Shown here: positions 1 through 64,000 of the stretch, piece after piece
Layout of the letters: every line of letters begins with the position of its first letter
Numbering within the stretch: the stretch's first letter is position 1
Source: Egicoccus sp. AB-alg6-2
GTDB lineage: Bacteria; Actinomycetota; Nitriliruptoria; Nitriliruptorales; Nitriliruptoraceae
Assembly: GCF_041821025.1 (NCBI RefSeq)
Contig: NZ_JBGUAY010000005.1
Coordinates: 124,001 to 188,000, forward strand
DNA length: 64,000 nt
Direction of reading: 5' to 3'
The notes under the pieces: generated by a model
Database searches by the model: none
Seen by the model: only the letters and a program-made list of their open reading frames with translations
What the model was told of the DNA's origin: nothing
Position numbers and translations under genes: made by a program

Positions 1-32
1 AACACGCCCGTGCCCGGGTCCGCGCGCAGAAG

Positions 33-1142
33 TTAGCCGGCGTCGCCGCCGGGCTCGTCGCGGTCGTCGAACAGCGACACCGCCCCCGGCGTGCGGTGCG
101 GCAGACCGCTCGCGGGCGGCGGCATGGGCCGGCCGAGGTGGGCATAGGCGCCGGCCGTGGCGATCCGTCCGCGCGGCGTGCGTTGCAACAGGCCGCAGCG
201 GAGCAGGAACGGTTCGACGGCGTCCTCGAGGGTGTCGGACTCCTCGGTCACCGCGGTCGCCAGCGTGCCGAGGCCGACCGGTCCCCCGCCGAAGCTGTCG
301 ACCAGTGCCTCGAGGACCCGCCGGTCGAGCCGGTCGAGCCCGAGTTCGTCGACGTCGAAGACCTCCAGCGCGGCCCGCGCGACGGTGAGGTCGATGTGGC
401 CGCCCGCCTCGACCTCGGCGTAGTCGCGGACGCGGCGCAGCAGGCGGTTGGCGATGCGCGGGGTGCCGCGCGAGCGGCTGGCGATCTCGCTGGCTCCCTC
501 GTGGTCGACGTCGACGCCGAGCAGGCCCGCCGAGCGACGGACGATGGCGAGCAGCTCGTCGGTCTCGTAGTGCTCGAGGTGCGCGGCGAACCCGAAGCGG
601 TCGCGCAGCGGCGAGGAGATCAGGCCGGTGCGGGTGGTGGCGCCCACCAGCGTGAAGCGCGGCAGGTCGAGACGGATGGACCGGGCGCCCGGACCCTTGC
701 CGACCACGATGTCGAGTTGGAAGTCCTCCATGGCGGAGTACAGGACCTCTTCCACCGTGCGTGGCAGCCGGTGGATCTCGTCCACGAACAGCACGTCGCC
801 GCCCTCGAGGCCGGTGAGGATCGCGGCGAGGTCGCCGGGCCGCTCGATCGCGGGGCCCGACGTGGCCCGGAACTGTGCCCCGACCTCGGCGGCGACGATC
901 GCGGCCAGGGTCGTCTTGCCGAGCCCCGGCGCACCCGAGAGCAGGACGTGGTCGGCCGGCTGCCCGCGACGGCGGGCGCCGGTGAGCACGAGCTGCAGTT
1001 GGCGGCGGACCCGGTCCTGGCCGATGAACTCGTCCAGCCGCGTCGGGCGGAGACTCGCCTCGAGGCCGTCCTCGCCCGGCAGCGGATCCACGTGCAGCAA
1101 CGGGTTGCCGTCGAGGGGTTCGTGGCCGGGACCGCCGGTCAT
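33..1142 (-). CDS. ruvB: Holliday junction branch migration helicase RuvB
   Basis: Hexameric AAA+ motor that, with RuvA and RuvC, drives branch migration at Holliday junctions. Visible motifs: Walker [10 protein letters not shown] (residues 70-78), Walker [10 protein letters not shown] (D121/E122), sensor-1 GATTRTG, the arginine-finger segment LRDRFG, and a C-terminal winged helix rich in the family's GGGPVGL signature. Start chosen at the ATG overlapping the ruvA stop as ATGA, giving 369 residues. An upstream GTG-type extension of 14 Arg/Pro-rich residues is not conserved in the family. Last gene of the ruvCAB unit; it ends 32 bases inside the window edge. Confidence 0.96.
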
Positions 1143-1762
1143 CGGGCGCCCTCGAAGGCGGCGGCGCCGAGGTGGCGCAGGCACGCGCGAAGCACGTCGG
1201 TGACCTGCGCGTCGGCCGGCAGGCCGCCGTCGGCACCGACCGCCCCCAACGCCTGCTGCACCTCGCCGGAGGAGTAGCCGAGTGCCAGCAGCGCGTCGCG
1301 CGCCTCGGTCAGCAGGTCGGCGTCGGGGCCGTCGACCGACACGCCCGCGAGCTGACCGCCGGTCACGCCGCCGACCTTGTCCTTGAGCTCGAGCACCAAC
1401 CGTTCGGCGACCTTCTTGCCGACGCCGGGGATGGCGGTCAGCGTCGCGATGTCCCCGCCTCCGATCGCGGTGCGCAGGACGTCGGGGCGGTGGGTGCCCA
1501 GGGCCGCGAGGGCCAGCTTGGGCCCGACGCCGGAGGAGGTCAGCAGCAGTTCGAACAGCTGCAGCATGCTGCGTTCGGCGAAGCCGTACAGGGTCATCGA
1601 CTCCTCGCGGACCTGCAAGGAGGTGTGCAACTCGACCGACTCACCCCGGGCGGGGATGCGCTCGGCCGGCGTCACGTGCACCAGGTAGCCGACGCCGCCG
1701 ACGTCGACGACCACGGTCGAGGTGTCGCGGTGGGCGACCCGGCCCCGGAGTGAGGCGATCAC
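1139..1762 (-). CDS. ruvA: Holliday junction DNA-binding protein RuvA
   Basis: Binds the four-way junction as a tetramer and loads RuvB rings. The 207-residue protein starts MIASLRGRV, has an OB-fold N-terminus, tandem helix-hairpin-helix motifs ([13 protein letters not shown] and [12 protein letters not shown]) and a C-terminal RuvB-contact domain (residues ~155-207). The start is GTG, overlapping the ruvC stop as GTGA, and its own stop overlaps ruvB. The three ruv genes are therefore translationally coupled. Confidence 0.96.
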
Positions 1763-2427
1763 GAACGTCCTCCTGCGGGCCGGGCGGAGCGGGCCGGGCG
1801 GCGCGCGGGCGTGCCGGCCGGTTTCGGCAGCCGGTCCCCCAGTACCGCCTCCCAGCCGCCTCGGGCGGCGGTGTCGGCCGCGCGATGCGCGTCGGCGAGC
1901 TCCGACGCCGCGGCGGTCCCCACGACCCGGCTGGCGAGCCGCGACCGGGCCAGGTGGGTGAGGGCCACCGCGAGGGCGTCGGCGACGTCGGCCGGACGCG
2001 GCACCTCGGCGAGACCGAGCTGTGCCGCGACGAGGCGGCCCACGGCGTCCTTGTCGGCGTTGCCGGTCCCGGCGACGGTCTGCTTGACCTCGTTCGGGCT
2101 GTAGCTGGTGACCGACAGCCCGGCGCGGGCCGCCGCGACGAGGGCGACGCCCGCCGCCTGCCCGGTCGCCATCGCGGAGCGGACGTTGGAGGAGAACAGC
2201 ACCCGCTCGACGGCGACGGCATCGGGGCGGTACCGCGCGATGGCGGCCTCGATGGCCTCCTGCACGGCCAGCAACCGCCGCTCGAGGGGCAGCTCGGGAT
2301 CGGTACGGACGCAGGCGTGGTGGACGACACGCGGCCGCTGGTCGGGCCCCTGCACGACCCCGAGCCCGCAGCGCGTCAGGCCCGGGTCGATCCCCAGGAC
2401 CGTCGTCGGCGCCCGCCCAGCCACCAC
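1759..2427 (-). CDS. ruvC: Crossover junction endodeoxyribonuclease RuvC
   Basis: Resolvase that nicks Holliday junctions symmetrically. RNase H-like fold with the expected acidic residues: D14 in LGIDPGL, E74 in VAVERV, and D147/D150 in PADVADALA. The 222-residue length includes an Arg/Pro/Ala-rich tail of about 35 residues beyond the usual ~170-190. The start is GTG with an AGGAGGA Shine-Dalgarno at 2431-2437. First gene of ruvCAB; an SOS box lies 34 bases upstream, so DNA-damage induction through LexA is expected. Confidence 0.96.
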   Translation of the reverse strand: MVAGRAPTTVLGIDPGLTRCGLGVVQGPDQRPRVVHHACVRTDPELPLERRLLAVQEAIEAAIARYRPDAVAVERVLFSSNVRSAMATGQAAGVALVAAARAGLSVTSYSPNEVKQTVAGTGNADKDAVGRLVAAQLGLAEVPRPADVADALAVALTHLARSRLASRVVGTAAASELADAHRAADTAARGGWEAVLGDRLPKPAGTPARRPARSARPAGGRS

Positions 2428-2460
2428 GCGTCCTCCTCGAGCCTGCGCCCGAGCCTACGC

Positions 2461-2476
2461 TCGAACGTGCGTTCGT
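2461..2476. promoter_or_regulatory. LexA/SOS box upstream of ruvC
   Basis: The 16-mer TCGAACGTGCGTTCGT matches the mycobacterial SOS consensus TCGAAC-N4-GTTCGA at 11 of 12 fixed positions; only the last base differs. It lies 34 bases upstream of the ruvC GTG in the 109-base yebC-ruvC gap. LexA control of ruv genes is well known in actinobacteria; binding here is inferred. Confidence 0.85.
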
Positions 2477-2536
2477 CCGAGCCTAGCAGCGTGGTCCGGG
2501 CGGCTTGCGGAGGCGCCCCGGTGGGGCGGTGCGGTC

Positions 2537-3295
2537 CTAGTCCTCGATCGAATCGATCAGGTCCTCGGGGATGTCGAAGTTGGCGTAGACGTCCTGGACG
2601 TCGTCGTTGTCGTCGAGGGTGTCGAGCAGCCGTAGCACCTTGCGGGCCTCGGCGGCCTCGGCGATCGGCACGACCGACGCGGGGACCATCGTCGACCCGG
2701 CCTGCACGATGGTGAAGCCGCCGTCCTCGAAGGCCTTGCGCAGGCCGGGGACATCGCTCGGGTCGCACCACGCGGTGTACTGCTCACCCTCGTGCTCGAG
2801 GTCCTCGAGGCCCGCGTCGAGGCCGACCAGCATGAGGTCGTCCTCGCTGTGCCCGTTCGCCTCGACCAGCACCTGGCCCCGACGGGAGAACAGAAACGAC
2901 ACGGAGCCGGGTTCGGCCAGGTTGCCGCCGGACTTGCTGAAGGCGCTGCGGATGTCGGAGGCGGTCCGGTTGCGGTTGTCGGTCAGGCAGTCGACGAGCA
3001 CGGCCACACCGCCGGGCGCATATCCCTCGTACTGGGTCGCCTCGTAGGTGGAGGCACCGTCGAGTTCGCCTGCGCCCCGCTTGCAGGCACGCTCGATCGT
3101 GTCCTTCGGGACCTCGGCGTCCTTCGCCTTCTGCACCGCCAGCGCCAGCGAGGGCGAGGCGTCGGTGTCCGCCGTGCCGGCCTCGCGGGCCGCGACCTCG
3201 ATCTGCCGGATCAGCTTCGCCCACTGCTTGCCTCGCCGGGCGTCCTTGGCCGCCTTCTTGTGCTTGATCGTCGACCACTTGCTGTGTCCGGACAT
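2537..3295 (-). CDS. yebC: YebC/TACO1-family transcription/translation regulator
   Basis: DUF28 family. Members act as DNA-binding regulators or, as shown more recently, as ribosome-associated factors easing translation of proline-rich stretches. The 252-residue product opens with the signature MSGHSKWSTIKHKKAAKDA and keeps the three-domain length. A very acidic C-terminus (DNDDVQDVYANFDIPEDLI) is typical. It sits between the vitamin B6 genes and ruvCAB, the order also seen in Mycobacterium. ATG start; 90 bases separate it from the upstream small membrane protein. Confidence 0.95.
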   Translation of the reverse strand: MSGHSKWSTIKHKKAAKDARRGKQWAKLIRQIEVAAREAGTADTDASPSLALAVQKAKDAEVPKDTIERACKRGAGELDGASTYEATQYEGYAPGGVAVLVDCLTDNRNRTASDIRSAFSKSGGNLAEPGSVSFLFSRRGQVLVEANGHSEDDLMLVGLDAGLEDLEHEGEQYTAWCDPSDVPGLRKAFEDGGFTIVQAGSTMVPASVVPIAEAAEARKVLRLLDTLDDNDDVQDVYANFDIPEDLIDSIED

Positions 3296-3385
3296 CCGTT
3301 GCTCCGCGGTGCGAGGTGGCTGGGTGACTCGACCTGCGATCGTACCTGCAACGACCGGCGGATCGTCGTGTGGACCCGACCCTGC

Positions 3386-3670
3386 TCAACCCCCGCGGCG
3401 GTGTCGGGCGGCGTCGCGCGCGACCCGCCACCGGACGCGGAGCGCATGGGCGACCGTCGCCAAGAGCACGAACGCGGCACCTGCCAGCGAGCCCCGCACC
3501 GCCAGTGCGACGGCGAGGACACTGCCCAGCCACGGCACCAGCGGGGCCGCGTTCGGGAAGGGGACGGTCGACGCTCCCCGGGAGGTCCGCAGGCCGGCGA
3601 CGACGGCCGCCGCCAGCGCGAGCAGCCCGACCGCGACCAGCACCGCGGCCTGGCCGAAGACCTCGCTCAC
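3386..3670 (-). CDS. Small three-helix membrane protein, unknown function
   Basis: Not recognised. This 94-residue protein has three predicted membrane segments (about residues 8-27, 42-60 and 62-78) and a basic tail ending RDAARHRRGG on the presumed cytoplasmic side. It starts with GTG in a GTGA overlap with the pdxT stop, so it is almost certainly translated with pdxT. It shows no catalytic motif. Composition and codon use match its neighbours. Confidence 0.7.
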   Translation of the reverse strand: MSEVFGQAAVLVAVGLLALAAAVVAGLRTSRGASTVPFPNAAPLVPWLGSVLAVALAVRGSLAGAAFVLLATVAHALRVRWRVARDAARHRRGG

Positions 3671-4368
3671 GGACGTGTGCGTGCCTGCTCCACGGCAGCC
3701 ACGAAGGCGGCGTGCAGCCGGTCGTCGCCGGTGACCTCGGGATGGAACGCCGCCGCCAGCAGCCGGCCCTGGCGCACGATCACGGGGTGCCCGTCGACCT
3801 GCGCCAGCACCTCGACCGCGTCGTCGAGGACGCGTTCCACCCGCGGCGCACGGATGAACGAGACGTCCATGGGCCCACCGTCGATCCCGACCACCTCGAG
3901 GTGGGTGTCGAAGGAGTCGACCTGGCGTCCGTAGGCGTTGCGCCGGGTGCGGACGGCGAGGCCGCCGACGAGCGGCTGCTGCCGGTCCTGGTCGAGTTCG
4001 TCGGACAACAGGATCATGCCGGCACAGGTGCCGAAGACCGGCAGCCCGCCGGCGATGCGCTCCTGCAGCGGCTGTAGCAGACCGAAGCGCTCGAGGAGCT
4101 TGCCGATGGTCGTCGACTCACCGCCGGGCAGGACCAGGCCGTCGACCTCGGCCAGTTGGGCCGGGGTGCGGACCTCGACCGCGTGGGCGCCGCAGCGGCG
4201 CAGTGCCCGCAGGTGCTCGAGTACGTCACCCTGGAGGGCGAGCACCCCGATCGTGGGGGCGCCGACCGCGGGCTCGGGATCCGGGTCGCGACCGACCAGC
4301 CGCTCCCCCGGTACCCAGGCGCGGCGGGGCCGGCGCGCGTCGAGTTCCTGACCGGTGTGGCCGCTCAC
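3667..4368 (-). CDS. pdxT: Pyridoxal 5'-phosphate synthase glutaminase subunit PdxT
   Basis: Class I glutaminase that feeds ammonia to PdxS for PLP synthesis. Family core begins around residue 40 at [15 protein letters not shown]. Oxyanion/nucleophile elements: [12 protein letters not shown] and the Cys elbow [10 protein letters not shown]; the His-x-Glu pair is in AAFHPEVT. The start is uncertain. Two adjacent GTG codons exist, and the second (4368) overlaps the pdxS stop as GTGA, leaving a ~37-residue N-terminal extension rich in Arg/Pro that the family lacks. No better ATG/GTG lies nearer the core, so the extension may be real. Confidence 0.93.
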
Positions 4369-5294
4369 CACCCGCGGGAGGCGTACTTCTGCCCCTCGGG
4401 CAGGGCGTCGATCTCGATGCCGACCATCGCCTCACCGAGGTTGCGCGACACCTTGGCGATGACGCCGGCGTCCTCGAAGTGGGTCGTGGCCTCGACGATG
4501 GCGCGGGCACGCTGCTCGGGGTTGCCGGACTTGAAGATGCCGGAACCGACGAACACGCCGTCGGCGCCGAGCTGCATCATCATGGCGGCGTCGGCGGGGG
4601 TGGCGATGCCACCGGCCGTGAACAGCACCACCGGCAGGCGCCCCGTGTCGGCGACCTCGCGGATCAGTTCGATCGGCGCGCGGTGCTCCTTGGCCGCGGC
4701 GTACAGCTCGGTCTCGTCCATCGTGGCGAGCTTGCGGATCTCGCCGGTGATGGAGCGCATGTGCCGTGTGGCCTCGACCACGTTGCCGGTCCCGGCCTCG
4801 CCCTTGGAACGGATCATCGCCGCACCCTCGGACAGTCGCCGCAGGGCCTCGCCGAGGTTGGTCGCGCCGCACACGAACGGAACGTCGAACGCCCACTTGT
4901 CGATGTGGTGGTCCTCGTCCGCCGGGGTCAGCACCTCGGACTCGTCGACGTAGTCGACGCCGAGCGACTGCAGGACCTGTGCCTCCACGAAGTGGCCGAT
5001 GCGCGCCTTGGCCATGACCGGGATCGAGACGGCCTCGATGATGCCGTCGATCATGTCGGGATCGGACGCGCGCGCCACACCGCCGTCGCGACGGATGTCG
5101 GCGGGGACGCGCTCGAGGGCCATGACCGCGACCGCACCCGCCTCCTCGGCGATCTTGGCCTGCTCGGGCGTGACGACGTCCATGATGACGCCGCCCTTGA
5201 GCATGTCGGCGAGCCCGCGCTTGACCCGCGTCGTGCCGTGGGCGGCGCGCGAGGAGTCGGTGCCCGGGGTGGTGGCCTGGTTGGTGTCGGTCAT
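4365..5294 (-). CDS. pdxS: Pyridoxal 5'-phosphate synthase lyase subunit PdxS
   Basis: Forms the dodecameric (beta/alpha)8 synthase that makes PLP from ribose 5-phosphate, glyceraldehyde 3-phosphate and ammonia from PdxT. The 309-residue protein carries [17 protein letters not shown] near the N-terminus, the Lys in [14 protein letters not shown] that binds the ribose intermediate, and [14 protein letters not shown] for phosphate binding. ATG start, preceded by AGGACTCTC; an in-frame extension upstream is a shadow of the next gene. Its stop overlaps pdxT, giving coupled synthesis of both subunits. Confidence 0.97.
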
Positions 5295-5341
5295 GGCGCT
5301 CTCGAGAGTCCTGGGGGTCGACCGGAAGCGTACTGCGCGGG

Positions 5342-6529
5342 TCAGGAGGTCGGGACCGCGGGCAGGCGGCTGGCGTCGGGAAGCAGCAGCCACGTCGGGC
5401 CGGGCTTGAGCGGCAGGGCGGCGCCGGAGGCGTCGAGCAGGCGCAACGGGGCGGTCGCGTCCGGCTTGTCCCAGCGGGCCTCGTACCAGGCCCCGTCGCG
5501 CAGGACGACGGCTCGTCCCTGGCCGGTCGCGTCGGTCTCGTCGTAGGGGTTGCCGGCCGTGTCGCAGCAACCGGAGCGGTAGTGGCGGGCACCGATCACG
5601 ACCACGTTCGCGGCGCCGACGATGCCTTCGCCCGTCACGGTGAAGGGCGCGCCGTTCTGCAGGCGCCGGTAGACGCCGGCGGCGGTGTCGTAGGTGAAGC
5701 CGGTCCGGAAGCTGCCGGACATGGCCACCTCGATGTCCGCCCCGGCCGCGAGGCAACCCGGGAACTCCTCGGGGCAGGCCGGGGGTTGCTCGCTGAAGGT
5801 GAACGCGGCGGCTTCGGTCGGCGGCGTCGCCCCTCTGGCGGCAACCGTCTCGAAGGTCGCGGGCGTGTGCACGTACAGGTTGTGCGGGGCGCGGCGGCTC
5901 GCGTCGCGGTGGAAACCGCCCTCGCCCTCGGTGACCAGCACGAGCCCGCTCGCGCCGAGCATCCCCTGGACCTCCTTGCGGGCGCCGGAGTACGCGAAGC
6001 CGGGCCGTTCCGCGACGCCCGACGCGATCTGGATGTCGATCGGACGGGCCGAGCGCACCGGCCCGGCCAGCTCCGGGACCTGGCTGTGGAACACGGTGAT
6101 GAAGCGGGTCACGCCGCCCTCGACCAGTTCCTCGAACACCAGGTCGGCGGCGTCGAGCCCGGCCTGGGGCCGCGCCTGGGGCGAGTTCTCGATCTTGACC
6201 ACCAGCGCAGGGCGCTCGGCGAGGTCCTGCTCGGTCGGTACGCCGGTCAACGGGGCGAGCGGCAGGTCCGGCTCGGGCTCGGGTTCCGGCTCGGCCGCAG
6301 GCTCCTCCGGTTCCGGCGAGGGCTCCTCGGTCGGCTCGGCGGCCGCGGTCTCGACGGGCGTCTCGGGCTCCGTCGACGCGCAGGCGCCGGCGAGCAGGGC
6401 GCCACACAGGCAGGCGGCGAACAGCGCACGACCACGGGCATGCAGGGAGAGCGCGAGCGACAAGGCAGGACTTTCGCGAGGTGGCACACCGGTGGACGCG
6501 TGGCGGCCGCGCCGACACCTCGATGGCAT
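5342..6529 (-). CDS. DUF3048 (YerB-like) secreted lipoprotein
   Basis: Function unknown; members are exported lipoproteins of Gram-positive bacteria. An N-terminal hydrophobic segment ([17 protein letters not shown]) offers a possible lipobox Cys. It is followed by a long Pro/Glu linker, then the DUF3048 domain starting [12 protein letters not shown] and containing [31 protein letters not shown] and [12 protein letters not shown]. The start is uncertain: ATG at 6529 gives 395 residues and a long n-region, while GTG at 6487 would give a more ordinary signal peptide. It lies between pimA and pdxS with short gaps, consistent with one operon. Confidence 0.85.
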
Positions 6530-6615
6530 CGGCCGGACCCGGTCATCGTACGAGCGGACACCCACGATCCGAGGCATTCCCCGCAGGGTCGGTGCGCCGG
6601 CCGCTCGGCAGTCCC

Positions 6616-7737
6616 TCAGCCGGCGCGGGCGGACTCGTAGACGGCGCGGATGCGGCTCGCCACGACGGGCCAGTCGTAGGCGGCCACGGTGCGGCGGCCC
6701 TCGGCGGCCATCGCAGCGCGTAGCGACGGGTTGTCGAGCAGGGCGCCGATCGCGCCCGCGAGCGCGCGCGGATCACCGGGCGGGACCAGGCGGCCCTGGG
6801 CCCCGTCGCGGGCGACGGTGCGGTAGCCGGGGAGGTCCGACGCCACCAGCGCGCATCCGGCCGCCATCGCCTCCAGCAGCACGATCCCGAACGACTCGCC
6901 GCCGAGCGCCGGGGACACGTAGAGGTCGCAGGAGGCGAAGAAGCGCGGCAGTTCGTCCTCACCGACGCGGCCGAGGAACACCACGTCCGCGCGCAGGCGG
7001 GCCGGCAGCAGCTGCTGGCACCGGTCGCGCTCGGGGCCGTCCCCCACCACGTACAGGCGCAGGTCGGGACGTTGGGTCTTGAGCTGCGTGAAGGCGCGGA
7101 TGAGCGGTTCGAGCCCCTTGCGCTGCTCGAGTCGACCGACGAACAGCAGCGTCGGCTGGCCGGACCGGGCGATGTCGGCCAGCGGCTCGGCCGCGGCGAA
7201 CCGCGCGACGTCCACGCCGTTGGGCACGACGCGGAACCGGCTGACGGGGACGCCGAGCGCATCGGCGTGGTAGCCGGCCGCCGCCTCGCTGACCGCGATC
7301 GCCGCCGCCAGGCCTTCGAGGACGCGCCGACCGAAGGGTCGCGCCAGCCGATAGGCGCGGATGTCCGACGACCACGCATGGAACGTGCCGACCACCGGAG
7401 CCACGTCCGCGCGGACGGCCGCGAGACCGGCCCAGGGCACGACGGGTTCGTGGACGTGGACGACGTCGGGCGCGGCCGCGCGTAGCTGGGCGCGTAGCCG
7501 GCGCGCCGCCCGGGGAGACGGCGCGACCGGCGCCACCGAGCCGTTGAACGGCACCCGCAGCGAGCGGCCGATGGCGGCGGCCTCGTCACTGCCCGGGCCG
7601 AAAACGGTGACCTCGTCACCGCGGGCTCGCAGCGCAGCGGCCAGGTGTGTCACGTGCGACTGCACGCCGCCCGGGGTCCGCAGGTCGTAGGGCGTCACCA
7701 GTGCCACCCGCAGCGCGCCGCGGTCGTCGGCGCTCAC
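6616..7737 (-). CDS. pimA: Phosphatidylinositol alpha-mannosyltransferase PimA (GT4)
   Basis: Transfers mannose from GDP-mannose to the 2-position of inositol in PI, the first PIM step, at the inner face of the membrane. GT-B fold, 373 residues: N-terminal GGVQSHVTHLA glycine loop, the central VVPNGVDVARF and LLFVGRLEQRKGLEPL, and the C-terminal E-x7-E donor-site motif ESFGIVLLEAMAAG. GTG start in a GTGA overlap with patA. The gene order pgsA-patA-pimA is the classical actinobacterial PIM operon and strongly supports PimA over other GT4 enzymes. Confidence 0.93.
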   Translation of the reverse strand: MSADDRGALRVALVTPYDLRTPGGVQSHVTHLAAALRARGDEVTVFGPGSDEAAAIGRSLRVPFNGSVAPVAPSPRAARRLRAQLRAAAPDVVHVHEPVVPWAGLAAVRADVAPVVGTFHAWSSDIRAYRLARPFGRRVLEGLAAAIAVSEAAAGYHADALGVPVSRFRVVPNGVDVARFAAAEPLADIARSGQPTLLFVGRLEQRKGLEPLIRAFTQLKTQRPDLRLYVVGDGPERDRCQQLLPARLRADVVFLGRVGEDELPRFFASCDLYVSPALGGESFGIVLLEAMAAGCALVASDLPGYRTVARDGAQGRLVPPGDPRALAGAIGALLDNPSLRAAMAAEGRRTVAAYDWPVVASRIRAVYESARAG

Positions 7738-8762
7738 AGCGATCCGCCGAACCGGCGGCGACGCTTGACCCAGTCCGCGCGCGCGAGCTCGCGCCAGTCC
7801 TCGCCGGCCCGCCAGGCCGCGACCACCGGATGGGCGGGCTCACGGTCGGCGAGCCAGTTCGGGACGAAGACGTGCCACTGCTCGGGGGCGAACCGGACCA
7901 GTTCCTCGAGTTCGGCGGCCACCGCCTGCGTGCCGTCGTAGACGTCGAGGTCGGCCACCTCGATCGGCGGGCGCACGTAGCCGTGGAAGCCGTCGTCGCC
8001 CCGGGTGAAGAAGGCACCCGCCGCGACGGGGCGCCGGGTCCTCCTGGCGAGCGCGGCCGTGCCCGGTGGCAGCCGGCACGGCTCGCCGAAGAACGAGACG
8101 ATCGGTCCCTTCTTCGTCAGGTCGCGGTCGGCGAGCAGCGTGGCCAGTGCCCCGCTGTCGTGGACGCGGCGTTCGAGCTGGTCGAGCATGTCGCCGCCCC
8201 GCACGAGCGGGATGACCTCGATGCCGGCCTGCTCGCGCAACCGGACGAAGCGCTCGAACAGGCGCCGGGGCTCGACGAGTTCGGCGACCACCACCATGCC
8301 CCACCGACGCTGGCTCGTGAAGAACGCGCCGACGTCCCACGAGCCGAGGTGGCCGGTCGCGAACACGCCGCCCCGGCCGCTGTCGCGGAACGCGTCGACG
8401 TGCTCGAGGCCCTCGGCGGTCGAGGCGGCGACCACCTCGGCGCCGTCCATGGTGTGGAGTCGGAAGCTGTCGAGCCAGTAGCGGGCATAGGAGACGTAGG
8501 CGGCACGCACGAGGTCACGCCGTTCGGTCGGCGAGGCGTCGGGGACGACACGCGCCAGGTTGCGTCGGACCTGTTCGCGCTGGCGCTCGGAGGCGGCGCG
8601 GTACCACACCGGACCGATCCGGGCGGGCAGGCGCCGGGCGAGCGGCGCCGGCAGCGTCGCCGCCGTGTCCCAGATCGAGCGGTACTGCCAGTAGGCGGCC
8701 CGCTGCCGGAAGGTCTCGGGTGGGGCGGGAGGAAGGTCGGCGAGCGTGGCCGGACGCCTCAC
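7734..8762 (-). CDS. patA: Phosphatidylinositol mannoside acyltransferase PatA-like
   Basis: HtrB/LpxL-type acyltransferase that in mycobacteria acylates the mannose placed by PimA. 342 residues. The H-x4-D catalytic pair is in TGHLGSWDVGAFF, the block VIPLVRGGDMLDQLERRV follows, and acceptor elements LADRDLTKKG and FFGEPCRLPPGTAAL are present. Start set at GTG 8762, which overlaps the pgsA stop as GTGA; the frame remains open upstream but inside pgsA. The product was inferred from its position between pgsA and pimA as well as from family motifs. Confidence 0.9.
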   Translation of the reverse strand: MRRPATLADLPPAPPETFRQRAAYWQYRSIWDTAATLPAPLARRLPARIGPVWYRAASERQREQVRRNLARVVPDASPTERRDLVRAAYVSYARYWLDSFRLHTMDGAEVVAASTAEGLEHVDAFRDSGRGGVFATGHLGSWDVGAFFTSQRRWGMVVVAELVEPRRLFERFVRLREQAGIEVIPLVRGGDMLDQLERRVHDSGALATLLADRDLTKKGPIVSFFGEPCRLPPGTAALARRTRRPVAAGAFFTRGDDGFHGYVRPPIEVADLDVYDGTQAVAAELEELVRFAPEQWHVFVPNWLADREPAHPVVAAWRAGEDWRELARADWVKRRRRFGGSL

Positions 8763-9598
8763 CTGGGGTCCTCCGAGGTGCTCGAGCGCGATCCCGAACG
8801 GGGACGCGGCCCCCGTGAGCGCGAGGTCGAGCGTGGCAACCGGTCGCCGCGCGACCGCGGTGGCAAGGGGACCTCGTCGGTCTCCTGCGCCGCCCGCTGG
8901 GCGGAGTCCAGGGCCGGGTCGAAGTTGTACTCGCCGTAGAACCGACGCGCGGCCCGCAGGAAGGCGCGGCTCCAGGCCCGGTCGGCGACCGCGAGCTCGA
9001 GCAGTTCCTCGGGGATGTCGCGGTCGATCTGGCACCAGACGTGGTGGATGCGTTGCACGACGGTGACCACGCCGCCGACCGCGAGCAGCCACAGCACGGG
9101 TTCGAGCAACCAGCGGTGGAAGACGAGCGCGAACATCAGCAGGATGGCCCGCTCCGCGCGCTCCAGGATGCCGATGTCGCAGGTCAGGTCGATGGACTCG
9201 GCCTTCGCGCGCACATAGCTCGTGACCTCGGCGGCGACGAGCGCGGACACGGCCAGCACGAACACGCGTGGTTCGTCGCGGACCCACCAGGCGACGCCGG
9301 CGAGGATGAGACCGTCCGAGATCCGGTCACTGACCGAGTCGTAGAAGCCGCCGAAGGGCGTCGAGCGGCCGGTCGCACGGGCGACGGCACCGTCGAAGGT
9401 GTCCATGAGCCCGCCCGCGACCAGGACCCAGCCGCCGATGACGGGCTCACCGTTGGCGACGAACCAGGTCGCCGCCGCGGTGAGGAGCAGGCCGAACGTC
9501 GTGAGCCAGTTCGGGGTGATGCCGGTCCTGGCGATGCCGCGGCCGAGCGGCGTCGTCACCGCCGACACGTACTCGGGAAACTGAGACCGCAGTGCCAC
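8759..9598 (-). CDS. pgsA: Phosphatidylinositol (phosphate) synthase, CDP-alcohol phosphatidyltransferase
   Basis: Makes the PI(P) acceptor for PimA from CDP-diacylglycerol and inositol (phosphate). The CDP-alcohol motif D-x2-DG-x2-AR-x8-G-x3-D-x3-D is intact in the segment beginning [11 protein letters not shown] and ending FYDSVSDR, within about six membrane helices. The family core ends near residue 205. The remaining ~75 residues form a hydrophilic tail that turns strongly Arg/Ser/Pro-rich, longer than usual. ATG start with GAGGA upstream. First gene of the minus-strand run; the 163-base gap to the divergent gene at 9762 should hold the promoter. Confidence 0.9.
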
Positions 9599-9761
9599 AT
9601 CGTCCTCGCTGGTCGCCCCGAGCGGGCGTTGGGCGCCAACACGCTAGCAACCTCGACGTTTGCCGCTCGCGAGGTGCTGTCCACAGCCCGCGACGGATGC
9701 GCGGGGGCCCACGACGGTCGTGCCGGGCATGGTCGTGTGCCGACCGATCGACGAGGCTTCC

Positions 9762-10463
9762 ATGTTCACCACCATCCCGCCCCTGCCGTGGACGGACGCG
9801 ACGCCCGCGCTGCTCGACCTCGCCCGCGAGGACCTCGCGGACGGCCTGCTCCCGCGACCGCGCCTGATCGCCCACGCCGGGAACGAGGCGGTGGGGATCG
9901 CCCAGCTGCGCCCACACGTCGACGACGTGCTCCCGCCGCTGCTCGAACTGCTCGCCCTGTTCCTGCCCCTGGGCGCCGACCGGCTCACCCTGGCGCTGCC
10001 GGGACGAGCCTGGTCCCTCGAGGACCCGATCGCACCGGTCACCGACGAGGTCGACCTGCGCCAGCGCGTGCTCCTGGTCATCGGTGCCGACGCGGGCGAC
10101 GCGGGCGACGCGGGCGAGGCGGGCGAGGCGGGCGACGCGGGCGACGCGGGCGACGCTGCCTGCCGGCTGTCGAGCCACCTGTACCCGCTCGAGCAGGGCG
10201 TGGGCGGCGACGGCTGGCGGTTGGGGAGCCCCTGGTCGCCCCCCGAGGACCCCGAGGGCCCCACCGGCAGCGCGTTGCGCGTGCTCCTCGAGCAACGTCA
10301 CCAGCTGGCCGGGGACGCCACGCCGCACCAACTGGCGAGCCAGTTCGCGCGCGTGCTCCTGCTGGGACACCTGGTGGCGGTGACCCACGACGGGGCGGGC
10401 GTGCTGCTGCGCGACACGACCGCCGTACCCTGCGTTGCCGACACCGCGGAGGGCGATCGATGA
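9762..10463 (+). CDS. Hypothetical protein with AGD tandem repeat, coupled to msrB
   Basis: Not recognised. 233 residues, mostly soluble alpha/beta in appearance, with Leu-rich segments ([20 protein letters not shown]) but no clear membrane helix or signal peptide. Residues ~111-131 are seven near-identical Ala-Gly-Asp/Glu units encoded by a 9-bp repeat. Start taken at ATG 9762 with GAGG a few bases upstream; ATG/GTG codons further 5' add unlike sequence. Its stop overlaps the msrB ATG (ATGA), so the pair is translationally coupled, which hints at a redox or repair link but no more. Confidence 0.65.
10092..10154 (+). repeat. 7 x 9-bp tandem coding repeat (GCGGGCGAC/G)
   Basis: Seven head-to-tail copies of GCGGGCGAC, two of them with a final G instead of C, in frame within the hypothetical gene at 9762-10463. 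They encode Ala-Gly-Asp or Ala-Gly-Glu. A repeat of this kind can change copy number by slippage without breaking the frame. Confidence 0.9.
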
Positions 10464-10861
10464 GCGACGAGTTGCAGCTGACCGATGCGGAATGGCGCGA
10501 GCGCCTGACGCCGGAGCAGTACCGGGTGCTGCGCCAACAGGGCACCGAACGTCCCTTCACCGGCGCGTACTGGGACGAACAGGGCGAGGGCACCTACCGG
10601 TGCGCCGGTTGCAGAACCGCGCTGTTCACCGCCCAGACCAAGTTCGACGCCCACTGCGGCTGGCCCAGCTTCTACCAGCCCGTCGACGACGGGGCCGTCG
10701 AGGAGCACGAGGACCTCAGCCTCGGCATGCGGCGGGTGGAGGTGACCTGCGCCACGTGCGGGGGCCATCTCGGACACGTCTTCGACGACGCCCCCGATCA
10801 GCCCACGGGGCTGCGGTACTGCATCAACTCGCTGGCACTCGACCTCGACCGCGGGCGCTGA
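10460..10861 (+). CDS. msrB: Peptide-methionine (R)-S-oxide reductase MsrB
   Basis: Reduces methionine-R-sulfoxide in oxidised proteins. 133 residues with the family landmarks: [11 protein letters not shown], two CxxC zinc pairs (CAGC and [12 protein letters not shown]), [10 protein letters not shown], and the catalytic Cys in [10 protein letters not shown] near residue 121. It starts with ATG overlapping the stop of the upstream hypothetical gene. It converges on the PlsC gene, with only 20 bases between stops. Confidence 0.96.
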
Positions 10862-10881
10862 CGGATCTCCCGGCTTTCGGC

Positions 10882-11655
10882 TCAGCCGGCGGCGCGACGA
10901 TCGGCCGCCTGGTCGGGCAGTTCGATCGTGATCCCGTCGACCGCGTCGCGCACGTCGAGGTCGGCACTGACGTCGACGGCGCCCGACTTGACCTTCGCGG
11001 CGTACTCGTCGACGTATTCCTGCCCACTGAGCAGCATGATCTCGTACATCAGCTCGTCGGTCGCCGACCGCAGGGCGAAGGGATCGGTGCGTTGCTCGCG
11101 GTAGCGGGACAGGTCCAGGGGCCGCCCGTAGCGGACCGTGACCTGGTGCCGTCGCGGACGGTAGGTGCCGGTGGGCATCGCCTTGTCGGTGCCGATGACC
11201 GCACACGGGATGATGGGCACCTCGGCTTCGAGGGCCATCCGGACCGGGCCGGTCTTGCCGCGGTAGAGCCGACCGTCGGGGCTGCGGGTGCCTTCGGGAT
11301 AGATGCCGAGCAGGTCACCGTTGCGCAGGATCTCGACCCCCGTGCGCAGGCTGTCGCCGCCCTTGTCCCCGCCGCCGCGGTGGACCGGTACGACGCCGGT
11401 CCCCTGGAAGAACCAGCGCGTCCGCCACGAATCCCAGTAGTCGGCCTTGCCGAGGAAATAGACCGGCCGGCCGACGTTGATCGGCAGGACGATCGAGTCG
11501 ATGAACGACAGGTGGTTGCAGGCCAGGATCGCGGGGGCACGATCGGGGACGTGCTCGATGCCCTCGAGGCGCAGCCGGACGTAGCGGTTGAGGAGCGGCG
11601 GGAGCGCCCGCTTCAGCGTCCGGTACATCCGCGGTGCGTCGGCCATCCCCGGCAC
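10882..11655 (-). CDS. PlsC-family 1-acyl-glycerol-3-phosphate acyltransferase
   Basis: Acylates lysophospholipids such as 1-acyl-glycerol-3-phosphate at the membrane. Motif I NHLSFID (H-x4-D), motif II GTGVVPVHRGG, motif III YPEGTRSPDG and motif IV VPIIPCAVIGT are all visible in ~257 residues. GTG 11655 is preferred because GGAGG lies five bases upstream; ATG 11646 would be three residues shorter. Similar to the mycobacterial Rv2182c type encoded near ArsA-like, SRPBCC and pimB genes, as here. A possible role in PIM or phosphatidic acid synthesis is inferred only. Confidence 0.9.
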   Translation of the reverse strand: MPGMADAPRMYRTLKRALPPLLNRYVRLRLEGIEHVPDRAPAILACNHLSFIDSIVLPINVGRPVYFLGKADYWDSWRTRWFFQGTGVVPVHRGGGDKGGDSLRTGVEILRNGDLLGIYPEGTRSPDGRLYRGKTGPVRMALEAEVPIIPCAVIGTDKAMPTGTYRPRRHQVTVRYGRPLDLSRYREQRTDPFALRSATDELMYEIMLLSGQEYVDEYAAKVKSGAVDVSADLDVRDAVDGITIELPDQAADRRAAG

Positions 11656-11889
11656 TTCGACCTCCTCGGTCAGCTCGTGTCGCCCTGGCGGATCCGGTGG
11701 GCGAGCAACCCTTCGGCGGGCGTATCGCCGCCCGCGCTGACCGGGTTGCCACCCGCCGGTCGGGTCCGGCACGTCCTCGAACGCCGCTAGCCTACGGTCG
11801 CCTCGGGGAAGCGTCGAGTGTTCTCCCCCACCGCACACCTGTACCGACGGGTGGACGACCCGGGCAGACGGACGAGAGGAGCCTGGCGA

Positions 11890-12357
11890 GTGGCGAGCGA
11901 CCTGGGAGCGTGGCCGGCCGAGCAGGCGAGCGTGCTGCTCGAGGTGCTGCAGCGCGACGGGTTGACGCCGGAGGCCAAGCGCACCCGGGAGGGCATCCAC
12001 GTCCTGGTCCCCGACGGCCAGTCCGACCAGGCCCACCAGGTACTGGCGGCGAACATGGACGTGATCGCTCGTGCGGCCCGGCCCGGAGGGGGGACCGCCC
12101 GCGGGCGCCGGGGCCGGCGCAAGACCGACCCCACCCCGCGCCCGGCGTCACGCGGTGGCTCCCGGCGCCACGAGGAGGCCTCGCCCAGGCTCGCCAGCGA
12201 GCGACTGATGCGCGCGGGACCGGCGATCGCGCTGTTCCTGGTCGCGTTGCTGGTGGCGGGGTTCCTGCCCGGCCTGGCCTTTCCGATCCTCGTCATCGGC
12301 GCCTTCGTCGGGATCTGGCTGCTCGGCAAACGCACGATGGACGATCGCGACGAGTGA
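11890..12357 (+). CDS. Small protein with C-terminal membrane hairpin, possible DUF2007-like N-terminus
   Basis: 155 residues. The N-terminal ~65 residues (LGAWPAEQASVLLEVLQRDG, then IHVLVPDGQSDQAHQVL) resemble the ferredoxin-like DUF2007 'signal-transducing' fold, a tentative match. A basic Arg/Gly/Pro linker follows, then two hydrophobic helices near residues 105-145 and an acidic end MDDRDE. GTG start selected because GAGAGGAG precedes it by about nine bases. Codes divergently from the PlsC gene. Function unknown. Confidence 0.65.
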   Translation: MASDLGAWPAEQASVLLEVLQRDGLTPEAKRTREGIHVLVPDGQSDQAHQVLAANMDVIARAARPGGGTARGRRGRRKTDPTPRPASRGGSRRHEEASPRLASERLMRAGPAIALFLVALLVAGFLPGLAFPILVIGAFVGIWLLGKRTMDDRDE

Positions 12358-12380
12358 CCTCGGCGACACCTCGACATCGG

Positions 12381-12676
12381 CGTGATGCGAGCCGGCGGCC
12401 GTGATGTTGGGGCGAGGCCCACCTCGGTCTCGCCGCACCGCCACGCCGAGGCATCACCGCGCACGGCCGTGATATCAGCCGGCGGCCGTGATCCGAGCCG
12501 GCGGCCGTGATGTTGGGGCGAGGCCCACCTCGGTCTCGCCGCACCGCCGCGCCGAGGCATCACCGCGCACGGCCGTGATGCCAGCCCGCGGCCGTGATGC
12601 GAGCGTGCGGCCGTGATGCCGGGGCGAGGCCCACCTCGGTCTCGCCGCACCGCCACGCCGAGGCATCACCGCGCAC
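12381..12676. repeat. 106-bp direct tandem repeat array, about 2.8 copies
   Basis: The core beginning GGCGAGGCCCACCTCGG starts at 12411, 12517 and 12623, exactly 106 bases apart. The first two full units differ at roughly nine positions; the third is cut off after GCGCACG. A partial unit precedes the first core. The word CGGCCGTGAT recurs seven times inside the array, and each unit can form a hairpin. It lies between the two convergent genes ending at 12357 and 12734. Confidence 0.9.
12556..12582. other. Inverted repeat inside the 106-bp unit
   Basis: GGCATCAC at 12556-12563 pairs perfectly with GTGATGCC at 12575-12582 around an 11-base loop. The equivalent place in the first unit keeps only ATCAC/GTGAT. 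No T-run follows, so it is not a textbook terminator, but it could act in RNA from either convergent gene. Confidence 0.6.
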
Positions 12677-12687
12677 GTCCTCGGCGG

Positions 12688-12736
12688 TGGCGGGACGCGG
12701 CGGTCAGACGCGGCGGTTGGCGGGACGCGGCGGTCA
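12688..12736. repeat. Two copies of a 19-bp word, 30 bp apart, reaching the peptidase stop codon
   Basis: TGGCGGGACGCGGCGGTCA occurs at 12688-12706 and again at 12718-12736. The last three bases of the second copy are the minus-strand TGA stop of the S9 peptidase gene, so the end of that gene is built from the repeat. Confidence 0.8.
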
Positions 12737-14911
12737 CGCGCTGCGTGGACGGCCGAGCGCCTGGTGCAGGAAGTCGACCTGCCGTCGCAGCAACTGCTCG
12801 GCGACGACCTCCTGCGGGGTCATGTGCGTGACGCCGGAGAGGGGCAGGAAGCGGTGCGGACGCCCATCGGCGAGCAGCGCGCTCGACAGCCGGAGGGCGT
12901 GCGCGGCGACCACGTTGTCGTCCGCCAGGCCGTGGACGATGAGCAGTTCCGGCGGGTCGTCGCCCCACGGCTGCGCACCCAGCAGGCGGCCCTCGGCGTC
13001 GACGAGGCTCGAGACCTCGTAGTTGGCGGGCGCGTCGGCGGGGTGACCGAGGTAGCGCTCGGTGTAGTGGGTGTCGTACAGCTGCCAGTCGGTGACCGGC
13101 GCCCCGGCGATCGCGGCCCGGAACACGTCCGGACGGCGAAGGACCGCGAGGGCGGCGAGATAGCCGCCGAACGACCAGCCACGGATCGCCACACGGTCGA
13201 GGTCCAGCCGTGGCTCGTGTGCGGCCGCGGCGTGCAACGCATCGATCTGGTCCTCGAGGACCGGCGTGGCGAGGTCGCCGTGGATCTGCCGTTCCCACTG
13301 CGGCCCACGGGCGGGTGAGCCCCGTCCGTCGACGACCAGCACGGCGAAGCCCTGGTCGGCGAGCCACTGCGAGGTCAGATGGGCGCTCGCACTCTGCACC
13401 ACCCGTTGGGCGTGCGGGCCACCGTAGGGGTCCAGCACGACGGGCAGCCGGGTGTCCCCGGTCGCTCCCGTGGGCAGCAACAGCGCTGCCCGCAATCCGC
13501 GGGGACCGAGCTCCAGCAGCTGCACCTGCGGGCGGACGTCCGGTGTCGCGGCGACCACGCGCAACCGTGCCACGGTGCGACCGTCGGTGTCGACGACCTG
13601 GACCTTCGGTGCGGTGGCATCGAGGTCGGTGCTGGCGACCACGTGGCGACCACCCGCGGAGGCACCGCCGGCGTGCATCCCCGGCGCTGCGGGGCTCAGG
13701 CGCGCGATCCCGTCGTCACGCCGCCACCGCCACAGGTGGACCTGGGTCGGGTCGGTGTCGGCCCCGGTGAACACCACCTCGTCGGCATCGGTGGCCACGA
13801 CGGCCCGCACCTGGAGTCCCGGCGGGGTCACCACCTCGCCGTCGATCACCAGGGCCCGACTGCCGTCCGGCCCGTGGTCGGCGAGGTCCTCGACGGTGAC
13901 CAGGTCGGAGCCCGACCACGCCGGGGCGCCGTCGACGAGTTCGATCCAGGCGGGGTCGGTGACCTCGCGCAGCACCGTGGTCGCGCCGGTTTCGACGTCG
14001 ACGGCGAGCACCTGCGCACGACGCTGATCGCGTGACTGCACCAGCAGGGTCAGCCCCTGACCGGTCCACGACACCCGCGCCAGGTAGGGCAGCGTGGCAC
14101 GGTCCCAGTTGACGCCGATGCGACGCCCGTCGTCGACGCCCAGCACGGCGAGGCGGACGTCGGCGTTGGCCGTTCCGGCCGCCGGGTAGGCCACCCGCTG
14201 CGGCGCCCGGTCGGGATTGGCCGGGTCAGCGATCCACCACGCGGGAACGGCGGACTCGTCGACGCGTGCGACCGCGACGCGCTCACCGTCCGGCGACCAC
14301 CAGCTCCCGTGCCCGCGACCCATCTCCTCGGCGGCCACGAACTCCGCACGGCCCCACGAGACCCCGTCCTCGACCACGAGTGGCCGGGTCACGCCCGGCT
14401 GCGTCGGGCCGCCGACCAGGTCGAGCACGTGCAGTCCATCGCCGCTCACGTAGACGATCCGCCGGCCGTCGGGGGCCGGACGCGGGTCGAACACGGGGCC
14501 CGCGGACGGTTGCTCCACGAGCGTCTCGTGGTCGCGTTCGAAGGTGTACAGCCGTCCCCCGAGGGTGAAGGCGACCAGTCGCGCGTCCCGGTCGGTCGCG
14601 AAGGAGGTGATGCCGCCGGCCATCTCCCGCGCGCGTTCACGCCGGGCCCGCTCCTCGGGCGGCAGCTCGGCGGGGTCCTCCTCGCCAAGCGCGGCAGGAT
14701 CGACCAGGCATCGCTCGGCCGAGCCGCCGTCCGTCGGCGCGCCGTCCGCCACGGCGTCGAGGTCGAGTTCCCACAACGCGTTCACGGGGTCCTCGCCGCC
14801 ATGGGAACGCAGGAACAGCAGCCGCCGGCCGGCGGGGTCGAAATGGAACGCTCGTGGAACGCCGAGACTGAACCGGCGGGTACGGGCGTGCTGACGCGGG
14901 AAGTTGCTCAC
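12734..14911 (-). CDS. S9 family peptidase, dipeptidyl-peptidase IV type
   Basis: Serine peptidase cleaving short peptides, probably X-Pro dipeptides. N-terminal beta-propeller region (to ~residue 460) contains the paired glutamates FVAAEEMGRG characteristic of DPP IV. The C-terminal hydrolase has nucleophile Ser ~580 in GWSFGGYLAAL, Asp in VHGLADDNVV and His in GVTHMTPQE. No signal peptide, so likely cytoplasmic. Start at GTG 14911 is favoured: GGAG lies six bases upstream and GTG overlaps the upstream stop as GTGA; ATG 14935 adds eight residues. 725 residues fits the family. Confidence 0.93.
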   Translation of the reverse strand: MSNFPRQHARTRRFSLGVPRAFHFDPAGRRLLFLRSHGGEDPVNALWELDLDAVADGAPTDGGSAERCLVDPAALGEEDPAELPPEERARRERAREMAGGITSFATDRDARLVAFTLGGRLYTFERDHETLVEQPSAGPVFDPRPAPDGRRIVYVSGDGLHVLDLVGGPTQPGVTRPLVVEDGVSWGRAEFVAAEEMGRGHGSWWSPDGERVAVARVDESAVPAWWIADPANPDRAPQRVAYPAAGTANADVRLAVLGVDDGRRIGVNWDRATLPYLARVSWTGQGLTLLVQSRDQRRAQVLAVDVETGATTVLREVTDPAWIELVDGAPAWSGSDLVTVEDLADHGPDGSRALVIDGEVVTPPGLQVRAVVATDADEVVFTGADTDPTQVHLWRWRRDDGIARLSPAAPGMHAGGASAGGRHVVASTDLDATAPKVQVVDTDGRTVARLRVVAATPDVRPQVQLLELGPRGLRAALLLPTGATGDTRLPVVLDPYGGPHAQRVVQSASAHLTSQWLADQGFAVLVVDGRGSPARGPQWERQIHGDLATPVLEDQIDALHAAAAHEPRLDLDRVAIRGWSFGGYLAALAVLRRPDVFRAAIAGAPVTDWQLYDTHYTERYLGHPADAPANYEVSSLVDAEGRLLGAQPWGDDPPELLIVHGLADDNVVAAHALRLSSALLADGRPHRFLPLSGVTHMTPQEVVAEQLLRRQVDFLHQALGRPRSA

Positions 14912-15678
14912 GCTGATCTCCGGCGGATGCGGCATCCAAGGGACGGAGCGTCGGTCAGGGGTGGGGTGGTGGGAGCGACGTCGAGGTCACGCTCGCCCAC
15001 GGGAAGTCTGGTCGCGTCGTCGTTGCGGCCGGCGAGGTCGGCCACCACGGGGCGGTGCCGGCTCGCGACCTCGACGGGCGCCTCCTCGGGCACGAAGCTG
15101 CCCAGGACGTCGAGTGCCGGGTCGACGAACAGGAAGTCCTGCCGGCTGGTGGGATGCATCGCCGGGGCGTTCTCGCCACCCCCCGTGCCAGCGAGGGCGT
15201 GTGCGTCCTGGAGGCGCTCGGCCAGGACTTCGGCCACCGCCGCGTGCGCCGGGATGGCGATGCCGCAGCCGACGACGACGGGCGCGTCGCTCGAGTCGAG
15301 GAAGTGCGTCATGCCGATGGGGTGGGTGCCCACCTCGTCGGACGGTGGGCCGAACCGGGCGGCCGTCACCGCCAACCGGTAGCCACCGACACCGGCGACG
15401 ACCCGGATCGCCTGGTGGGACGGACCGTCGCCGGTCAGCGGCACGAGCCCGGACGAACTGATGGCGACGCCGGGGTTCACCAGGACCGCGGTCCCGGACC
15501 CGCCACGGCCGGAGCGGGCGGCGATGCGCAGCCCCGCACGTCCCGCCAGGCGGCGCAACCGCTGGCGTCCCGGCAGCTCGAGCACGCACACGATGCTCGG
15601 CTCGAGACGGGCCAGGACCTCGGCCGCGGCCGCGACGTCGACGGGACCGCCGAGGTCGTAGGCGACCACCCGGATCAC
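14908..15678 (-). CDS. Endonuclease/exonuclease/phosphatase-fold protein, divergent
   Basis: 256 residues resembling the EEP superfamily: it opens IRVVAYDLGGP, has VCVLELPGR in place of the usual metal-binding Glu region, AVLVNPGVAI, and ends with ASRHRPVVADLAG, matching the terminal S-x-H-x-P-V motif. The central D-x-N motif is not evident (VVVGCGIAIPAH instead), so catalysis is doubtful. GTG start overlaps the ROK kinase stop as GTGA, and its own stop overlaps the peptidase start. A cytoplasmic protein of unknown substrate. Confidence 0.72.
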   Translation of the reverse strand: MIRVVAYDLGGPVDVAAAAEVLARLEPSIVCVLELPGRQRLRRLAGRAGLRIAARSGRGGSGTAVLVNPGVAISSSGLVPLTGDGPSHQAIRVVAGVGGYRLAVTAARFGPPSDEVGTHPIGMTHFLDSSDAPVVVGCGIAIPAHAAVAEVLAERLQDAHALAGTGGGENAPAMHPTSRQDFLFVDPALDVLGSFVPEEAPVEVASRHRPVVADLAGRNDDATRLPVGERDLDVAPTTPPLTDAPSLGCRIRRRSA

Positions 15679-16646
15679 GACCGGCTGCCATGGGGTGCGG
15701 CGGCGCCGGCCCGGTCGAGGGCGAGCATGGCGGCGCCGACCATGCCGGCGTCGTCGCCGAGGGCGGCGAGCTCGAAGGCGGGCGCGACGCGCCAGGCGTT
15801 GCCGAGCATGCGCTGCTGGAGCGCCTCGGTCGCGGCCGGCACGATCCACCGGGAGGTGGCCAGCGCCGCCCCTCCCCCCACGAGCAGCACCTCCGGGTCG
15901 AGCAGGTTGACCAGGCTCGCGGCGGCGACGCCCAGCCACGTGCCGGCCTCCACCAGGACCTGTTGGGCGAGTTCGTCGCCGGCCAGCGCGGCTTGGCTGA
16001 CGTCGCGGCCCGTCGGCATCGGCACGTCACGCAGGACGGTCGGACCGTCGTGGGCGGCCGCGCGCTCGGCGGCCACGCGACCGATCGCGGTTCCCGAGGC
16101 GTACGCCTCGATGCAGCCCCTTGCGCCGCACGGGCAGCGGCGCCCGCCCTCGGCGACGATCAGGTGCCCGATCTCGGCTGCGAAGCCGTTCGCGCCCAGC
16201 AGGAGCCGGTCGCCGACGACGATGCCGCCGCCGACGCCCGTGCCGAGGGTGAACATGACCACGTCCCGGTGCCCCTGCGCGGCGCCGGCGCGCTGCTCCC
16301 CCAGTGCGGCGGCCGAGGCGTCGTTGGTCACGGCGATCGGGGCGCTGGTGGTGTCCGCGAGTTCCTCGGCGATGGCCACGTCGCGCACGCCGATGTTGGG
16401 GCCGTACCGGATCACGCCGTCGGGCGACACCAGTCCGGCGATGCCGATCCCGACCGGCAGGTCGGTGCGGCCGGCCGCCAGTTGCCGGATCGAGGCGCGA
16501 AGGGTCTGGAGCAGCAGAGCGGTGTCGTGTGCCGGCGTCTCGCGTCGGTGACGCTCGATCAGACGCCCGTCGGCTGCCACGGTGGCGGCGACGAGCTTGG
16601 TACCGCCGATGTCGATGCCGATGGCGACGGGGTCGGACACGGCCAT
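15675..16646 (-). CDS. ROK-family glucokinase
   Basis: Phosphorylates glucose (or a related sugar) with ATP. 323 residues with the N-terminal phosphate loop GIDIGGTKLVAA, the ROK signature region FTLGTGVGGGIVVGD, AAEIGHLIV carrying the conserved E-x-G-H, and the zinc-binding CPCGARGCIEAYASG. No helix-turn-helix precedes it, so it is a kinase rather than a repressor. ATG 16646 chosen, with AAAGGG just upstream; the frame stays open further 5' only as a shadow. Comparable to GlkA of Streptomyces, which sits in a similar cluster. Confidence 0.93.
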   Translation of the reverse strand: MAVSDPVAIGIDIGGTKLVAATVAADGRLIERHRRETPAHDTALLLQTLRASIRQLAAGRTDLPVGIGIAGLVSPDGVIRYGPNIGVRDVAIAEELADTTSAPIAVTNDASAAALGEQRAGAAQGHRDVVMFTLGTGVGGGIVVGDRLLLGANGFAAEIGHLIVAEGGRRCPCGARGCIEAYASGTAIGRVAAERAAAHDGPTVLRDVPMPTGRDVSQAALAGDELAQQVLVEAGTWLGVAAASLVNLLDPEVLLVGGGAALATSRWIVPAATEALQQRMLGNAWRVAPAFELAALGDDAGMVGAAMLALDRAGAAAPHGSRS

Positions 16647-16678
16647 GGCCCTTTCGAGAGTTCGCGGCGACAGCGCCG

Positions 16679-17038
16679 TCAGTCCAGGTCGATGTGCTCG
16701 AACGGCTCGTTCCGATCCGACCGCTGCTGGTCCGCACCCGCCGGGAAGCCGGCGAGAAGTGCCCGCACCGCGTGGGTGAGGTGTCGCGCCGCCTCGGTCA
16801 GGTGGGCCACCGCGTCGGGGTGCGACGTCGCCAGCAGCCGCAGCCCCGTGCACCATGGGCACACCCCGCAGACGTCGGGGTCGTGGGCGGCGGTCGTCTC
16901 GCCGCCGTCCGTCGTTTCGGCGTCCGGTCCCGGGGCGCCGCGGCGGGCTTCGCGGTGTGCCTGCACGGGATCGCGGTCGTCGAGGTGTTCGCTGCCTTCC
17001 GCGGTCGCCCACCACGGCCGTGCGGGATCGGCGGTCAC
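16679..17038 (-). CDS. Hypothetical protein with CGVCPWC motif, linked to ArsA-like ATPase
   Basis: 119 residues: a hydrophilic, probably disordered N-terminal half, then CGVCPWCTGLRLL, followed by an amphipathic helix of the form AVAHLTEAARHLTHAVRALL. The two CxxC-like Cys pairs suggest metal or redox binding. GTG start overlaps the ATPase stop as GTGA. Similar small proteins accompany the ArsA/ROK cluster in other actinobacteria, from memory; no function is known to me. Confidence 0.7.
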   Translation of the reverse strand: MTADPARPWWATAEGSEHLDDRDPVQAHREARRGAPGPDAETTDGGETTAAHDPDVCGVCPWCTGLRLLATSHPDAVAHLTEAARHLTHAVRALLAGFPAGADQQRSDRNEPFEHIDLD

Positions 17039-18246
17039 GTCGCCACCTCCATCTCCTCGGCGGATCGTGCGGGCCGGAAGCGGACCTCGAGCCAACCGTC
17101 CTCGAGCGCGGCTCCCGCGACCTGGTCCCGTCGCAGCGAGCCGGGCAGCGCGACCGTGCGCCGGACCCCCGCCACCTTCAGGTGCAGGTCGGCCCCGCGC
17201 CGCTGCAGGTCGATCTCGCCCTTGGTCGCAAAGGGCAGTGCGACGCGCAGGAGATGGCCGTCGGCGGTCGGTTCGACCGTGACGGGGCGCACCGGATCCC
17301 GCAACGCCCGCTCGTCGACGTGGTCGTACACGGCGTTGGCGAGCCGAAGGAGCCCGTCGACCCCGATCACCTCGTCGTCGAGCAGTGGCGCCCGCAGGAC
17401 CGGCGTCGGCGCGAACGACGCCTCGATCTCGGCCAGGTACGCGACGTGACGCGCCTTCCAGCGCGCCAGGTACGGGTCCTGCACGTGGTCGGGCAGGACA
17501 CGGTTGACGACGACGGCGTCCACCGCATAGCCGAACAACGACAGGGTCGTGGCCGTGCGTTCGGTCTCGGCGATCGAGAGCCGCTCGGGATTGCACACCA
17601 GGCGCAGCGAGGTCGTCGCGGGATCCTGCAGGATCGCGTGCACGGCGGCGAGGTCGGCGTTGACCCGCTCGACCGTGGCGAAGACGTCGTCGTCGGGCAG
17701 GGGAAGGACCGCTCCCCCGGCGCCGCGTGCCAGCGGACGCAACGCGCGCAACATCCGACGTCCCGGGCCGGCGATGCGGTCCACGTACCAGCCCAGCGCC
17801 TCGGGCAGCGCCAACAGTCTCAGGGTCTCGGCGGTCGGTGCGCAGTCGACGACGACCAGGTCGTGGTCGCCACCCGCCACCTGTGCCCGCAGGTCGATCA
17901 GCGCGAACAGCTCGTCGATCCCCGGCAGCAGCACCAACTCCTCCGCCGCGATCTCCCCGACCCCGCTCCAGGCCAACAGCGCGACGAGGTAGTCCCGCAC
18001 GTCGCTCCAGTGCCGCTCGAGCCGCGCCTGTGCGTCGATCTGCAACGCCGACAGGCGGCCGTCGGCGCGCGGCAACGGAACGGTGCGGGGGGTGTCGGCG
18101 AGCGGCACGTCCAACGCGTCGGCCAGCGAATGGGCGGGGTCGGTGGAGGTGACCAGGACGCGGAGCCCGTTCGCCGCCGCGCGGACCGCCGTCGCCGCGG
18201 CGAGCGAGGTCTTGCCGACGCCACCTTTACCGGTGAACAGCAGCAC
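17035..18246 (-). CDS. ArsA-like anion-transporting/GET3-type ATPase
   Basis: SIMIBI-class ATPase related to ArsA/Get3; the actinobacterial homologues (Rv3679/3680 and Rv2184c types) are not arsenic pumps and have unclear clients. 403 residues: deviant Walker A GKGGVGKTSLAAA at the N-terminus, switch I TSTDPAHSLADAL, switch II VVVDCAPTAETLRLL, and a C-terminal alpha-crystallin/HSP20-like domain from ~residue 320 (LRVALPFATKGEIDLQR). GTG start. It lies between an SRPBCC protein and the CPWC protein, as in mycobacteria. Confidence 0.9.
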   Translation of the reverse strand: MLLFTGKGGVGKTSLAAATAVRAAANGLRVLVTSTDPAHSLADALDVPLADTPRTVPLPRADGRLSALQIDAQARLERHWSDVRDYLVALLAWSGVGEIAAEELVLLPGIDELFALIDLRAQVAGGDHDLVVVDCAPTAETLRLLALPEALGWYVDRIAGPGRRMLRALRPLARGAGGAVLPLPDDDVFATVERVNADLAAVHAILQDPATTSLRLVCNPERLSIAETERTATTLSLFGYAVDAVVVNRVLPDHVQDPYLARWKARHVAYLAEIEASFAPTPVLRAPLLDDEVIGVDGLLRLANAVYDHVDERALRDPVRPVTVEPTADGHLLRVALPFATKGEIDLQRRGADLHLKVAGVRRTVALPGSLRRDQVAGAALEDGWLEVRFRPARSAEEMEVAT

Positions 18247-18331
18247 GCGGGTCAGGATCGCCTCGATCGGGAACGACGGCAGGAAGGGCAGAGGCTAGCG
18301 AACCGCGTTGCGGCGGGATCGGGCGCCCACG

Positions 18332-18823
18332 TCAGGGCAACAGCCCCGCGGACGTCCGGGACTCGAGATGCAACCGGTCCTTGAGCCCCCACAGGCCCCG
18401 CCGCACGGCGCGGCGGTAGTCGCCCTGCACGCGCCGGAACGAGGCGGCCGGGACCTCGGCCGTCAGCAGGTGGTGGACGACCGTGCCGCCCCCCGCGACC
18501 TCGAGCCAGAACTCGGCGCGACCGTCGACGTCGCCGCGCAGCTGGAGCGCGAACCCCTGCTCGTGCCGCCAGTCGTGCAGCCGGGCTGCGACCCGCAGCC
18601 GCCGCAGGGGCGCACCGGGGAGGTCGAGGGCCCACACCTCGTCCGCGGGATCCTGCCGGGGGGCGTCGGGCGCCCGCTCGGGCGGCATCGGACGGACGCG
18701 TAGGCCGGGCCACCATCCGGGCCAGTCGCCGACGGCGCTCAGCCGGCGATAGACGAGCGGCGCCGGCGCGCGGACGAACCCGTCGTCGTCGACGTGCAGG
18801 TCGAGCCGGCCCCGCGTCGTCAT
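18332..18823 (-). CDS. SRPBCC/START-like protein
   Basis: 163 residues with a lipid-pocket START-like appearance: VYRRLSAVGDWPGWWPGLRV near the N-terminus (the typical ligand-entry Trp cluster) and a long C-terminal helix FRRVQGDYRRAVRRGLWGLKDRL. The ATG overlaps the upstream hydrolase stop (ATGA). Position matches mycobacterial Rv2185c beside the ArsA-like gene. It could carry a hydrophobic lipid for the neighbouring acyl- and mannosyltransferases, which is inference only. Confidence 0.82.
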   Translation of the reverse strand: MTTRGRLDLHVDDDGFVRAPAPLVYRRLSAVGDWPGWWPGLRVRPMPPERAPDAPRQDPADEVWALDLPGAPLRRLRVAARLHDWRHEQGFALQLRGDVDGRAEFWLEVAGGGTVVHHLLTAEVPAASFRRVQGDYRRAVRRGLWGLKDRLHLESRTSAGLLP

Positions 18824-19605
18824 CCGACGTGTTCCGCGACGAACGCCAGCAGGGCCGAGCGCAGCTTGTCGGCGTCGTAGTCGAGCTGCGGCAGGTGGTA
18901 GGAGCGGTCGCAGACCACCGTGGTGACCTGGCCGGTCCCGACCAGCTCCTGGAGTGCCTCGGCGTTGTCCGGGGGCACGGTGTGGTCGTCGGGCGACCAG
19001 GCGACCAGCAGCGGCTGGGTCAGGTCGATCAGCTGGCCGCGGATGCGGCGGAGCTGGCTGATCAGCGACTGCGCGGCACGTGCGGAGACCATCGGGTAGG
19101 CGCCCTCGGTCACGCCCGGCCTGGCGAAGTCGTTGGACGGCAGGCCGGCGAGGTCCCGTGGGACGTACGGGACCAGGTACTGCAGGACCGGGGCGAGCTT
19201 TGCCAGCGGTTGGATCGGGTTCGACACCTGGGCGTTGATGACCGCGACGGCGGCCACGCGGTCCGGGTTGCGGCTGGCGTAGTCCAGCGACAGCGTGCCG
19301 CCCATCGAGTGGCCGACCAGCACGATCCGGGAGCAACCATTGGCGAGGTGGTCGATGGTCCGCTCGAGGGCGCCGTACCAGTCGTGGTAGCGCGTCGCGC
19401 CGAGCTCACGGACGCTGGTGCCGTGCCCGGGCAGCAACGGGACCTCGACGGCGTAGCCCTCGGCCGCGAACCACTGCCCGATCGGTCGCGTCGCGAGCGG
19501 GTTGCCCGTGAAGCCGTGGGTCACGACCACCCCGATGTCGGCGCGGACCCCGCTGCCGAGCGCTCCCCACGGTTCGGCACCTTCGATACCAACGACCGCG
19601 TCCAC
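18820..19605 (-). CDS. Alpha/beta hydrolase, carboxylesterase/monoacylglycerol-lipase type
   Basis: 261 residues with oxyanion HGFTGNPLATRP, nucleophile elbow LVGHSMGGTLSLDYA, acid Asp in VAWSPDDHTVPP and catalytic His in CDRSYHLPQLDYD. No signal peptide, so cytoplasmic. ATG start. It is upstream of and overlaps the SRPBCC gene, and follows the mannosyltransferase gene by 48 bases. The YHLPQLD C-terminus resembles Est30-like carboxylesterases. Confidence 0.9.
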   Translation of the reverse strand: MDAVVGIEGAEPWGALGSGVRADIGVVVTHGFTGNPLATRPIGQWFAAEGYAVEVPLLPGHGTSVRELGATRYHDWYGALERTIDHLANGCSRIVLVGHSMGGTLSLDYASRNPDRVAAVAVINAQVSNPIQPLAKLAPVLQYLVPYVPRDLAGLPSNDFARPGVTEGAYPMVSARAAQSLISQLRRIRGQLIDLTQPLLVAWSPDDHTVPPDNAEALQELVGTGQVTTVVCDRSYHLPQLDYDADKLRSALLAFVAEHVG

Positions 19606-19653
19606 GCGCCTCTCCTGTCGCCCGGCCCGAACCGTAGCGCGCCGGTCGCCGGA

Positions 19654-20784
19654 TCAGCCGCCCACGACGTCGTCGAGAAGTCCGCGGAAACGCGCCGCGA
19701 TCGCCGTCCACGACCAGTGCTGTTCGACCCAGGCGCGTCCGGCCCGGCCGGCCCGCCGGCGGGCGGCGGGATCGGCCAGCCAGTGGTCGAGCGCAGCGAC
19801 CAACGCGTCGCCGTCCCGGCCGTCGACGACGCTGCCCGTCACCCCGTCGACGACGGCCTCGGGAGCACCGCCGGAGCGGCCGGCCACGGCGGGGACCCCG
19901 CACGCCTGCGCCTCGAGGTAGACGATGCCGAGGCCTTCGACGTCGGTGCCGGCGAGGCGGGTCCTGCACGGCATGGCGAAGACGTCCAGCGCGGCGTAGC
20001 ACGCCGGCAGGTCGTCCCAGGCCGCACGTCCTGCCAGCACCACGCCGGCGGCGCGCCCACCGAGCGCCTCGACCCGCTGACGTAGTCGAGGCTCCAGCGG
20101 GCCCTCCCCGACGATGACCAGCCAGGCGTCGGGATGCCGTGCCCGTACGCGCGGCCACGTCGCGAGCAGCAGGTCCTGGCCCTTGCGTGGCACGAGTCGC
20201 GAGATGCACCCCACCACGGGCGCGTCGGCGGGGATGCCCCACGAAGCACGCATCGCGGTCCCGTCCACCTGCGGGGCGAAGCGCTCGACGTCGACGCCGG
20301 GCGGCACCCGGACCACGGTCGGCGCCGCGACGTGGGGCGTCAGCCGCGCCTCGGCCCAGTCGCTGATGGTGGTCAGTGCAGCGAGGTCCGCGGTCGCCCG
20401 TCGGACCAGCCGGCCGAGGCCGACTCCCGGCAGACCGGCCTCGAGACCGTGTGAGAGGGCGACGACCGGTGCGTCGAGACCGTCTCGCAAGTGGCCGGCG
20501 AGTTCGCCCAGCGGCCAGGACGCACCCAGCACCACGACGTCGGGGCGGTGCGCGCCGCCCGCCGCCAGCACCCGCCGACGCGTGGCGGGCGTCGGGAACA
20601 CCGCGCCCGGCAGGCGCAGCGTGCGATAGGGCTGACGGGCGTCGTGGGCCTCGGCCCCCGCGTCACCGGCCGGTCCCACCACCAGCGTCTGCTCCGGATG
20701 GACCCGGTCGAGCAGGTTGCCGACGAACTGCTGGATGCCTCCGGTGCGCGGCGGCAGGTCGTTGGTGACCCAGAGCACCCTCAT
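19654..20784 (-). CDS. pimB: PimB'-like GDP-mannose-dependent mannosyltransferase (GT4)
   Basis: Probably adds the second mannose in PIM2 synthesis. 376 residues, GT-B fold: MRVLWVTNDLPPRTGGIQQF, the linker VRVPPGVDVERFAP, donor-domain CISRLVPRKGQDLLL, and the E-x7-E region AGTDVEGLGIVYLEAQACG. N-terminus and length match mycobacterial PimB' (Rv2188c), and it lies in the same ArsA/SRPBCC neighbourhood. ATG overlaps the M48 protease stop (ATGA). The acceptor cannot be proven from sequence alone. Confidence 0.85.
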   Translation of the reverse strand: MRVLWVTNDLPPRTGGIQQFVGNLLDRVHPEQTLVVGPAGDAGAEAHDARQPYRTLRLPGAVFPTPATRRRVLAAGGAHRPDVVVLGASWPLGELAGHLRDGLDAPVVALSHGLEAGLPGVGLGRLVRRATADLAALTTISDWAEARLTPHVAAPTVVRVPPGVDVERFAPQVDGTAMRASWGIPADAPVVGCISRLVPRKGQDLLLATWPRVRARHPDAWLVIVGEGPLEPRLRQRVEALGGRAAGVVLAGRAAWDDLPACYAALDVFAMPCRTRLAGTDVEGLGIVYLEAQACGVPAVAGRSGGAPEAVVDGVTGSVVDGRDGDALVAALDHWLADPAARRRAGRAGRAWVEQHWSWTAIAARFRGLLDDVVGG

Positions 20785-22193
20785 GGCCGGGCACCGCCGG
20801 GCTGGCGGGGCGGGCCGTCTGCGATCGCAGGATGGTGCTGGTCCCTCTCGGCCTCCTGCAGTTCGGTGACCGAGGGCAGATCCACCCCGTGCTGACGTGC
20901 CCATCCGTCGAGGTAGTCGATGCGCTCAGCCACGGTCGGGTGCGAGCCGTACAGCAGGCGGATCCATGAAGGCGGCTCGGGGGCCGAGAGGTCACGGACG
21001 GTGAACACGCGGGTCGTCGCGAGCAGGTGGGCTGGATCCCGGGTGAGCTCGACGGCGCGCGCATCGGCGGCCGCCTCCGCGCGCCGCGACACGAGGTTGC
21101 CGATCGGCGTGCCGACCAGCTCCAGCACGGCCGCGGCCGCGAGGATGACGGCGACCATGCGGGGATCCGCCGGACCGCGGGCGCCCATGGCGGCCTGCGC
21201 GCTGCGGCTCGCCGTCACCAGGTGCACCACCAGCAGGCCGGCCAACAGGGCGGCGGCCGACAGGGCGACGCCGCGCGGCAGGTCCGCATGCTCGTGATGG
21301 GCCAGTTCGTGGGCGACGACCGCGGCGATCTGCTCCCGCGGCAACTCCAGCAGGTTGTCGTAGATCACGATGCGTTCGGTGGGGCCGAGGCCGGTGACGA
21401 GGGCGTTCACGCGGGTGCTGCGCAGGCTCGCCTGGCCGATGCGGACGTCGAGGTCGGACGCGCCGGCCCGCGCCAGCACCTCTTCCACCGCCTCGCGGTC
21501 CGGACCATCGGCCAGCGGTGTCGTCGGGAGGAACAGCGGCTGCACCACCAGCGGATGCAGGAGCACGAAGGCGGCCACCAGCACGGTCCCGCCGACCGTC
21601 GCGCGGTAGGGCCACGACGACGGCCAGCGCCGCATGGCGGCCAGGAGCGCCGCGACGAGCACCGACACGAGCAACCAGTGCCCGGCCGACCGGAGGAACC
21701 AGTCACTGAACCAGCCGCCGACCGACCGGGTGCGGAAGCCCCAGCGGCCGTCGTGGACGATTCCGACGTAGACCGCGAGGGGCAGCACGGCCAGGGACGA
21801 CAGGACGCTCAGACGTAGCGCCACGAGACCGCCGCGCAGTGCGCCACCTCCCCCGCCGGCCCAGACCGCGATCCTGCGCCGCCCCCACCGGGTCACGACG
21901 AAGACCAGTGGCACCGCGACGCTCGCGGCCGTGGCCAGGGCAGCCACCACATACCGCGGCGTCCGGTAGGCCCGAACCGTGTCGAGCACCGAGGCGGAGA
22001 ACGCCGACAGCTCGCCGCCGGAGGCCGGGACACGCGGCGCCAGCGGACGCCAGATCGAGACCGCCAGGCCGGTCACGGCCAGGAGGAGCGCCAGCAGCAG
22101 CCAGCCGACGACCCGTTCTCGCCGGGCACCCAGACGCGGATACCGACGGCTCACGGCACGTCCGACCGGTGGCGCACCGTCATCCGAGCGCAT
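20781..22193 (-). CDS. M48 family membrane metalloprotease (Ste24/CaaX type)
   Basis: 470 residues with about seven membrane helices. Zinc motif HELAHHEH (HExxH) and the third ligand region RRAEAAADARAVELT match the M48A architecture, as does GLGPTERIVIYDNLL just before the active site. Likely a quality-control protease acting on membrane proteins. It starts at ATG 22193, 14 bases inside the NYN gene; GTG 22154 is an alternative. Its stop overlaps the mannosyltransferase start. Confidence 0.92.
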   Translation of the reverse strand: MRSDDGAPPVGRAVSRRYPRLGARRERVVGWLLLALLLAVTGLAVSIWRPLAPRVPASGGELSAFSASVLDTVRAYRTPRYVVAALATAASVAVPLVFVVTRWGRRRIAVWAGGGGGALRGGLVALRLSVLSSLAVLPLAVYVGIVHDGRWGFRTRSVGGWFSDWFLRSAGHWLLVSVLVAALLAAMRRWPSSWPYRATVGGTVLVAAFVLLHPLVVQPLFLPTTPLADGPDREAVEEVLARAGASDLDVRIGQASLRSTRVNALVTGLGPTERIVIYDNLLELPREQIAAVVAHELAHHEHADLPRGVALSAAALLAGLLVVHLVTASRSAQAAMGARGPADPRMVAVILAAAAVLELVGTPIGNLVSRRAEAAADARAVELTRDPAHLLATTRVFTVRDLSAPEPPSWIRLLYGSHPTVAERIDYLDGWARQHGVDLPSVTELQEAERDQHHPAIADGPPRQPGGARP

Positions 22194-23409
22194 CCAGGAA
22201 CGCGGCGGTACCGACCACGTCGGCGCCGGAGACGCGCACCCGTGCCTGCAGCTCGCGGTCGTCGGTCACCACGAGGACCGGCTCGTCCGTGGCCTCGACG
22301 GCGAGCACCAACTCGTCGTCTGCGGTGATCCCCTCGGGGGTGAAACGCACCTCGACCTCGCGGCTGGCGATGATCGGTCTGGCGACACTCGCCCGCTGGC
22401 CGTCGAACACGACGACCGGTCGGATGCGGCGCTGCATGGCCGCCGTCGCCAACAGCTGCACCAACCAGGCGCGCTGCGTCTCGAGATCGAGGTGGTCGCG
22501 GTGCTGACGGGTCAGGTTGTAGCCGTCGACGAGAACCACCCGTCCGGTGTGCAGCAGCAGTCGGGCCGCCTCGGTCGAGCCGCGGGCGACGCCTTCGGGC
22601 AGGCTGCTGGGGCGACCTGGCACGACCCGCGGCGTCCGGCTGCTGCGCCGCTCGCGTCGCTTGCGCTGGGTCTCGGCGGCCTCGGCTTCGAGGGCACGAC
22701 GGCGCTCCAGGTGGCGTCGCTGCTCGATGCGTCGTTCCTCGTCGGCGCGACGCAGTTCGGCCAACTCCTCGCGCAACCGCGCCTGTGCGGCCTCGCCTCG
22801 CCGCCGCTCGCGTGCGACCGCGCGTTCGCGGTCGTACTCCAGTTCCTCGACGCGCTGCCGGAGCTCGACGTTCTCCGCCTGCGTCGTCTGGACCCTCGCC
22901 TCGGCGCTGGCCGCGGCCTCCTCGGCCTGCTTCGCACGCGACTCGGCGCCGTCGAGGCGACGACGGAGGGCGTCGCGTTCCTGGCGTGCGTCGCGCAGCC
23001 GCTCCCTCGTCCGGGCGAGTTCCCGCTCCGTCGGCGCGGTCGGCGCCGGCGCCGCCGAGGCTGCCGGGTCCACCGTAGGCGGTGCCGTGAGCGGCTCGGC
23101 GCGGATGGTCTCCGCCCACGACCTCGCGACGTCGTCGGCGATCAACCGCCGGTACAGCGCCTCCCAGGCCGGGCCGCCGGCGCCCAACAGCGAACAGACC
23201 TCCTTGCGGACACGGCCGCCGGCCAGTCGCCCCGTCGGCGCCGCGCGCAGGCGTCGGATGGCGGGTGTCGCGAGGGCGTCGTCGACGTCGTTGAGCGCGG
23301 CCCGGATGGTCGGGAGCAGGTCACCCCACGCGTCCGCCGGAAGCGCCAGCAGCGCGGCCGCCGGCGGCGGCGGCGGGACCTGGTCGGGCGCGGGGGACGT
23401 GGACGGCAC
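22180..23409 (-). CDS. YacP-like NYN-domain ribonuclease with long coiled coil
   Basis: 409 residues. The N-terminal ~110 residues are helical (ALLALPADAWGDLLPTIRAAL). Residues ~130-250 form a highly charged coiled coil with many ELARTRERLRDARQ-type heptads. The C-terminal 150 residues are a NYN/PIN-like nuclease: VVLVDGYNLT, VFDG, ADDELVLAV and VVTDDRELQARV supply the acidic metal site. GTG start overlaps the preceding TAG by one base. Bacterial YacP/Rae1 relatives cut RNA on ribosomes; a similar role here is inferred. Confidence 0.88.
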   Translation of the reverse strand: MPSTSPAPDQVPPPPPAAALLALPADAWGDLLPTIRAALNDVDDALATPAIRRLRAAPTGRLAGGRVRKEVCSLLGAGGPAWEALYRRLIADDVARSWAETIRAEPLTAPPTVDPAASAAPAPTAPTERELARTRERLRDARQERDALRRRLDGAESRAKQAEEAAASAEARVQTTQAENVELRQRVEELEYDRERAVARERRRGEAAQARLREELAELRRADEERRIEQRRHLERRRALEAEAAETQRKRRERRSSRTPRVVPGRPSSLPEGVARGSTEAARLLLHTGRVVLVDGYNLTRQHRDHLDLETQRAWLVQLLATAAMQRRIRPVVVFDGQRASVARPIIASREVEVRFTPEGITADDELVLAVEATDEPVLVVTDDRELQARVRVSGADVVGTAAFLDALG

Positions 23410-23654
23410 TAGGCACCGGCCGGCGACGACTCCACCTGCACGGCATCGGTTCGTCCACACCATCGGCAGGTGACCGATTCGACCGTCTGCTCGAGGACCT
23501 CCTCGTCCTCGACGTGTCCCGCACCGCCCAGGTCGAAGTGGTGGTAGCGGCGGGTACGGGTGGTCGCGACCACGTCGAACCGGGTCACGTTGCCGCAGCC
23601 GTCGCAACGGAAGCGGGCACCGGGCGCCAGGCCCCGGGCGAGTTGCTCGGACAC
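23409..23654 (-). CDS. Small zinc-ribbon protein
   Basis: 81 residues with two CxxC knuckles (FRCDGCGNVTRF and VTCRWCGRTDAV) separated by about 45 residues, a layout typical of a rubredoxin-like zinc ribbon. GTG start with GAGGAG about five bases upstream. It overlaps the NYN nuclease gene by one base, so joint translation and perhaps partnership in RNA handling are plausible. No named family recognised. Confidence 0.75.
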   Translation of the reverse strand: MSEQLARGLAPGARFRCDGCGNVTRFDVVATTRTRRYHHFDLGGAGHVEDEEVLEQTVESVTCRWCGRTDAVQVESSPAGA

Positions 23655-23666
23655 GGTCGCTCCTCG

Positions 23667-24266
23667 TCAGTCGCGGCGACGCGGTTCGCGGGCCCGGCCG
23701 GTGGCCAGCCACACGGGCGCGTCCGGGAGGGGGGTCGGCCGGTCGGGAGGTTGCAGTGCACCGGCGTCGGGCGTGAACCACGGGCCGCCGTCCATCGCGG
23801 GGAACTCGGGGAAGCCGACCTCGATGACCGCGCCGGCGTCGCTGAGGGCCGCGACCGCGCCGTGACAGGCCGTGCGCAGCTGCTCGACGTCGACGCCGCG
23901 GTGGACGTCGGGGTACCCGCTCAGCCGCTGCGCCGCACGCGTGAACAGTGCCATGGCGCCGTCGAGGTTGTCGCGCTGGAGGTGGACCCCGGCGACGGCC
24001 ACCTGGATGACTCCCTGCCAGAAGTCGCGGTCGACGTCGGGCGCCGCATGCCACACGTGCTCGAGGCACTCGTGGGCCTCGAAGAAGCGCTCGTCGTTCC
24101 ACAGGGCGACGCCGAGCAACAGCGCCTCCTCGACCGAGCCGGGTTCGTGGTCCTCGGCGAGCGGCACGTCGTCGGTGCCGTACGGCAACGGCCGTCCGGT
24201 GCGGTCACGGGGACGCGCCTGCTCCGGGCGGCCGTCCTCGCGGCGGTCGCGCGCGTCCTGGCTCAC
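23667..24266 (-). CDS. DUF309 domain protein
   Basis: 199 residues. The DUF309 signature LWNDERFFEAHECLEHVWHAAP sits near residue 55, followed by FWQGVIQVAVAGVHLQRDN, the metal-like His/Glu pattern of the all-helical family. Biochemical role unknown. The N-terminal 40 residues are charged and disordered, and the last 50 are Pro-rich. GTG start at 24266, weak ribosome site. Twelve bases separate it from the zinc-ribbon gene, so it heads that operon. It is divergent from mutM with 111 bases between. Confidence 0.85.
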   Translation of the reverse strand: MSQDARDRREDGRPEQARPRDRTGRPLPYGTDDVPLAEDHEPGSVEEALLLGVALWNDERFFEAHECLEHVWHAAPDVDRDFWQGVIQVAVAGVHLQRDNLDGAMALFTRAAQRLSGYPDVHRGVDVEQLRTACHGAVAALSDAGAVIEVGFPEFPAMDGGPWFTPDAGALQPPDRPTPLPDAPVWLATGRAREPRRRD

Positions 24267-24377
24267 GGGTCGATTCCGTCCATCGAGGTCCCCTCGAGCG
24301 TAACCGCGGGCCACCGCCGTCCGACACCACGGCGCTACCTTTCGGTCCACACCCTTCTCCCACCGGACCGCGCCGTC

Positions 24378-25211
24378 ATGCCCGAGTTGCCCGAGGTCGA
24401 ATCGGTGCGGAGGCAGCTGGCGCCCGAGCTGACCGGCCGGGTGGTGCGCGAGGTGTGGTGGGACGCCCATCCGCACGCGCGGCTGTCCGACCTCGAACTC
24501 CTGGCGGGACGGCGCATCCTGGCGGTGCAGCGGCGCGGCAAGTTCCTGCTGTGTCCGCTCGACCGCGACATCGACGGCGACGACCTGGAGCTGGTCCTGC
24601 ACCTGGGGATGACCGGTTCGTTCCGATTCGTGCCGGCCGAGCACGGCATGGCCGACGTCACGCACGTACGACTGCGTGCGGTGCTCGACGACGGCCGGGC
24701 CCTGCTGTTCCGCGATCCCCGCCGATTCGGACGCGCCTCGGTGGTGCCGGCCGGCGACTACGACCGCGCCATCCCGACCCTGGCGTCGCTGGGCCCCGAA
24801 CCGCTCTCCGACGCGTTCGACCCGGACGCGTTCGCGGCCGCGCTGGCACGCACACGCGGGCCGGTGAAGGCACGGCTGCTGGACCAGCGTCTGGTGGCGG
24901 GAGTCGGCAACATCTATGCCGACGAGGCCCTGTGGCTGGCGCGCATCCATCCCACGAGCCGGCGCGTCGGACGCGCCCGTGCTCACGCGCTGCACGCCGC
25001 GATCCGGGCCGTGCTGGCGGCCGCCATCGAACGCGAGGGCACGACCTTCCGCGACTACCAGATGGTGAACGGCGAGTCCGGCCGCAACGCCGACTACCTG
25101 CAGGCGTACGGGCAGGGGGACCTGCCCTGTTCCCGGTGCGGCACCACGCTGGTGAGATCGGTCGTCGCGCAGCGCGGCACGACCCACTGCCCCTCGTGTC
25201 AACGCCGCTGA
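24378..25211 (+). CDS. mutM: Formamidopyrimidine-DNA glycosylase (Fpg/MutM)
   Basis: Removes 8-oxoguanine and FaPy lesions and cleaves the AP site. 277 residues starting MPELPEVESV, so P2 is the Schiff-base nucleophile and E3 the general acid. Other marks: RRGKFLLC, the H2TH motif GVGNIYADEALW, and a C-terminal zinc finger with four Cys (CSRC and CPSC). No frameshift. It converges on the TetR gene. Confidence 0.96.
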   Translation: MPELPEVESVRRQLAPELTGRVVREVWWDAHPHARLSDLELLAGRRILAVQRRGKFLLCPLDRDIDGDDLELVLHLGMTGSFRFVPAEHGMADVTHVRLRAVLDDGRALLFRDPRRFGRASVVPAGDYDRAIPTLASLGPEPLSDAFDPDAFAAALARTRGPVKARLLDQRLVAGVGNIYADEALWLARIHPTSRRVGRARAHALHAAIRAVLAAAIEREGTTFRDYQMVNGESGRNADYLQAYGQGDLPCSRCGTTLVRSVVAQRGTTHCPSCQRR

Positions 25212-25233
25212 CCTCGGCGACCGGGACGGCCGG

Positions 25234-25863
25234 TCAGGTGCGCGAGTCGGCCCGGAACCCTCCGGCGACGAGCGCCCTGGCGAACGCACGGGCTTCGTCC
25301 TCGTCGTCGACGCGGACGTACAGCGGCGGGATGCTGAAGTACGACAGCATCAACCGCATGATCACCTCGGCGGCCGCCGGGGGGTCGACCGGCCGGAGTT
25401 CGCCGTCGGCCACGCCGTCGGCCAGCAGGCCGGTGAACAACTCGAGTCCGCGACGGACCAAAGGTCCGCCGTTGGCGGTGATGCGTGGCAGCAGGATGCC
25501 CGGCTCCTCGTCGCGGCCCCGGGTCATCACCGGGTGGGTGACGAAGAAGGTCACGCCCGCGACGAAGGCCGCCTCGATCCTTCCGGCCGCGTCGTCGCGT
25601 TCGGCGACCGCCGACCGCAGGCGCCGGTCGAGTCGGTCGGCCTCGCGCTCGAGCAGCGCGTCGAGGAGCGCGTCCTTGTTGGCGAAGTGCCGGTAGAGGG
25701 TCGCCTTGCCGGCCCGGGCCTCGCGGGCGACGTCCTCCATCGTGGTCCGGCGGATGCCGGTCGCCACGAAGCGGCGGGCGGCAGCGGCGAGCAGGTCCTC
25801 CCGCCGATCACGGCGGCGTCCGGCCTCGGCGTCGATGTCGGACGCGGCGCCGTCGCGGCCCAT
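25234..25863 (-). CDS. TetR-family transcriptional regulator
   Basis: 209 residues with an N-terminal helix-turn-helix (LLAAAARRFVATGIRRTTMEDVAREARAGKATLYRHF, split across positions ~22-57) and a mostly helical ligand domain. ATG 25863 used; a GTG five codons upstream is also possible. Target unknown: the divergent neighbour is the WhiB gene, and mutM lies convergent downstream, so autoregulation or control of whiB are the nearest guesses. Confidence 0.9.
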   Translation of the reverse strand: MGRDGAASDIDAEAGRRRDRREDLLAAAARRFVATGIRRTTMEDVAREARAGKATLYRHFANKDALLDALLEREADRLDRRLRSAVAERDDAAGRIEAAFVAGVTFFVTHPVMTRGRDEEPGILLPRITANGGPLVRRGLELFTGLLADGVADGELRPVDPPAAAEVIMRLMLSYFSIPPLYVRVDDEDEARAFARALVAGGFRADSRT

Positions 25864-26083
25864 CTCGGTACTGCGCACGCGTCCACACCTCGTACGGAAC
25901 GTCGGCTGTCCGACCCCGTCCGGACGACGGTGCCGGTTCCGGGCCCCCGACGACCACGCTGCACACCACCCGGAAACGGCAACCGTAGCGGCCCGCGCCG
26001 CAGCGACGTCCGACCCATGATCGCCGCCCGCCCGGGTCGCCGTGCCCGCCCCCACCCGTCCGACGACCATCTCGGAGTTCCCC

Positions 26084-26341
26084 GTGTCCTCACCTCTTCC
26101 CCTGGTCATCCCCGGCTCCTGGCACGAAGACGCCAACTGCAAGGATGTCGAGGTCGACGTCTTCTTCTCCCTCGACGAGGACGACCAGCGCGAGGCACTG
26201 GCGCGGTGCAACGCCTGCCCGGTACGGGCCCAGTGCCTCGAGTATGCGGTCGTCAACCGCGAGCAGTACGGCATCTGGGGTGGGACCCGTGAGCAGGAGC
26301 GACGCCGGCTGATGCGCGACCGTCGCCGCTACGCCGCCTGA
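26084..26341 (+). CDS. WhiB-like iron-sulfur transcription factor
   Basis: Actinobacteria-specific 4Fe-4S regulator that partners with sigma factor region 4. ~85 residues with all four cluster Cys (NCKD, then CNACPVRAQC) and the turn YGIWGGTREQERRRL before a basic tail RDRRRYAA. GTG 26084 chosen because GGAG lies six bases upstream; a GTG at 26042 adds 14 residues without a ribosome site. The 220-base gap to the divergent TetR gene likely holds both promoters. Subfamily not assigned. Confidence 0.93.
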   Translation: MSSPLPLVIPGSWHEDANCKDVEVDVFFSLDEDDQREALARCNACPVRAQCLEYAVVNREQYGIWGGTREQERRRLMRDRRRYAA

Positions 26342-26398
26342 TCCGTTCCTGGTTCGCGCGCCCCCGCGCGGGCTGATCTCCACGTCACAGCCACCTGG

Positions 26399-26414
26399 TA
26401 GAACATGCGTTCGA
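26399..26414. promoter_or_regulatory. LexA/SOS box upstream of DEDD/GIY-YIG nuclease
   Basis: TAGAACATGCGTTCGA matches TCGAAC-N4-GTTCGA at 11 of 12 fixed positions (second base differs). It is 52 bases upstream of the chosen nuclease start and lies between the whiB stop and that gene. Confidence 0.8.
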
Positions 26415-26466
26415 GGAACGTGTGTTTGACATCCACCGCACGGTGGACCGACCAGGAGGCGCGCCC

Positions 26467-28305
26467 GTGGCGGCCAGGGCGACGCAGTTCGGTTTCGAAC
26501 AGCTCGGCATGCCGTTGTTCGACACCACCTTCGTGGTGCTCGATCTCGAGACGACCGGGTTGCAGCCGGGACGCGACCGCATCACCGAGGTGGGTGCGGT
26601 CAAGGTCCGGGGCGGTGACGTCCTGGGCGAACTGCGGACCTTCGTGCACCCGGGTCGACCGATTCCGCCGGCCGTGACGGCGGTGACCGGGATCACCGAC
26701 GCGATGGTGCGTGACGCCCCGCCGGTCACGACCGTCGTGCCGGTGCTGCGGGAATTCCTCGGCGATGCCGTGTTCGTGGCCCACAACGCCCGGTTCGACC
26801 TGTCGTTCCTGCGTGCCGCGTGGGCCGACACGGGAGCCGGGGGCTACAACCCGGTCGTGGTGGACACGGCCCGGCTGGCGCGGCGGCTGCTGCACGACGA
26901 GGTCCGCAACTGCCGGCTCGAGACCCTCGCGCGGCACCTGCGCGCCCGCACGATGCCCGAGCACCGCGCCCTCGCCGACGCCCGCGCCACCGTCGACGTC
27001 CTGCACGGGCTCATCGAACGCGCCGGAACCCTCGGTGCGGTGACACTCGAGGATCTGCGCGACCTGTCACGCTCGACCTCCGACAAGGCGTTCCGTCGCA
27101 TCGACCTGGTCCGCGACGCACCCGCCGCCTGCGGGGTCTACCGGTTCCTCGACGCCCGCGACGAGGTCCTCTACGTCGGCAAGGCGACCGACCTGCGAAG
27201 TCGGCTGCGCACGTACTTCGGGCAGGACCGCCGGCGTCGCGTCGCCGACCTGGTCCGCGAGACGGCCCGGGTGAGCTGGTCCCCCACCGAGACCCTCCTC
27301 GAGGCCGAGGTGCGCGAACTGCGCGAGATCCACGCCCACCGGCCCCGCTACAACCGCCGCTCGACCCGCCCCGAGGCCGCCGTCCACGTCGCCCTGACCC
27401 GCGAGGCGTTCCCTCGGCTGTCCGTGGTGCGTGCGCCGGGCAGCAACCACCTGCGCACCCTCGGCCCCCTCCCCTCCCGCGCCGCCGCACAGCAGCTGGT
27501 GGACGCCCTGCAGGACGCCTATCCCCTGCGGACGTGCACACCGCGACTGCGGCGGGCCCAGGACCACCCCGCGTGCGTGCTCAAGGACCTCGGCCGCTGC
27601 GGGGCGCCGTGCGACGGCACCCAGTCGGCTGCCGCCTACGACCGCGTGGTCGCCGAGGTCGAGGCCGCGTGGGACGACCCGACGGACCTGCTCGCCCGCC
27701 TGCGTTCCCGCATGCTCCGCTACGGCCGCGACGGACGCTTCGAACGGGCCGGCGAGGTCCGGGCACGGCTGCACGCCGCCGCTCGTGCCGTGCACGGCTC
27801 CCGGGCCCGAGCCGCGCTCGCGGCCGTCGACGAACTGGTCGTGGGCATCGACACGGCGGACGCCTGTGAGGTCGCCGTCATCCGACGTGGTCGTCTGGCT
27901 GGCAGCGGCCGCCTGCCACGCCGCAGCGACGACACGACGGTGGTCGCGTGGTTACGGCAGGCCGACCTCGACGCCTGTTCCGGTCCCCCGAGCCGCGACG
28001 ACGCCGAGGAAGTGGCGCTCGTGCTCGGTTGGCTCGAACGGCCGGGCGGCCGCGTCGTGGCCGCCACCGGCTCGTGGGCGCTGCCGGTCGCCGGCGGCGC
28101 GCCCCTGGCAGACGCCGTGGAGGAAGCACGACGTCTCGGCCGCCAGCTCCGGCGCGACCGGCAGGTGCTCGAGGGTGCCAAGGTGGTCCGGCGCGCGGAG
28201 CCGCCGCCACCCGCTCACGCCAGCGAGAACCAGCGACTCCACGCATCGGGGAGCTCAGCGAGGACGCCTGGCTCGCGGCCCAGCCAGCTCAGCCGCACGC
28301 GGTAG
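26467..28305 (+). CDS. DEDD (DnaQ-like) exonuclease fused to UvrC-type GIY-YIG nuclease
   Basis: 612 residues in two nuclease parts. Residues ~15-185 are a DnaQ-like 3'-5' exonuclease: LDLETTG (Exo I), AHNARFDLSFL (Exo II), EHRALADARAT (Exo III, DEDDh). From ~215 comes a GIY-YIG domain (ACGVYRFLDARDEVLYVGKATDLRSRLRTYF split over the core) as in UvrC, followed by UvrC-like and UVR-like helices (GRFERAGEVRARL). The RNase H-like incision domain and HhH of full UvrC are absent. GTG 26467 chosen for its AGGAGG seven bases upstream. Its 3' end overlaps the convergent gene by 91 bases. SOS box upstream; likely an excision-repair nuclease. Confidence 0.92.
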   Translation: MAARATQFGFEQLGMPLFDTTFVVLDLETTGLQPGRDRITEVGAVKVRGGDVLGELRTFVHPGRPIPPAVTAVTGITDAMVRDAPPVTTVVPVLREFLGDAVFVAHNARFDLSFLRAAWADTGAGGYNPVVVDTARLARRLLHDEVRNCRLETLARHLRARTMPEHRALADARATVDVLHGLIERAGTLGAVTLEDLRDLSRSTSDKAFRRIDLVRDAPAACGVYRFLDARDEVLYVGKATDLRSRLRTYFGQDRRRRVADLVRETARVSWSPTETLLEAEVRELREIHAHRPRYNRRSTRPEAAVHVALTREAFPRLSVVRAPGSNHLRTLGPLPSRAAAQQLVDALQDAYPLRTCTPRLRRAQDHPACVLKDLGRCGAPCDGTQSAAAYDRVVAEVEAAWDDPTDLLARLRSRMLRYGRDGRFERAGEVRARLHAAARAVHGSRARAALAAVDELVVGIDTADACEVAVIRRGRLAGSGRLPRRSDDTTVVAWLRQADLDACSGPPSRDDAEEVALVLGWLERPGGRVVAATGSWALPVAGGAPLADAVEEARRLGRQLRRDRQVLEGAKVVRRAEPPPPAHASENQRLHASGSSARTPGSRPSQLSRTR

Positions 28306-28682
28306 CGGCCCGGCTCCACGCGTGGGCCCGGCGGCTCGCCCGCCCACCCCGGCACCAGGGGCCCGGCCGTCTGGTTCCAGTACGTGGGCGAGACCAGCAT
28401 CTGTCCGGGCAGCCAGCGATCGATGGCGGGTCCCTCGCTCGTGCGTCGCACGGTGTCCTCGGCCACCACGCGGTGGTACTCGTCGCGCACGCTGAGCACG
28501 TACCGCTGCCAGCCGGGATAGTGGTGCTCGACGAACCGGTCGCCGGCGTTGTGCGCCGTGACGGTGATCCGCACGGTCTCGCCGGCCGCGTAGGCGGCAC
28601 GTTCCACCAGGACGCTGGTCTCGAATCCGGCGAAGGGCTCGAGATCGATCCGGAACGGCCGGTCGGCCTCGTCCTGGCTCAC
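28215..28682 (-). CDS. BsuPI-like (intracellular proteinase inhibitor) domain protein
   Basis: 155 residues, all-beta in character. VRITVTAHNAGDRFVEHHYP, YVLSVRDEYHRVVAED and a terminal EPGRYRVRLSWLG resemble the immunoglobulin-like BsuPI fold, a moderate match by eye. No signal peptide. GTG start overlaps the csaA stop (GTGA). The last 91 bases run antisense through the end of the nuclease gene, a real convergent overlap since both reading frames look genuine up to that point. Confidence 0.65.
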   Translation of the reverse strand: MSQDEADRPFRIDLEPFAGFETSVLVERAAYAAGETVRITVTAHNAGDRFVEHHYPGWQRYVLSVRDEYHRVVAEDTVRRTSEGPAIDRWLPGQMLVSPTYWNQTAGPLVPGWAGEPPGPRVEPGRYRVRLSWLGREPGVLAELPDAWSRWFSLA

Positions 28683-29077
28683 GCCACGACCGAACCCGGC
28701 GCCAGGTCACCGTCCACCTCGAGCAGGCGGACCGTTCCGTCCGGCTCGAGACCGCCCAGCACCAGGAACTCGCTGGCGAAGCCCGCGATCCGTTTCCGAC
28801 CGAGGTTCACGGCGCCGACGACCTGCCTCCCGACCAGGTCGTCGGCGGCGTAGTTGGTGATCTTCGCGCTGGTACGCAGCGTGCCGACCAGTGGACCGAA
28901 GTCGACGGTCAGCTTCCAGGCCGGCTGGCGGGCCTCGGGGAACGGCTCGACGTCCAGTACCCGTCCCACCCGCAGGTCCAGTGCGAAGAAGCCCTCGGCA
29001 CCGATCACGTCCTTGGGCGGCAACTGGGCGGGGTCGTACGGACGCGCGACGCCGTCGATCCGGTGCCCCTCAGCCAC
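28679..29077 (-). CDS. csaA: CsaA-like tRNA-binding (OB-fold) protein
   Basis: 132 residues. OB-fold of the CsaA/Trbp111 type: FFALDLRVGRVLDVEPFPEARQPAWKL, with LRTSAKITNYAADDLVGRQVVGAVN and the end GDLAPGSVV. CsaA has been described as an export chaperone and as a tRNA-binding dimer. GTG start with AGGAGG five bases upstream, inside the last codons of trpD (8-base overlap). Cytoplasmic. Confidence 0.9.
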   Translation of the reverse strand: MAEGHRIDGVARPYDPAQLPPKDVIGAEGFFALDLRVGRVLDVEPFPEARQPAWKLTVDFGPLVGTLRTSAKITNYAADDLVGRQVVGAVNLGRKRIAGFASEFLVLGGLEPDGTVRLLEVDGDLAPGSVVA

Positions 29078-30131
29078 GGTGTCCTCCTGCGGCCAGTTCC
29101 TTGGTGCGCGTCACCCACCGGTCACGCAGGTCGCGGGCGGCGCCGGACGCGAGCGTCTCGCGGGCGAGCGCGACGCCGCCGGCCATGTCGGTGACCCGGT
29201 CGGCGGCGTAGAGCGCGGCGGCCGCGTTGAGCGCGACGATGTCGGCCGGCGCACCGGTCTCACCCGCGAGGACGGCATCCGCGATGGCGACGTTGCGTTC
29301 GACCGAGCCGCCGTGCAGGGCCTCGAGGTCGGCCCGGTCGATGCCGAGGTCGGCGGGATCGAGTTCCCACTGCTCCACCGCGCCGTCGCGGACCTCCCAC
29401 ACCTGGCTCGGACCGGTGGTGCTCAGCTCGTCGAGGCCGTCGTCGCCGCGGAACACCAGCGCATGACGCTTCCCGAGGCGGGCGAGGGCGTCGGCCATGA
29501 CCGGAGCGAGGCGCGCGTCGCTGACCCCGACGACCTGGTGCGGCGCCCCGGCCGGGTTCGACAACGGGCCCAGGACGTTGAACGCCGTCCGGATGCCGAG
29601 CTGCACCCGCACCGGCGCGACGTGGCGCATCGCCGGGTGGAACGAGCGGGCGTACAGGAAGCCGATGCCGAGTTCCCGGACGCACGTCGCGACGGCGGCC
29701 GGAGGCAGCTCGATGGCGACCCCCCAGGCCTCGAGCAGGTCCGCGCTGCCGCACACCCCCGACGCCGCCCGGTTGCCGTGCTTGGCGACGGGTTGACCGG
29801 CGGCTGCGGTCACCACGGCGGCGATGGTGGAGATGTTGAACGTGTTGGCGCCGTCGCCCCCGGTTCCGCAGGTGTCGACGAGCGTGTCGACGACGGCCGG
29901 ATCGAGGTCGATCGGCTCGGCCTCGGCCAGCATGACCCGCACGAAACCGGCCACCTCGCTCGCCGACTCGCCCTTGGCGCGCAGCGCCACCAGCAGCCCG
30001 GCCACCTGGGCCGGCTCGGCCTCGCCACGCCAGATCGTGCCCATCACGCGGGCCGCGAGCTCTTCGTCGAGGTCCTCGCCGTGGAGCAGGCGTGTCAGCA
30101 CCTCGGACCAGCGGAACGGCTCGTCGGTCAC
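29070..30131 (-). CDS. trpD: Anthranilate phosphoribosyltransferase TrpD
   Basis: Joins anthranilate to PRPP in tryptophan synthesis. 353 residues with DTCGTGGDGANTFNIST (PRPP pyrophosphate loop), KHGNRAASGVCGSADLLEAWG, FLYARSFHPAM for anthranilate, and GRTFNVLGPLSNPA-like RTAFNVLGPLSNPAG. GTG 30131 selected, preceded by AAGGGG. No other trp genes are in the window, so the gene stands with csaA and the BsuPI-like gene. A 144-base gap separates it from the divergent response regulator. Confidence 0.95.
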   Translation of the reverse strand: MTDEPFRWSEVLTRLLHGEDLDEELAARVMGTIWRGEAEPAQVAGLLVALRAKGESASEVAGFVRVMLAEAEPIDLDPAVVDTLVDTCGTGGDGANTFNISTIAAVVTAAAGQPVAKHGNRAASGVCGSADLLEAWGVAIELPPAAVATCVRELGIGFLYARSFHPAMRHVAPVRVQLGIRTAFNVLGPLSNPAGAPHQVVGVSDARLAPVMADALARLGKRHALVFRGDDGLDELSTTGPSQVWEVRDGAVEQWELDPADLGIDRADLEALHGGSVERNVAIADAVLAGETGAPADIVALNAAAALYAADRVTDMAGGVALARETLASGAARDLRDRWVTRTKELAAGGHRG

Positions 30132-30275
30132 GGGCGAGACCCCTTGTCGGCGACGATGATCGATCCGCGACGGTAGCGCCGAGGCCGAGGTCCCCGGAAG
30201 CGCAGCGGCCGGCCCTGGTAGCTTCCGCGCGGGCGTTCGGCCGCGATCTCGCGCGGCCAGCACGTGGGAGGATCC

Positions 30276-31004
30276 GTGGAGGGGGCACATCTGCTGGTCG
30301 TCGACGACGAGCCGGAACTCACCCGCCTCGTCCGACGGAACCTCGAGCAGGCCGGCTTCACCGTCCGCACCGCCGCCGACGGCGAGGAGGCGGTCGAGCT
30401 GCTGCGACAGCGTCGCCCCGACCTGCTGCTGCTCGACGTGCTGATGCCCCGGCTCGACGGCTGGGGTGTGCTCGCCGAGCTTCACCGGCACGAATCACTT
30501 CGCGACCTGCCGGTGGTCATGCTCACGGCGCTCTCGGGTGAACGCGACGTCATCCGCGCGCACCTGTCCGGCGCGGTCCGGTTCCTCACCAAGCCGTTCG
30601 ATCTCGAGGGCCTGCTCGCCACGATCCGCGAGGCGTTGGCCCCCGAGTCGGACGAGCAGCGCCTCGCGCGGCGGCAGCAGGTTCGCGGTTTCGTCCAGCG
30701 ACTGGCCGAACTCGACGCCGGCCGGGAGGCGTCCGGTCCGCGCGTCACCCTGTCACGGCTCGAGTCGCCACCGCGTCCGTCGACCGGGCACGAACGAGGG
30801 TTGGCGTTGCTCGACAGCCTCACGCCGCGCCAACGCGAGATCGCGCGGCTGCTGGCGGCAGGCGTCGAGGCCCGGACCATCGCGGATCGGCTCGGAACCT
30901 CCCGCAGCAACGTCTACGCCGCCCGGAAGCGGATCGCGCACCACCTCGGGGTGGATCCCGACGAGGTCGGGAGCAGCGTGCGCGCGATCGAACCGAACGG
31001 CTGA
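30276..31004 (+). CDS. Response regulator with C-terminal helix-turn-helix
   Basis: 242 residues. Receiver domain: acidic pair in VVDDEPEL, phospho-acceptor Asp in LLLLDVLMPRLDGW, Thr in VMLTALSGE and Lys in FLTKPFD. The C-terminal ~60 residues are a LuxR/GerE-like helix-turn-helix (LTPRQREIARLLAAG, then IADRLGTSRSNVYAARKRIAHHLGV). GTG 30276 has GGGAGG four bases upstream. No histidine kinase is adjacent, so it is an orphan; the nearest partner is the degenerate receiver gene in tail-to-tail orientation. Confidence 0.9.
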   Translation: MEGAHLLVVDDEPELTRLVRRNLEQAGFTVRTAADGEEAVELLRQRRPDLLLLDVLMPRLDGWGVLAELHRHESLRDLPVVMLTALSGERDVIRAHLSGAVRFLTKPFDLEGLLATIREALAPESDEQRLARRQQVRGFVQRLAELDAGREASGPRVTLSRLESPPRPSTGHERGLALLDSLTPRQREIARLLAAGVEARTIADRLGTSRSNVYAARKRIAHHLGVDPDEVGSSVRAIEPNG

Positions 31005-31018
31005 GCGACGGCTCAGCC
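30999..31018. terminator. Hairpin spanning both convergent stop codons
   Basis: GGCTGAGC (30999-31006), loop GACG, GCTCAGCC (31011-31018): an 8-bp perfect stem. The plus-strand stop TGA (31002-31004) and the minus-strand stop (31013-31015) are both inside the stem. It probably ends transcription from either side; no T-run is present. Confidence 0.6.
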
Positions 31019-31477
31019 CGCCGGCGGCGACTCGGCGAGCGCGGCGGCGACCTGCCTGGCGGTTCCTCCCGAACCGCCGTAGGGCGGCGGCTCCTGCCCC
31101 ACGAGCTCCCTGACCTTGCTGGAGAGCTCGAAGGGATCGACGGGCTTGAGCATCGTCGCGTTGGCGCCGGCCCAGTCCGCCAGCCAGGCGTCCTGCTTGC
31201 GCGACGTCATCACCAACGACGGCAGCGGCGCGAACCCCTCGAGGGCGGCCTGCTGGCGCAGGTCGTAGAGGATCGCGAAGCCCCCGCGTGGCTGCAGGTC
31301 GCCGTCGATCACCACGACGTCGTAGGCGTCGCGCTCCCGCAGCAGCTCCTGCCGGGCATGCTCACCGCTGTCGGACTCCGTGACCTCGGCGTCGGCGTGC
31401 AGCTGCAGGGCACTGACGGCCCGCAACCGCTCCCCGACGTTCTCGGCAACCACCAGGACACGCACGCCGGCTTCCAT
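31013..31477 (-). CDS. Receiver-like domain protein, degenerate acidic pocket
   Basis: 154 residues, a single CheY-like domain. It has a candidate phospho-acceptor Asp in VVVIDGDLQPRGG, Ser/Thr in SLVMTSRKQD and Lys in TMLKPVDPFEL, but the usual Asp-Asp near the N-terminus is replaced by VVAENVGER. Metal binding and phosphorylation may be weakened. No output domain; the last 30 residues are Gly/Pro/Ala-rich. It is divergent from the cysteine-desulfurase-like gene (100-base gap). Confidence 0.75.
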   Translation of the reverse strand: MEAGVRVLVVAENVGERLRAVSALQLHADAEVTESDSGEHARQELLRERDAYDVVVIDGDLQPRGGFAILYDLRQQAALEGFAPLPSLVMTSRKQDAWLADWAGANATMLKPVDPFELSSKVRELVGQEPPPYGGSGGTARQVAAALAESPPAG

Positions 31478-31577
31478 TTCCTCGTTCTACGACAGGTCGT
31501 GGGCTACCACGCAACCGTACCCCGCCGCCGGCCGGAGCTGCACCGCCCGACCGGCTGCGCCGCCTACCGTGGGGGAC

Positions 31578-32744
31578 ATGTCCGAGCGCGTCTACCTCGA
31601 CCATGCCTCCGCCTGGCCGCTGCGGCCCGAGGCCCGCCAGGCGTGGACGGACGCCGCCGCGCTGGTCTGGGCCGATCCCACACGCTCGCATCGGGAGGGC
31701 CGCACGGCGCGCGACCTGCTCGACCGCGCGACGGTGACGACCGCAGCGGCGCTGGGTGCCGACGAAGGTTCGCTGGTGTGGACCTCCGGTGGGACCGAGG
31801 CCGTCCACCTCGCCGTGCTCGGCGCGGCCAGAGCGGCTGAACGACGCGGCGAGCCCCGCACCCACCTGGTCTGCAGCGCCGTCGAGCACTCGTCGGTCCT
31901 TCGCGCCTGCGAACGGCTGCGCGACGAACACGGCTACACCCTGGACGTGGTCGGCGTCGACGGGGCGGGCCTCGTCGACCCCGACGCGGTCGCGGCGCTG
32001 GTCGGCGACCGGACGCTCGCCGTCCACGTCCAGCACGCCAACCACGAGGTCGGCGCGATCCAGCCCACCAACGAGATCGCGCACGTCTGCCGGCGCGTCG
32101 GGGCGTTGCTGCACGTCGACGCCTGCCAGACGGTCGGACAGCTCGGCGTCACGCTCGAGCAACTCGGCGCCGACCTGCTCTCCGCCTCGGGCGCGAAGTT
32201 CGGCGGTCCCGCAGGCACCGGACTGCTCGCTGTCGGCCGGCGTGGTCGCGTGCATGCGCTCCTCGAGGGCGACGAGCGGCAACGTCGTCGGCGCTCCGGC
32301 GCGCTGGACGTCGCCGGCATCGCCGCCACGGCGGTGGCGCTCGAGGTCGCGCGCGCCAACCTGCAGACCGAACGCTCCGCCCGCGAGCTCGTGCGCCGCC
32401 ATCTGCGGCGGCGGCTTCCCGAAGCCGTGCCCGACGTGCAGGTGCACGGCCCCCTTGCCGACGCGCACCCCGGGATCGTCGCCGTCAGCGCCCTCTACGT
32501 CGACGGGGAGGCGCTCGTCAGCCGGCTGGACGAAGCCGGCTACGCGCTGCATTCGGGGTCGTCGTGCGCGTCGACGTCGGGCGAACCGTCACACGTGTTG
32601 ATGGCGATGGGGGTGCTGACCCACGGTCACGTCAGGATCTCGATCGGTCCCGACCTGGACGTGGCCGGCGCTGATGCCTTCGTCGCCGCCTATGCCGAGG
32701 TGGTCGAGCGCCTGCGAAGATCGTCCGGCCCGAGGAGGAGCTGA
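31578..32744 (+). CDS. Cysteine desulfurase-like class V aminotransferase
   Basis: 388 residues, PLP enzyme expected to take sulfur from cysteine. VYLDHASAWPLRPEA and TSGGTEAVHLAVLGA match NifS/IscS; the mobile catalytic Cys is in SGSSCASTSGEPSHVLMAMG. The PLP Lys is in SASGAKFGGPAGTG, with Ala where most family members have His before the Lys. The Asn-Asn-Glu loop reads HANHEVGAIQP. These are family variants rather than losses, but specificity is uncertain. One base separates it from the UspA-like gene, and a TusA-like gene follows. Confidence 0.85.
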   Translation: MSERVYLDHASAWPLRPEARQAWTDAAALVWADPTRSHREGRTARDLLDRATVTTAAALGADEGSLVWTSGGTEAVHLAVLGAARAAERRGEPRTHLVCSAVEHSSVLRACERLRDEHGYTLDVVGVDGAGLVDPDAVAALVGDRTLAVHVQHANHEVGAIQPTNEIAHVCRRVGALLHVDACQTVGQLGVTLEQLGADLLSASGAKFGGPAGTGLLAVGRRGRVHALLEGDERQRRRRSGALDVAGIAATAVALEVARANLQTERSARELVRRHLRRRLPEAVPDVQVHGPLADAHPGIVAVSALYVDGEALVSRLDEAGYALHSGSSCASTSGEPSHVLMAMGVLTHGHVRISIGPDLDVAGADAFVAAYAEVVERLRRSSGPRRS

Positions 32745-32745
32745 C

Positions 32746-33861
32746 GTGTCGCGAGCCTCCCAGCAGCAGACGATCGTGGTGCCGATCGCCAACCCGGCAT
32801 CGGTGCGTCCCCTGCTCGCGATCGCCGCCGCGCTGGCGAGCGAGGGCGAGACGCTCGTGCCGGTGACCGTGGTGCGCCCGAACGCCTCGCGCGACGAGCG
32901 CGACCTCGCCCACCGCGGCCTCGACCTCGCCGGGGAAGCGGGCGCGGCATCCGGCGCGAGCGTGCGCGGCCGCGTGGTGGAGGCGGACGACCCTGCCGTG
33001 GGCGTGCTCGGCGCCGTCGCCGAGGAAGCCGCCGCGCTGGTCGTCATGGGCTGGCGCGGGCAGAGTTCGACCACCAACGTCTTCGGGCGGATGCTCGACA
33101 CGATCGTGGGCCGCTCGGCCGCACCGCTCGCCGTCGTGCGCATGGGCGCGGTCCCGTTCCGGCGGGTCCTGCTGCCGATCAGTGCCGATCACCTCCTGCC
33201 CGGTGGCGACCGTGGCCTCGGCCTCGCCACCCGGCTGGCCCAGTGCCTCGATGCCGCCACGCCGGAACCGGTCACGGTCCTGCGCACGGGCGCGCGTGAG
33301 ATGCAGCTGCCGGCTGCGCTCGGACGCTTCGGCGACCGCGTCCATCACGACCCGCGCCGCACCGACCAGGCCGTCGCCGCCTTCGCGCGTCCTGAGGACG
33401 TCATCGTGGCGGCGGTGGCGCCCACCGTCTCGGGGTTGCGCGCCGCTACGACCCATCTCGCCTGGGCCGCTCCGGACGCCACGCTGGTCGTCGCCATCGA
33501 CGTCGGCCCGACCCGGGAGGAGGGCCTCGCTGAGGCGGTCCACGCCGCCGGCGAGCCCGCGCCCGCCACCGCCCCGCAGGGGCAACGGCCGGTGCGCGTC
33601 ATCGTGACCGCACGACTGCTGGACGACGACGTTCGTCCCGACGACCTGGCCTGGGTCCTGCAGGCCGCCGGCGACACCGACCAGGTCATGGCGTGGTGGC
33701 CGGCGGGGGACCCCCACCCCCACGTTCGGGCGACGGTGACCGTCATGGCACCCACGGTCAACGCCGCCATCTCCGCGGTGATGGTGGCCGTTCACGACGC
33801 ACCCGTGTTCCGGGGCGCCGAGATCAGCTACGACCTCGATCGCTCACGCGGCGGCCGGTGA
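32746..33861 (+). CDS. Tandem universal-stress (UspA-like) protein
   Basis: 371 residues. The N-terminal ~135 residues form a UspA-like fold (TIVVPIANPASV, ALVVMGWRGQSSTTNVFGRML, AAPLAVVRMG with a G-x2-G-type nucleotide loop). A second, more divergent UspA-like half follows (RVLLPISADHLL, VIVAAVAPTV), then a ~100-residue C-terminal part. No membrane helices. GTG start with GGAGGAG upstream, directly after the desulfurase-like gene, so probably co-transcribed. Function in stress or sulfur handling is inferred. Confidence 0.8.
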   Translation: MSRASQQQTIVVPIANPASVRPLLAIAAALASEGETLVPVTVVRPNASRDERDLAHRGLDLAGEAGAASGASVRGRVVEADDPAVGVLGAVAEEAAALVVMGWRGQSSTTNVFGRMLDTIVGRSAAPLAVVRMGAVPFRRVLLPISADHLLPGGDRGLGLATRLAQCLDAATPEPVTVLRTGAREMQLPAALGRFGDRVHHDPRRTDQAVAAFARPEDVIVAAVAPTVSGLRAATTHLAWAAPDATLVVAIDVGPTREEGLAEAVHAAGEPAPATAPQGQRPVRVIVTARLLDDDVRPDDLAWVLQAAGDTDQVMAWWPAGDPHPHVRATVTVMAPTVNAAISAVMVAVHDAPVFRGAEISYDLDRSRGGR

Positions 33862-33922
33862 CGGCGTCGGCCGGGCCGCGGATAGCCTCGGCGGGCAACG
33901 ACCAGCGACCGAGAGCCGTCCG

Positions 33923-34171
33923 ATGTCTGAGCTTCCCACCAGCGACGACGCCGTCGAAGTGGACGCGACCGGCCTCAGCTGCCCGATGCCGGTGATCGAG
34001 CTGGCCAAGGCGATCGACAAGGTCGCGGTCGGTCGGTCCGTCCGCCTGCTGGCCACCGACCCGGCAGCGAAGGTCGACGTCCCGGTGTGGTGCCGCATGC
34101 AGCGCCAGGAGTTGCGCGCACAGGAGGAGCGGGATCGCGTCTGGCACTTCGAGGTCCGCCGGGTCCACTGA
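33923..34171 (+). CDS. TusA/SirA-family sulfur-carrier protein
   Basis: 82 residues with the family signature VDATGLSCPMPVIELAKAI, where the Cys-Pro-x-Pro Cys carries persulfide sulfur. ATG start with GAG-rich site upstream. It follows the cysteine-desulfurase-like gene within 1.2 kb on the same strand, so transfer of sulfur from that enzyme to this carrier is the natural reading. C-terminal VWHFEVRRVH completes the two-layer fold. Confidence 0.9.
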   Translation: MSELPTSDDAVEVDATGLSCPMPVIELAKAIDKVAVGRSVRLLATDPAAKVDVPVWCRMQRQELRAQEERDRVWHFEVRRVH

Positions 34172-34180
34172 CCGGCGCCG

Positions 34181-34723
34181 TCAGCGGCCGCGGGCACAGG
34201 CGCGCGCGATCAGACCGGCGGTGATCCGCGACTCGTCGTGGGGATCACGACCGGCGAGGTACTGCTGCAGACCCTCGAGATCGACCAGGAGGCGTCCTCG
34301 CAACCAGAGCGGGTCGGGCGGGTCGGTGCCGGCGTCGGCGCCGGCGGCCTCGGCTGCCGCGACCGGGAGCCCCTCCAGCAATCGGACCACGTCGGGCTCG
34401 GCGCCGATCGGCACGCGGCACAGACGACCCCCGTTGCCCCACCTGAGGGCGAGTCGGTCCCAGACCTGCTCGTAGCAGGACCAGGCGGCCTGCGACCCCA
34501 GGGCGTCGAGGTCCGCACCCGTCTCGTCGCGGATGGCCGCGACGATCAGGGCGTGCAGCGACTCGGTCCAGGCGTAGCGTGCGCCGTCGGGATCGGCGAG
34601 CGTCCTCACGAGCTGCCCGTGACGGCCGCCGGTGGCGCGTTCCACCCGCAGCACGACGGCGTCACGCACCCCGGCGTGCCAGCCGCCGACCAGGACGTCG
34701 TTCCAGCCCGACTCGTCGTCCAT
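34181..34723 (-). CDS. Hypothetical protein, unknown family
   Basis: Not recognised. 180 residues, acidic, apparently helical and cytoplasmic; notable segments are AWTESLHALIVAAIRDETGADL, YEQVWDRLALRWGNGGRLCRV and WLRGRLLVDLEGLQQYL. ATG 34723 has GAGG five bases upstream. Converges on the TusA-like gene with nine bases between stops. Confidence 0.6.
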   Translation of the reverse strand: MDDESGWNDVLVGGWHAGVRDAVVLRVERATGGRHGQLVRTLADPDGARYAWTESLHALIVAAIRDETGADLDALGSQAAWSCYEQVWDRLALRWGNGGRLCRVPIGAEPDVVRLLEGLPVAAAEAAGADAGTDPPDPLWLRGRLLVDLEGLQQYLAGRDPHDESRITAGLIARACARGR

Positions 34724-34890
34724 GCGCGCCTCACGTGTCCGCGCTGCTCCCGCAGGAGACCCTAGCGGTGGCACACGGCCACCGGCCCAGCGGCCATGGT
34801 CAAATGACCCACTACATCGCTAGGCTGCCCGACCACGGAAGCGTCCAGACCGCGGGCCCGGCCGGTCGTCGACCAGTCGAGGAGCCCGCC

Positions 34891-35178
34891 ATGACGACAT
34901 CCGAATCGACCGCGACCGCCCGCGATCCCGCGGACGTCGAGGCGGTCCCGTCGCCCCCCGAGGCGTCGTCGCCGTTCCAGTGCGTCGCCTGCGGGATGGC
35001 GCTCGAGGAACCCGGCTGTTGCTCGTTCACCTGCGTCAGCACGGCCCGGCGCGAACTCGAGGACAACGTCGCCCGCCTGCGTCAGCTGCAGTTGCACGAC
35101 GGACCCGCGGCGACCCGGACCCGCTTGGTCGAACGCAACGGCCGCCTGACGGCAGCGTTGATGGGCTGGCGCCAGTAG
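34891..35178 (+). CDS. Small protein with CxxC zinc-finger-like motif
   Basis: 95 residues. After a Thr/Ser/Glu-rich disordered start comes FQCVACGMALEEPGCCSF, then a helical, charged stretch RRELEDNVARLRQLQL. The clustered Cys suggest zinc binding, as in small treble-clef proteins. ATG start with GAGGAG six bases upstream. Family not recognised; a 167-base gap to the divergent gene at 34723 holds the promoter region. Confidence 0.65.
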   Translation: MTTSESTATARDPADVEAVPSPPEASSPFQCVACGMALEEPGCCSFTCVSTARRELEDNVARLRQLQLHDGPAATRTRLVERNGRLTAALMGWRQ

Positions 35179-35189
35179 TACCGCCGCAC

Positions 35190-35564
35190 TCAACGTGGCC
35201 GTTCGGTCTCGTGACGATTGCTCGTGACCACGGCGTGGTGCAATCCCATCCAGGTGGTCTTCGACCACGGGTACAACGCCACGGGAACGATCGCGTTGAG
35301 CGCGAGTCCGGCGACGAGCAGCGCGGTCCACGGCACATCGGGCCAGGTCATCACCATCCCGCCGACGAACACCAACCCGAAGATCGCCTCGGTGATCCCC
35401 AGTGCGACGACCATCGCGCCGAGCCAGTAGCCGTCCTCACGCTCGAACTCGAGGTCGCAGGTCGGGCACCGTTCGCGCAGCGTGAAGAAGCCGGTGAACA
35501 GCTCCCCGGTGCCGCAGATCGGGCACCGCATCTGCAATCCGCGGCTGAGCGCCTTGCCGTCCAC
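35190..35564 (-). CDS. DUF983 membrane protein
   Basis: 124 residues. Zinc-ribbon-like start [16 protein letters not shown] and [19 protein letters not shown], the DUF983 signature, followed by two hydrophobic helices and [17 protein letters not shown] 35564 has GGGAGG seven bases upstream. It is divergent from the copper ATPase gene with 182 bases between. DUF983 genes often sit near respiratory or oxidase genes; its job is unknown. Confidence 0.88.
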
Positions 35565-35680
35565 GTGCCCGCCTCCCGCGATGTTCCACCAGTCGTGACG
35601 GTACCGCTGGTTTCGTGGCAGGAGCAGCGCAGGGCGCGTCGAGGCCCTTCCTCGCCTGCGCGTCGTCAACGCCTGCGGCC

Positions 35681-35709
35681 TTGACGCCATACTCGTGGGG
35701 GGGTATGTT
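35681..35709 (+). promoter_or_regulatory. Sigma-70-type promoter of the copper ATPase gene
   Basis: TTGACG (35681-35686), a 17-base spacer, and TATGTT (35704-35709). Spacing is ideal and the match is unusually good for this GC-rich DNA. The expected transcript would start near 35716, about 30 bases before the ATG. The left arm of the inverted repeat occupies the spacer. Confidence 0.75.
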
Positions 35710-35732
35710 GGTTGATACCCCCCACGAGTATG
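35688..35732. promoter_or_regulatory. Inverted-repeat operator upstream of the copper ATPase
   Basis: CATACTCGTGGGGGG (35688-35702) and CCCCCCACGAGTATG (35718-35732) form a perfect 15-bp inverted repeat with a 15-base centre. Each arm extends to an ATAC...GTAT pseudo-palindrome with a G/C run, resembling CsoR-type copper operators. One arm lies between -35 and -10 and the other just after the start site, as expected for repression. Confidence 0.75.
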
Positions 35733-35746
35733 AACGGACTTTGAAC

Positions 35747-37783
35747 ATGGACGGCCACGGCCATGGCGGCGAACACGCCCACCTGCACCATGAGACCCAT
35801 GATGACGGTCCAGGCGGTCACGGCGATCACGCTGCGCTGTTCCGAGACCGGTTCTGGCTGACGCTGCTGCTCACGATCCCGGTGGTGATCTGGTCGCACC
35901 ACGTGCAGGAGCTGCTCGGCTACACCGCCCCGCGGGGCCCGGGCGCGGAGCTGATCGGACCCGTGCTCGGTTCGGTCATCTTCTTCTACGGCGGCTGGCC
36001 GTTCCTGACCGGCGGGCTGGACGAGGCGCGCGGTCGTCAGCCGGGGATGATGCTGCTCATCTCCATGGCGATCACGGTCGCCTACGTCGCCTCGATGGCG
36101 ACCTCGCTGGGCCTGTTCTCGCAGGAGGTGTGGTGGGAGCTGTCCCTGCTCATCGCGATCATGCTGCTCGGGCACTGGGTCGAGATGCGCGCCATCGGGC
36201 AGGCGCAGGGGGCACTGGCCGCGTTGGCCGAGCTGCTCCCCGACGACGCCGAGATCGTCCACGACGACGGCAGGGTCGAGCGTGTCGCCGCCAGCTCGCT
36301 GACGGAGGGCGACGTGATCCTCGTGCGGCCGGGCGCACGGATCCCCGCCGACGGGGAGGTGGTGGACGGCGCCGGCGACGTGGACGAGTCCATGATCACC
36401 GGCGAGTCCACGCCGGTGTCCCACACGGTCGGCGACCGGGTCGTGGCCGGCACGGTTGCGACCGACGCGAGCCTGCGGGTCCGCGTGACCGCGACCGGTG
36501 AGCAGACCACGCTGGCTGGCATCCAGCGCATGGTCGCCGACGCCCAGGCGTCCCGATCCCGGACCCAGGTGCTCGCCGACCGTGCCGCGGCGCTGCTGTT
36601 CTACGTCGCGCTGGCCGCCGGCGCGGTCACGGCGCTGGTGTGGGTCGCGTTCGGACAGCCCGCGTTCGCGCTCGACCGGACCGTCACCGTGCTGATCATC
36701 GCCTGCCCGCACGCACTCGGGCTCGCGATCCCGCTCGTGACGGCGATCTCGACCACCAAGTCGGCCCGCTCCGGGGTGCTGGTCAAGGACCGGCTCGCGC
36801 TGGAACAGGTCCGCACCGTCGATGCGGTCCTGTTCGACAAGACCGGCACGCTCACCCGCGGCGAGCACGTGGTCACCGACATCGCCACGGCCGAGAACGC
36901 CGACGAGGATCAGCTGCTGCGGCTGGCCGGTGCGGTCGAAGCCGACTCCGAGCACCCGCTCGCACGCGCCGTCCACGCCCACGCCCGCCGGCAGCTCGGC
37001 CCGCTACCTACCGCCGGCGGGTTCCGATCCATGACCGGCCGCGGCGTCGAGGCCGAGGTCGATGGCGCGGCCGTCGCGGTCGGTGGACCGGCGCTGCTGC
37101 GCGAACGCGACCTGCAGGTCCCCGACGGACTCGCCGAGCGGACCCGGGCCTGGGCCGAACGCGGCGCTGCCGTCCTGCACGTCGTCCGTGACGGGCAGGT
37201 CATCGGCGCCCTGAGCCTCGAGGACGAGGTCCGCGAGGTCTCCCGCCAGGCCGTCGACGACCTGCACGCTGCCGGCGTCAAGGTCGTGATGATCACCGGT
37301 GACGCCCGCCAGGTCGCTGACGCGGTCGCGGCTGAGCTCGACATCGACGAGGTGTTCGCCGAGGTCCTGCCCGAGGACAAAGACGCCAAGGTCGCCGAGC
37401 TGCAGGCCCGCGGCCTGACCGTGGCCATGGTGGGCGACGGCGTCAACGACGCGCCGGCCCTCGCACGTGCCGACGTCGGGATCGCCATCGGCGCCGGCAC
37501 CGACGTCGCGGTCGAGTCCGCCGGGATCGTGCTCGCCTCCGACGATCCGCGCGGCGTCGTGGCGGTCCGGCGGCTGTCGGCGGCCAGCTACCGCAAGATG
37601 GTGCAGAACCTGTGGTGGGCCGCCGGCTACAACCTGGTCGCCATCCCGCTCGCCGCAGGCGTGCTCGCCCCGATCGGATTCGTCCTGCCCATGGCGCTCG
37701 GCGCGGTGCTGATGAGCACCTCGACGATCATCGTCGCGCTCAACGCCCAGCTGCTGCGACGCGTCCGACTGACCGCCGCCTGA
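35747..37783 (+). CDS. copB: P1B-type copper/silver-exporting ATPase (CopB-like, CPH motif)
   Basis: 678 residues. His-rich N-terminus ([20 protein letters not shown]) with no CxxC metal domain, eight likely membrane helices, actuator TGES in [10 protein letters not shown], the metal motif CPH at 320-322, catalytic DKTGT at D364, SEHPLA in the nucleotide domain, and hinge [15 protein letters not shown] plus a His-rich start matches the CopB/P1B-3 group rather than CopA (CPC). ATG 35747 is chosen since longer options would start inside the promoter/operator. Exports copper across the cytoplasmic membrane using ATP. Confidence 0.92.
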
Positions 37784-37812
37784 CGGGCACGGGTACGCGA
37801 TCGGTGGACGAC

Positions 37813-37842
37813 GAAGACGGCCGCCTCACGGCGGCCGTCTTC
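37813..37842. terminator. Bidirectional stem-loop between copB and erpA
   Basis: GAAGACGGCCGCC, loop TCAC, GGCGGCCGTCTTC: a perfect 13-bp stem. It lies 29 bases after the copB stop and 16 bases past the erpA stop on the other strand. Followed by GCGTTTG on the plus strand, so the T-run is weak. Confidence 0.8.
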
Positions 37843-37858
37843 GCGTTTGCGGATGAGG

Positions 37859-38209
37859 TCAGAAGGTGGCGCTGTCGCCGCAGGCGCACGATCCGGAGGC
37901 ATTGGGGTTGTCGATCGAGAACCCGGAGGCCTCGAGCGATTCCTTCCAGTCGATGACCGCACCCGACAGGTACGGGGTCGACATCTTGTCCATCCGGATG
38001 CGGATGCCGTGCTGCTCCTCCTCGACGTCACCGTCGAGCTGACGGTCGTCGAAGAACAGGGCATAACGGAAGCCGGCGCAACCGCCGGCCTGCACCGCCA
38101 CGCGAAGCGCGATGTCGTCGACGTCGGGCTGGTCGGCGAGGAAGCTGCGCACCTTCTCGGCGGCCGTCTCGGTGAGGACGACCGAGCTCTCGACGGTGTC
38201 GGTGCTCAC
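37859..38209 (-). CDS. erpA: A-type iron-sulfur cluster carrier (ErpA/IscA)
   Basis: 116 residues with the three cluster Cys: QAGGCAGFRY and the terminal SCACGD. Delivers Fe-S clusters to apoproteins; the nearby NadA and, further on, LipA are both 4Fe-4S enzymes. GTG 38209 is preceded by GGAGC. It is 88 bases downstream of the kinase-like gene on the same strand. Actinobacterial genomes often keep this gene next to nadA. Confidence 0.93.
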   Translation of the reverse strand: MSTDTVESSVVLTETAAEKVRSFLADQPDVDDIALRVAVQAGGCAGFRYALFFDDRQLDGDVEEEQHGIRIRMDKMSTPYLSGAVIDWKESLEASGFSIDNPNASGSCACGDSATF

Positions 38210-38297
38210 GGCATTGCTCCTGTGTCGAACTGGTTCGGTGCCGGCCGGTCGAAGGCGGGCATCGGGGCCACCGAGTGTATCGGGTGGCGCACGGTCC

Positions 38298-39326
38298 TCA
38301 GCGGAGCGTGTCGACGTGCCGCTGGGCCACCTCGACGAGCGCGGCGGCCGCGTCTTCGGCCTCGGCCACACCGGCGAGGCCCTCGCCCAGGTCTGGCAGG
38401 GCGTGGCAGGCGACCCCGAGCCGTGTCGCCGTGTCGAGGGTGCGCCGGCCCACGGCACCGGCGGGCGATGCGGCGACGAGCACTAGGTCCGACGCCGCGA
38501 TCGCCGCATCGACGCGCTGGAGGTCCCACAGCACGTCGGCTCCGCGCACCAGGTCGGCCCCGAGGGCGGCCGCCAGCCCGAAGGCGAGTCCACCACCCGC
38601 CCCGCTGCCGGGCTGGACGACCGCTGCCGACGCCTGCAGGTCCCGGCTCGCCACCTCGGCCCAGGCGTGCAGCCCGGCCGTCAGCGACTCGGCCTCCCCA
38701 CCGCCGATCTCGACGTCGGCGGCGAGGTGCTCGGGCGCCTCCAGCAGCGTCGCGTCGTGCTCGGTGAGCACCTGCACGTCGACACCGGACCAGTCCTGTG
38801 ACCAGCCGGGCTCGACGGCACGGACCCGTGGCAGGTCCGACGCGCCGATCTTGAGCCCGGAGCCGTCCTCGACACGCAGACGCCACCCCAACGCCGTCAG
38901 CGCGCCCGCGCCGCCATCGACCGCGGCCACCTGTGCGACGTCGACGAGGATCCGGCGGGCGTCGGCGTCGCGGGCGGCCTGGAGCAGTTCGCCCACCCCG
39001 TAGGTCGTGGCGAGTCCGACCGAGGCGCTACCTCCCGGCGCCAGCGCGCCGGCGGCGACGCGTGCGGCCTCGACGAGCGCGGTGCCGTCCTCACGGAGCA
39101 GGAGCGCCGCCTCCACCGGATGCCCGTGCGGCCCGGCGGCCTCGGTGACGAGCCAGGTGTCGTCCGGTCCCGCGAGCGTCTCGAGCACACCGGGGCCGCC
39201 GAGCGTGACGGGGAGCGCAACCACGTCGTCGGCGGGCGCGTGCCGTCGCCACACGCCACGAACCAGCGAGGCGACCGCGGGCGCCGCGACGCCGGGCGTG
39301 GGTTCGGCCACGACCAGGACCTGCAC
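38298..39326 (-). CDS. Glycerate kinase-family protein, catalytically degenerate
   Basis: 342 residues with the overall GlxK/GarK layout: VTEAAGPHGHPVEAALLL matches the 'v-x-G-P-x-G' strand, TTYGVGELLQAARD the conserved T-Y/G-x-G-E-L, and VDGGAGALTALGWRL the D-G-G-A-G segment. Two expected elements are altered: the usual ADGGEGT reads LGGPGVLET, and the GGSAT before DGG reads DVAQVAA. Activity as a kinase is therefore doubtful. GTG start with GAGGAGG upstream. Between erpA and the divergent nadA. Confidence 0.72.
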   Translation of the reverse strand: MQVLVVAEPTPGVAAPAVASLVRGVWRRHAPADDVVALPVTLGGPGVLETLAGPDDTWLVTEAAGPHGHPVEAALLLREDGTALVEAARVAAGALAPGGSASVGLATTYGVGELLQAARDADARRILVDVAQVAAVDGGAGALTALGWRLRVEDGSGLKIGASDLPRVRAVEPGWSQDWSGVDVQVLTEHDATLLEAPEHLAADVEIGGGEAESLTAGLHAWAEVASRDLQASAAVVQPGSGAGGGLAFGLAAALGADLVRGADVLWDLQRVDAAIAASDLVLVAASPAGAVGRRTLDTATRLGVACHALPDLGEGLAGVAEAEDAAAALVEVAQRHVDTLR

Positions 39327-39478
39327 GCCCGCCTCCTCACCGTCGTCGACGCGGCGGGAGCCTACTTGCCCTCGACATGGCGATCGGCGCCGGTTCCGGT
39401 ACCCTGCCGCAGTAATGGTCACCTTGACCACAACTGACCGGGGCGCCGAGGAGGCCGTCCTCGGCGAGAGGACTGATC

Positions 39479-40732
39479 GTGACCGCTCCGCGCCCTGCGG
39501 CGGCTCCTGCCCGCAACACGAGTTCTACGCCCACCATCCCGCTGGGCTCGCCGCTGCTGTTGCTCGGACGTGGCGCGGATCCGGCCACCGAGCGCGGCGT
39601 GGTCTGCGCCGGGGACCTGCCCGCCGCCGATGACCCGACCCTGGTCGACCGCGCCCGCCGCGCGAAGGACACCCTGGGCGACCAGGCCATGATCCTGGGC
39701 CATCACTACCAGCGCGACCAGGTGATCGAGTTCGCCGACGCGCGTGGCGACTCCTTCGAACTGTCCAGGCAGGCATCGGTCGCGCAGGCGCCCTTCATCG
39801 TGTTCTGCGGAGTGCACTTCATGGCGGAGTCGGCCTCGGTGCTCGGCCGTGACGACCAGACGGTGATCCTGCCGGACCTGGCTGCCGGTTGCTCCATGGC
39901 GGACATGGCCGAGGGACACCAGGTGGTCGACGCCTGGGCGCGGCTCGAGCGAGCCGGCGTCGCGGAGCAGACGGTGCCCCTGACGTACATGAACTCCACG
40001 GCAGCGATCAAGTCGTTCTGCGGCGAGCGGGGCGGCGCCATCTGCACCTCGTCCAATGCCCCCGCGGCGATGCGCTGGGCGTTCGAGCAGGCGCCCGCCG
40101 CCGGGGGCAAGGTGCTGTTCCTGCCCGACCAGCACCTCGGCCGCAACACCGCCGTCCTGGGGCTCGGCCTGGCACTGGACGACTGCGTCGTCTACGACCC
40201 GTGGCAGCCCGACGGTGGGCTCACCGACCAGCAACTGCGCGACGCGCGTGTCCTGCTGTGGAAGGGGCACTGCTCGGTGCACGCGCGGTTCCAGCCCGAG
40301 ATGGTGGGCCGGATCCGCGACGAACTGCCGGGCGTCGAGGTCCTGGTGCACCCCGAGTGCCGCCACGAGGTGGTGCTCGAGGCCGACCGCGTCGGCTCGA
40401 CCGGGCAGATCATCCGCTGGGTCGAGGAAGCACCGGCCGGCGCGCGCATCGCCATCGCCACCGAGCTCAACCTCGTCAAGCGGCTCGGTCAGGAGCATCC
40501 CGACAAGGACATCGTCTTCCTCGACGACACGGTCTGTTTCTGCGCCACGATGAACCGCATCGACCTGCCGCACCTGGTGTGGGTCCTCGAGGCACTGGTC
40601 GACGGCGAGGTGGTCAACGAGGTCCGGGTCGACGCGGACACCCGGCACTGGGCCCGCGTGGCGCTCGAGCGCATGCTCGCCCTGCCCGGGGACGGAGCGT
40701 CGCTCACCGCCGCGGGCGCCAGCGTCGGCTGA
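39479..40732 (+). CDS. nadA: Quinolinate synthase NadA
   Basis: Condenses iminoaspartate with dihydroxyacetone phosphate to quinolinate for NAD synthesis, using an oxygen-sensitive 4Fe-4S cluster. 417 residues, the long actinobacterial form with ~60 extra N-terminal residues. GHHYQRDQVIEFAD, FCGVHFMAESA, PDLAAGCSMADM, NSTAAIKSF and DDTVCFCATMNRID carry substrate and cluster residues. GTG start with GAGAGG upstream. nadB and nadC are not in the window. Confidence 0.96.
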   Translation: MTAPRPAAAPARNTSSTPTIPLGSPLLLLGRGADPATERGVVCAGDLPAADDPTLVDRARRAKDTLGDQAMILGHHYQRDQVIEFADARGDSFELSRQASVAQAPFIVFCGVHFMAESASVLGRDDQTVILPDLAAGCSMADMAEGHQVVDAWARLERAGVAEQTVPLTYMNSTAAIKSFCGERGGAICTSSNAPAAMRWAFEQAPAAGGKVLFLPDQHLGRNTAVLGLGLALDDCVVYDPWQPDGGLTDQQLRDARVLLWKGHCSVHARFQPEMVGRIRDELPGVEVLVHPECRHEVVLEADRVGSTGQIIRWVEEAPAGARIAIATELNLVKRLGQEHPDKDIVFLDDTVCFCATMNRIDLPHLVWVLEALVDGEVVNEVRVDADTRHWARVALERMLALPGDGASLTAAGASVG

Positions 40733-40766
40733 CACCGGCTCCCGCGGCGCGCCGGCGCACCGACCC

Positions 40767-41588
40767 TCAGAGTCCGAGAATGGTGCGCACGAGTCGGTCG
40801 CGGACACGGTCGGGCAGTACGGCGTGCGCAGCCCGGAGCACCGCGACCTCCGGGCCGACGCGATAGCGCGTCCGCGGTCGGCGTACGCGCAGGGCGCGGC
40901 CGATGGCTTCGGCGACCAGGCCCGGCGGATGCATCCGGTCCTCGAGGGCCTCGATGATCGACAGCGACCGGTCGTAGGCGGATCGCTTCGTGCTGCCCGC
41001 GCGTAGTTGGCGCAGGTCCTCCTCGGCACGACGCCAGATCTCGGAGCGGATGCCGCCCGGCTCGACGAGGACCACCTCGACGCCGTCGGCCGCGACCTCC
41101 GCACGCAGCTGGTCGCTGACGGCGGACAGCGCCTGCTTGCTGGCCTGGTACCAACCGGTGCCGGGAGCGCCGAGGTGCACGATCCCGGAGCTGACGTTGA
41201 CGATCCTGCCGCCGCCGCGGCGGCGCATGGCCGGCAACACGAGGCGCGCGAGATCGAGCGGCGCCAGCACCATCACCTCGAACTGCGCCCGCGCGGCGGC
41301 TCGGTCGACGTCCTCGATGAGCCCGGCGTTGAAGTAGCCGGCGTTGTTCACCAGGCCGTACCACGGTCGCTGGCCCACCGCGCTGGCGCACGCGTCCGGG
41401 TCGGCGAGATCGAGGTGCAGGGTCTCGATCGGCGTCCCCTGATCGTCGGCTGCGGACCGGATCCGCTCGCCGGCGGCGTCGTCACGAACGGTTCCGGTCA
41501 CTGCGAAGCCGAGCTGCGCCAGGTGCAGCGCCGTGGCACGGCCGATCCCCGAGCTGACGCCGGTCACCAGCACCTCGGGGGCGTTCAT
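40767..41588 (-). CDS. Short-chain dehydrogenase/reductase
   Basis: 273 residues, classical SDR: cofactor motif TGVSSGIGRA, NNAGYF, catalytic Ser in IVNVSSGIVHL and Y-x3-K in GWYQASKQALS. The Arg near TVRDD suggests NADP(H) preference. Substrate unknown. ATG 41588 with GGAGGAG five bases upstream. It converges on nadA; the 158-base gap to yihY is a divergent promoter region. Confidence 0.92.
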   Translation of the reverse strand: MNAPEVLVTGVSSGIGRATALHLAQLGFAVTGTVRDDAAGERIRSAADDQGTPIETLHLDLADPDACASAVGQRPWYGLVNNAGYFNAGLIEDVDRAAARAQFEVMVLAPLDLARLVLPAMRRRGGGRIVNVSSGIVHLGAPGTGWYQASKQALSAVSDQLRAEVAADGVEVVLVEPGGIRSEIWRRAEEDLRQLRAGSTKRSAYDRSLSIIEALEDRMHPPGLVAEAIGRALRVRRPRTRYRVGPEVAVLRAAHAVLPDRVRDRLVRTILGL

Positions 41589-41746
41589 GGGCTCTCCTCC
41601 AGCGTCCATGCCGAGGATGCGGCGACGACACCCGGCGTGCCTCGTCGCTTGCCGCCGAACGTCACCGGGCCACGTCCAGTCCGGCCAACCAGGGCCGGTG
41701 GGCCGGTCCCGGCCCTCTCCCCCGCTCCCGGTCGTGTCTAGCGTGG

Positions 41747-42610
41747 GTGGCGACGTCACGAGGTCTACCGCTGGGCACCTTCACCAACGTGTGGCACCGT
41801 GCCCGCGACCGTGCCTCGGCACTGCGGGAACGGCTGCCACCTCGCGCCCGCAACCTCCTGGAACGGCTGCTCGACCGCGACCTGATCGCACAGGCCAGCA
41901 GCCTCGCGTTCTTCGGCCTCGTGTCGGCGCTGCCCCTGCTCATGCTGACCTTCGCCCTGGTCGCCGCCGTCGCGGGCGAGGACACCCTGCAGCAGTTCGT
42001 CGAGCAGGCGGGCTCGGAAGGTCCCGAGGGCAGTGCGCAGTTCCTCGAACAACTCGCGGGCAGCGGTGGCTCCTTCACCTTGGCGACCGTCGTCTTCACG
42101 CTGTGGCCCGCCACCGCCTACGGCGGTGGGCTCCGGCGCGCGCTGCTGCGCGCGAGCGGTGACGAGGAGACGGCGGCCGGGATGCGGGGCCGTGCACGAG
42201 CCCTGGGCCTGGTGCTCCTGCTCCCCGCGCTGATGCTGGCCGGGCTGCCGCTGGTGTTCGTGCTGTCCCATCTCTCGGGCGACGGGTTGCTCGCCACGGT
42301 GCTGGCCTGGATCCTGGCGCTCGGCGGCGCGACCGTGCTGGGCGGGGCCATCACCGCGGTGCTGTACCAGGCGTTCGCACCGGCCGACCTCGGCTGGCGC
42401 GGCACGGCGGCCGGTGCGCTGCTGACCTCGGCGACGACGGCGGTGTTCTCCGTCGGGTTCGTCGTCTACCTGCAGGTCGCCGACACCGAGGACCGCTTCG
42501 GCGGCGGAACCATCGCCGTGGTCGTCATGCTCGGCCTGTGGTTGTTCGTCGCGAACGCGTTGTTGCTCGCCGGCTACCAGGCCGTCCTCGCCGTCGAGGA
42601 ACACGGCTGA
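41747..42610 (+). CDS. YihY/BrkB-family membrane protein
   Basis: 287 residues with six predicted membrane helices; family marks are LIAQASSLAFFGLVSALPLL and WPATAYGGGLRRALLRA. Members are inner-membrane proteins of unclear function, once misread as RNase BN. The start is weakly supported: GTG 41747 has no obvious ribosome site. Followed by cardiolipin synthase on the same strand (93-base gap). Confidence 0.87.
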   Translation: MATSRGLPLGTFTNVWHRARDRASALRERLPPRARNLLERLLDRDLIAQASSLAFFGLVSALPLLMLTFALVAAVAGEDTLQQFVEQAGSEGPEGSAQFLEQLAGSGGSFTLATVVFTLWPATAYGGGLRRALLRASGDEETAAGMRGRARALGLVLLLPALMLAGLPLVFVLSHLSGDGLLATVLAWILALGGATVLGGAITAVLYQAFAPADLGWRGTAAGALLTSATTAVFSVGFVVYLQVADTEDRFGGGTIAVVVMLGLWLFVANALLLAGYQAVLAVEEHG

Positions 42611-42703
42611 CCGGCCTGTCCGGCCGTGCAGCGGCCGCCACCGCCTCGCGGGGATAGCGTGCGTCGGTCGCGGATCTGCCGCGCGGGACCGACAGGAACG
42701 AAG

Positions 42704-43849
42704 GTGGACAGCCTCGCTCGCTACCGCCGGGCGCTCGAAGGACTGCTGGGTGTCCCGGCGACCGAGGGCAACGCCGTCGAGGTACTCCGCGACGGCGTGG
42801 AGATCTTCCCGTCGATGCTCGACGCCATCGAACACGCCGAGCGGACCGTCGACCTGCTGACGTTCGTGTACTGGCAGGGTGAGATCGCCGAGCACTTCGC
42901 CAAGGCGTTGTGCCAGCGGGCGAAGGCCGGTGTGCGCTGCCGGGTCATCCTGGACGCCCTCGGCGCGCGCCACGTGCAGAACGACATCGTCGAGGCGATG
43001 GAGGACGCCGGCGTCCAACTCCACTGGTTCCGGCCGCTGCTGCCCGGCTCGGGTCCGGGCCATCGGACCCACCGCAAGGTGCTCATCTGCGACGAGCAGG
43101 TGGCGTTCACCGGGGGGATCGGCATCGCCGACGAATGGGACGGATCCAGCGACGACGCCTCCGGCTGGCGCGAGACGCAGATCCGTCTGCAGGGTCCGGT
43201 CGTCGACGGCCTGCGCGCCGCCTTCGCCGACGACTGGCTCGACGCCGAGTTCATGCTCTTCGACGAGCACGACCGCTTCCCCGACCAACCGCAGCACGGC
43301 GCCACGACGGCGATGGTGGTCCGCAGCGAATCGGAGCACGGCTGGTCCGACGGCGCGCTGCTTCGGCACGCCCTGCTGGAGTTGGCCCAGGAGCGGGTGC
43401 GCATCACGACGGCCTACCTCGCACCCAGCCAACCGATGCTGGACGCGCTCTGCCGCGCGGTCAGCCGTGGCGTCCAGGTCCAGATCCTGCACCCGGGTCC
43501 CCAGACCGACAAGGAGATCGCCCGCCTGGCCGCCGAGAACGTCTACGACGACCTGCTCTCGGGTGGCGTCGAGTTGTACGAGTTCCAGCCCACGATGCTG
43601 CACGCCAAGGTGCTGACCGTCGACAATCTGCTCGCGGTCGTCGGCTCCTCCAACCTCAACATGCGCTCGTTGTCGCACGACGAGGAGGTCGACGTCGTGC
43701 TGTTCGACGACGAGGTCACCGCGACCCTCGATGCGCACACGGACCAGGACCTGCAGCGGTGCGAGCGCGTCGACGAGTCCTGGAACGAGCGCAGCCCGGC
43801 CCGCTGGGCGCCCCAGAAGCTGGTCGGCCTCATCGATCACTGGACCTGA
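42704..43849 (+). CDS. Cardiolipin synthase / phospholipase D-type transferase
   Basis: 381 residues with two HKD active sites: HRKVLICDEQVAFTGG and MLHAKVLTVDNLLAVVGSSN, the second with the typical SNLNMRSL. N-terminal membrane helices found in E. coli ClsA are missing, as in the ClsB/ClsC-like short forms. Expected to make cardiolipin from phosphatidylglycerol or related lipids at the membrane. GTG 42704 with AGGA upstream. Converges on gcvT. Confidence 0.9.
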   Translation: MDSLARYRRALEGLLGVPATEGNAVEVLRDGVEIFPSMLDAIEHAERTVDLLTFVYWQGEIAEHFAKALCQRAKAGVRCRVILDALGARHVQNDIVEAMEDAGVQLHWFRPLLPGSGPGHRTHRKVLICDEQVAFTGGIGIADEWDGSSDDASGWRETQIRLQGPVVDGLRAAFADDWLDAEFMLFDEHDRFPDQPQHGATTAMVVRSESEHGWSDGALLRHALLELAQERVRITTAYLAPSQPMLDALCRAVSRGVQVQILHPGPQTDKEIARLAAENVYDDLLSGGVELYEFQPTMLHAKVLTVDNLLAVVGSSNLNMRSLSHDEEVDVVLFDDEVTATLDAHTDQDLQRCERVDESWNERSPARWAPQKLVGLIDHWT

Positions 43850-43870
43850 GCGCCGAGGAGCACAGGAGGG

Positions 43871-44974
43871 TCAGCCCTTCGGGTCGCGCTCGACGAACGG
43901 GGGCTTGACCACCTCGAAGGGCACCGGCGTCCCGCGGACGTCCACGACCACCCTCGTGCCGGCGTCGACGTCCCGCGCCAGCAGCGCCAGACCGATGCCG
44001 ACGCCGGCGGTCGGCGAGAAGGATCCCGAGGTCACCCGCCCCACGTCGCGCTCGCCGGCCAGCACCCGCATACCGGCCCGCGGCGGGCGCCGGCCCTCGC
44101 CACGAAGACCCCACAGTCGCCGCTGCGTGCCGGCCTCCTCGGCGGCCACCAGCGCATCACGGCCGACGAAGTCGCCGCGGTCGAGCTTGACCGCCCAGCC
44201 CAGGCGCGCCTCGCCGGGAAGGACGTCGGTCGACAGGTCGTTGCCGTGCAGCGGGTAGCCCATCTCCAGGCGGAGGGTGTCGCGGGCGCCCAGGCCGCAC
44301 GGTGTCGCGCCCGCATCGAGCATCGCCTGCCACACACCGGCGGCCAGGGGTCCGGGAACGACCAGCTCGGCGCCCACCTCGCCCGTGTAACCGGTCCGGC
44401 AGAGGTAGACGGAGCCGCCCGCCAACGGCACCTCCACGACGCCCAGATAGGGGACGTCCGTCGGGTCGAAGCCACTGCCCAGGGCCCGACACGCCACGGT
44501 CAGGGTGTCCAGCGAACGCGGCCCCTGGACGGCGACGATGGCCCATTCGGCGCTCTCGTCGACGACCTCGACGTCGCGGCCGCGGCCCTGCTCCCGCAAG
44601 CGGCCGACGACGGCGGCGGTGTTGGCCGCGTTCGGGACCGTCATCCAACGGTCGTCGGCGAGGCGGTAGACGATCAGGTCGTCGACGATCCCACCACGCT
44701 CGTCGCAGCACAGGGTGTACTGCGAGGTGCCGTCGTCGAGCCGCGCGGGGTCGTTGGTGAAGCTGGCGGCGATGGTGGCCTGCGCGTCGGGACCCTCGAC
44801 GAAGACGGTGCCGAGGTGCGACACGTCGAAGACCCCGACGTCGGTGCGGACCGCCTCGTGCTCGGCCACCGTGCCGGTGAACTGCAAGGGCATGGACCAG
44901 CCCGCGAACGGGGCCAGCTTCGCGCCGCTGGCCACGTGGTGGGCCGTGAGCGGCGTGGGGCGCGGGTCGGTCAC
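43871..44974 (-). CDS. gcvT: Aminomethyltransferase, glycine cleavage T-protein
   Basis: Takes the aminomethyl group from the lipoyl arm of H-protein to tetrahydrofolate. 367 residues: PLTAHHVASGAKLAPFAGWSMP, VFDVSHLGTVFVEG with the catalytic-region Asp, and LGARDTLRLEMGYPLHGNDL. GTG 44974 preferred because GAGGAG stands seven bases upstream; ATG 44980 has it too close. gcvP and gcvH are not seen here, but lipoate synthesis genes follow across a 264-base divergent gap. Confidence 0.93.
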   Translation of the reverse strand: MTDPRPTPLTAHHVASGAKLAPFAGWSMPLQFTGTVAEHEAVRTDVGVFDVSHLGTVFVEGPDAQATIAASFTNDPARLDDGTSQYTLCCDERGGIVDDLIVYRLADDRWMTVPNAANTAAVVGRLREQGRGRDVEVVDESAEWAIVAVQGPRSLDTLTVACRALGSGFDPTDVPYLGVVEVPLAGGSVYLCRTGYTGEVGAELVVPGPLAAGVWQAMLDAGATPCGLGARDTLRLEMGYPLHGNDLSTDVLPGEARLGWAVKLDRGDFVGRDALVAAEEAGTQRRLWGLRGEGRRPPRAGMRVLAGERDVGRVTSGSFSPTAGVGIGLALLARDVDAGTRVVVDVRGTPVPFEVVKPPFVERDPKG

Positions 44975-45238
44975 GAACATGCTCCTCGCGGCGTGCGGGG
45001 CGGTCACCGTAGCCCGCCCCGCGGCCGGGTCGTCGTCTGCAGGTGCCAGCGGCCGTCCGCTAGGTTCGGCGCCGACGCGCGCGTCAGTGCAACCGCTTCG
45101 CCGGACGCGGCCGAGCCCCGCCGCAGCGAGTTCGTGCTGACCCGAGCGCCCACCCGGGAAAGGCCCCCGCTTCTCCCGCCGACCGTCCCCCGCGGCGCCG
45201 ACGACCATCGTGCCCGCGCACACGAGGAGATCCCCCAC

Positions 45239-47116
45239 GTGGCCACCGAGGTCGAACTGCCCCAGCTGGGCGAGTCCGTCACCGAGGGCGTCATCACCGC
45301 CTGGCTCGTCGAGGTCGGTGACGAGGTCGACGTCGACCAACCGATCGTCGAGATCTCGACCGACAAGGTCGACACCGAGATCCCCTCCCCCGTCGCCGGC
45401 ACCGTGCAGGAGCTGAAGGCGAACGTCGACGACACCATCGAGGTCGGCCAGGTCATCGCCGTCATCGGCGAAGGCGCCACCGGCGGCTCGGACGACGGCG
45501 GCGACGCCGGCGCCGACACGGACGCCGCCACCGGCGACGACCAGCAGGTGGCCCCCGAGCCCGAGCCCACCGAACAGGGCCAGGACGCGTCGGCGCAGGG
45601 CGCACCCGCCTCCGGCGGCGGCGAGTACGTCGGCGGCGCCGGCGGCACGCCGACCGGCCCGTCCGGCGGGGAACAGCCCTCCGGTGCGCGGATCCAGAGG
45701 GGCACCGACCACGACGTCGACCTCATCGTGCTCGGTGGGGGGACCGGCGGCTACTCGACCGCGCTGAGGGCCGCGCAACTCGGGCTCGAGGTCGCCCTCG
45801 TGGAGAAGGACAAGGTCGGCGGCACCTGCCTGCACTGGGGCTGCATCCCGACCAAGGCCGTGCTCCAGACCGCCGAGGTGGCCGAGACCGCGCAGGACGC
45901 CGCCGACTTCGGCGTCACGCTCGACTACCAGGGCATCGAGGTGAAGGCGCTCAACGCCCACAAGGACGCCGTGGTCGACAAGATGTGGAAGGGACTGCAG
46001 GGGGCGCTGAAGGGCCGCGGTGTCGAGACCGTCGCCGGCACCGGCAGGCTGACCGCGAAGGACACCGTCGAGGTCACCGGCGAAGGCGGCGAGACGCGCA
46101 CCATCAAGGCGCCGGCGATCGTGGTCGCCACCGGCTCCGCCCCCCGCGAGCTGCCGTTCGCGAGGTTCGACGGCAAGCGCATCATCTCCTCGGACCACGC
46201 GCTCAACCTCACCAAGCTGCCGAAGAAGGCCATCGTCCTCGGCTCCGGCGCCGTCGGCATGGAGTTCGCGACCGCCTGGAACGCGTTCGGGGTCGAGGTG
46301 ACGGTCGTCGAACTCGAGGACCGGCTGCTGCCGCTCGAGGACGCCGATGCCTCCAAGGAGATCGAGCGCGCGTTCCGCAAGCGTGGCATCACCGCGATGA
46401 CGTCCGCGAAGTTGTCCGAGGTCAACGCCACCTCGCGCTCGGTGACCTGCAAGGTCGAGACGAAGAAGGGTGTCGAGGAACTGAAGGCGGACCTGCTGCT
46501 GGTCGCCGTCGGACGCCGCACGGTCACCGAGGACGCCGGGCTCGAGGACGTCGGGGTCGAGATCGACGAGCGCGGCTTCGTGGCCGTCGACGAGTACTGC
46601 CGGACCTCCGTCGAGGGTGTCTGGGCCGTCGGCGACGTGATTCCGACGCTCGGGCTGGCACACGCCTCGTTCGCCGAGGGCATGCTGGTCGCCGATCAGC
46701 TCGCCGGCCTCGAGGTCCTGCCCATCGACTACAAGGGCGTCCCACGCGTCACCTACTCCCACCCCGAGGTCGCGTCGGTCGGCTACACCGAGGCCCAGGC
46801 CAAAGACGCCGGCTTCGAGGTCGTGCTCGAGAAGTACCCGTTCCAGGCGCTGGGTCGTGCCGCCATGGTCAAGGCCACCGGCATGATCAAGCTGGTCGCG
46901 GAGAAGGACGACGACGCCGAGGGCGGCGCCGGCCGCGTCCTGGGCGTCCACATCGTCGGCCCGCGGGCGACCGACCTCATCGCCGAGGGCCAGCTGATCT
47001 ACAACTGGGAGGCGCTGCCCACCGACGTGGCGCACCTCGTCCACGCCCACCCGTCGTTCAGCGAGGCGATCGGCGAGGCGCACCTCGCGCTGGCCGGCCG
47101 CGCGCTGCACGGCTGA
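45239..47116 (+). CDS. lpd: Dihydrolipoyl dehydrogenase with N-terminal lipoyl domain
   Basis: 625 residues. Residues 1-80 are a lipoyl domain with the modified Lys in EISTDKVDTEIPSP, then an acidic Gly/Asp/Ala linker, then a complete E3 from ~160: FAD loop VLGGGTGGYSTAL, redox pair GGTCLHWGCIPTKAV, NAD loop LGSGAVGMEFA, AVGDVI, and the C-terminal His-Glu pair in HAHPSFSEAIGEAHL. Reoxidises dihydrolipoyl groups for 2-oxoacid dehydrogenase and glycine cleavage. GTG 45239 with GAGGAG upstream. Lipoyl-E3 fusions are known but uncommon. Confidence 0.95.
   Translation: MATEVELPQLGESVTEGVITAWLVEVGDEVDVDQPIVEISTDKVDTEIPSPVAGTVQELKANVDDTIEVGQVIAVIGEGATGGSDDGGDAGADTDAATGDDQQVAPEPEPTEQGQDASAQGAPASGGGEYVGGAGGTPTGPSGGEQPSGARIQRGTDHDVDLIVLGGGTGGYSTALRAAQLGLEVALVEKDKVGGTCLHWGCIPTKAVLQTAEVAETAQDAADFGVTLDYQGIEVKALNAHKDAVVDKMWKGLQGALKGRGVETVAGTGRLTAKDTVEVTGEGGETRTIKAPAIVVATGSAPRELPFARFDGKRIISSDHALNLTKLPKKAIVLGSGAVGMEFATAWNAFGVEVTVVELEDRLLPLEDADASKEIERAFRKRGITAMTSAKLSEVNATSRSVTCKVETKKGVEELKADLLLVAVGRRTVTEDAGLEDVGVEIDERGFVAVDEYCRTSVEGVWAVGDVIPTLGLAHASFAEGMLVADQLAGLEVLPIDYKGVPRVTYSHPEVASVGYTEAQAKDAGFEVVLEKYPFQALGRAAMVKATGMIKLVAEKDDDAEGGAGRVLGVHIVGPRATDLIAEGQLIYNWEALPTDVAHLVHAHPSFSEAIGEAHLALAGRALHG
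45248..45519 (+). repeat. Copy 1 of a 272-bp lipoyl-domain duplication
   Basis: Bases 45248-45519 (in lpd) match 47183-47454 (in the E2 gene) at an offset of 1935 with only three differences seen by eye, all at third codon positions. Even wobble bases are shared, which points to recent duplication or gene conversion. Confidence 0.93.
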
Positions 47117-47176
47117 GGCGACCAAGTCGTCCGTCGTCGTCGCGACGTCGGACCCACACCGCACAGGAGAGCACCC

Positions 47177-48604
47177 GTGGCCGAGGTGGAGCTGCCCCAG
47201 CTGGGCGAGTCCGTCACCGAGGGCGTCATCACCGCCTGGCTCGTCGAGGTCGGTGACGAGGTCGACGTCGACCAACCGATCGTCGAGATCTCGACCGACA
47301 AGGTCGACACCGAGATCCCCTCCCCCGTCGCCGGCACCGTGCAGGAACTGAAGGCGAACGTCGACGACACCATCGAGGTCGGCCAGGTCATCGCCGTCAT
47401 CGGCGAAGGCGCCACCGGCGGCTCGGACGACGGCGGCGACGCCGGCGCCGACACCGACACGGACAGCGGCGACCAGGCCGCGGCGGACGACGAACCGACG
47501 GCCGACACCGAGCCGGAGGCAGACACCCAGCCGCCGGCGGAACCTGGACCGGCCAAGGCCGCGTCACCCAAGCCGGCACCCAGCGCCTCGACGGACGGTG
47601 GCGGCACCGCCGGTGAGAAGGCACTGACCTCGCCGTTGGTGCGGCGGCTGCTGCGCGAGGCCGGGTTGTCGACCTCGCAGGTCCAGGGCAGCGGACCCGG
47701 CGGGCGCATCACGCGTGAGGACGCCGAGCGCGCCGTGGCCAGTGGCGGCGAAGGGGCTCCGGCAGCTGCGGGCCAACCGGCGGCCGCGCCAGCCGCTGGC
47801 ACGGTGGCACCGCCTCCGGCACCCGCCGCGCCCAGCGACCGCAAGCGGCCCGAGGCCTCCCCGTTGCAGATCGACTTCGGCGGTCAGCGCGAGGTCACCC
47901 AGGAGCTCTCGCGGGTCCGCAAGGCGACGGCCAAGGCCATGATGACCGCGATGCAGACCACGGCGCAGCTCACCGCTGCGGTCGAGGTCGACGTCACCTC
48001 GATCATGCACCTGCGCGCCGCCTACAAGGACGCGTTCAAGGCCAAGGAGGGGGTCAGCCTCTCGCCGCTGCCGATCATCTCCCGCGCCGTGTGCATGGTG
48101 CTGCCGCGCCACCCGGCGCTCAACAGCACCATCGACATGGACTCGGGAACGGCGACGTTCCACAACTTCATCAACCTCGGCATGGCGGTGGACACCGAGG
48201 CCGGGCTGCTGGTCCCCAACGTCAAGGACGCACAGGACCTGACCGTGCCCGGACTCGCGCGCCGCATCGGCGACATCGCCGGGCGGGCCCGGTCGAAGAA
48301 GCTGCAGCCCGACGACATCTCGGGCGCGACGTTCACCATCACCAACACCGGCTCGCGCGGCACCCTGTGGGACACCCCGATCTTCACGCCACCGCAGGTC
48401 GCCATCCTGGCCACCTGCGCCATCGAGAAGCGCGCGGTCGTGGTTTCCGACGCCTACGGCGACTCCATCGCGATCCGGTGGATGACCTACCTGTGCCTGA
48501 GCTACGACCACCGGATGGTCGACGGCGCCGACACCGCGCGGTTCCTGCAGGACCTCAAGTACACGCTCGAGACCCACGACTTCACGCCGGAGCTCGGGCT
48601 CTAG
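47177..48604 (+). CDS. Dihydrolipoamide acyltransferase, E2 of a 2-oxoacid dehydrogenase (SucB-like)
   Basis: 475 residues: one lipoyl domain (1-78, Lys in TDKVDTEIP), a Pro/Ala/Asp linker, the E3/E1-binding domain SPLVRRLLREAGLSTSQVQG around 150-186, a second linker, and the catalytic core with active-site His in YDHRMVDGADTARF and the earlier TGSRGTLWDTPIF. Could serve 2-oxoglutarate, pyruvate or branched-chain complexes; no E1 gene lies nearby. GTG start 60 bases after lpd. Likely an operon lpd-E2-lipB-lipA. Confidence 0.93.
   Translation: MAEVELPQLGESVTEGVITAWLVEVGDEVDVDQPIVEISTDKVDTEIPSPVAGTVQELKANVDDTIEVGQVIAVIGEGATGGSDDGGDAGADTDTDSGDQAAADDEPTADTEPEADTQPPAEPGPAKAASPKPAPSASTDGGGTAGEKALTSPLVRRLLREAGLSTSQVQGSGPGGRITREDAERAVASGGEGAPAAAGQPAAAPAAGTVAPPPAPAAPSDRKRPEASPLQIDFGGQREVTQELSRVRKATAKAMMTAMQTTAQLTAAVEVDVTSIMHLRAAYKDAFKAKEGVSLSPLPIISRAVCMVLPRHPALNSTIDMDSGTATFHNFINLGMAVDTEAGLLVPNVKDAQDLTVPGLARRIGDIAGRARSKKLQPDDISGATFTITNTGSRGTLWDTPIFTPPQVAILATCAIEKRAVVVSDAYGDSIAIRWMTYLCLSYDHRMVDGADTARFLQDLKYTLETHDFTPELGL
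47183..47454 (+). repeat. Copy 2 of the 272-bp lipoyl-domain duplication
   Basis: Partner of 45248-45519. The match stops shortly before the acidic linker sequences diverge, so the copied unit is the domain plus the start of its linker. Confidence 0.93.
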
Positions 48605-48612
48605 GAGTTCTC

Positions 48613-49365
48613 GTGGACGAGCTCGCCCCGTCTCGACGCCCCGCCGCCGACCCGCGTTCCCTGCGGGCCGCCGGCGGGGCGCCGTTGGCGGTCCTGCGGC
48701 CGGGCACGGTCCCTTACCCGCTGGCGTGGGACTGGCAGCGGCGGCTTGCGCAGGCACGCGCCGACGGGGCGCTCGAACGCGACGTCGTCGTGCTCCTCGA
48801 GCATCCTCCGGTGTACACGCTGGGCCGCCGGGCCGATCGCACCAACCTGCTGTTCGACGAGGCGACCCTGCGGCGGCGAGGCATCGAGGTGGTGCCCGTC
48901 GACCGCGGCGGGGACGTGACCTACCACGGCCCCGGGCAGCTGGTCGGCTATCCGATCCTGCAGCTGGTCGGCATGCGCGTCGTGGACTACGTCCGGGCGC
49001 TCGAGGAGATCCTGATCCGCGCCCTCGCCGAGGTCGGCGTCACCGGTGCACGTTCGCCGGGCTACACCGGGGTGTGGGTCGGCGACGAGAAGGTCGGCGC
49101 GATCGGTGTGCGGATGTCGGCCGGCCGGGTCACCACGCACGGGTTCGCGCTCAACGTGCGGCCCGACCTCGACGACTTCACCGGCATCGTGCCGTGCGGG
49201 ATCGCCGATCGCGGCGTGTGCTCGCTGGCCAGCCTCGGTGTCGAGGTCACGGTCGACGACATGGCCGACCGGATCGAGGCGGCCATGACGCAGGTGCTCG
49301 GCGCTACCCTCGAACCGACCTCCCTGGACTCCCTTCTCCCCTCGATCTCGAAGGTCGCCTCGTGA
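48613..49365 (+). CDS. lipB: Octanoyl-[ACP]:protein N-octanoyltransferase LipB
   Basis: Moves octanoate from acyl-carrier protein to lipoyl domains. 250 residues: PVYTLGRRADRTN, the signature VDRGGDVTYHGPGQLVGYP, Lys in GVWVGDEKVGAIGVR, and the catalytic Cys region GIVPCGIADRGVCSLAS. GTG start with AGGAG five bases upstream, nine bases after the E2 stop. Its stop overlaps lipA (GTGA). ~20 extra N-terminal residues (Arg/Pro/Ala) look unstructured. Confidence 0.96.
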   Translation: MDELAPSRRPAADPRSLRAAGGAPLAVLRPGTVPYPLAWDWQRRLAQARADGALERDVVVLLEHPPVYTLGRRADRTNLLFDEATLRRRGIEVVPVDRGGDVTYHGPGQLVGYPILQLVGMRVVDYVRALEEILIRALAEVGVTGARSPGYTGVWVGDEKVGAIGVRMSAGRVTTHGFALNVRPDLDDFTGIVPCGIADRGVCSLASLGVEVTVDDMADRIEAAMTQVLGATLEPTSLDSLLPSISKVAS

Positions 49366-50399
49366 CCGATCGACCCGTCGTCCCGCCCGGTGCTCGCACG
49401 CTGAACGTGGTGGGCCGCGAGCAGATCCAGCGCGCCGGCGTGGTTCGCAAGGCCATCGACACCTCGCTCCCGCAGGGTCGCAAGCCCGACTGGCTGAAGG
49501 TCAAGGCCAGCTTCGGTGACAACTTCAAGGACGTCACCAAGCTGATGGAGGGCCTCGAGCTCAACACGGTCTGTGCGCAGGCGCGCTGCCCCAACATCTA
49601 CGAATGCTGGGAGATGCGCGAGGCCACGTTCCTGATCGGCGGCGAGGACTGCACCCGTCGTTGCGGCTTCTGTCAGATCAAGACCGGCAAGCCCAAGGGC
49701 TACGACGTCGACGAGCCACGTCGCGTCGCCGAGGCGGTCGAGCACCTCGAACTGCGCTTCGCCGTGGTCACCATGGTGGCCCGCGACGACCTCGACGACT
49801 CGGGGGCCTGGTTGGTGGCCGAGACGATCCGCCAGATCCGTGCCCGCACCCCCGACGTCGGTGTGGAGGTGCTGCCCAGCGACTTCGGGTACGGGCACGA
49901 CCCGATGAAGGGCGCAGCCGCCCTCGAACAGGTCGTGGCGGCCGAGCCCGACGTGTTCGCCTTCAACCTCGAGACCACACGGCGACTGTTCCCCGTGATT
50001 CGGCCGTCGTTCGACTACGACCGGGGCCTGGAGTTCCTGTCGCTGGCCCGCGAACGTTTCCCCGCGACCACCGCGGTGAAGTCGAACCTGATCGCGGGGA
50101 TGGGCGAGACCGACGAGGAGATCCTCGCCTGCATGCGGGACCTGAAGGCGGCCGGCGTCAACACCCTCACCATCGGCCAGTACCTGCAGCCCTCGGCCAA
50201 CCACCTCCACCTCGACCGCTACGTTCCGCCCGAGGCGTTCGCGCGCTTCCGGGCCTACGGCGAGGACGAGCTCGGGTTCGACCACGTCGAGTCCGGCCCG
50301 ATGGTGCGCTCGAGCTACCACGCCGGGCAGCAGGCCATCGACGCGAAAGCGTGGGCGCCGTCCGCCGGTCAGCCCGGAGCTCCGCTGCCGATCGTGTGA
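49362..50399 (+). CDS. lipA: Lipoyl synthase LipA
   Basis: Radical-SAM enzyme inserting two sulfur atoms into the octanoyl chain. 345 residues: auxiliary-cluster Cys in VCAQARCPNIYECW, radical-SAM CTRRCGFCQIKTG, and the C-terminal R-S-S-Y motif VRSSYHAGQQA that ligates the auxiliary cluster. GTG start overlaps lipB by four bases. ErpA encoded at 37859 is a likely cluster donor. Confidence 0.97.
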   Translation: MTDRPVVPPGARTLNVVGREQIQRAGVVRKAIDTSLPQGRKPDWLKVKASFGDNFKDVTKLMEGLELNTVCAQARCPNIYECWEMREATFLIGGEDCTRRCGFCQIKTGKPKGYDVDEPRRVAEAVEHLELRFAVVTMVARDDLDDSGAWLVAETIRQIRARTPDVGVEVLPSDFGYGHDPMKGAAALEQVVAAEPDVFAFNLETTRRLFPVIRPSFDYDRGLEFLSLARERFPATTAVKSNLIAGMGETDEEILACMRDLKAAGVNTLTIGQYLQPSANHLHLDRYVPPEAFARFRAYGEDELGFDHVESGPMVRSSYHAGQQAIDAKAWAPSAGQPGAPLPIV

Positions 50400-50565
50400 C
50401 GCCCGCGCGGCGCGCCCGTCCTCGACGATCGACCGGGTCGGGGGCATTGCGGCGTGCATGACGCCCCTCCACGCTGGGCGTGCCACGCCGTGAGGCGCCG
50501 CGACCAGCTCGTCGCTGGGCGGTGCCCTGCGGGCACGCCACGTCCGTGACGAGAGGGATCGCACC

Positions 50566-51738
50566 ATGGGAACGTCCGATGCACCGCACACGCGAGGCCG
50601 GGGAGGCGTCGCCATCGGTGCGGCACTCGCCCTCGCCGCCGTTCCTGCGGCCGCGCAGGCCCAGTCCTCGCCCTACGACCGTGGCATCGACGCGGCCTGC
50701 CAAGCTCGCGCCCAGGCCGCCGACCAGTTCGCCGACGTCGCTTCGGGTGACGCGCATGCCGGTGCCATCGGTTGTCTGTGGGTCTATCGCGCCGTGCACG
50801 GCCGGTTCGTCGACGGCCAGCAAATCTACGATCCCGCCGGCGCCGTCACCCGCCAGCAGATGGCGTCGTTCGTCGCAAACGCGCTCGATCGTCTCCCGGA
50901 CGCCGTCCACGCGCTGCCGCCCGCCAGCAACGGGCCGGACTTCGAGGACGCCGCCGCGATCAGCCAGGCGCACACGGACAACGTCGACCGGTTGCAGCAG
51001 GCCGGCATCATCGCCGGCCACCGCGACGGTTCGTTCCGTCCCGGGCTGACGATCGACCGGGCGCAGATGGCGGCCCTGCTCGCGCGCGCCATCGAAGACG
51101 TCATCGACGGCGAGCTTCCGCGGGCGGACGGGACGCCGTACGAGGACGTCGGCGGCGAGCATCGCGACAGCATCGAGAAGCTGACCGCGATCGGGGTGGT
51201 CCAGGGGCGCACCGCCGATCGCTACGAACCGGCTGCCACGACCACCCGGGCCCAGATGGCCACCATGCTCGCCCGCACACTCGACTACTTCGCCAGCGAG
51301 GGTCACCTCCACCCGGTCGCCTACGCCCCGGGCACGGCGGCAGCGAGCCTGGCGATCACCGACGTCGACACCGGGGCCCACACCGGCTTCGACCGCGTGA
51401 CGTTCACGCTCGAGGGGTCCGACGACCTCGCCGGCTGGGACGTCCGCTACGTCGACGAGGCCGTCGCGCAGGGCAGCGGACAGCACGTCGACGTCGACGG
51501 TGACGCCATCATCGAGGTGAACCTGACCGGGATGGCACTGCCGGGCGACACCGACGAGGAACGGTGGGACGAGGGGCGGATCCGCGTCGATGGTGCTGGC
51601 ATCGTCGAAATCGTCGACCTGAGCGTCTACGAGGGCCACCAACAGATCTTCATCGGCACGACCGGACACGTGCCCTTCACCGTCGACCGCCTGGCCGACC
51701 CCCAGCGGGTCTACCTCGACGTCACGCACGGTTCCTGA
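50566..51738 (+). CDS. Secreted SLH-domain protein with AMIN-like C-terminus
   Basis: 390 residues. Signal peptide of ~30 residues (VAIGAALALAAVPAAAQAQ). Three SLH repeats follow: QFADVASGDAHAGAI..., FEDAAAISQAHTDNV... with GIIAGHRDGSFRPG, and YEDVGGEHRDSIEKL... with GVVQGRTADRYEPA. The C-terminal ~130 residues resemble the actinobacterial AMIN-like beta domain (HTGFDRVTFTLEG, PFTVDRLADPQRVYLDV). Expected to be attached to the cell wall or an S-layer. ATG start; a strong stem-loop follows the stop. Confidence 0.87.
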   Translation: MGTSDAPHTRGRGGVAIGAALALAAVPAAAQAQSSPYDRGIDAACQARAQAADQFADVASGDAHAGAIGCLWVYRAVHGRFVDGQQIYDPAGAVTRQQMASFVANALDRLPDAVHALPPASNGPDFEDAAAISQAHTDNVDRLQQAGIIAGHRDGSFRPGLTIDRAQMAALLARAIEDVIDGELPRADGTPYEDVGGEHRDSIEKLTAIGVVQGRTADRYEPAATTTRAQMATMLARTLDYFASEGHLHPVAYAPGTAAASLAITDVDTGAHTGFDRVTFTLEGSDDLAGWDVRYVDEAVAQGSGQHVDVDGDAIIEVNLTGMALPGDTDEERWDEGRIRVDGAGIVEIVDLSVYEGHQQIFIGTTGHVPFTVDRLADPQRVYLDVTHGS

Positions 51739-51758
51739 CCGGCAGCGTTCGCACACGG

Positions 51759-51784
51759 GAGCCCGGGGCCGTCGCCCCGGGCTC
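51759..51784 (+). terminator. Stem-loop after the SLH gene
   Basis: GAGCCCGGGGC, loop CGTC, GCCCCGGGCTC: perfect 11-bp GC stem 20 bases after the stop, without a T-run. It separates the SLH gene from ppdK. Confidence 0.75.
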
Positions 51785-51927
51785 CGACGCGTGGGACCGG
51801 TAGCGGCCCGCGACAGGCCTTCGGACCCTGGGCCACCCGACCTGCACGGAGGAGACTCGGTCAAGCGCCGGACACGCCCCGGCACCGCAGGACGGCGTCG
51901 GGGTCACACCTCGTAGGAGGTCTCGAC

Positions 51928-54615
51928 ATGAGTGCGATCGCCACGCCGCGTTCCCCGGAATCGGCCGACCCCCCCGTTCCATCGCCGTTGCGATGGGTCC
52001 GTCGCTTCCGCGACGGCACCGCGGACCAGCGGTTCCTGCTCGGCGGGAAGGGAGCGAACCTGGCCGAGATGACCCGCATGGGTCTGCCCGTCCCCACCGG
52101 GTTCACCATCACCACCGACGCGTGTCGCGCCTACCTCGCGTCCGGCGGCCTCCCCGAAGGATTGATCGACGAGCTCCGGGTCGTGGTCGCCGAGATGGAG
52201 CAGACGACCGGTCTGCGCTTCGGCGATCCGGACATCCCGCTGCTGGTCTCGGTGCGCTCCGGTGCCGCCTTCTCCATGCCCGGCATGATGGACACGGTGC
52301 TCAACCTCGGCCTCACGAACACGTCGCGGATCGGCCTCGCCGCCCGCACGGGCGATCCCTGGTTCGCCGCGGATGCCTACCGACGCCTGCTGGAGCTGTA
52401 CGCGAGCGTCGTGCTCGAGGTCGACGCCCAGACTCTTCACCGGGCAACGGGTCGGGTCCTGACCATGCACGGGGTCAAGGACGCCAGCGGACTCGACCTG
52501 ATCGGCCTCGAGGACCTCATCGGGGTGCTCGAGGTGACGATCGCCGATCAGTGCGACCGCCCCTTCCCCGACGATCCGTGGCAGCAGCTCGAGGAGGCCG
52601 TGGCGGCGGTCTTCCGGTCCTGGAACGGTCGCCGCGCCCGGGACTACCGCCGGGTCGAGGGCATCGCCGACGACCTCGGCACGGCCGTCAACGTCCAGCT
52701 GATGGTCTTCGGCAATGCCGGGACCGACTCGGGGACCGGCGTGGCCTTCACCCGCGACCCTGCCACGGGCCGACGGCGGCCTGTGGGTGACTTCCTGCTC
52801 AACGCACAGGGTGAGGACGTCGTGGCGGGGGTGCGCAACATCCTGCCGTTGGACCAACTCGCCGTGCACTTCCCCGACTGCGCCGTCGAGCTCGACCGCG
52901 TCATGCACGCGCTCGAGGTGCGCTACCGGGACATGTGCGACGTCGAGTTCACCGTCGAACACGGCGTGCTGTACATGCTGCAGACGCGGGTCGGGAAGCG
53001 CACCGCCATGGCTTCGCTGCGCATGGCGGTCGAGATGGCCGAGGAGGGCCTGATCACCCGCGAGGAAGCGATGCGGCGGTTCCGTACCGACGAACTCGAA
53101 CGTCTGCTGCACCCCCGATTCGATCGGCAGGCGTCGTACGAGGTGCTGACTCGAGGTCTGGCCGCATCGCCGGGTGCCGCATGTGGTCGGGCGGTGTTCG
53201 ACGCCGACGAGGCGCAGGCCCTTGCCGAGTCGGGCGAGCAGGTCCTGCTCGTGCGCACGAACACCTCGCCGGCCGACTTCCACGGCATGGTCGCGGCCCA
53301 GGGCGTCCTCACCAGCCGGGGTGGGCTCGTCAGCCACGCCGCCGTGGTCGCACGAGGTCTGGGGAAGCCGGCGGTGTGTGGCGCGGAGGAACTGGTCGTC
53401 GACCGCAGCGGTACGTTCGCCTCCGTCGGGAGTGTCCGGATCCGGGCGGGTGACCTGCTCTCGATCGACGGCACCACCGGCGACGTCGTGCTGGGCGAGG
53501 TACCGGTGCTGCCGCCGGACATGCCGCCCGAGCTCGAGCGCCTGTTGGCCTGGGCGGACGCGACCCGGCGCCTGGCCGTCATCGCCAACGCCGACACCGC
53601 GACGGATGCGGTGACGGCCCGCGACGCGGGGGCGACGGGGATCGGGCTGTGTCGAACCGAGCACCAGTTCCTCGGCGACCGGCTGCCCCTGGTCCAGGCA
53701 GTGATCCTGGCGGAGACGGACCAGGAGCGCCTGGCTGCGCTCGGCGCGCTCGAGCAGGTCCAGCAGGCCGATTTCGAGGCGCTGTTGAGGGTGATGGACG
53801 GGCTTGCCGTGACCGTGCGTCTGCTCGATCCTCCGCTGCACGAGTTCCTGCCCGAGCTCGACGGGCTGTTGGTCGCCGACGCGCGCGGGGAGCTGTCCCC
53901 GAAGGACGCCAAGCTGCTGGAGGCCGCGTTCGCCTGGCGGGAGGTCGACCCGATGCTGGGCATCCGCGGTGTGCGGCTCGGACTCCTGCTGCCAGGGGTG
54001 TACGAGGCCCAGGTCCGCGCCCTGCTCCGTGCCGCGGCGGCGCGGCAGCGGGCGGGCGGAGACCCGCGCGTCCGCATCATGATCCCTCTGGTGATCGACG
54101 CGAACGAGCTGTCGGCCGCCCTGGCCCTGGTGCGCCGTGCCGCAGGCGACGTGGAAGCGGAACTCGGCGAGGTGGTGCCGTTCCAGGTCGGCGCCATGGT
54201 CGAGACGCCCCGCGCCGCGTTCCTGGCCGGCCAGCTGGCACCGCTGGTCGACTTCCTCTCGTTCGGGACCAACGACCTGACCCAGATGACGTTCGGGTTC
54301 TCGCGCGACGACGTCGAGGCCCGCCTCATGCCCCACTACCTCGAACACGGTCTCCTGCCGGCCGATCCGTTCGCCACCCTCGACGAGGCCGGGGTCGGCG
54401 AGCTCGTCCGCCTCGCCACCGCGGCGGCCAAGGAGGCACGGCCCGTGATCGAGGTCAGCGTCTGCGGCGAGCACGGTGGTGACCCCGCCTCGATCCAGCT
54501 GTTCGAGCGGTACGGCCTCGACGACGTGTCCTGCTCGCCGTCGCGCGTCCTGGTGGCCAGACTCGCGGCCGCCCAGGCCGCGCTCGGCGAACGCGACACG
54601 GACCGGGACCGCTGA
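51928..54615 (+). CDS. ppdK: Pyruvate, phosphate dikinase
   Basis: Interconverts pyruvate + ATP + Pi and PEP + AMP + PPi. 895 residues: ATP-grasp part (FLLGGKGANLAEMTRMGLPVP, SVRSGAAFSMPGMMDTVLN), swivelling phosphohistidine domain with His470 in RGGLVSHAAVVARG, and PEP/pyruvate barrel with GIGLCRTEHQF and the Cys in VSVCGEHGGDP. Position 468, two before the His and usually Thr in PPDK, is Val. ATG start with GGAGG seven bases upstream. The final ~30 residues are Asp/Arg-rich. Confidence 0.95.
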   Translation: MSAIATPRSPESADPPVPSPLRWVRRFRDGTADQRFLLGGKGANLAEMTRMGLPVPTGFTITTDACRAYLASGGLPEGLIDELRVVVAEMEQTTGLRFGDPDIPLLVSVRSGAAFSMPGMMDTVLNLGLTNTSRIGLAARTGDPWFAADAYRRLLELYASVVLEVDAQTLHRATGRVLTMHGVKDASGLDLIGLEDLIGVLEVTIADQCDRPFPDDPWQQLEEAVAAVFRSWNGRRARDYRRVEGIADDLGTAVNVQLMVFGNAGTDSGTGVAFTRDPATGRRRPVGDFLLNAQGEDVVAGVRNILPLDQLAVHFPDCAVELDRVMHALEVRYRDMCDVEFTVEHGVLYMLQTRVGKRTAMASLRMAVEMAEEGLITREEAMRRFRTDELERLLHPRFDRQASYEVLTRGLAASPGAACGRAVFDADEAQALAESGEQVLLVRTNTSPADFHGMVAAQGVLTSRGGLVSHAAVVARGLGKPAVCGAEELVVDRSGTFASVGSVRIRAGDLLSIDGTTGDVVLGEVPVLPPDMPPELERLLAWADATRRLAVIANADTATDAVTARDAGATGIGLCRTEHQFLGDRLPLVQAVILAETDQERLAALGALEQVQQADFEALLRVMDGLAVTVRLLDPPLHEFLPELDGLLVADARGELSPKDAKLLEAAFAWREVDPMLGIRGVRLGLLLPGVYEAQVRALLRAAAARQRAGGDPRVRIMIPLVIDANELSAALALVRRAAGDVEAELGEVVPFQVGAMVETPRAAFLAGQLAPLVDFLSFGTNDLTQMTFGFSRDDVEARLMPHYLEHGLLPADPFATLDEAGVGELVRLATAAAKEARPVIEVSVCGEHGGDPASIQLFERYGLDDVSCSPSRVLVARLAAAQAALGERDTDRDR

Positions 54616-54632
54616 GCAGCAGCAGACCGCCC

Positions 54633-54666
54633 CGGGGCGGCCGGCGCCGTGCGCCCGGCCGCCCCG
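54633..54666. terminator. Stem-loop between ppdK and mscS
   Basis: CGGGGCGGCCGG and CCGGCCGCCCCG form a perfect 12-bp stem around a 10-base loop that can itself pair partly. It sits between two convergent stops (54615 and 54677), so it can serve both. Confidence 0.8.
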
Positions 54667-54676
54667 CGGCCCGTGT

Positions 54677-55906
54677 TCAACGTTGGTCGAGCGCCTCGGC
54701 GCCATCCGCGGCTTCGTTGACCTGCGGGCGGTCGTCGGCGTCGGTCGGGAGCAGTTCGGCGAGCTCGTTGGGTGCTCCCGTGTCCCCCTGTTTCGAGGCG
54801 CGGACCGCACGCTCGAGGGTCGACTCCGACGGCAGCGGCATGCGGTAGGGGGCCGCGTCCACGCCCCCGACCGCCGCGGGCTGCTCGGTACGCAGCCACA
54901 CCGTCCGCTGCGAGAAGGGGATCTCGATCCCGGCCGCGTCGAAGGCGTTCTTGATCCGCCGCCGCAGTTCACGGGTGATGGCCCACTGCTCCCCCGGCTT
55001 GGTCTTGATGACCAGCCGCACGTCGACGCTGTCGGCACCCAGGGCCTGGACGCCCCAGATCTCGGGTTCGTCGAGGAACAACGGCGCGTAGTCGGGTTCG
55101 TGCGCCATCTCGCTCGCCACGCGCCGGATCAGTTCGGACGCGACGTCGACGTCCATCCCGTACGCGACGCCGACGTCCAACAGCGCCCGCGCCCACTCCT
55201 GGCTCATGTTGCCGACCCGGCGGATCTCGCCGTTGGGAACGTGCCAGAGGGTGCCCTCGACGTCACGGATGCGGGTGGTGCGCAGCGTGACCCCTTCGAC
55301 CACGCCGGTGGCCTCGCCGACGTTGACGACGTCGCCGACGCCGTACTGGTCCTCGAGCAGCATGAACACGCCGGACAGGAAGTCCGAGACCAGGTTCTGC
55401 GCCCCGAAGCCGACGGCGATGCCGATGATGCCGGCACCGGCGACCAGCGGACCGAGGTTGAACCCGAAGGTGCCGAGCACCATGGCCACCGCGATGACCC
55501 AGACCACCACGGTGAGCACGCTGTTGGCCAGGGCACCGAGCGCGTCGGCGCGCTGCGCGCGGCGCTCGGAGACCCGTGCCCGGCCCTCGGCGGTGCGGGC
55601 GTGACGGCGACGACGGAACCGTTCGCCGTCCGGCTCCTTCACCTCGGCGATGGCGCGGCGCAGCACCCGCCGGATGAACCACAGCACGGCCCATGCGACC
55701 ACGACGATGACCGCGATCTGGAGCGCGGGCTCCACCGCGTTCTCGATCAGCCCGATGACCCAGTCCGACAGCTCGGTGTGTTCCTCGAGGTATTCCGTGA
55801 TCGGCCGTGACGTCTCGCCACCCGTGGCGTCGCCGAGATCGACCCCACCGCCGTCGGTGGCGCCGGTGACCGCATCGGCCGCGAGCTCGAAGGTGTCGGT
55901 GTCCAT
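54677..55906 (-). CDS. MscS-family mechanosensitive channel
   Basis: 409 residues. An N-terminal extracellular region, then three membrane helices; the pore helix and beta domain show the MscS core GAGIIGIAVGFGAQNLVSDFLSG and DQYGVGDVVNVGEATGVVEG. C-terminal alpha/beta domain, then a ~60-residue acidic tail beyond the usual length. Releases solutes on hypo-osmotic shock. ATG 55906 preferred over GTG 55918, which lies too close to GGAG. Confidence 0.92.
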   Translation of the reverse strand: MDTDTFELAADAVTGATDGGGVDLGDATGGETSRPITEYLEEHTELSDWVIGLIENAVEPALQIAVIVVVAWAVLWFIRRVLRRAIAEVKEPDGERFRRRRHARTAEGRARVSERRAQRADALGALANSVLTVVVWVIAVAMVLGTFGFNLGPLVAGAGIIGIAVGFGAQNLVSDFLSGVFMLLEDQYGVGDVVNVGEATGVVEGVTLRTTRIRDVEGTLWHVPNGEIRRVGNMSQEWARALLDVGVAYGMDVDVASELIRRVASEMAHEPDYAPLFLDEPEIWGVQALGADSVDVRLVIKTKPGEQWAITRELRRRIKNAFDAAGIEIPFSQRTVWLRTEQPAAVGGVDAAPYRMPLPSESTLERAVRASKQGDTGAPNELAELLPTDADDRPQVNEAADGAEALDQR

Positions 55907-56141
55907 GGGCGAAGGCACTCCTCGTGACTCCGCCGGAGGCTACTCGCGTGCGGCCGCAGGGCCTCGGGCTGACCTTGCGACGGGGCGACCACGCGGGGCG
56001 TCGAGGCACAGCGCAACTAGGGTGGGCGGCAGTTAACCGGTGCGTAACGTCGGCGACACGGTGGTGACGCAGCAGCTCCGTAGCGTTCGTCGCGGCAGGT
56101 CGCATCCCGCACACCGAACCGAACACGCAAGGAGCAAGAAG

Positions 56142-57575
56142 TTGGCCAGCTCACCGCAGTCAGCAGAGGACGTCCTCGGCCTGATCGAGAGCGGGGGGTT
56201 CGAGTTCGTCGACCTGCGCTTCATCGACCTGCCGGGCGTCACGCAGCACACGACCTTTCCCGTCACCAACATCGATGCCAGCACCTTCGAGGACGGCATC
56301 TACTTCGACGGGTCGTCGGTCCGCGGCTTCCAGGGCATCCAGGAGTCGGACATGCTCCTGGTCCCCGACCCCACGACCGCGTTCGAGGACACCTTCCGCG
56401 CGCGCAAGACGCTGGTGATGTACTGCCACATCCACGATCCGATCACGGGCGAGGCCTACTCGCGCGACCCCCGCAACATCGCGCGCAAGGCCGAGGCCTA
56501 CCTGGCGTCCACCGGAATCGCCGACACCGCCTTCATGGGCCCCGAGGCGGAGTTCTTCATCTTCGACTCGGTCCGTTTCGACTCCCAGGGCAACGGTTCG
56601 TTCTACGAGGTCGACTCCATCGAGGGCGCCTGGAACACCGGCCGTGACGAGGAGGGCGGCAACAAGGGCTACAAGCCCCGTACCAAGGGCGGCTACTTCC
56701 CCGTGCCGCCGATGGACCACTTCACCGACCTGCGGTCGGAGATGGTGCACAACCTCGAGAAGTTCGGGATCCAGACCCAACTGCACCACCACGAGGTCGG
56801 CTCGGGCGGCCAGGGCGAGATCGGCATCGAGTTCGACACGCTCGCGAAGATCGCCGACAAGCTGATGACGTTCAAGTACGTGGTGAAGAACACCGCGCAC
56901 GCGGCCGGTCACTCGGTCACGTTCATGCCCAAGCCGATCTTCGGCGACAACGGCTCCGGCATGCACACCCACCAGTCGTTGTGGAAGGACGGCGAGCCGC
57001 TGTTCTTCGACGAGTCCGGCTACGGCCAGCTCTCCGACGTCGCGCGCTGGTACATCGGTGGCCTGCTCGAGCACGCACACGCCGTGCTCGCCTTCACCAA
57101 CCCGACGACGAACTCCTTCCGGCGCCTGGTGCCCGGCTACGAGGCACCGGTCAACCTGGTCTATTCGGCCCGCAACCGTTCCGCGGCCGTGCGGATCCCG
57201 GTCTCGGGTGAGAGCCCCAAGGCCAAGCGCATCGAGTTCCGCGTGCCCGACCCCTCGTGCAACCCCTACCTGGCGTTCGCGGCGCAGCTGATGGCCGGCC
57301 TCGACGGCATCCGCAACAAGATCGAGCCGCCGGACCCGGTCGACAAGGACATCTACGACCTGCCGCCCGAGGAGCTCCGCAACCTGCCGTCAGTGCCACG
57401 TTCGCTCGAAGAGGCACTGGCCGGCCTCGAGAGCGACCACGAGTTCCTGCTCGAGGGCGGGGTGTTCACCGAGGACCTGATCGACACCTGGATCGAGTAC
57501 AAGATGGACGCCGAGGTCGCGGCGATCGCGCTTCGCCCCCACCCCCACGAGTTCGAGCTGTACTACGACATCTGA
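56142..57575 (+). CDS. glnA: Glutamine synthetase type I
   Basis: Makes glutamine from glutamate, ammonia and ATP. 477 residues: [25 protein letters not shown], metal-binding [12 protein letters not shown], and [28 protein letters not shown] ends the active site. The Tyr in DIYDLPPEE is the site of adenylylation in GSI-beta enzymes, so GlnE control is expected. The start is TTG 56142, backed by AAGGAG seven bases upstream; no better ATG/GTG fits. The 235-base divergent gap to mscS holds the promoter. Confidence 0.96.
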
Positions 57576-57638
57576 TCGCACCTGCGTCCGTTCGAGGGTC
57601 CCTCGCCGGCTCCCATCGCGGCCGGCCCTCGTCCGCGC

Positions 57639-58007
57639 TCAGTCGGCGGGTTCGCGACGCACCACCTCGACGAGTTCGTAGGCGAGTGAGGAACCGTCCG
57701 CCGGTGGGTCGTCGTCGGTGACCCGGACCCGCAACTCGTAGGCGTACCCCGGCTCGTGGGTGAACCCCTCGATCTGGTCGTAGAACCGTTCCCACTCTGC
57801 GTCCGGGGCGCGCCGGACCTGCAGGCACTCCATCACGCCCTCGCCCTCGCAGGTGACCCGGTCGCCGGCCACCTCGAGCGTCACCGTGTCGGGATCGCCG
57901 GCAGACTCGCTGGCCCCGCCGCTGTCTGCTCCACCACCGCAGCCCGTCAGCGCGAGCACGCTCGCGACGACGATCGAGCGTCCCGAGCCACACTCGCGCA
58001 TGGTCAC
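57639..58007 (-). CDS. DUF4377 lipoprotein
   Basis: 122 residues. N-terminal hydrophobic stretch with lipobox LTGC (VVASVLALTGCGGGA), then a short Gly/Ser linker and a DUF4377 domain: CEGEGVMECLQVR, WERFYDQIEGFTHEPGYAYEL and DDPPADGSSLAYELVEVV. Function unknown; attached to the outer face of the membrane. GTG start overlaps the upstream gene stop (GTGA), or ATG two codons later. Confidence 0.88.
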   Translation of the reverse strand: MTMRECGSGRSIVVASVLALTGCGGGADSGGASESAGDPDTVTLEVAGDRVTCEGEGVMECLQVRRAPDAEWERFYDQIEGFTHEPGYAYELRVRVTDDDPPADGSSLAYELVEVVRREPAD

Positions 58008-58852
58008 CGGCGCAGGGCGGGTGCAGCAGCGAACGCGATCGGGTCGGCGCCGACGGCGACGGCGTCCGCCATCCGCTGCAGGGCATCGACGGCGACGTGG
58101 CGGACGTGGGGGGCGGCGGCCTCCCGACGTCGCACCACGCGTGGGTCGACGTGCCCGAGGCGCAGAACGATGCCGCGCGGCGCGCCGGTCTCGCGGATCG
58201 CCAGGAAGCCGTGGGTGAGGGCGCGTTCGGGATCGAAGCGCGGGTCCACGACCGCGATCGCGACGTCGCCGCTGACGATCACGTCGCCACGCACCTCCGT
58301 TGGCCGGCCTGCCGCTTCGAGGATGGCACGGACCACCTCCAGCGGACGATCCGGCCGGCGGACCCGGTGCCGCACGTCGGGAGGCAGGTCGAAGCGGTCG
58401 GCGAACGGACGCGCCGCGACGACGACGTCCTCCGGCGCCGAATCCGCGCGGACCGAACCGTGCAGTTGGGGCCGGGGCACCACCGAGGGGGCGCGACTCC
58501 GACGTGCCTGGGGCTCGTGGAGCTGATCGGGAAGTGCCACCTCCGGCAGAGGGGTCGGGCGGAGCTCCGTGCCCAGCACACGACCATGTGCGTCGAGCAC
58601 CTCGACGCGGTCGATGGTGGCGTCGGACTGCAGGGCCCGCAACGCCGTCTCGCGGACCAGGCGCTGGAGCGCGGGGTCCCTGGGATCGTCGGCGACCAGG
58701 TCGAGGACGACGCGGGCGCCCGCCATCGACGCGTCCTCGTCCCAGGGTTCGGTGGCGGCGCGCGGCGTCATCGGCCGCCGCCACGCCCACACGGCCAGGA
58801 CGACCACGACTGCCACCAGCAGCCCGGCGGTCAAGACGCTCAGCGTGGTCAT
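58004..58852 (-). CDS. Membrane-anchored hypothetical protein
   Basis: 282 residues. One N-terminal membrane helix (LSVLTAGLLVAVVVVLAVWAW), then a soluble alpha/beta domain with no recognised motif (ARVVLDLVADDPRDPALQRLV, VEVLDAHGRVLGTEL, VIVSGDVAIAVVDPRF). ATG 58852 with GAGG four bases upstream. It overlaps the DUF4377 gene by four bases, suggesting shared function at the envelope. 68 bases from doxX. Confidence 0.68.
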   Translation of the reverse strand: MTTLSVLTAGLLVAVVVVLAVWAWRRPMTPRAATEPWDEDASMAGARVVLDLVADDPRDPALQRLVRETALRALQSDATIDRVEVLDAHGRVLGTELRPTPLPEVALPDQLHEPQARRSRAPSVVPRPQLHGSVRADSAPEDVVVAARPFADRFDLPPDVRHRVRRPDRPLEVVRAILEAAGRPTEVRGDVIVSGDVAIAVVDPRFDPERALTHGFLAIRETGAPRGIVLRLGHVDPRVVRRREAAAPHVRHVAVDALQRMADAVAVGADPIAFAAAPALRR

Positions 58853-58920
58853 GCCTCGATCATCCGCCGACGCGCTTCGCCTGTCCAGCCGCTGCGTGTT
58901 CGGCCCGGGAGGCGCTGCGT

Positions 58921-59442
58921 TCACGCAGCCGTGGATCGGTCGCGTGTCACCCAGCGCAGGGTGCCGAGTCCCGCGCCGAGGCCGAGGGCGGCCAGGCCGG
59001 GGCCGACGCCGGCGACCACCCAGCCGAACGCGGCGTCCAGCGACCATCCGCCGGGTCCGGACACCGCCAGGCCGAAGGCGACGGCGATGAGGTAGTAGTT
59101 CAGTTCCCAGCCGTTGCCCGCCGACCAGAAGCCCTTGCTCGTGGCATTCTGGTAGGCGGCGACCGTCATGACCCCGATGACCCCGGCCGCGGCCAACGGC
59201 GTGAACAGCCCGACCGCGAGCCCCAGTCCACCGGCGATCTCCGTCGCGCCGGCCATGGCGGCGGCCGCGCGCCCGTTCCCGAAACCCAGGCTCGCGAACC
59301 AGCCGGCCGTGGCACCGAAACCACCACCGCCGAACCAGCCGAAGAGCTTCTGGAACCCGTGGGCAGCGAACACCGTGCCGACGAGCACCCGGATGAGCAG
59401 CAGACCGGCGTCCACCGAAGCCGGGAGATCGGCCTCGCTCAT
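58921..59442 (-). CDS. DoxX-family membrane protein
   Basis: 173 residues with four membrane helices; DoxX marks are LLIRVLVGTVFAAHGFQKLFG and GATEIAGGLGLAVGLFTPLAA. Some relatives support redox or thiosulfate metabolism; here the role is unknown. The ATG overlaps the stop of the 48-residue protein (ATGA). Confidence 0.9.
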   Translation of the reverse strand: MSEADLPASVDAGLLLIRVLVGTVFAAHGFQKLFGWFGGGGFGATAGWFASLGFGNGRAAAAMAGATEIAGGLGLAVGLFTPLAAAGVIGVMTVAAYQNATSKGFWSAGNGWELNYYLIAVAFGLAVSGPGGWSLDAAFGWVVAGVGPGLAALGLGAGLGTLRWVTRDRSTAA

Positions 59443-59585
59443 CGCAGCACGCCGACGAGCCAACCGGCGATCAGCAGCGCCACCAGGACGATGGCGATGG
59501 TGGCGACCGGACCGCCCTTCGCGATGCGGTTCAGAAACCCGTCGGCGCGATCGACGTCGCGTTCCTCGGCGTTGGGGTCGGTCAC
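59439..59585 (-). CDS. 48-residue single-pass membrane protein, coupled on both sides
   Basis: Reading frame VTDPNAEERDVDRADGFLNR followed by a hydrophobic helix (VATIAIVLVALLIAGWLVGVLR). The GTG start overlaps the HAD stop (GTGA) and the TGA stop overlaps the doxX ATG (ATGA). Both overlaps keep the operon pattern seen throughout this window, which is the main evidence that it is translated. No family recognised. Confidence 0.78.
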   Translation of the reverse strand: MTDPNAEERDVDRADGFLNRIAKGGPVATIAIVLVALLIAGWLVGVLR

Positions 59586-60247
59586 GACGCCACCTCCTCG
59601 CGGGTGGGTACGAGCGCGGCGACGGTGACCTCGTCGACGACGCGGTCGGCCTGCTCGAGCGTCTGCGGGTCGATCCCGGCCCGGACGACGGCAACGGTGA
59701 ACATGCCGGCGGCCCGGCCGGCGGCCACCCCGACGCCGGTGTCCTCGACGGCGGTGCAGACACCGGCGGGCAGCCCCAGTCCCCGGGCCGCCGCCACGTA
59801 CGGGGTCGGATCGGGCTTGTGCAGGGGCACGTCGTCCGCGCCGACCACCACGTCGACCAGTTCGGTCAGCGCGCCGCGGTCGAGCACCTGCACGACGTGG
59901 GCGTGGCTCGAGGAGGACGCCATCGCCAGCGGGACGCCGGCCGCCGCCAGGGCACGCATCGTGGCGACCGTGTCCGGATGCAGCTGCAGGTCCTCGTCGA
60001 ACAGGCGCTGGAAGCGGTCACGCAGGCGGGCCAGGAACGCGTCCCGCTCGCCGAGATCGGCACGCGCGGCGAAGTAGTCCCAGCACCACGGGAAGGGTCG
60101 TCCGATGACGTTGGCGAAGTCGGCGCGCGAGGGTTCGTAGCCGTGCTCGCGAAGCGTGCGTTGCCACGCCATGTCGGACAGGCGCTCGGTGTCGGCGAGG
60201 GTTCCGTCGCAGTCGAAGACGACGGCCGTTGGCAGGTCAGGAGTCAT
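59582..60247 (-). CDS. HAD-superfamily phosphatase/phosphomutase
   Basis: 221 residues: motif I VFDCDGTLADTE with both Asp, cap domain of the beta-phosphoglucomutase type, motif II AMASSSSHAHV, motif III KPDPTPYVAAA and motif IV AVEDTGVGVAAG. Could hydrolyse a sugar phosphate from the xylose pathway. Follows xylB by 49 bases; ATG start. Confidence 0.92.
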   Translation of the reverse strand: MTPDLPTAVVFDCDGTLADTERLSDMAWQRTLREHGYEPSRADFANVIGRPFPWCWDYFAARADLGERDAFLARLRDRFQRLFDEDLQLHPDTVATMRALAAAGVPLAMASSSSHAHVVQVLDRGALTELVDVVVGADDVPLHKPDPTPYVAAARGLGLPAGVCTAVEDTGVGVAAGRAAGMFTVAVVRAGIDPQTLEQADRVVDEVTVAALVPTREEVAS

Positions 60248-60296
60248 CGTCGGCAGTCTAGGAGCGTCCCGGCCCGCCACGGACACGAGGCCCCGG

Positions 60297-61751
60297 TCAC
60301 CGGTCCCAGCGACGGGCGGTGAGCTCGCGCACCTCGGCGTACCGCTCGCGGACGAAACCGCTGCCGTGCGAGGCCACGCGATGCACGGCCGGCTCCGTGG
60401 CCGCCTCCCAGACCGGTGGGCGCTCACCCCCGGCGAGCACCCAGGCGGCCTGGCGCGCCGCCCCGTCCGCGACGTACTCGCCGGCCGGCGGCACCTCGAC
60501 GTCGACACCGAGCAGGCCCGGGGCGATGTGCTGGACCGCCTCGGAGCGGGCGCCTCCTCCGATGAGCTGCAGCCGGCGCACCTCGACGCCCTGGCCGCGG
60601 ATCTCGTCCAACCCGTCGGCGAGCCCGCAGAGCAGCCCCTCGACCGCGGCCCTGGCAAGGTTGGCTGGTGTGAGGTTGTCCGGACGCAGGCCGTGCAGGG
60701 CGCCCATGTCGTCCGGGCGGTTGGGCGTCCGCTCGCCCTCGAGATAGGGCACGAGCACGAGACCGTCGGCGCCGGAGGGTGCCGACAACGCCAGGCGTGC
60801 GAGTTCGGCGTGGTCGACGGCCAGCAGGCGGCAGGCGGCATCGAGCACGCGCGAGGCATTGAGCGTGCACACCAGCGGCAGGAAGTGGCCCGTGGCGTCG
60901 GCGAACCCGGCGACCAGCCCGGCCGGGTCGGCCGTGGGGCGCTCCGAGACGGCCGACACCACGCCCGAGGTACCGATGGAGACGGCGACCTCGCCGGGGG
61001 CCAGACCCAGTGCCAGGGCCGCTGCGGCATTGTCCCCGGCGCCCGGTCCGAGGACGACGTCGCCACGCAGGCCGGCGAGCAGGCCGGCCCTGGCGGTGCC
61101 GGCCGGTTCCGCGGGGTCGACCACGAGCGGCGTCACGGCGGCATGGCCCAGCCCGAGCTCGAGCAGGTCCGGGCGGTAGGCCTCGGTGTGGGGCGACCAG
61201 TACCCCGTCCCGGAGGCATCGGAACGATCCGTCGTCAGCTGCGCGTGGCCAGCGCCGCCCGCGAGCCGCCACGTGAGCCAGTCGTGCGGGAGCGCCACGG
61301 CGGCGACCCGTTCGGCGTGCTCGGGCTCGTGCTCGGCCAGCCAGCGCAGCTTGGTGACCGTGAACGAGGCCACCGGCACGACCCCGACGGCCTCGACCCA
61401 TGCCGTGGCACCGGCGGCCGCGTCTCCGTCACCCAAGTCCCGGATCAGGTCCAGGGCGGCGCCGGCGGACCGGGTGTCGTTCCACAACAGCGCGTCGCGC
61501 ACCACCTCGCCCTCGCCGTCCAGCGCGACCATCCCGTGTTGTTGGCCGCCGACGGAGATCGCCGCGACGTCGTCCAGACCGCCAGCCTCGTCGACGGCCG
61601 CCTGCAACGCCCGCCACCAGTGCTCGGGCGCGACCTCGGTCCCCTCGGGATGGGGCGCCCGACCGCTTCGCACCAGGGCTCCGGTGTCGGCGTCCCTGAT
61701 CACCACCTTGCACGACTGGGTCGAGCTGTCAATGCCTGCCACGCGTGCCAT
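60297..61751 (-). CDS. xylB: Xylulokinase
   Basis: Phosphorylates D-xylulose to feed the pentose phosphate pathway. 484 residues, FGGY family: [27 protein letters not shown] (substrate region GQQHG typical of XylB), [19 protein letters not shown] and [18 protein letters not shown] with GGAAGG upstream. It is 26 bases after xylA, an operon. Confidence 0.95.
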
Positions 61752-61777
61752 CGTGGACCCTTCCTGCCGGTCCGTTA

Positions 61778-62965
61778 TCAGCGCGCGCCCAGCAGGTGGC
61801 GCATGGCCAGCTGGTTGAGGTGGACGAATGCCGACGAGCGGCCCGCGGCAGCCTCGACGTCGAAGTCCTCGAACGTGCCACGGTCGGCGCGCAGGTCGGC
61901 GAGCGACTCGCCCTCACCGAGGGTCGGCTCCGCGAGTTGCGGTACGCGCGAGGCTTGCAGCGCCTCGGCCACCTCCGTGTCGGCCCGGAACGCGGCGGCC
62001 CGCTCCTTGAGCAACAGGTACATCTCCATGTTCGCCGCGGCCGAGGCCCAGACGCCGTCGTAGCCCTCGGTACGCGACGGCTTGTAGTCGAAGTGACGCG
62101 GACCGTCGTAGCGCGGCCCTCCGCCGGGGAACCCGTTCTCGAGCAGGTCGACCGTGAAGAAGGCCGAGATCAGGTCGCCGTGACCGAAGACGAGGTCCTG
62201 GTCGAACTTGATGCTGCGCTGGCCGTTGAGATCGATGTGGAACAGCTTGCCCGCCCACAGTGCCTGCGCGATCCCGTGCGTGAAGTTCAGGCCCGCCATC
62301 TGCTCGTGCCCGGTCTCGGGATTGAGACCGACGATGTCACCATGCTCGAGTTCGGCGATGAAGGCCAGGGCGTGTCCGACGGTCGGGAGGAGGATGTCGC
62401 CGCGGGGCTCATTGGGCTTCGGCTCCAGCGCGATGCGAAGCTCGTAGCCCTGCTCCTTGATGTAGCCGGCGACCGTGTCGATCCCCTCGCGGTAGCGGTC
62501 GAAGGCGGCGTTGAGGTCCTTCGACGCGTCGTACTCGCTGCCTTCGCGGCCGCCCCACATGACGAAGGTCCGGGCTCCGAGTTCGGCCGCCAGGTCGACG
62601 TTGCGAAGCACCTTCCGCAGCCCGTAGCGCCGCACCTCACGGTCGTTGGCGGTGAACGCACCGTCCTTGAAGACCGGGTGGGAGAAGGTGTTGGTGGTGA
62701 TCATGGGCACGACCAGACCGGTCGCGTCGAGCGCGGCACGGAAGCGCTTCAGGATCGCGTCGCGCGTGGCGTCGTCAGAGCCGAACGGAACCAGGTCGTC
62801 GTCGTGGAGCGTGATGCCCCAGGCGCCGAGTTCGGCGAGCTTCTCCACCGCGTCGACCGGATCGAGCGGTCCGCGACTCGCGGACCCGAACTGGTCCTGT
62901 GCCTGCCACCCGACGGTCCACAGACCGAACGAGAAGCGGTCGTCGCTGGTGGGTGTCGGTGCCAT
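61778..62965 (-). CDS. xylA: Xylose isomerase
   Basis: Isomerises D-xylose and D-xylulose. 395 residues, class I actinobacterial type: [17 protein letters not shown], catalytic His in [25 protein letters not shown], metal-site [42 protein letters not shown] and [19 protein letters not shown] with GGGAGG eight bases upstream. No xylose transporter or XylR-like gene is in the window. 103 bases precede csbD downstream of nothing else on that strand. Confidence 0.97.
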
Positions 62966-63069
62966 CGAAGCTGCCTCCCGACCCGTGGCGGGTCGCTCGC
63001 GGATCACGTCGTCCGCGAACCTACCGCCGCCAAGGGCCGGGAGGCCGGCCGGCCGTCGCCGCCGGGTGG

Positions 63070-63228
63070 CTACTCCTCGGGGTCGGGGTCGAGCGCACCC
63101 GCGACCGCGTCCTTCGCATCGCCCTTGGTCTGCTGACCCTTGCCCTTGACCTCCTGGGTCTTGTCCCCGGTGGCCTTGCCCGCGAGTTCGTTCGCCTTGC
63201 CCTTGACCTTGTCGCCCGTGCTGCCCAT
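63070..63228 (-). CDS. CsbD-family stress protein
   Basis: 52 residues: [20 protein letters not shown] then [20 protein letters not shown], the charged CsbD pattern. Usually induced in general stress, function unclear. ATG 63228 chosen with GGAG five bases upstream; the longer frame adds unrelated sequence. Confidence 0.92.
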
Positions 63229-63422
63229 GTCGTCTCCGTGTTCGGGGTCGTGCGGCGTGCCGCCGCGCCGGACAGTGTCGGCCGGTCGGGCGCCGCTCAC
63301 ACCCGTCCCACGGACCGCGTACGGCCCCGGCCGAACAGCCCTCCCGCTGCGGACGTGGCCGTGGCATGCTCTCGCCCGGCCGGATCGTGTGTTCGCCCGC
63401 GACGGCTGCGGACTGATCTTCC

Positions 63423-63453
63423 GACGCCCCCGACCACGACGGTCGGGGGCGTC
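63423..63453. terminator. Stem-loop downstream of the DJ-1/PfpI gene
   Basis: GACGCCCCCGACC, loop ACGAC, GGTCGGGGGCGTC: a perfect 13-bp stem 15 bases past the minus-strand stop at 63468. Between it and the csbD start (63229-63422) no gene or clear signal was seen. Confidence 0.78.
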
Positions 63454-63467
63454 GTCCTATTTCGGAC

Positions 63468-64000
63468 TCAGACGGGCGGTTCGGGGTCGTACTGCATGTT
63501 GCGGCGCACCTCGCGGGCACGCTCGACACCGGCGAAGCGGGCGACGAGGTGCAACGCGACGTCGATCCCCGCCGAGATCCCTGACGCCGTCACGACGTCG
63601 CCATCGTCGACGAACCGGTCGTCGGGCCGCACCTCGATGTCGCGGCCGAGTTCGGCCAGCAGATCGAGCGATCGCCAGTGGGTCGTGGCCGGCCGTCCGT
63701 CGAGCAGGCCGGCATCGGCGTACACCAACGCGCCGGTGCAGACGCTGGCCATGGTCGTCCCCGCCGCGTGCCGGTCGCGGACCCACGCCCGCACCGCCTC
63801 GTCGCCGAGATGGCCGCGCGTGCCCATGCCACCCGGATAGACGAGCAGGTCGACCGGACCGAGCTCGGCCCAGCTGGTGGTCGGTACGACCTCGACGCCC
63901 TTCGCGCAACGTACGACCCCGGCCTCGCGAGCCACCGTGACCTGTTCGACCGTCTCGTCGAGCTGGCGCCAGACGCCGAACACCTCCCACGGTCCGACCC
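63468..64000 (-). CDS. DJ-1/PfpI-family protein (isonitrile hydratase/ThiJ-like), 5' end cut
   Basis: At least 177 residues; the frame runs off the window end, where it reads [10 protein letters not shown], the usual 'GP-x-EVF' strand that follows the first strand of this family. The nucleophile elbow is [17 protein letters not shown] and the acid part [28 protein letters not shown] and [16 protein letters not shown] match the isonitrile hydratase/transcription-factor-associated subgroup. Only the first ~10 residues should be missing. Confidence 0.88.

Follow-up and report, generated by a model that had tools for sequence, protein, structure and literature searches.

The window, by which we mean the whole 64-kb stretch of DNA analysed here, contains a gene for dihydrolipoyl dehydrogenase (E3), lpd, followed on the same strand by the gene of a dihydrolipoyl acyltransferase (E2) and then by lipB and lipA (Table 1). 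The lpd product matched TIGR01350 with 507 bits (cut-off 408.8) over residues 160–624, and its residues 4–76 matched the lipoyl domain PF00364 above the cut-off, so that a lipoyl domain stands N-terminal to a complete E3 and is joined to the E3 core by a long linker. An earlier note had placed a second lipoyl domain on E3; we observed that E3 has only one, which is the second of the operon. The E2 is of the SucB_Actino type (TIGR02927, 484.9 bits versus a cut-off of 423.45; PF00364, PF02817 and PF00198 were also matched). The lipoyl-lysine motif was found in both copies of the domain in the family genomes examined. The genome also encodes an AceE-type E1p (aceE) and an E1o of the Kgd/OdhA type, which has an E2-like domain but no detected lipoyl domain. 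Elsewhere in the window, we noted tandem direct repeats of ~105 bp, 94% alike, at 12378–12677, just past a 179-aa ORF, and a short inverted repeat at 54629–54670, just past a pyruvate phosphate dikinase-like ORF ending at 54615, which is perhaps a terminator.

Table 1. Coordinates of the lpd–E2 locus and its repeat within the 64-kb window
Feature	Position	Strand	Remarks
lpd, lipoyl-E3 fusion (dihydrolipoyl dehydrogenase)	45239..47116	+	625 aa, GTG start
Copy 1 5′ edge	45239..45256	+	E3-specific bases kept in the genus; outside the putative conversion tract
Repeat copy 1: lpd lipoyl domain and start of linker	45246..45538	+	97.3% identity with copy 2, 293 bp
Homogenised core, copy 1	45257..45519	+	Single mismatch (45412) over 263 bp
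Predicted lipoyl-lysine codon of E3, K43	45365..45367	+	Motif TDKVDTE; predicted from sequence
lpd linker	45479..45715	+	3′ end PSG-x-[RK]-[IV], common to several fused genera
E3 catalytic core	45716..47110	+	
E2 gene, SucB_Actino-type dihydrolipoyl acyltransferase	47177..48604	+	475 aa
Repeat copy 2: E2 lipoyl domain and start of linker	47181..47473	+	Direct repeat, 1935 bp downstream of copy 1
Predicted lipoyl-lysine codon of E2, K42	47300..47302	+	Predicted from sequence
E2 peripheral subunit (E3)-binding domain	47624..47728	+	PF02817, residues 150–184
E2 acyltransferase catalytic domain	47888..48574	+	PF00198, residues 238–466
lipB (octanoyltransferase), next gene	48601..49365	+	NF010925, 208 bits, above cut-off; start codon approximate
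lipA (lipoyl synthase), next gene	49401..50399	+	NF004019, 368 bits, above cut-off; start codon approximate

In an ungapped comparison (offset 1935) of 45248–45519 with 47183–47454, we observed exactly the three mismatches in 272 bp that the earlier note had reported from reading the letters. These lie at 45253, 45256 and 45412, each at a third codon position and each silent, so that the synonymous comparison gives three silent and no replacement differences. The pair was the strongest repeat in a self-BLAST of the window (E 5e-141; Table 1). The same note held that the genes share nothing outside the domain; the domain is indeed near-identical, but the similarity fades gradually into the linker, up to ~45538 and ~47473.

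Next, the same 90-residue peptide was re-encoded independently with the local codon usage. On average ~38.7 of the 90 codons were expected to differ and the minimum in 20,000 draws was 20, as compared with the three observed. Chance is thus excluded as the cause of the near-identity. The simulation also bears on the idea that the copies are held alike without any exchange, by selection at the nucleotide level for codon bias, for RNA structure or for an overlapping signal. A GC content of 73% and a biased codon usage would be in its favour; under precisely this local usage, however, some 39 codons should differ. Moreover, silent sites change freely between species, and the copies have diverged in five of the genomes described below (G003, G018, G019, G026 and G030), which leaves this explanation a practically negligible chance.

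We then compared the domain among the 12 genomes in which both copies are whole; these represent separate species and genera rather than a strain series of one species. Over 225 nt, the two copies of a genome matched at 222 positions in G000, 223 in G002, 225 in G004, 220 in G010, 225 in G014, 217 in G022 and 223 in G029; in a separate comparison, those of G005 matched at 216 of 222. Between genera of the family the matches were ~174–209 over 225 nt (~16–51 differences). Near-identical copies are present in seven genomes of five genera, with a sequence particular to each genome. In the maximum-likelihood tree the domains grouped mostly by genome and not by gene, and its starred branches alone force at least seven label changes. 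Forcing the E3 copies into one clade cost 228 log-likelihood units and was rejected (AU p 1.2e-52). Mean silent identity was 0.84 within genomes versus 0.67 between them, and none of 20,000 random pairings reached the within-genome mean; across genomes the orthologous (0.670) and paralogous (0.667) comparisons were equal. Because of codon bias, silent divergence plateaus near pS 0.43, and for this reason no dates are given.

The comparison with relatives that the earlier note had called for thus showed, in most genomes, an own homogenised pair. Divergent, clade-specific copies, which that note had named as evidence to the contrary, were observed in one genus, g4; in G019 and G003 the copies are diverged over their length as well. 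The pS values of the diverged pairs (G003, G018, G019, G026 and G030) were 0.25–0.32. In g4 the copies are largely distinct and those of E2, three in number, group as a clade (100/99); two of its three genomes, G018 and G026, still have a central patch in which identical sites cluster (runs test, P ≤ 0.0006). The site-shuffling runs test is powerless for fully identical copies, hence P = 1 for G004 and G014. Genus g4 has largely escaped homogenisation. The divergence in g4, G019 and G003 shows that conversion may cease in a lineage and does not speak against its action in the genome of the window; homogenisation is recurrent.

The borders of the homogenised stretch were followed in the genus of the window, where three species have both copies (G000, G002 and G003). 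Here the 5′ edge, with a codon indel of 3 nt and the bases at domain positions 2 and 5 (45253 and 45256), separates E3 from E2, whereas species-specific sites common to both genes occupy domain positions 89 to 239. Between G000 and G002, 14 sites are of the genome type, two of the gene type and none of the cross type; in this genus gene-type sites occur solely at the 5′ edge and genome-type sites solely from position 89 on. As the edge bases are fixed in the genus, 45253 and 45256 are old gene-specific bases, which leaves 45412 as the sole difference within the homogenised tract. Such a mosaic of a gene-specific edge and a genome-specific interior is typical of conversion tracts. The tract ends vary between lineages: the homogenised stretch runs >100 nt into the linker in G004 and G022, whereas in G010 and G014 it extends past the start codon into upstream DNA, taking in the ribosome-binding site. 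The E2 linker of G019 contains a 37-aa module that is otherwise found only in the E3 linkers of genus g1. We also sought the direction of conversion among these copies and obtained no polarisation.

Near-identical repeats raise the question of assembly, since a short-read assembler may collapse a repeat or copy one unit into the other. Several draft contigs do end in or near the repeat, many of the relatives are fragmented drafts, and in G014 an assembly gap (Ns) lies just upstream of copy 1, which calls for caution on the perfect identity of its copies. Contig ends at the repeat are, however, what would be expected if the copies are near-identical in those genomes too. Repeat misassembly does not explain the single-contig assemblies G002 (223/225) and G010 (220/225), and the window's own copies lie within one 460-kb contig with distinct edges and flanks. 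The identity also extends by different lengths in different genomes. We therefore regard an assembly artefact as very improbable.

Lipoyl-E3 matches (E ≤ 1e-90) were present in 18 of the 35 genomes of the window's family, the named carriers being Nitriliruptoraceae MAGs and Salsipaludibacter albus. Direct reading of 69 loci outside the family, belonging to other families and phyla, showed no lpd–lipoyl fusion in any of them, and in these unfused loci E2 is usually the next gene after lpd. Among the loci sampled, the fusion was found only in Nitriliruptoraceae. Across a sample of 296 genomes from the phylum, E3 matches outside the family never reached the lipoyl part; this null is weak because the fused genes of G014 and G029 also aligned only from residue ~140, and it is the direct reading of the loci that counts. 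The G029 gene (L139) matched in two frames, with an apparently frameshifted linker, which reflects either a sequencing error or a decaying gene.

The earlier note had left recent duplication and ongoing conversion side by side. According to the former, the lipoyl domain of E2 was joined to lpd separately in each lineage, and the near-identity simply reflects youth; clustering by genome would also result. This would require many separate fusions at the same site within one family, even for sister species, with none among the 69 outside loci. The fused E3 cores instead fall on one side of a branch from their unfused relatives, although with a support of 38 that rises to 93 without G004. Many fused genes of several genera also have the motif PSGx[RK][IV] in common at the border of linker and E3 core, and it is absent from unfused starts. 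These two observations make a single old fusion likely. G004 (L137) is the most divergent fused E3; it lacks the junction motif and has a linker that copies that of E2, so it possibly represents an independent second fusion. Within genus g1 the duplication predates the species splits, as the E3-type 5′ edge is common to its species. Sister species thus keep this edge and the codon indel next to genome-specific interiors, and the edge would have been lost had the entire domain been newly duplicated. The fusion occurs across the family, yet the copies are near-identical genome by genome. Of the two readings, the conversion part is the one we retain: judged from these sequences, one old fusion with repeated conversion appears to fit better than recent duplication, and we consider independent recent duplications unlikely.

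For the 17 genomes of the family in which no strong lipoyl-E3 match was found, we considered a loss of lpd by deletion between the repeats, an event that would keep a single intact E2. We rejected this, as fragmentation explains most of them: among 10 contigs carrying a close E2, the contig end falls in or at the lipoyl domain in five cases and within the linker or E2 core in another four. Genera g11 (G013, G024, G028, G032 and G034) and g14 (G016) showed no lipoyl-E3 and no close E2, just an E2 relative of 33–39%; they may lack the complex, or their drafts may be incomplete.

Taken together, ongoing gene conversion between the lipoyl domains of lpd and E2, following an early fusion in the family, is the best explanation, to which we assign a probability of about 0.9. 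Early in Nitriliruptoraceae, the E2 lipoyl domain would have been copied onto the N-terminus of lpd just upstream, making the copies direct repeats ~1.8–1.95 kb apart. Since then the two would have exchanged sequence repeatedly by intrachromosomal gene conversion, presumably through RecA-type homologous recombination between the direct repeats. A reciprocal exchange between them would delete the E3 core, so the surviving events would be conversions. The tracts would span the domain entirely or for the most part and, in certain lineages, reach into the neighbouring linker or the ribosome-binding site, with the gene-specific edges left outside. As a consequence, silent sites would be homogenised within a genome while drifting between genomes. 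Where divergence outruns conversion, as it may have done in g4, the copies would diverge and leave at most a short converted patch in the centre.

A comparable case is mtrA-1/mtrA-2 of methanogens, in which domain-limited, long-lasting conversion followed a domain fusion (Wang et al. 2015, PMC4632066). In both systems the duplicated domain stays within a single operon and a single enzyme complex, and one of its copies is fused to a different partner domain; the common domain is homogenised over long times while the remainder differs. The mtrA genes are paralogous with different membrane domains, whereas the carriers here are an acyltransferase and a flavin disulphide reductase, unrelated proteins that have only the cofactor arm in common; here, moreover, one genus has escaped, and the tracts at times extend into linkers and DNA upstream. 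A survey of long-lasting concerted evolution in prokaryotes (Wang & Chen 2018, PMC6053082) mentions neither lipoyl nor pyruvate dehydrogenase in its main text.

The domain order of N-terminal lipoyl domain, linker and dihydrolipoyl dehydrogenase is that of P64k of Neisseria (PDB 1ojt, 1bhy; related chain 5u25) and of PdhD of Mycoplasma hyopneumoniae (PMC7873978). The closest actinobacterial E3s are unfused, which suggests that the fusion described here may be independent of P64k. We know of no description of homogenisation with an E2 domain for either P64k or the Mycoplasma PdhD. Among the papers searched, none linked lipoyl domain, dihydrolipoamide dehydrogenase and gene conversion, and none connected concerted evolution with lipoyl domains and pyruvate dehydrogenase. 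In other actinobacteria a single E2 can have tandem lipoyl domains, which are likewise repeats, and a few are near-identical (L095 100%, L073 94%, L077 93%), but these lie in one gene and most are 69–89% identical, whereas here the copies lie in two genes. In Kocuria rhizophila TA68 (L095, 6407–7054), where E2 has three lipoyl domains, two are identical to each other across 216 nt, and homogenisation may thus also occur within E2.

Lipoyl-bearing E3s and domain-limited conversion were thus each known separately and their combination is new, the converting unit being a cofactor arm common to two unrelated subunits of one complex. At this locus, domain-limited conversion between two genes that are unrelated in all other respects can be followed as a clean natural case, base by base throughout the family, with identical, mosaic and escaped lineages, and with tract lengths and borders visible in high-GC bacterial chromosomes. 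It is also a warning that trees of lipoyl domains, or of E2 or E3 including the lipoyl domain, will be misleading, and that the lipoyl repeat can break short-read assemblies.

The gene content resembles that of the corynebacterial PDH–ODH hybrid, with its AceE-type E1p, SucB_Actino-type E2 and OdhA/Kgd-type E1o with an E2-like domain (PMC7568260); the corynebacterial E3 is not described with a lipoyl domain, unlike the E3 of the window. Both domains are presumably lipoylated by LipB and LipA of the adjoining genes. By analogy with other lipoyl-E3s, the E3 domain would be lipoylated at K43 and either acylated by E1 or reduced and reoxidised, and its lipoyl group would serve as an extra acyl- or electron-carrying arm of a shared PDH/ODH complex. 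In C. glutamicum the two E1s have been speculated to compete for the lipoyl residues of E2 (PMC7568260), and a second arm on E3 could ease such competition. It is conceivable, though in our view rather doubtful, that selection favours the homogenisation, with conversion acting as a proof-reader that keeps the arms on two unrelated subunits equivalent, and with a lapse, as in g4, allowing the arms to specialise. If this were true, both E1s, the E2 and LipB/LipA of the PDH/ODH hybrid would have to treat the swinging arms as interchangeable.
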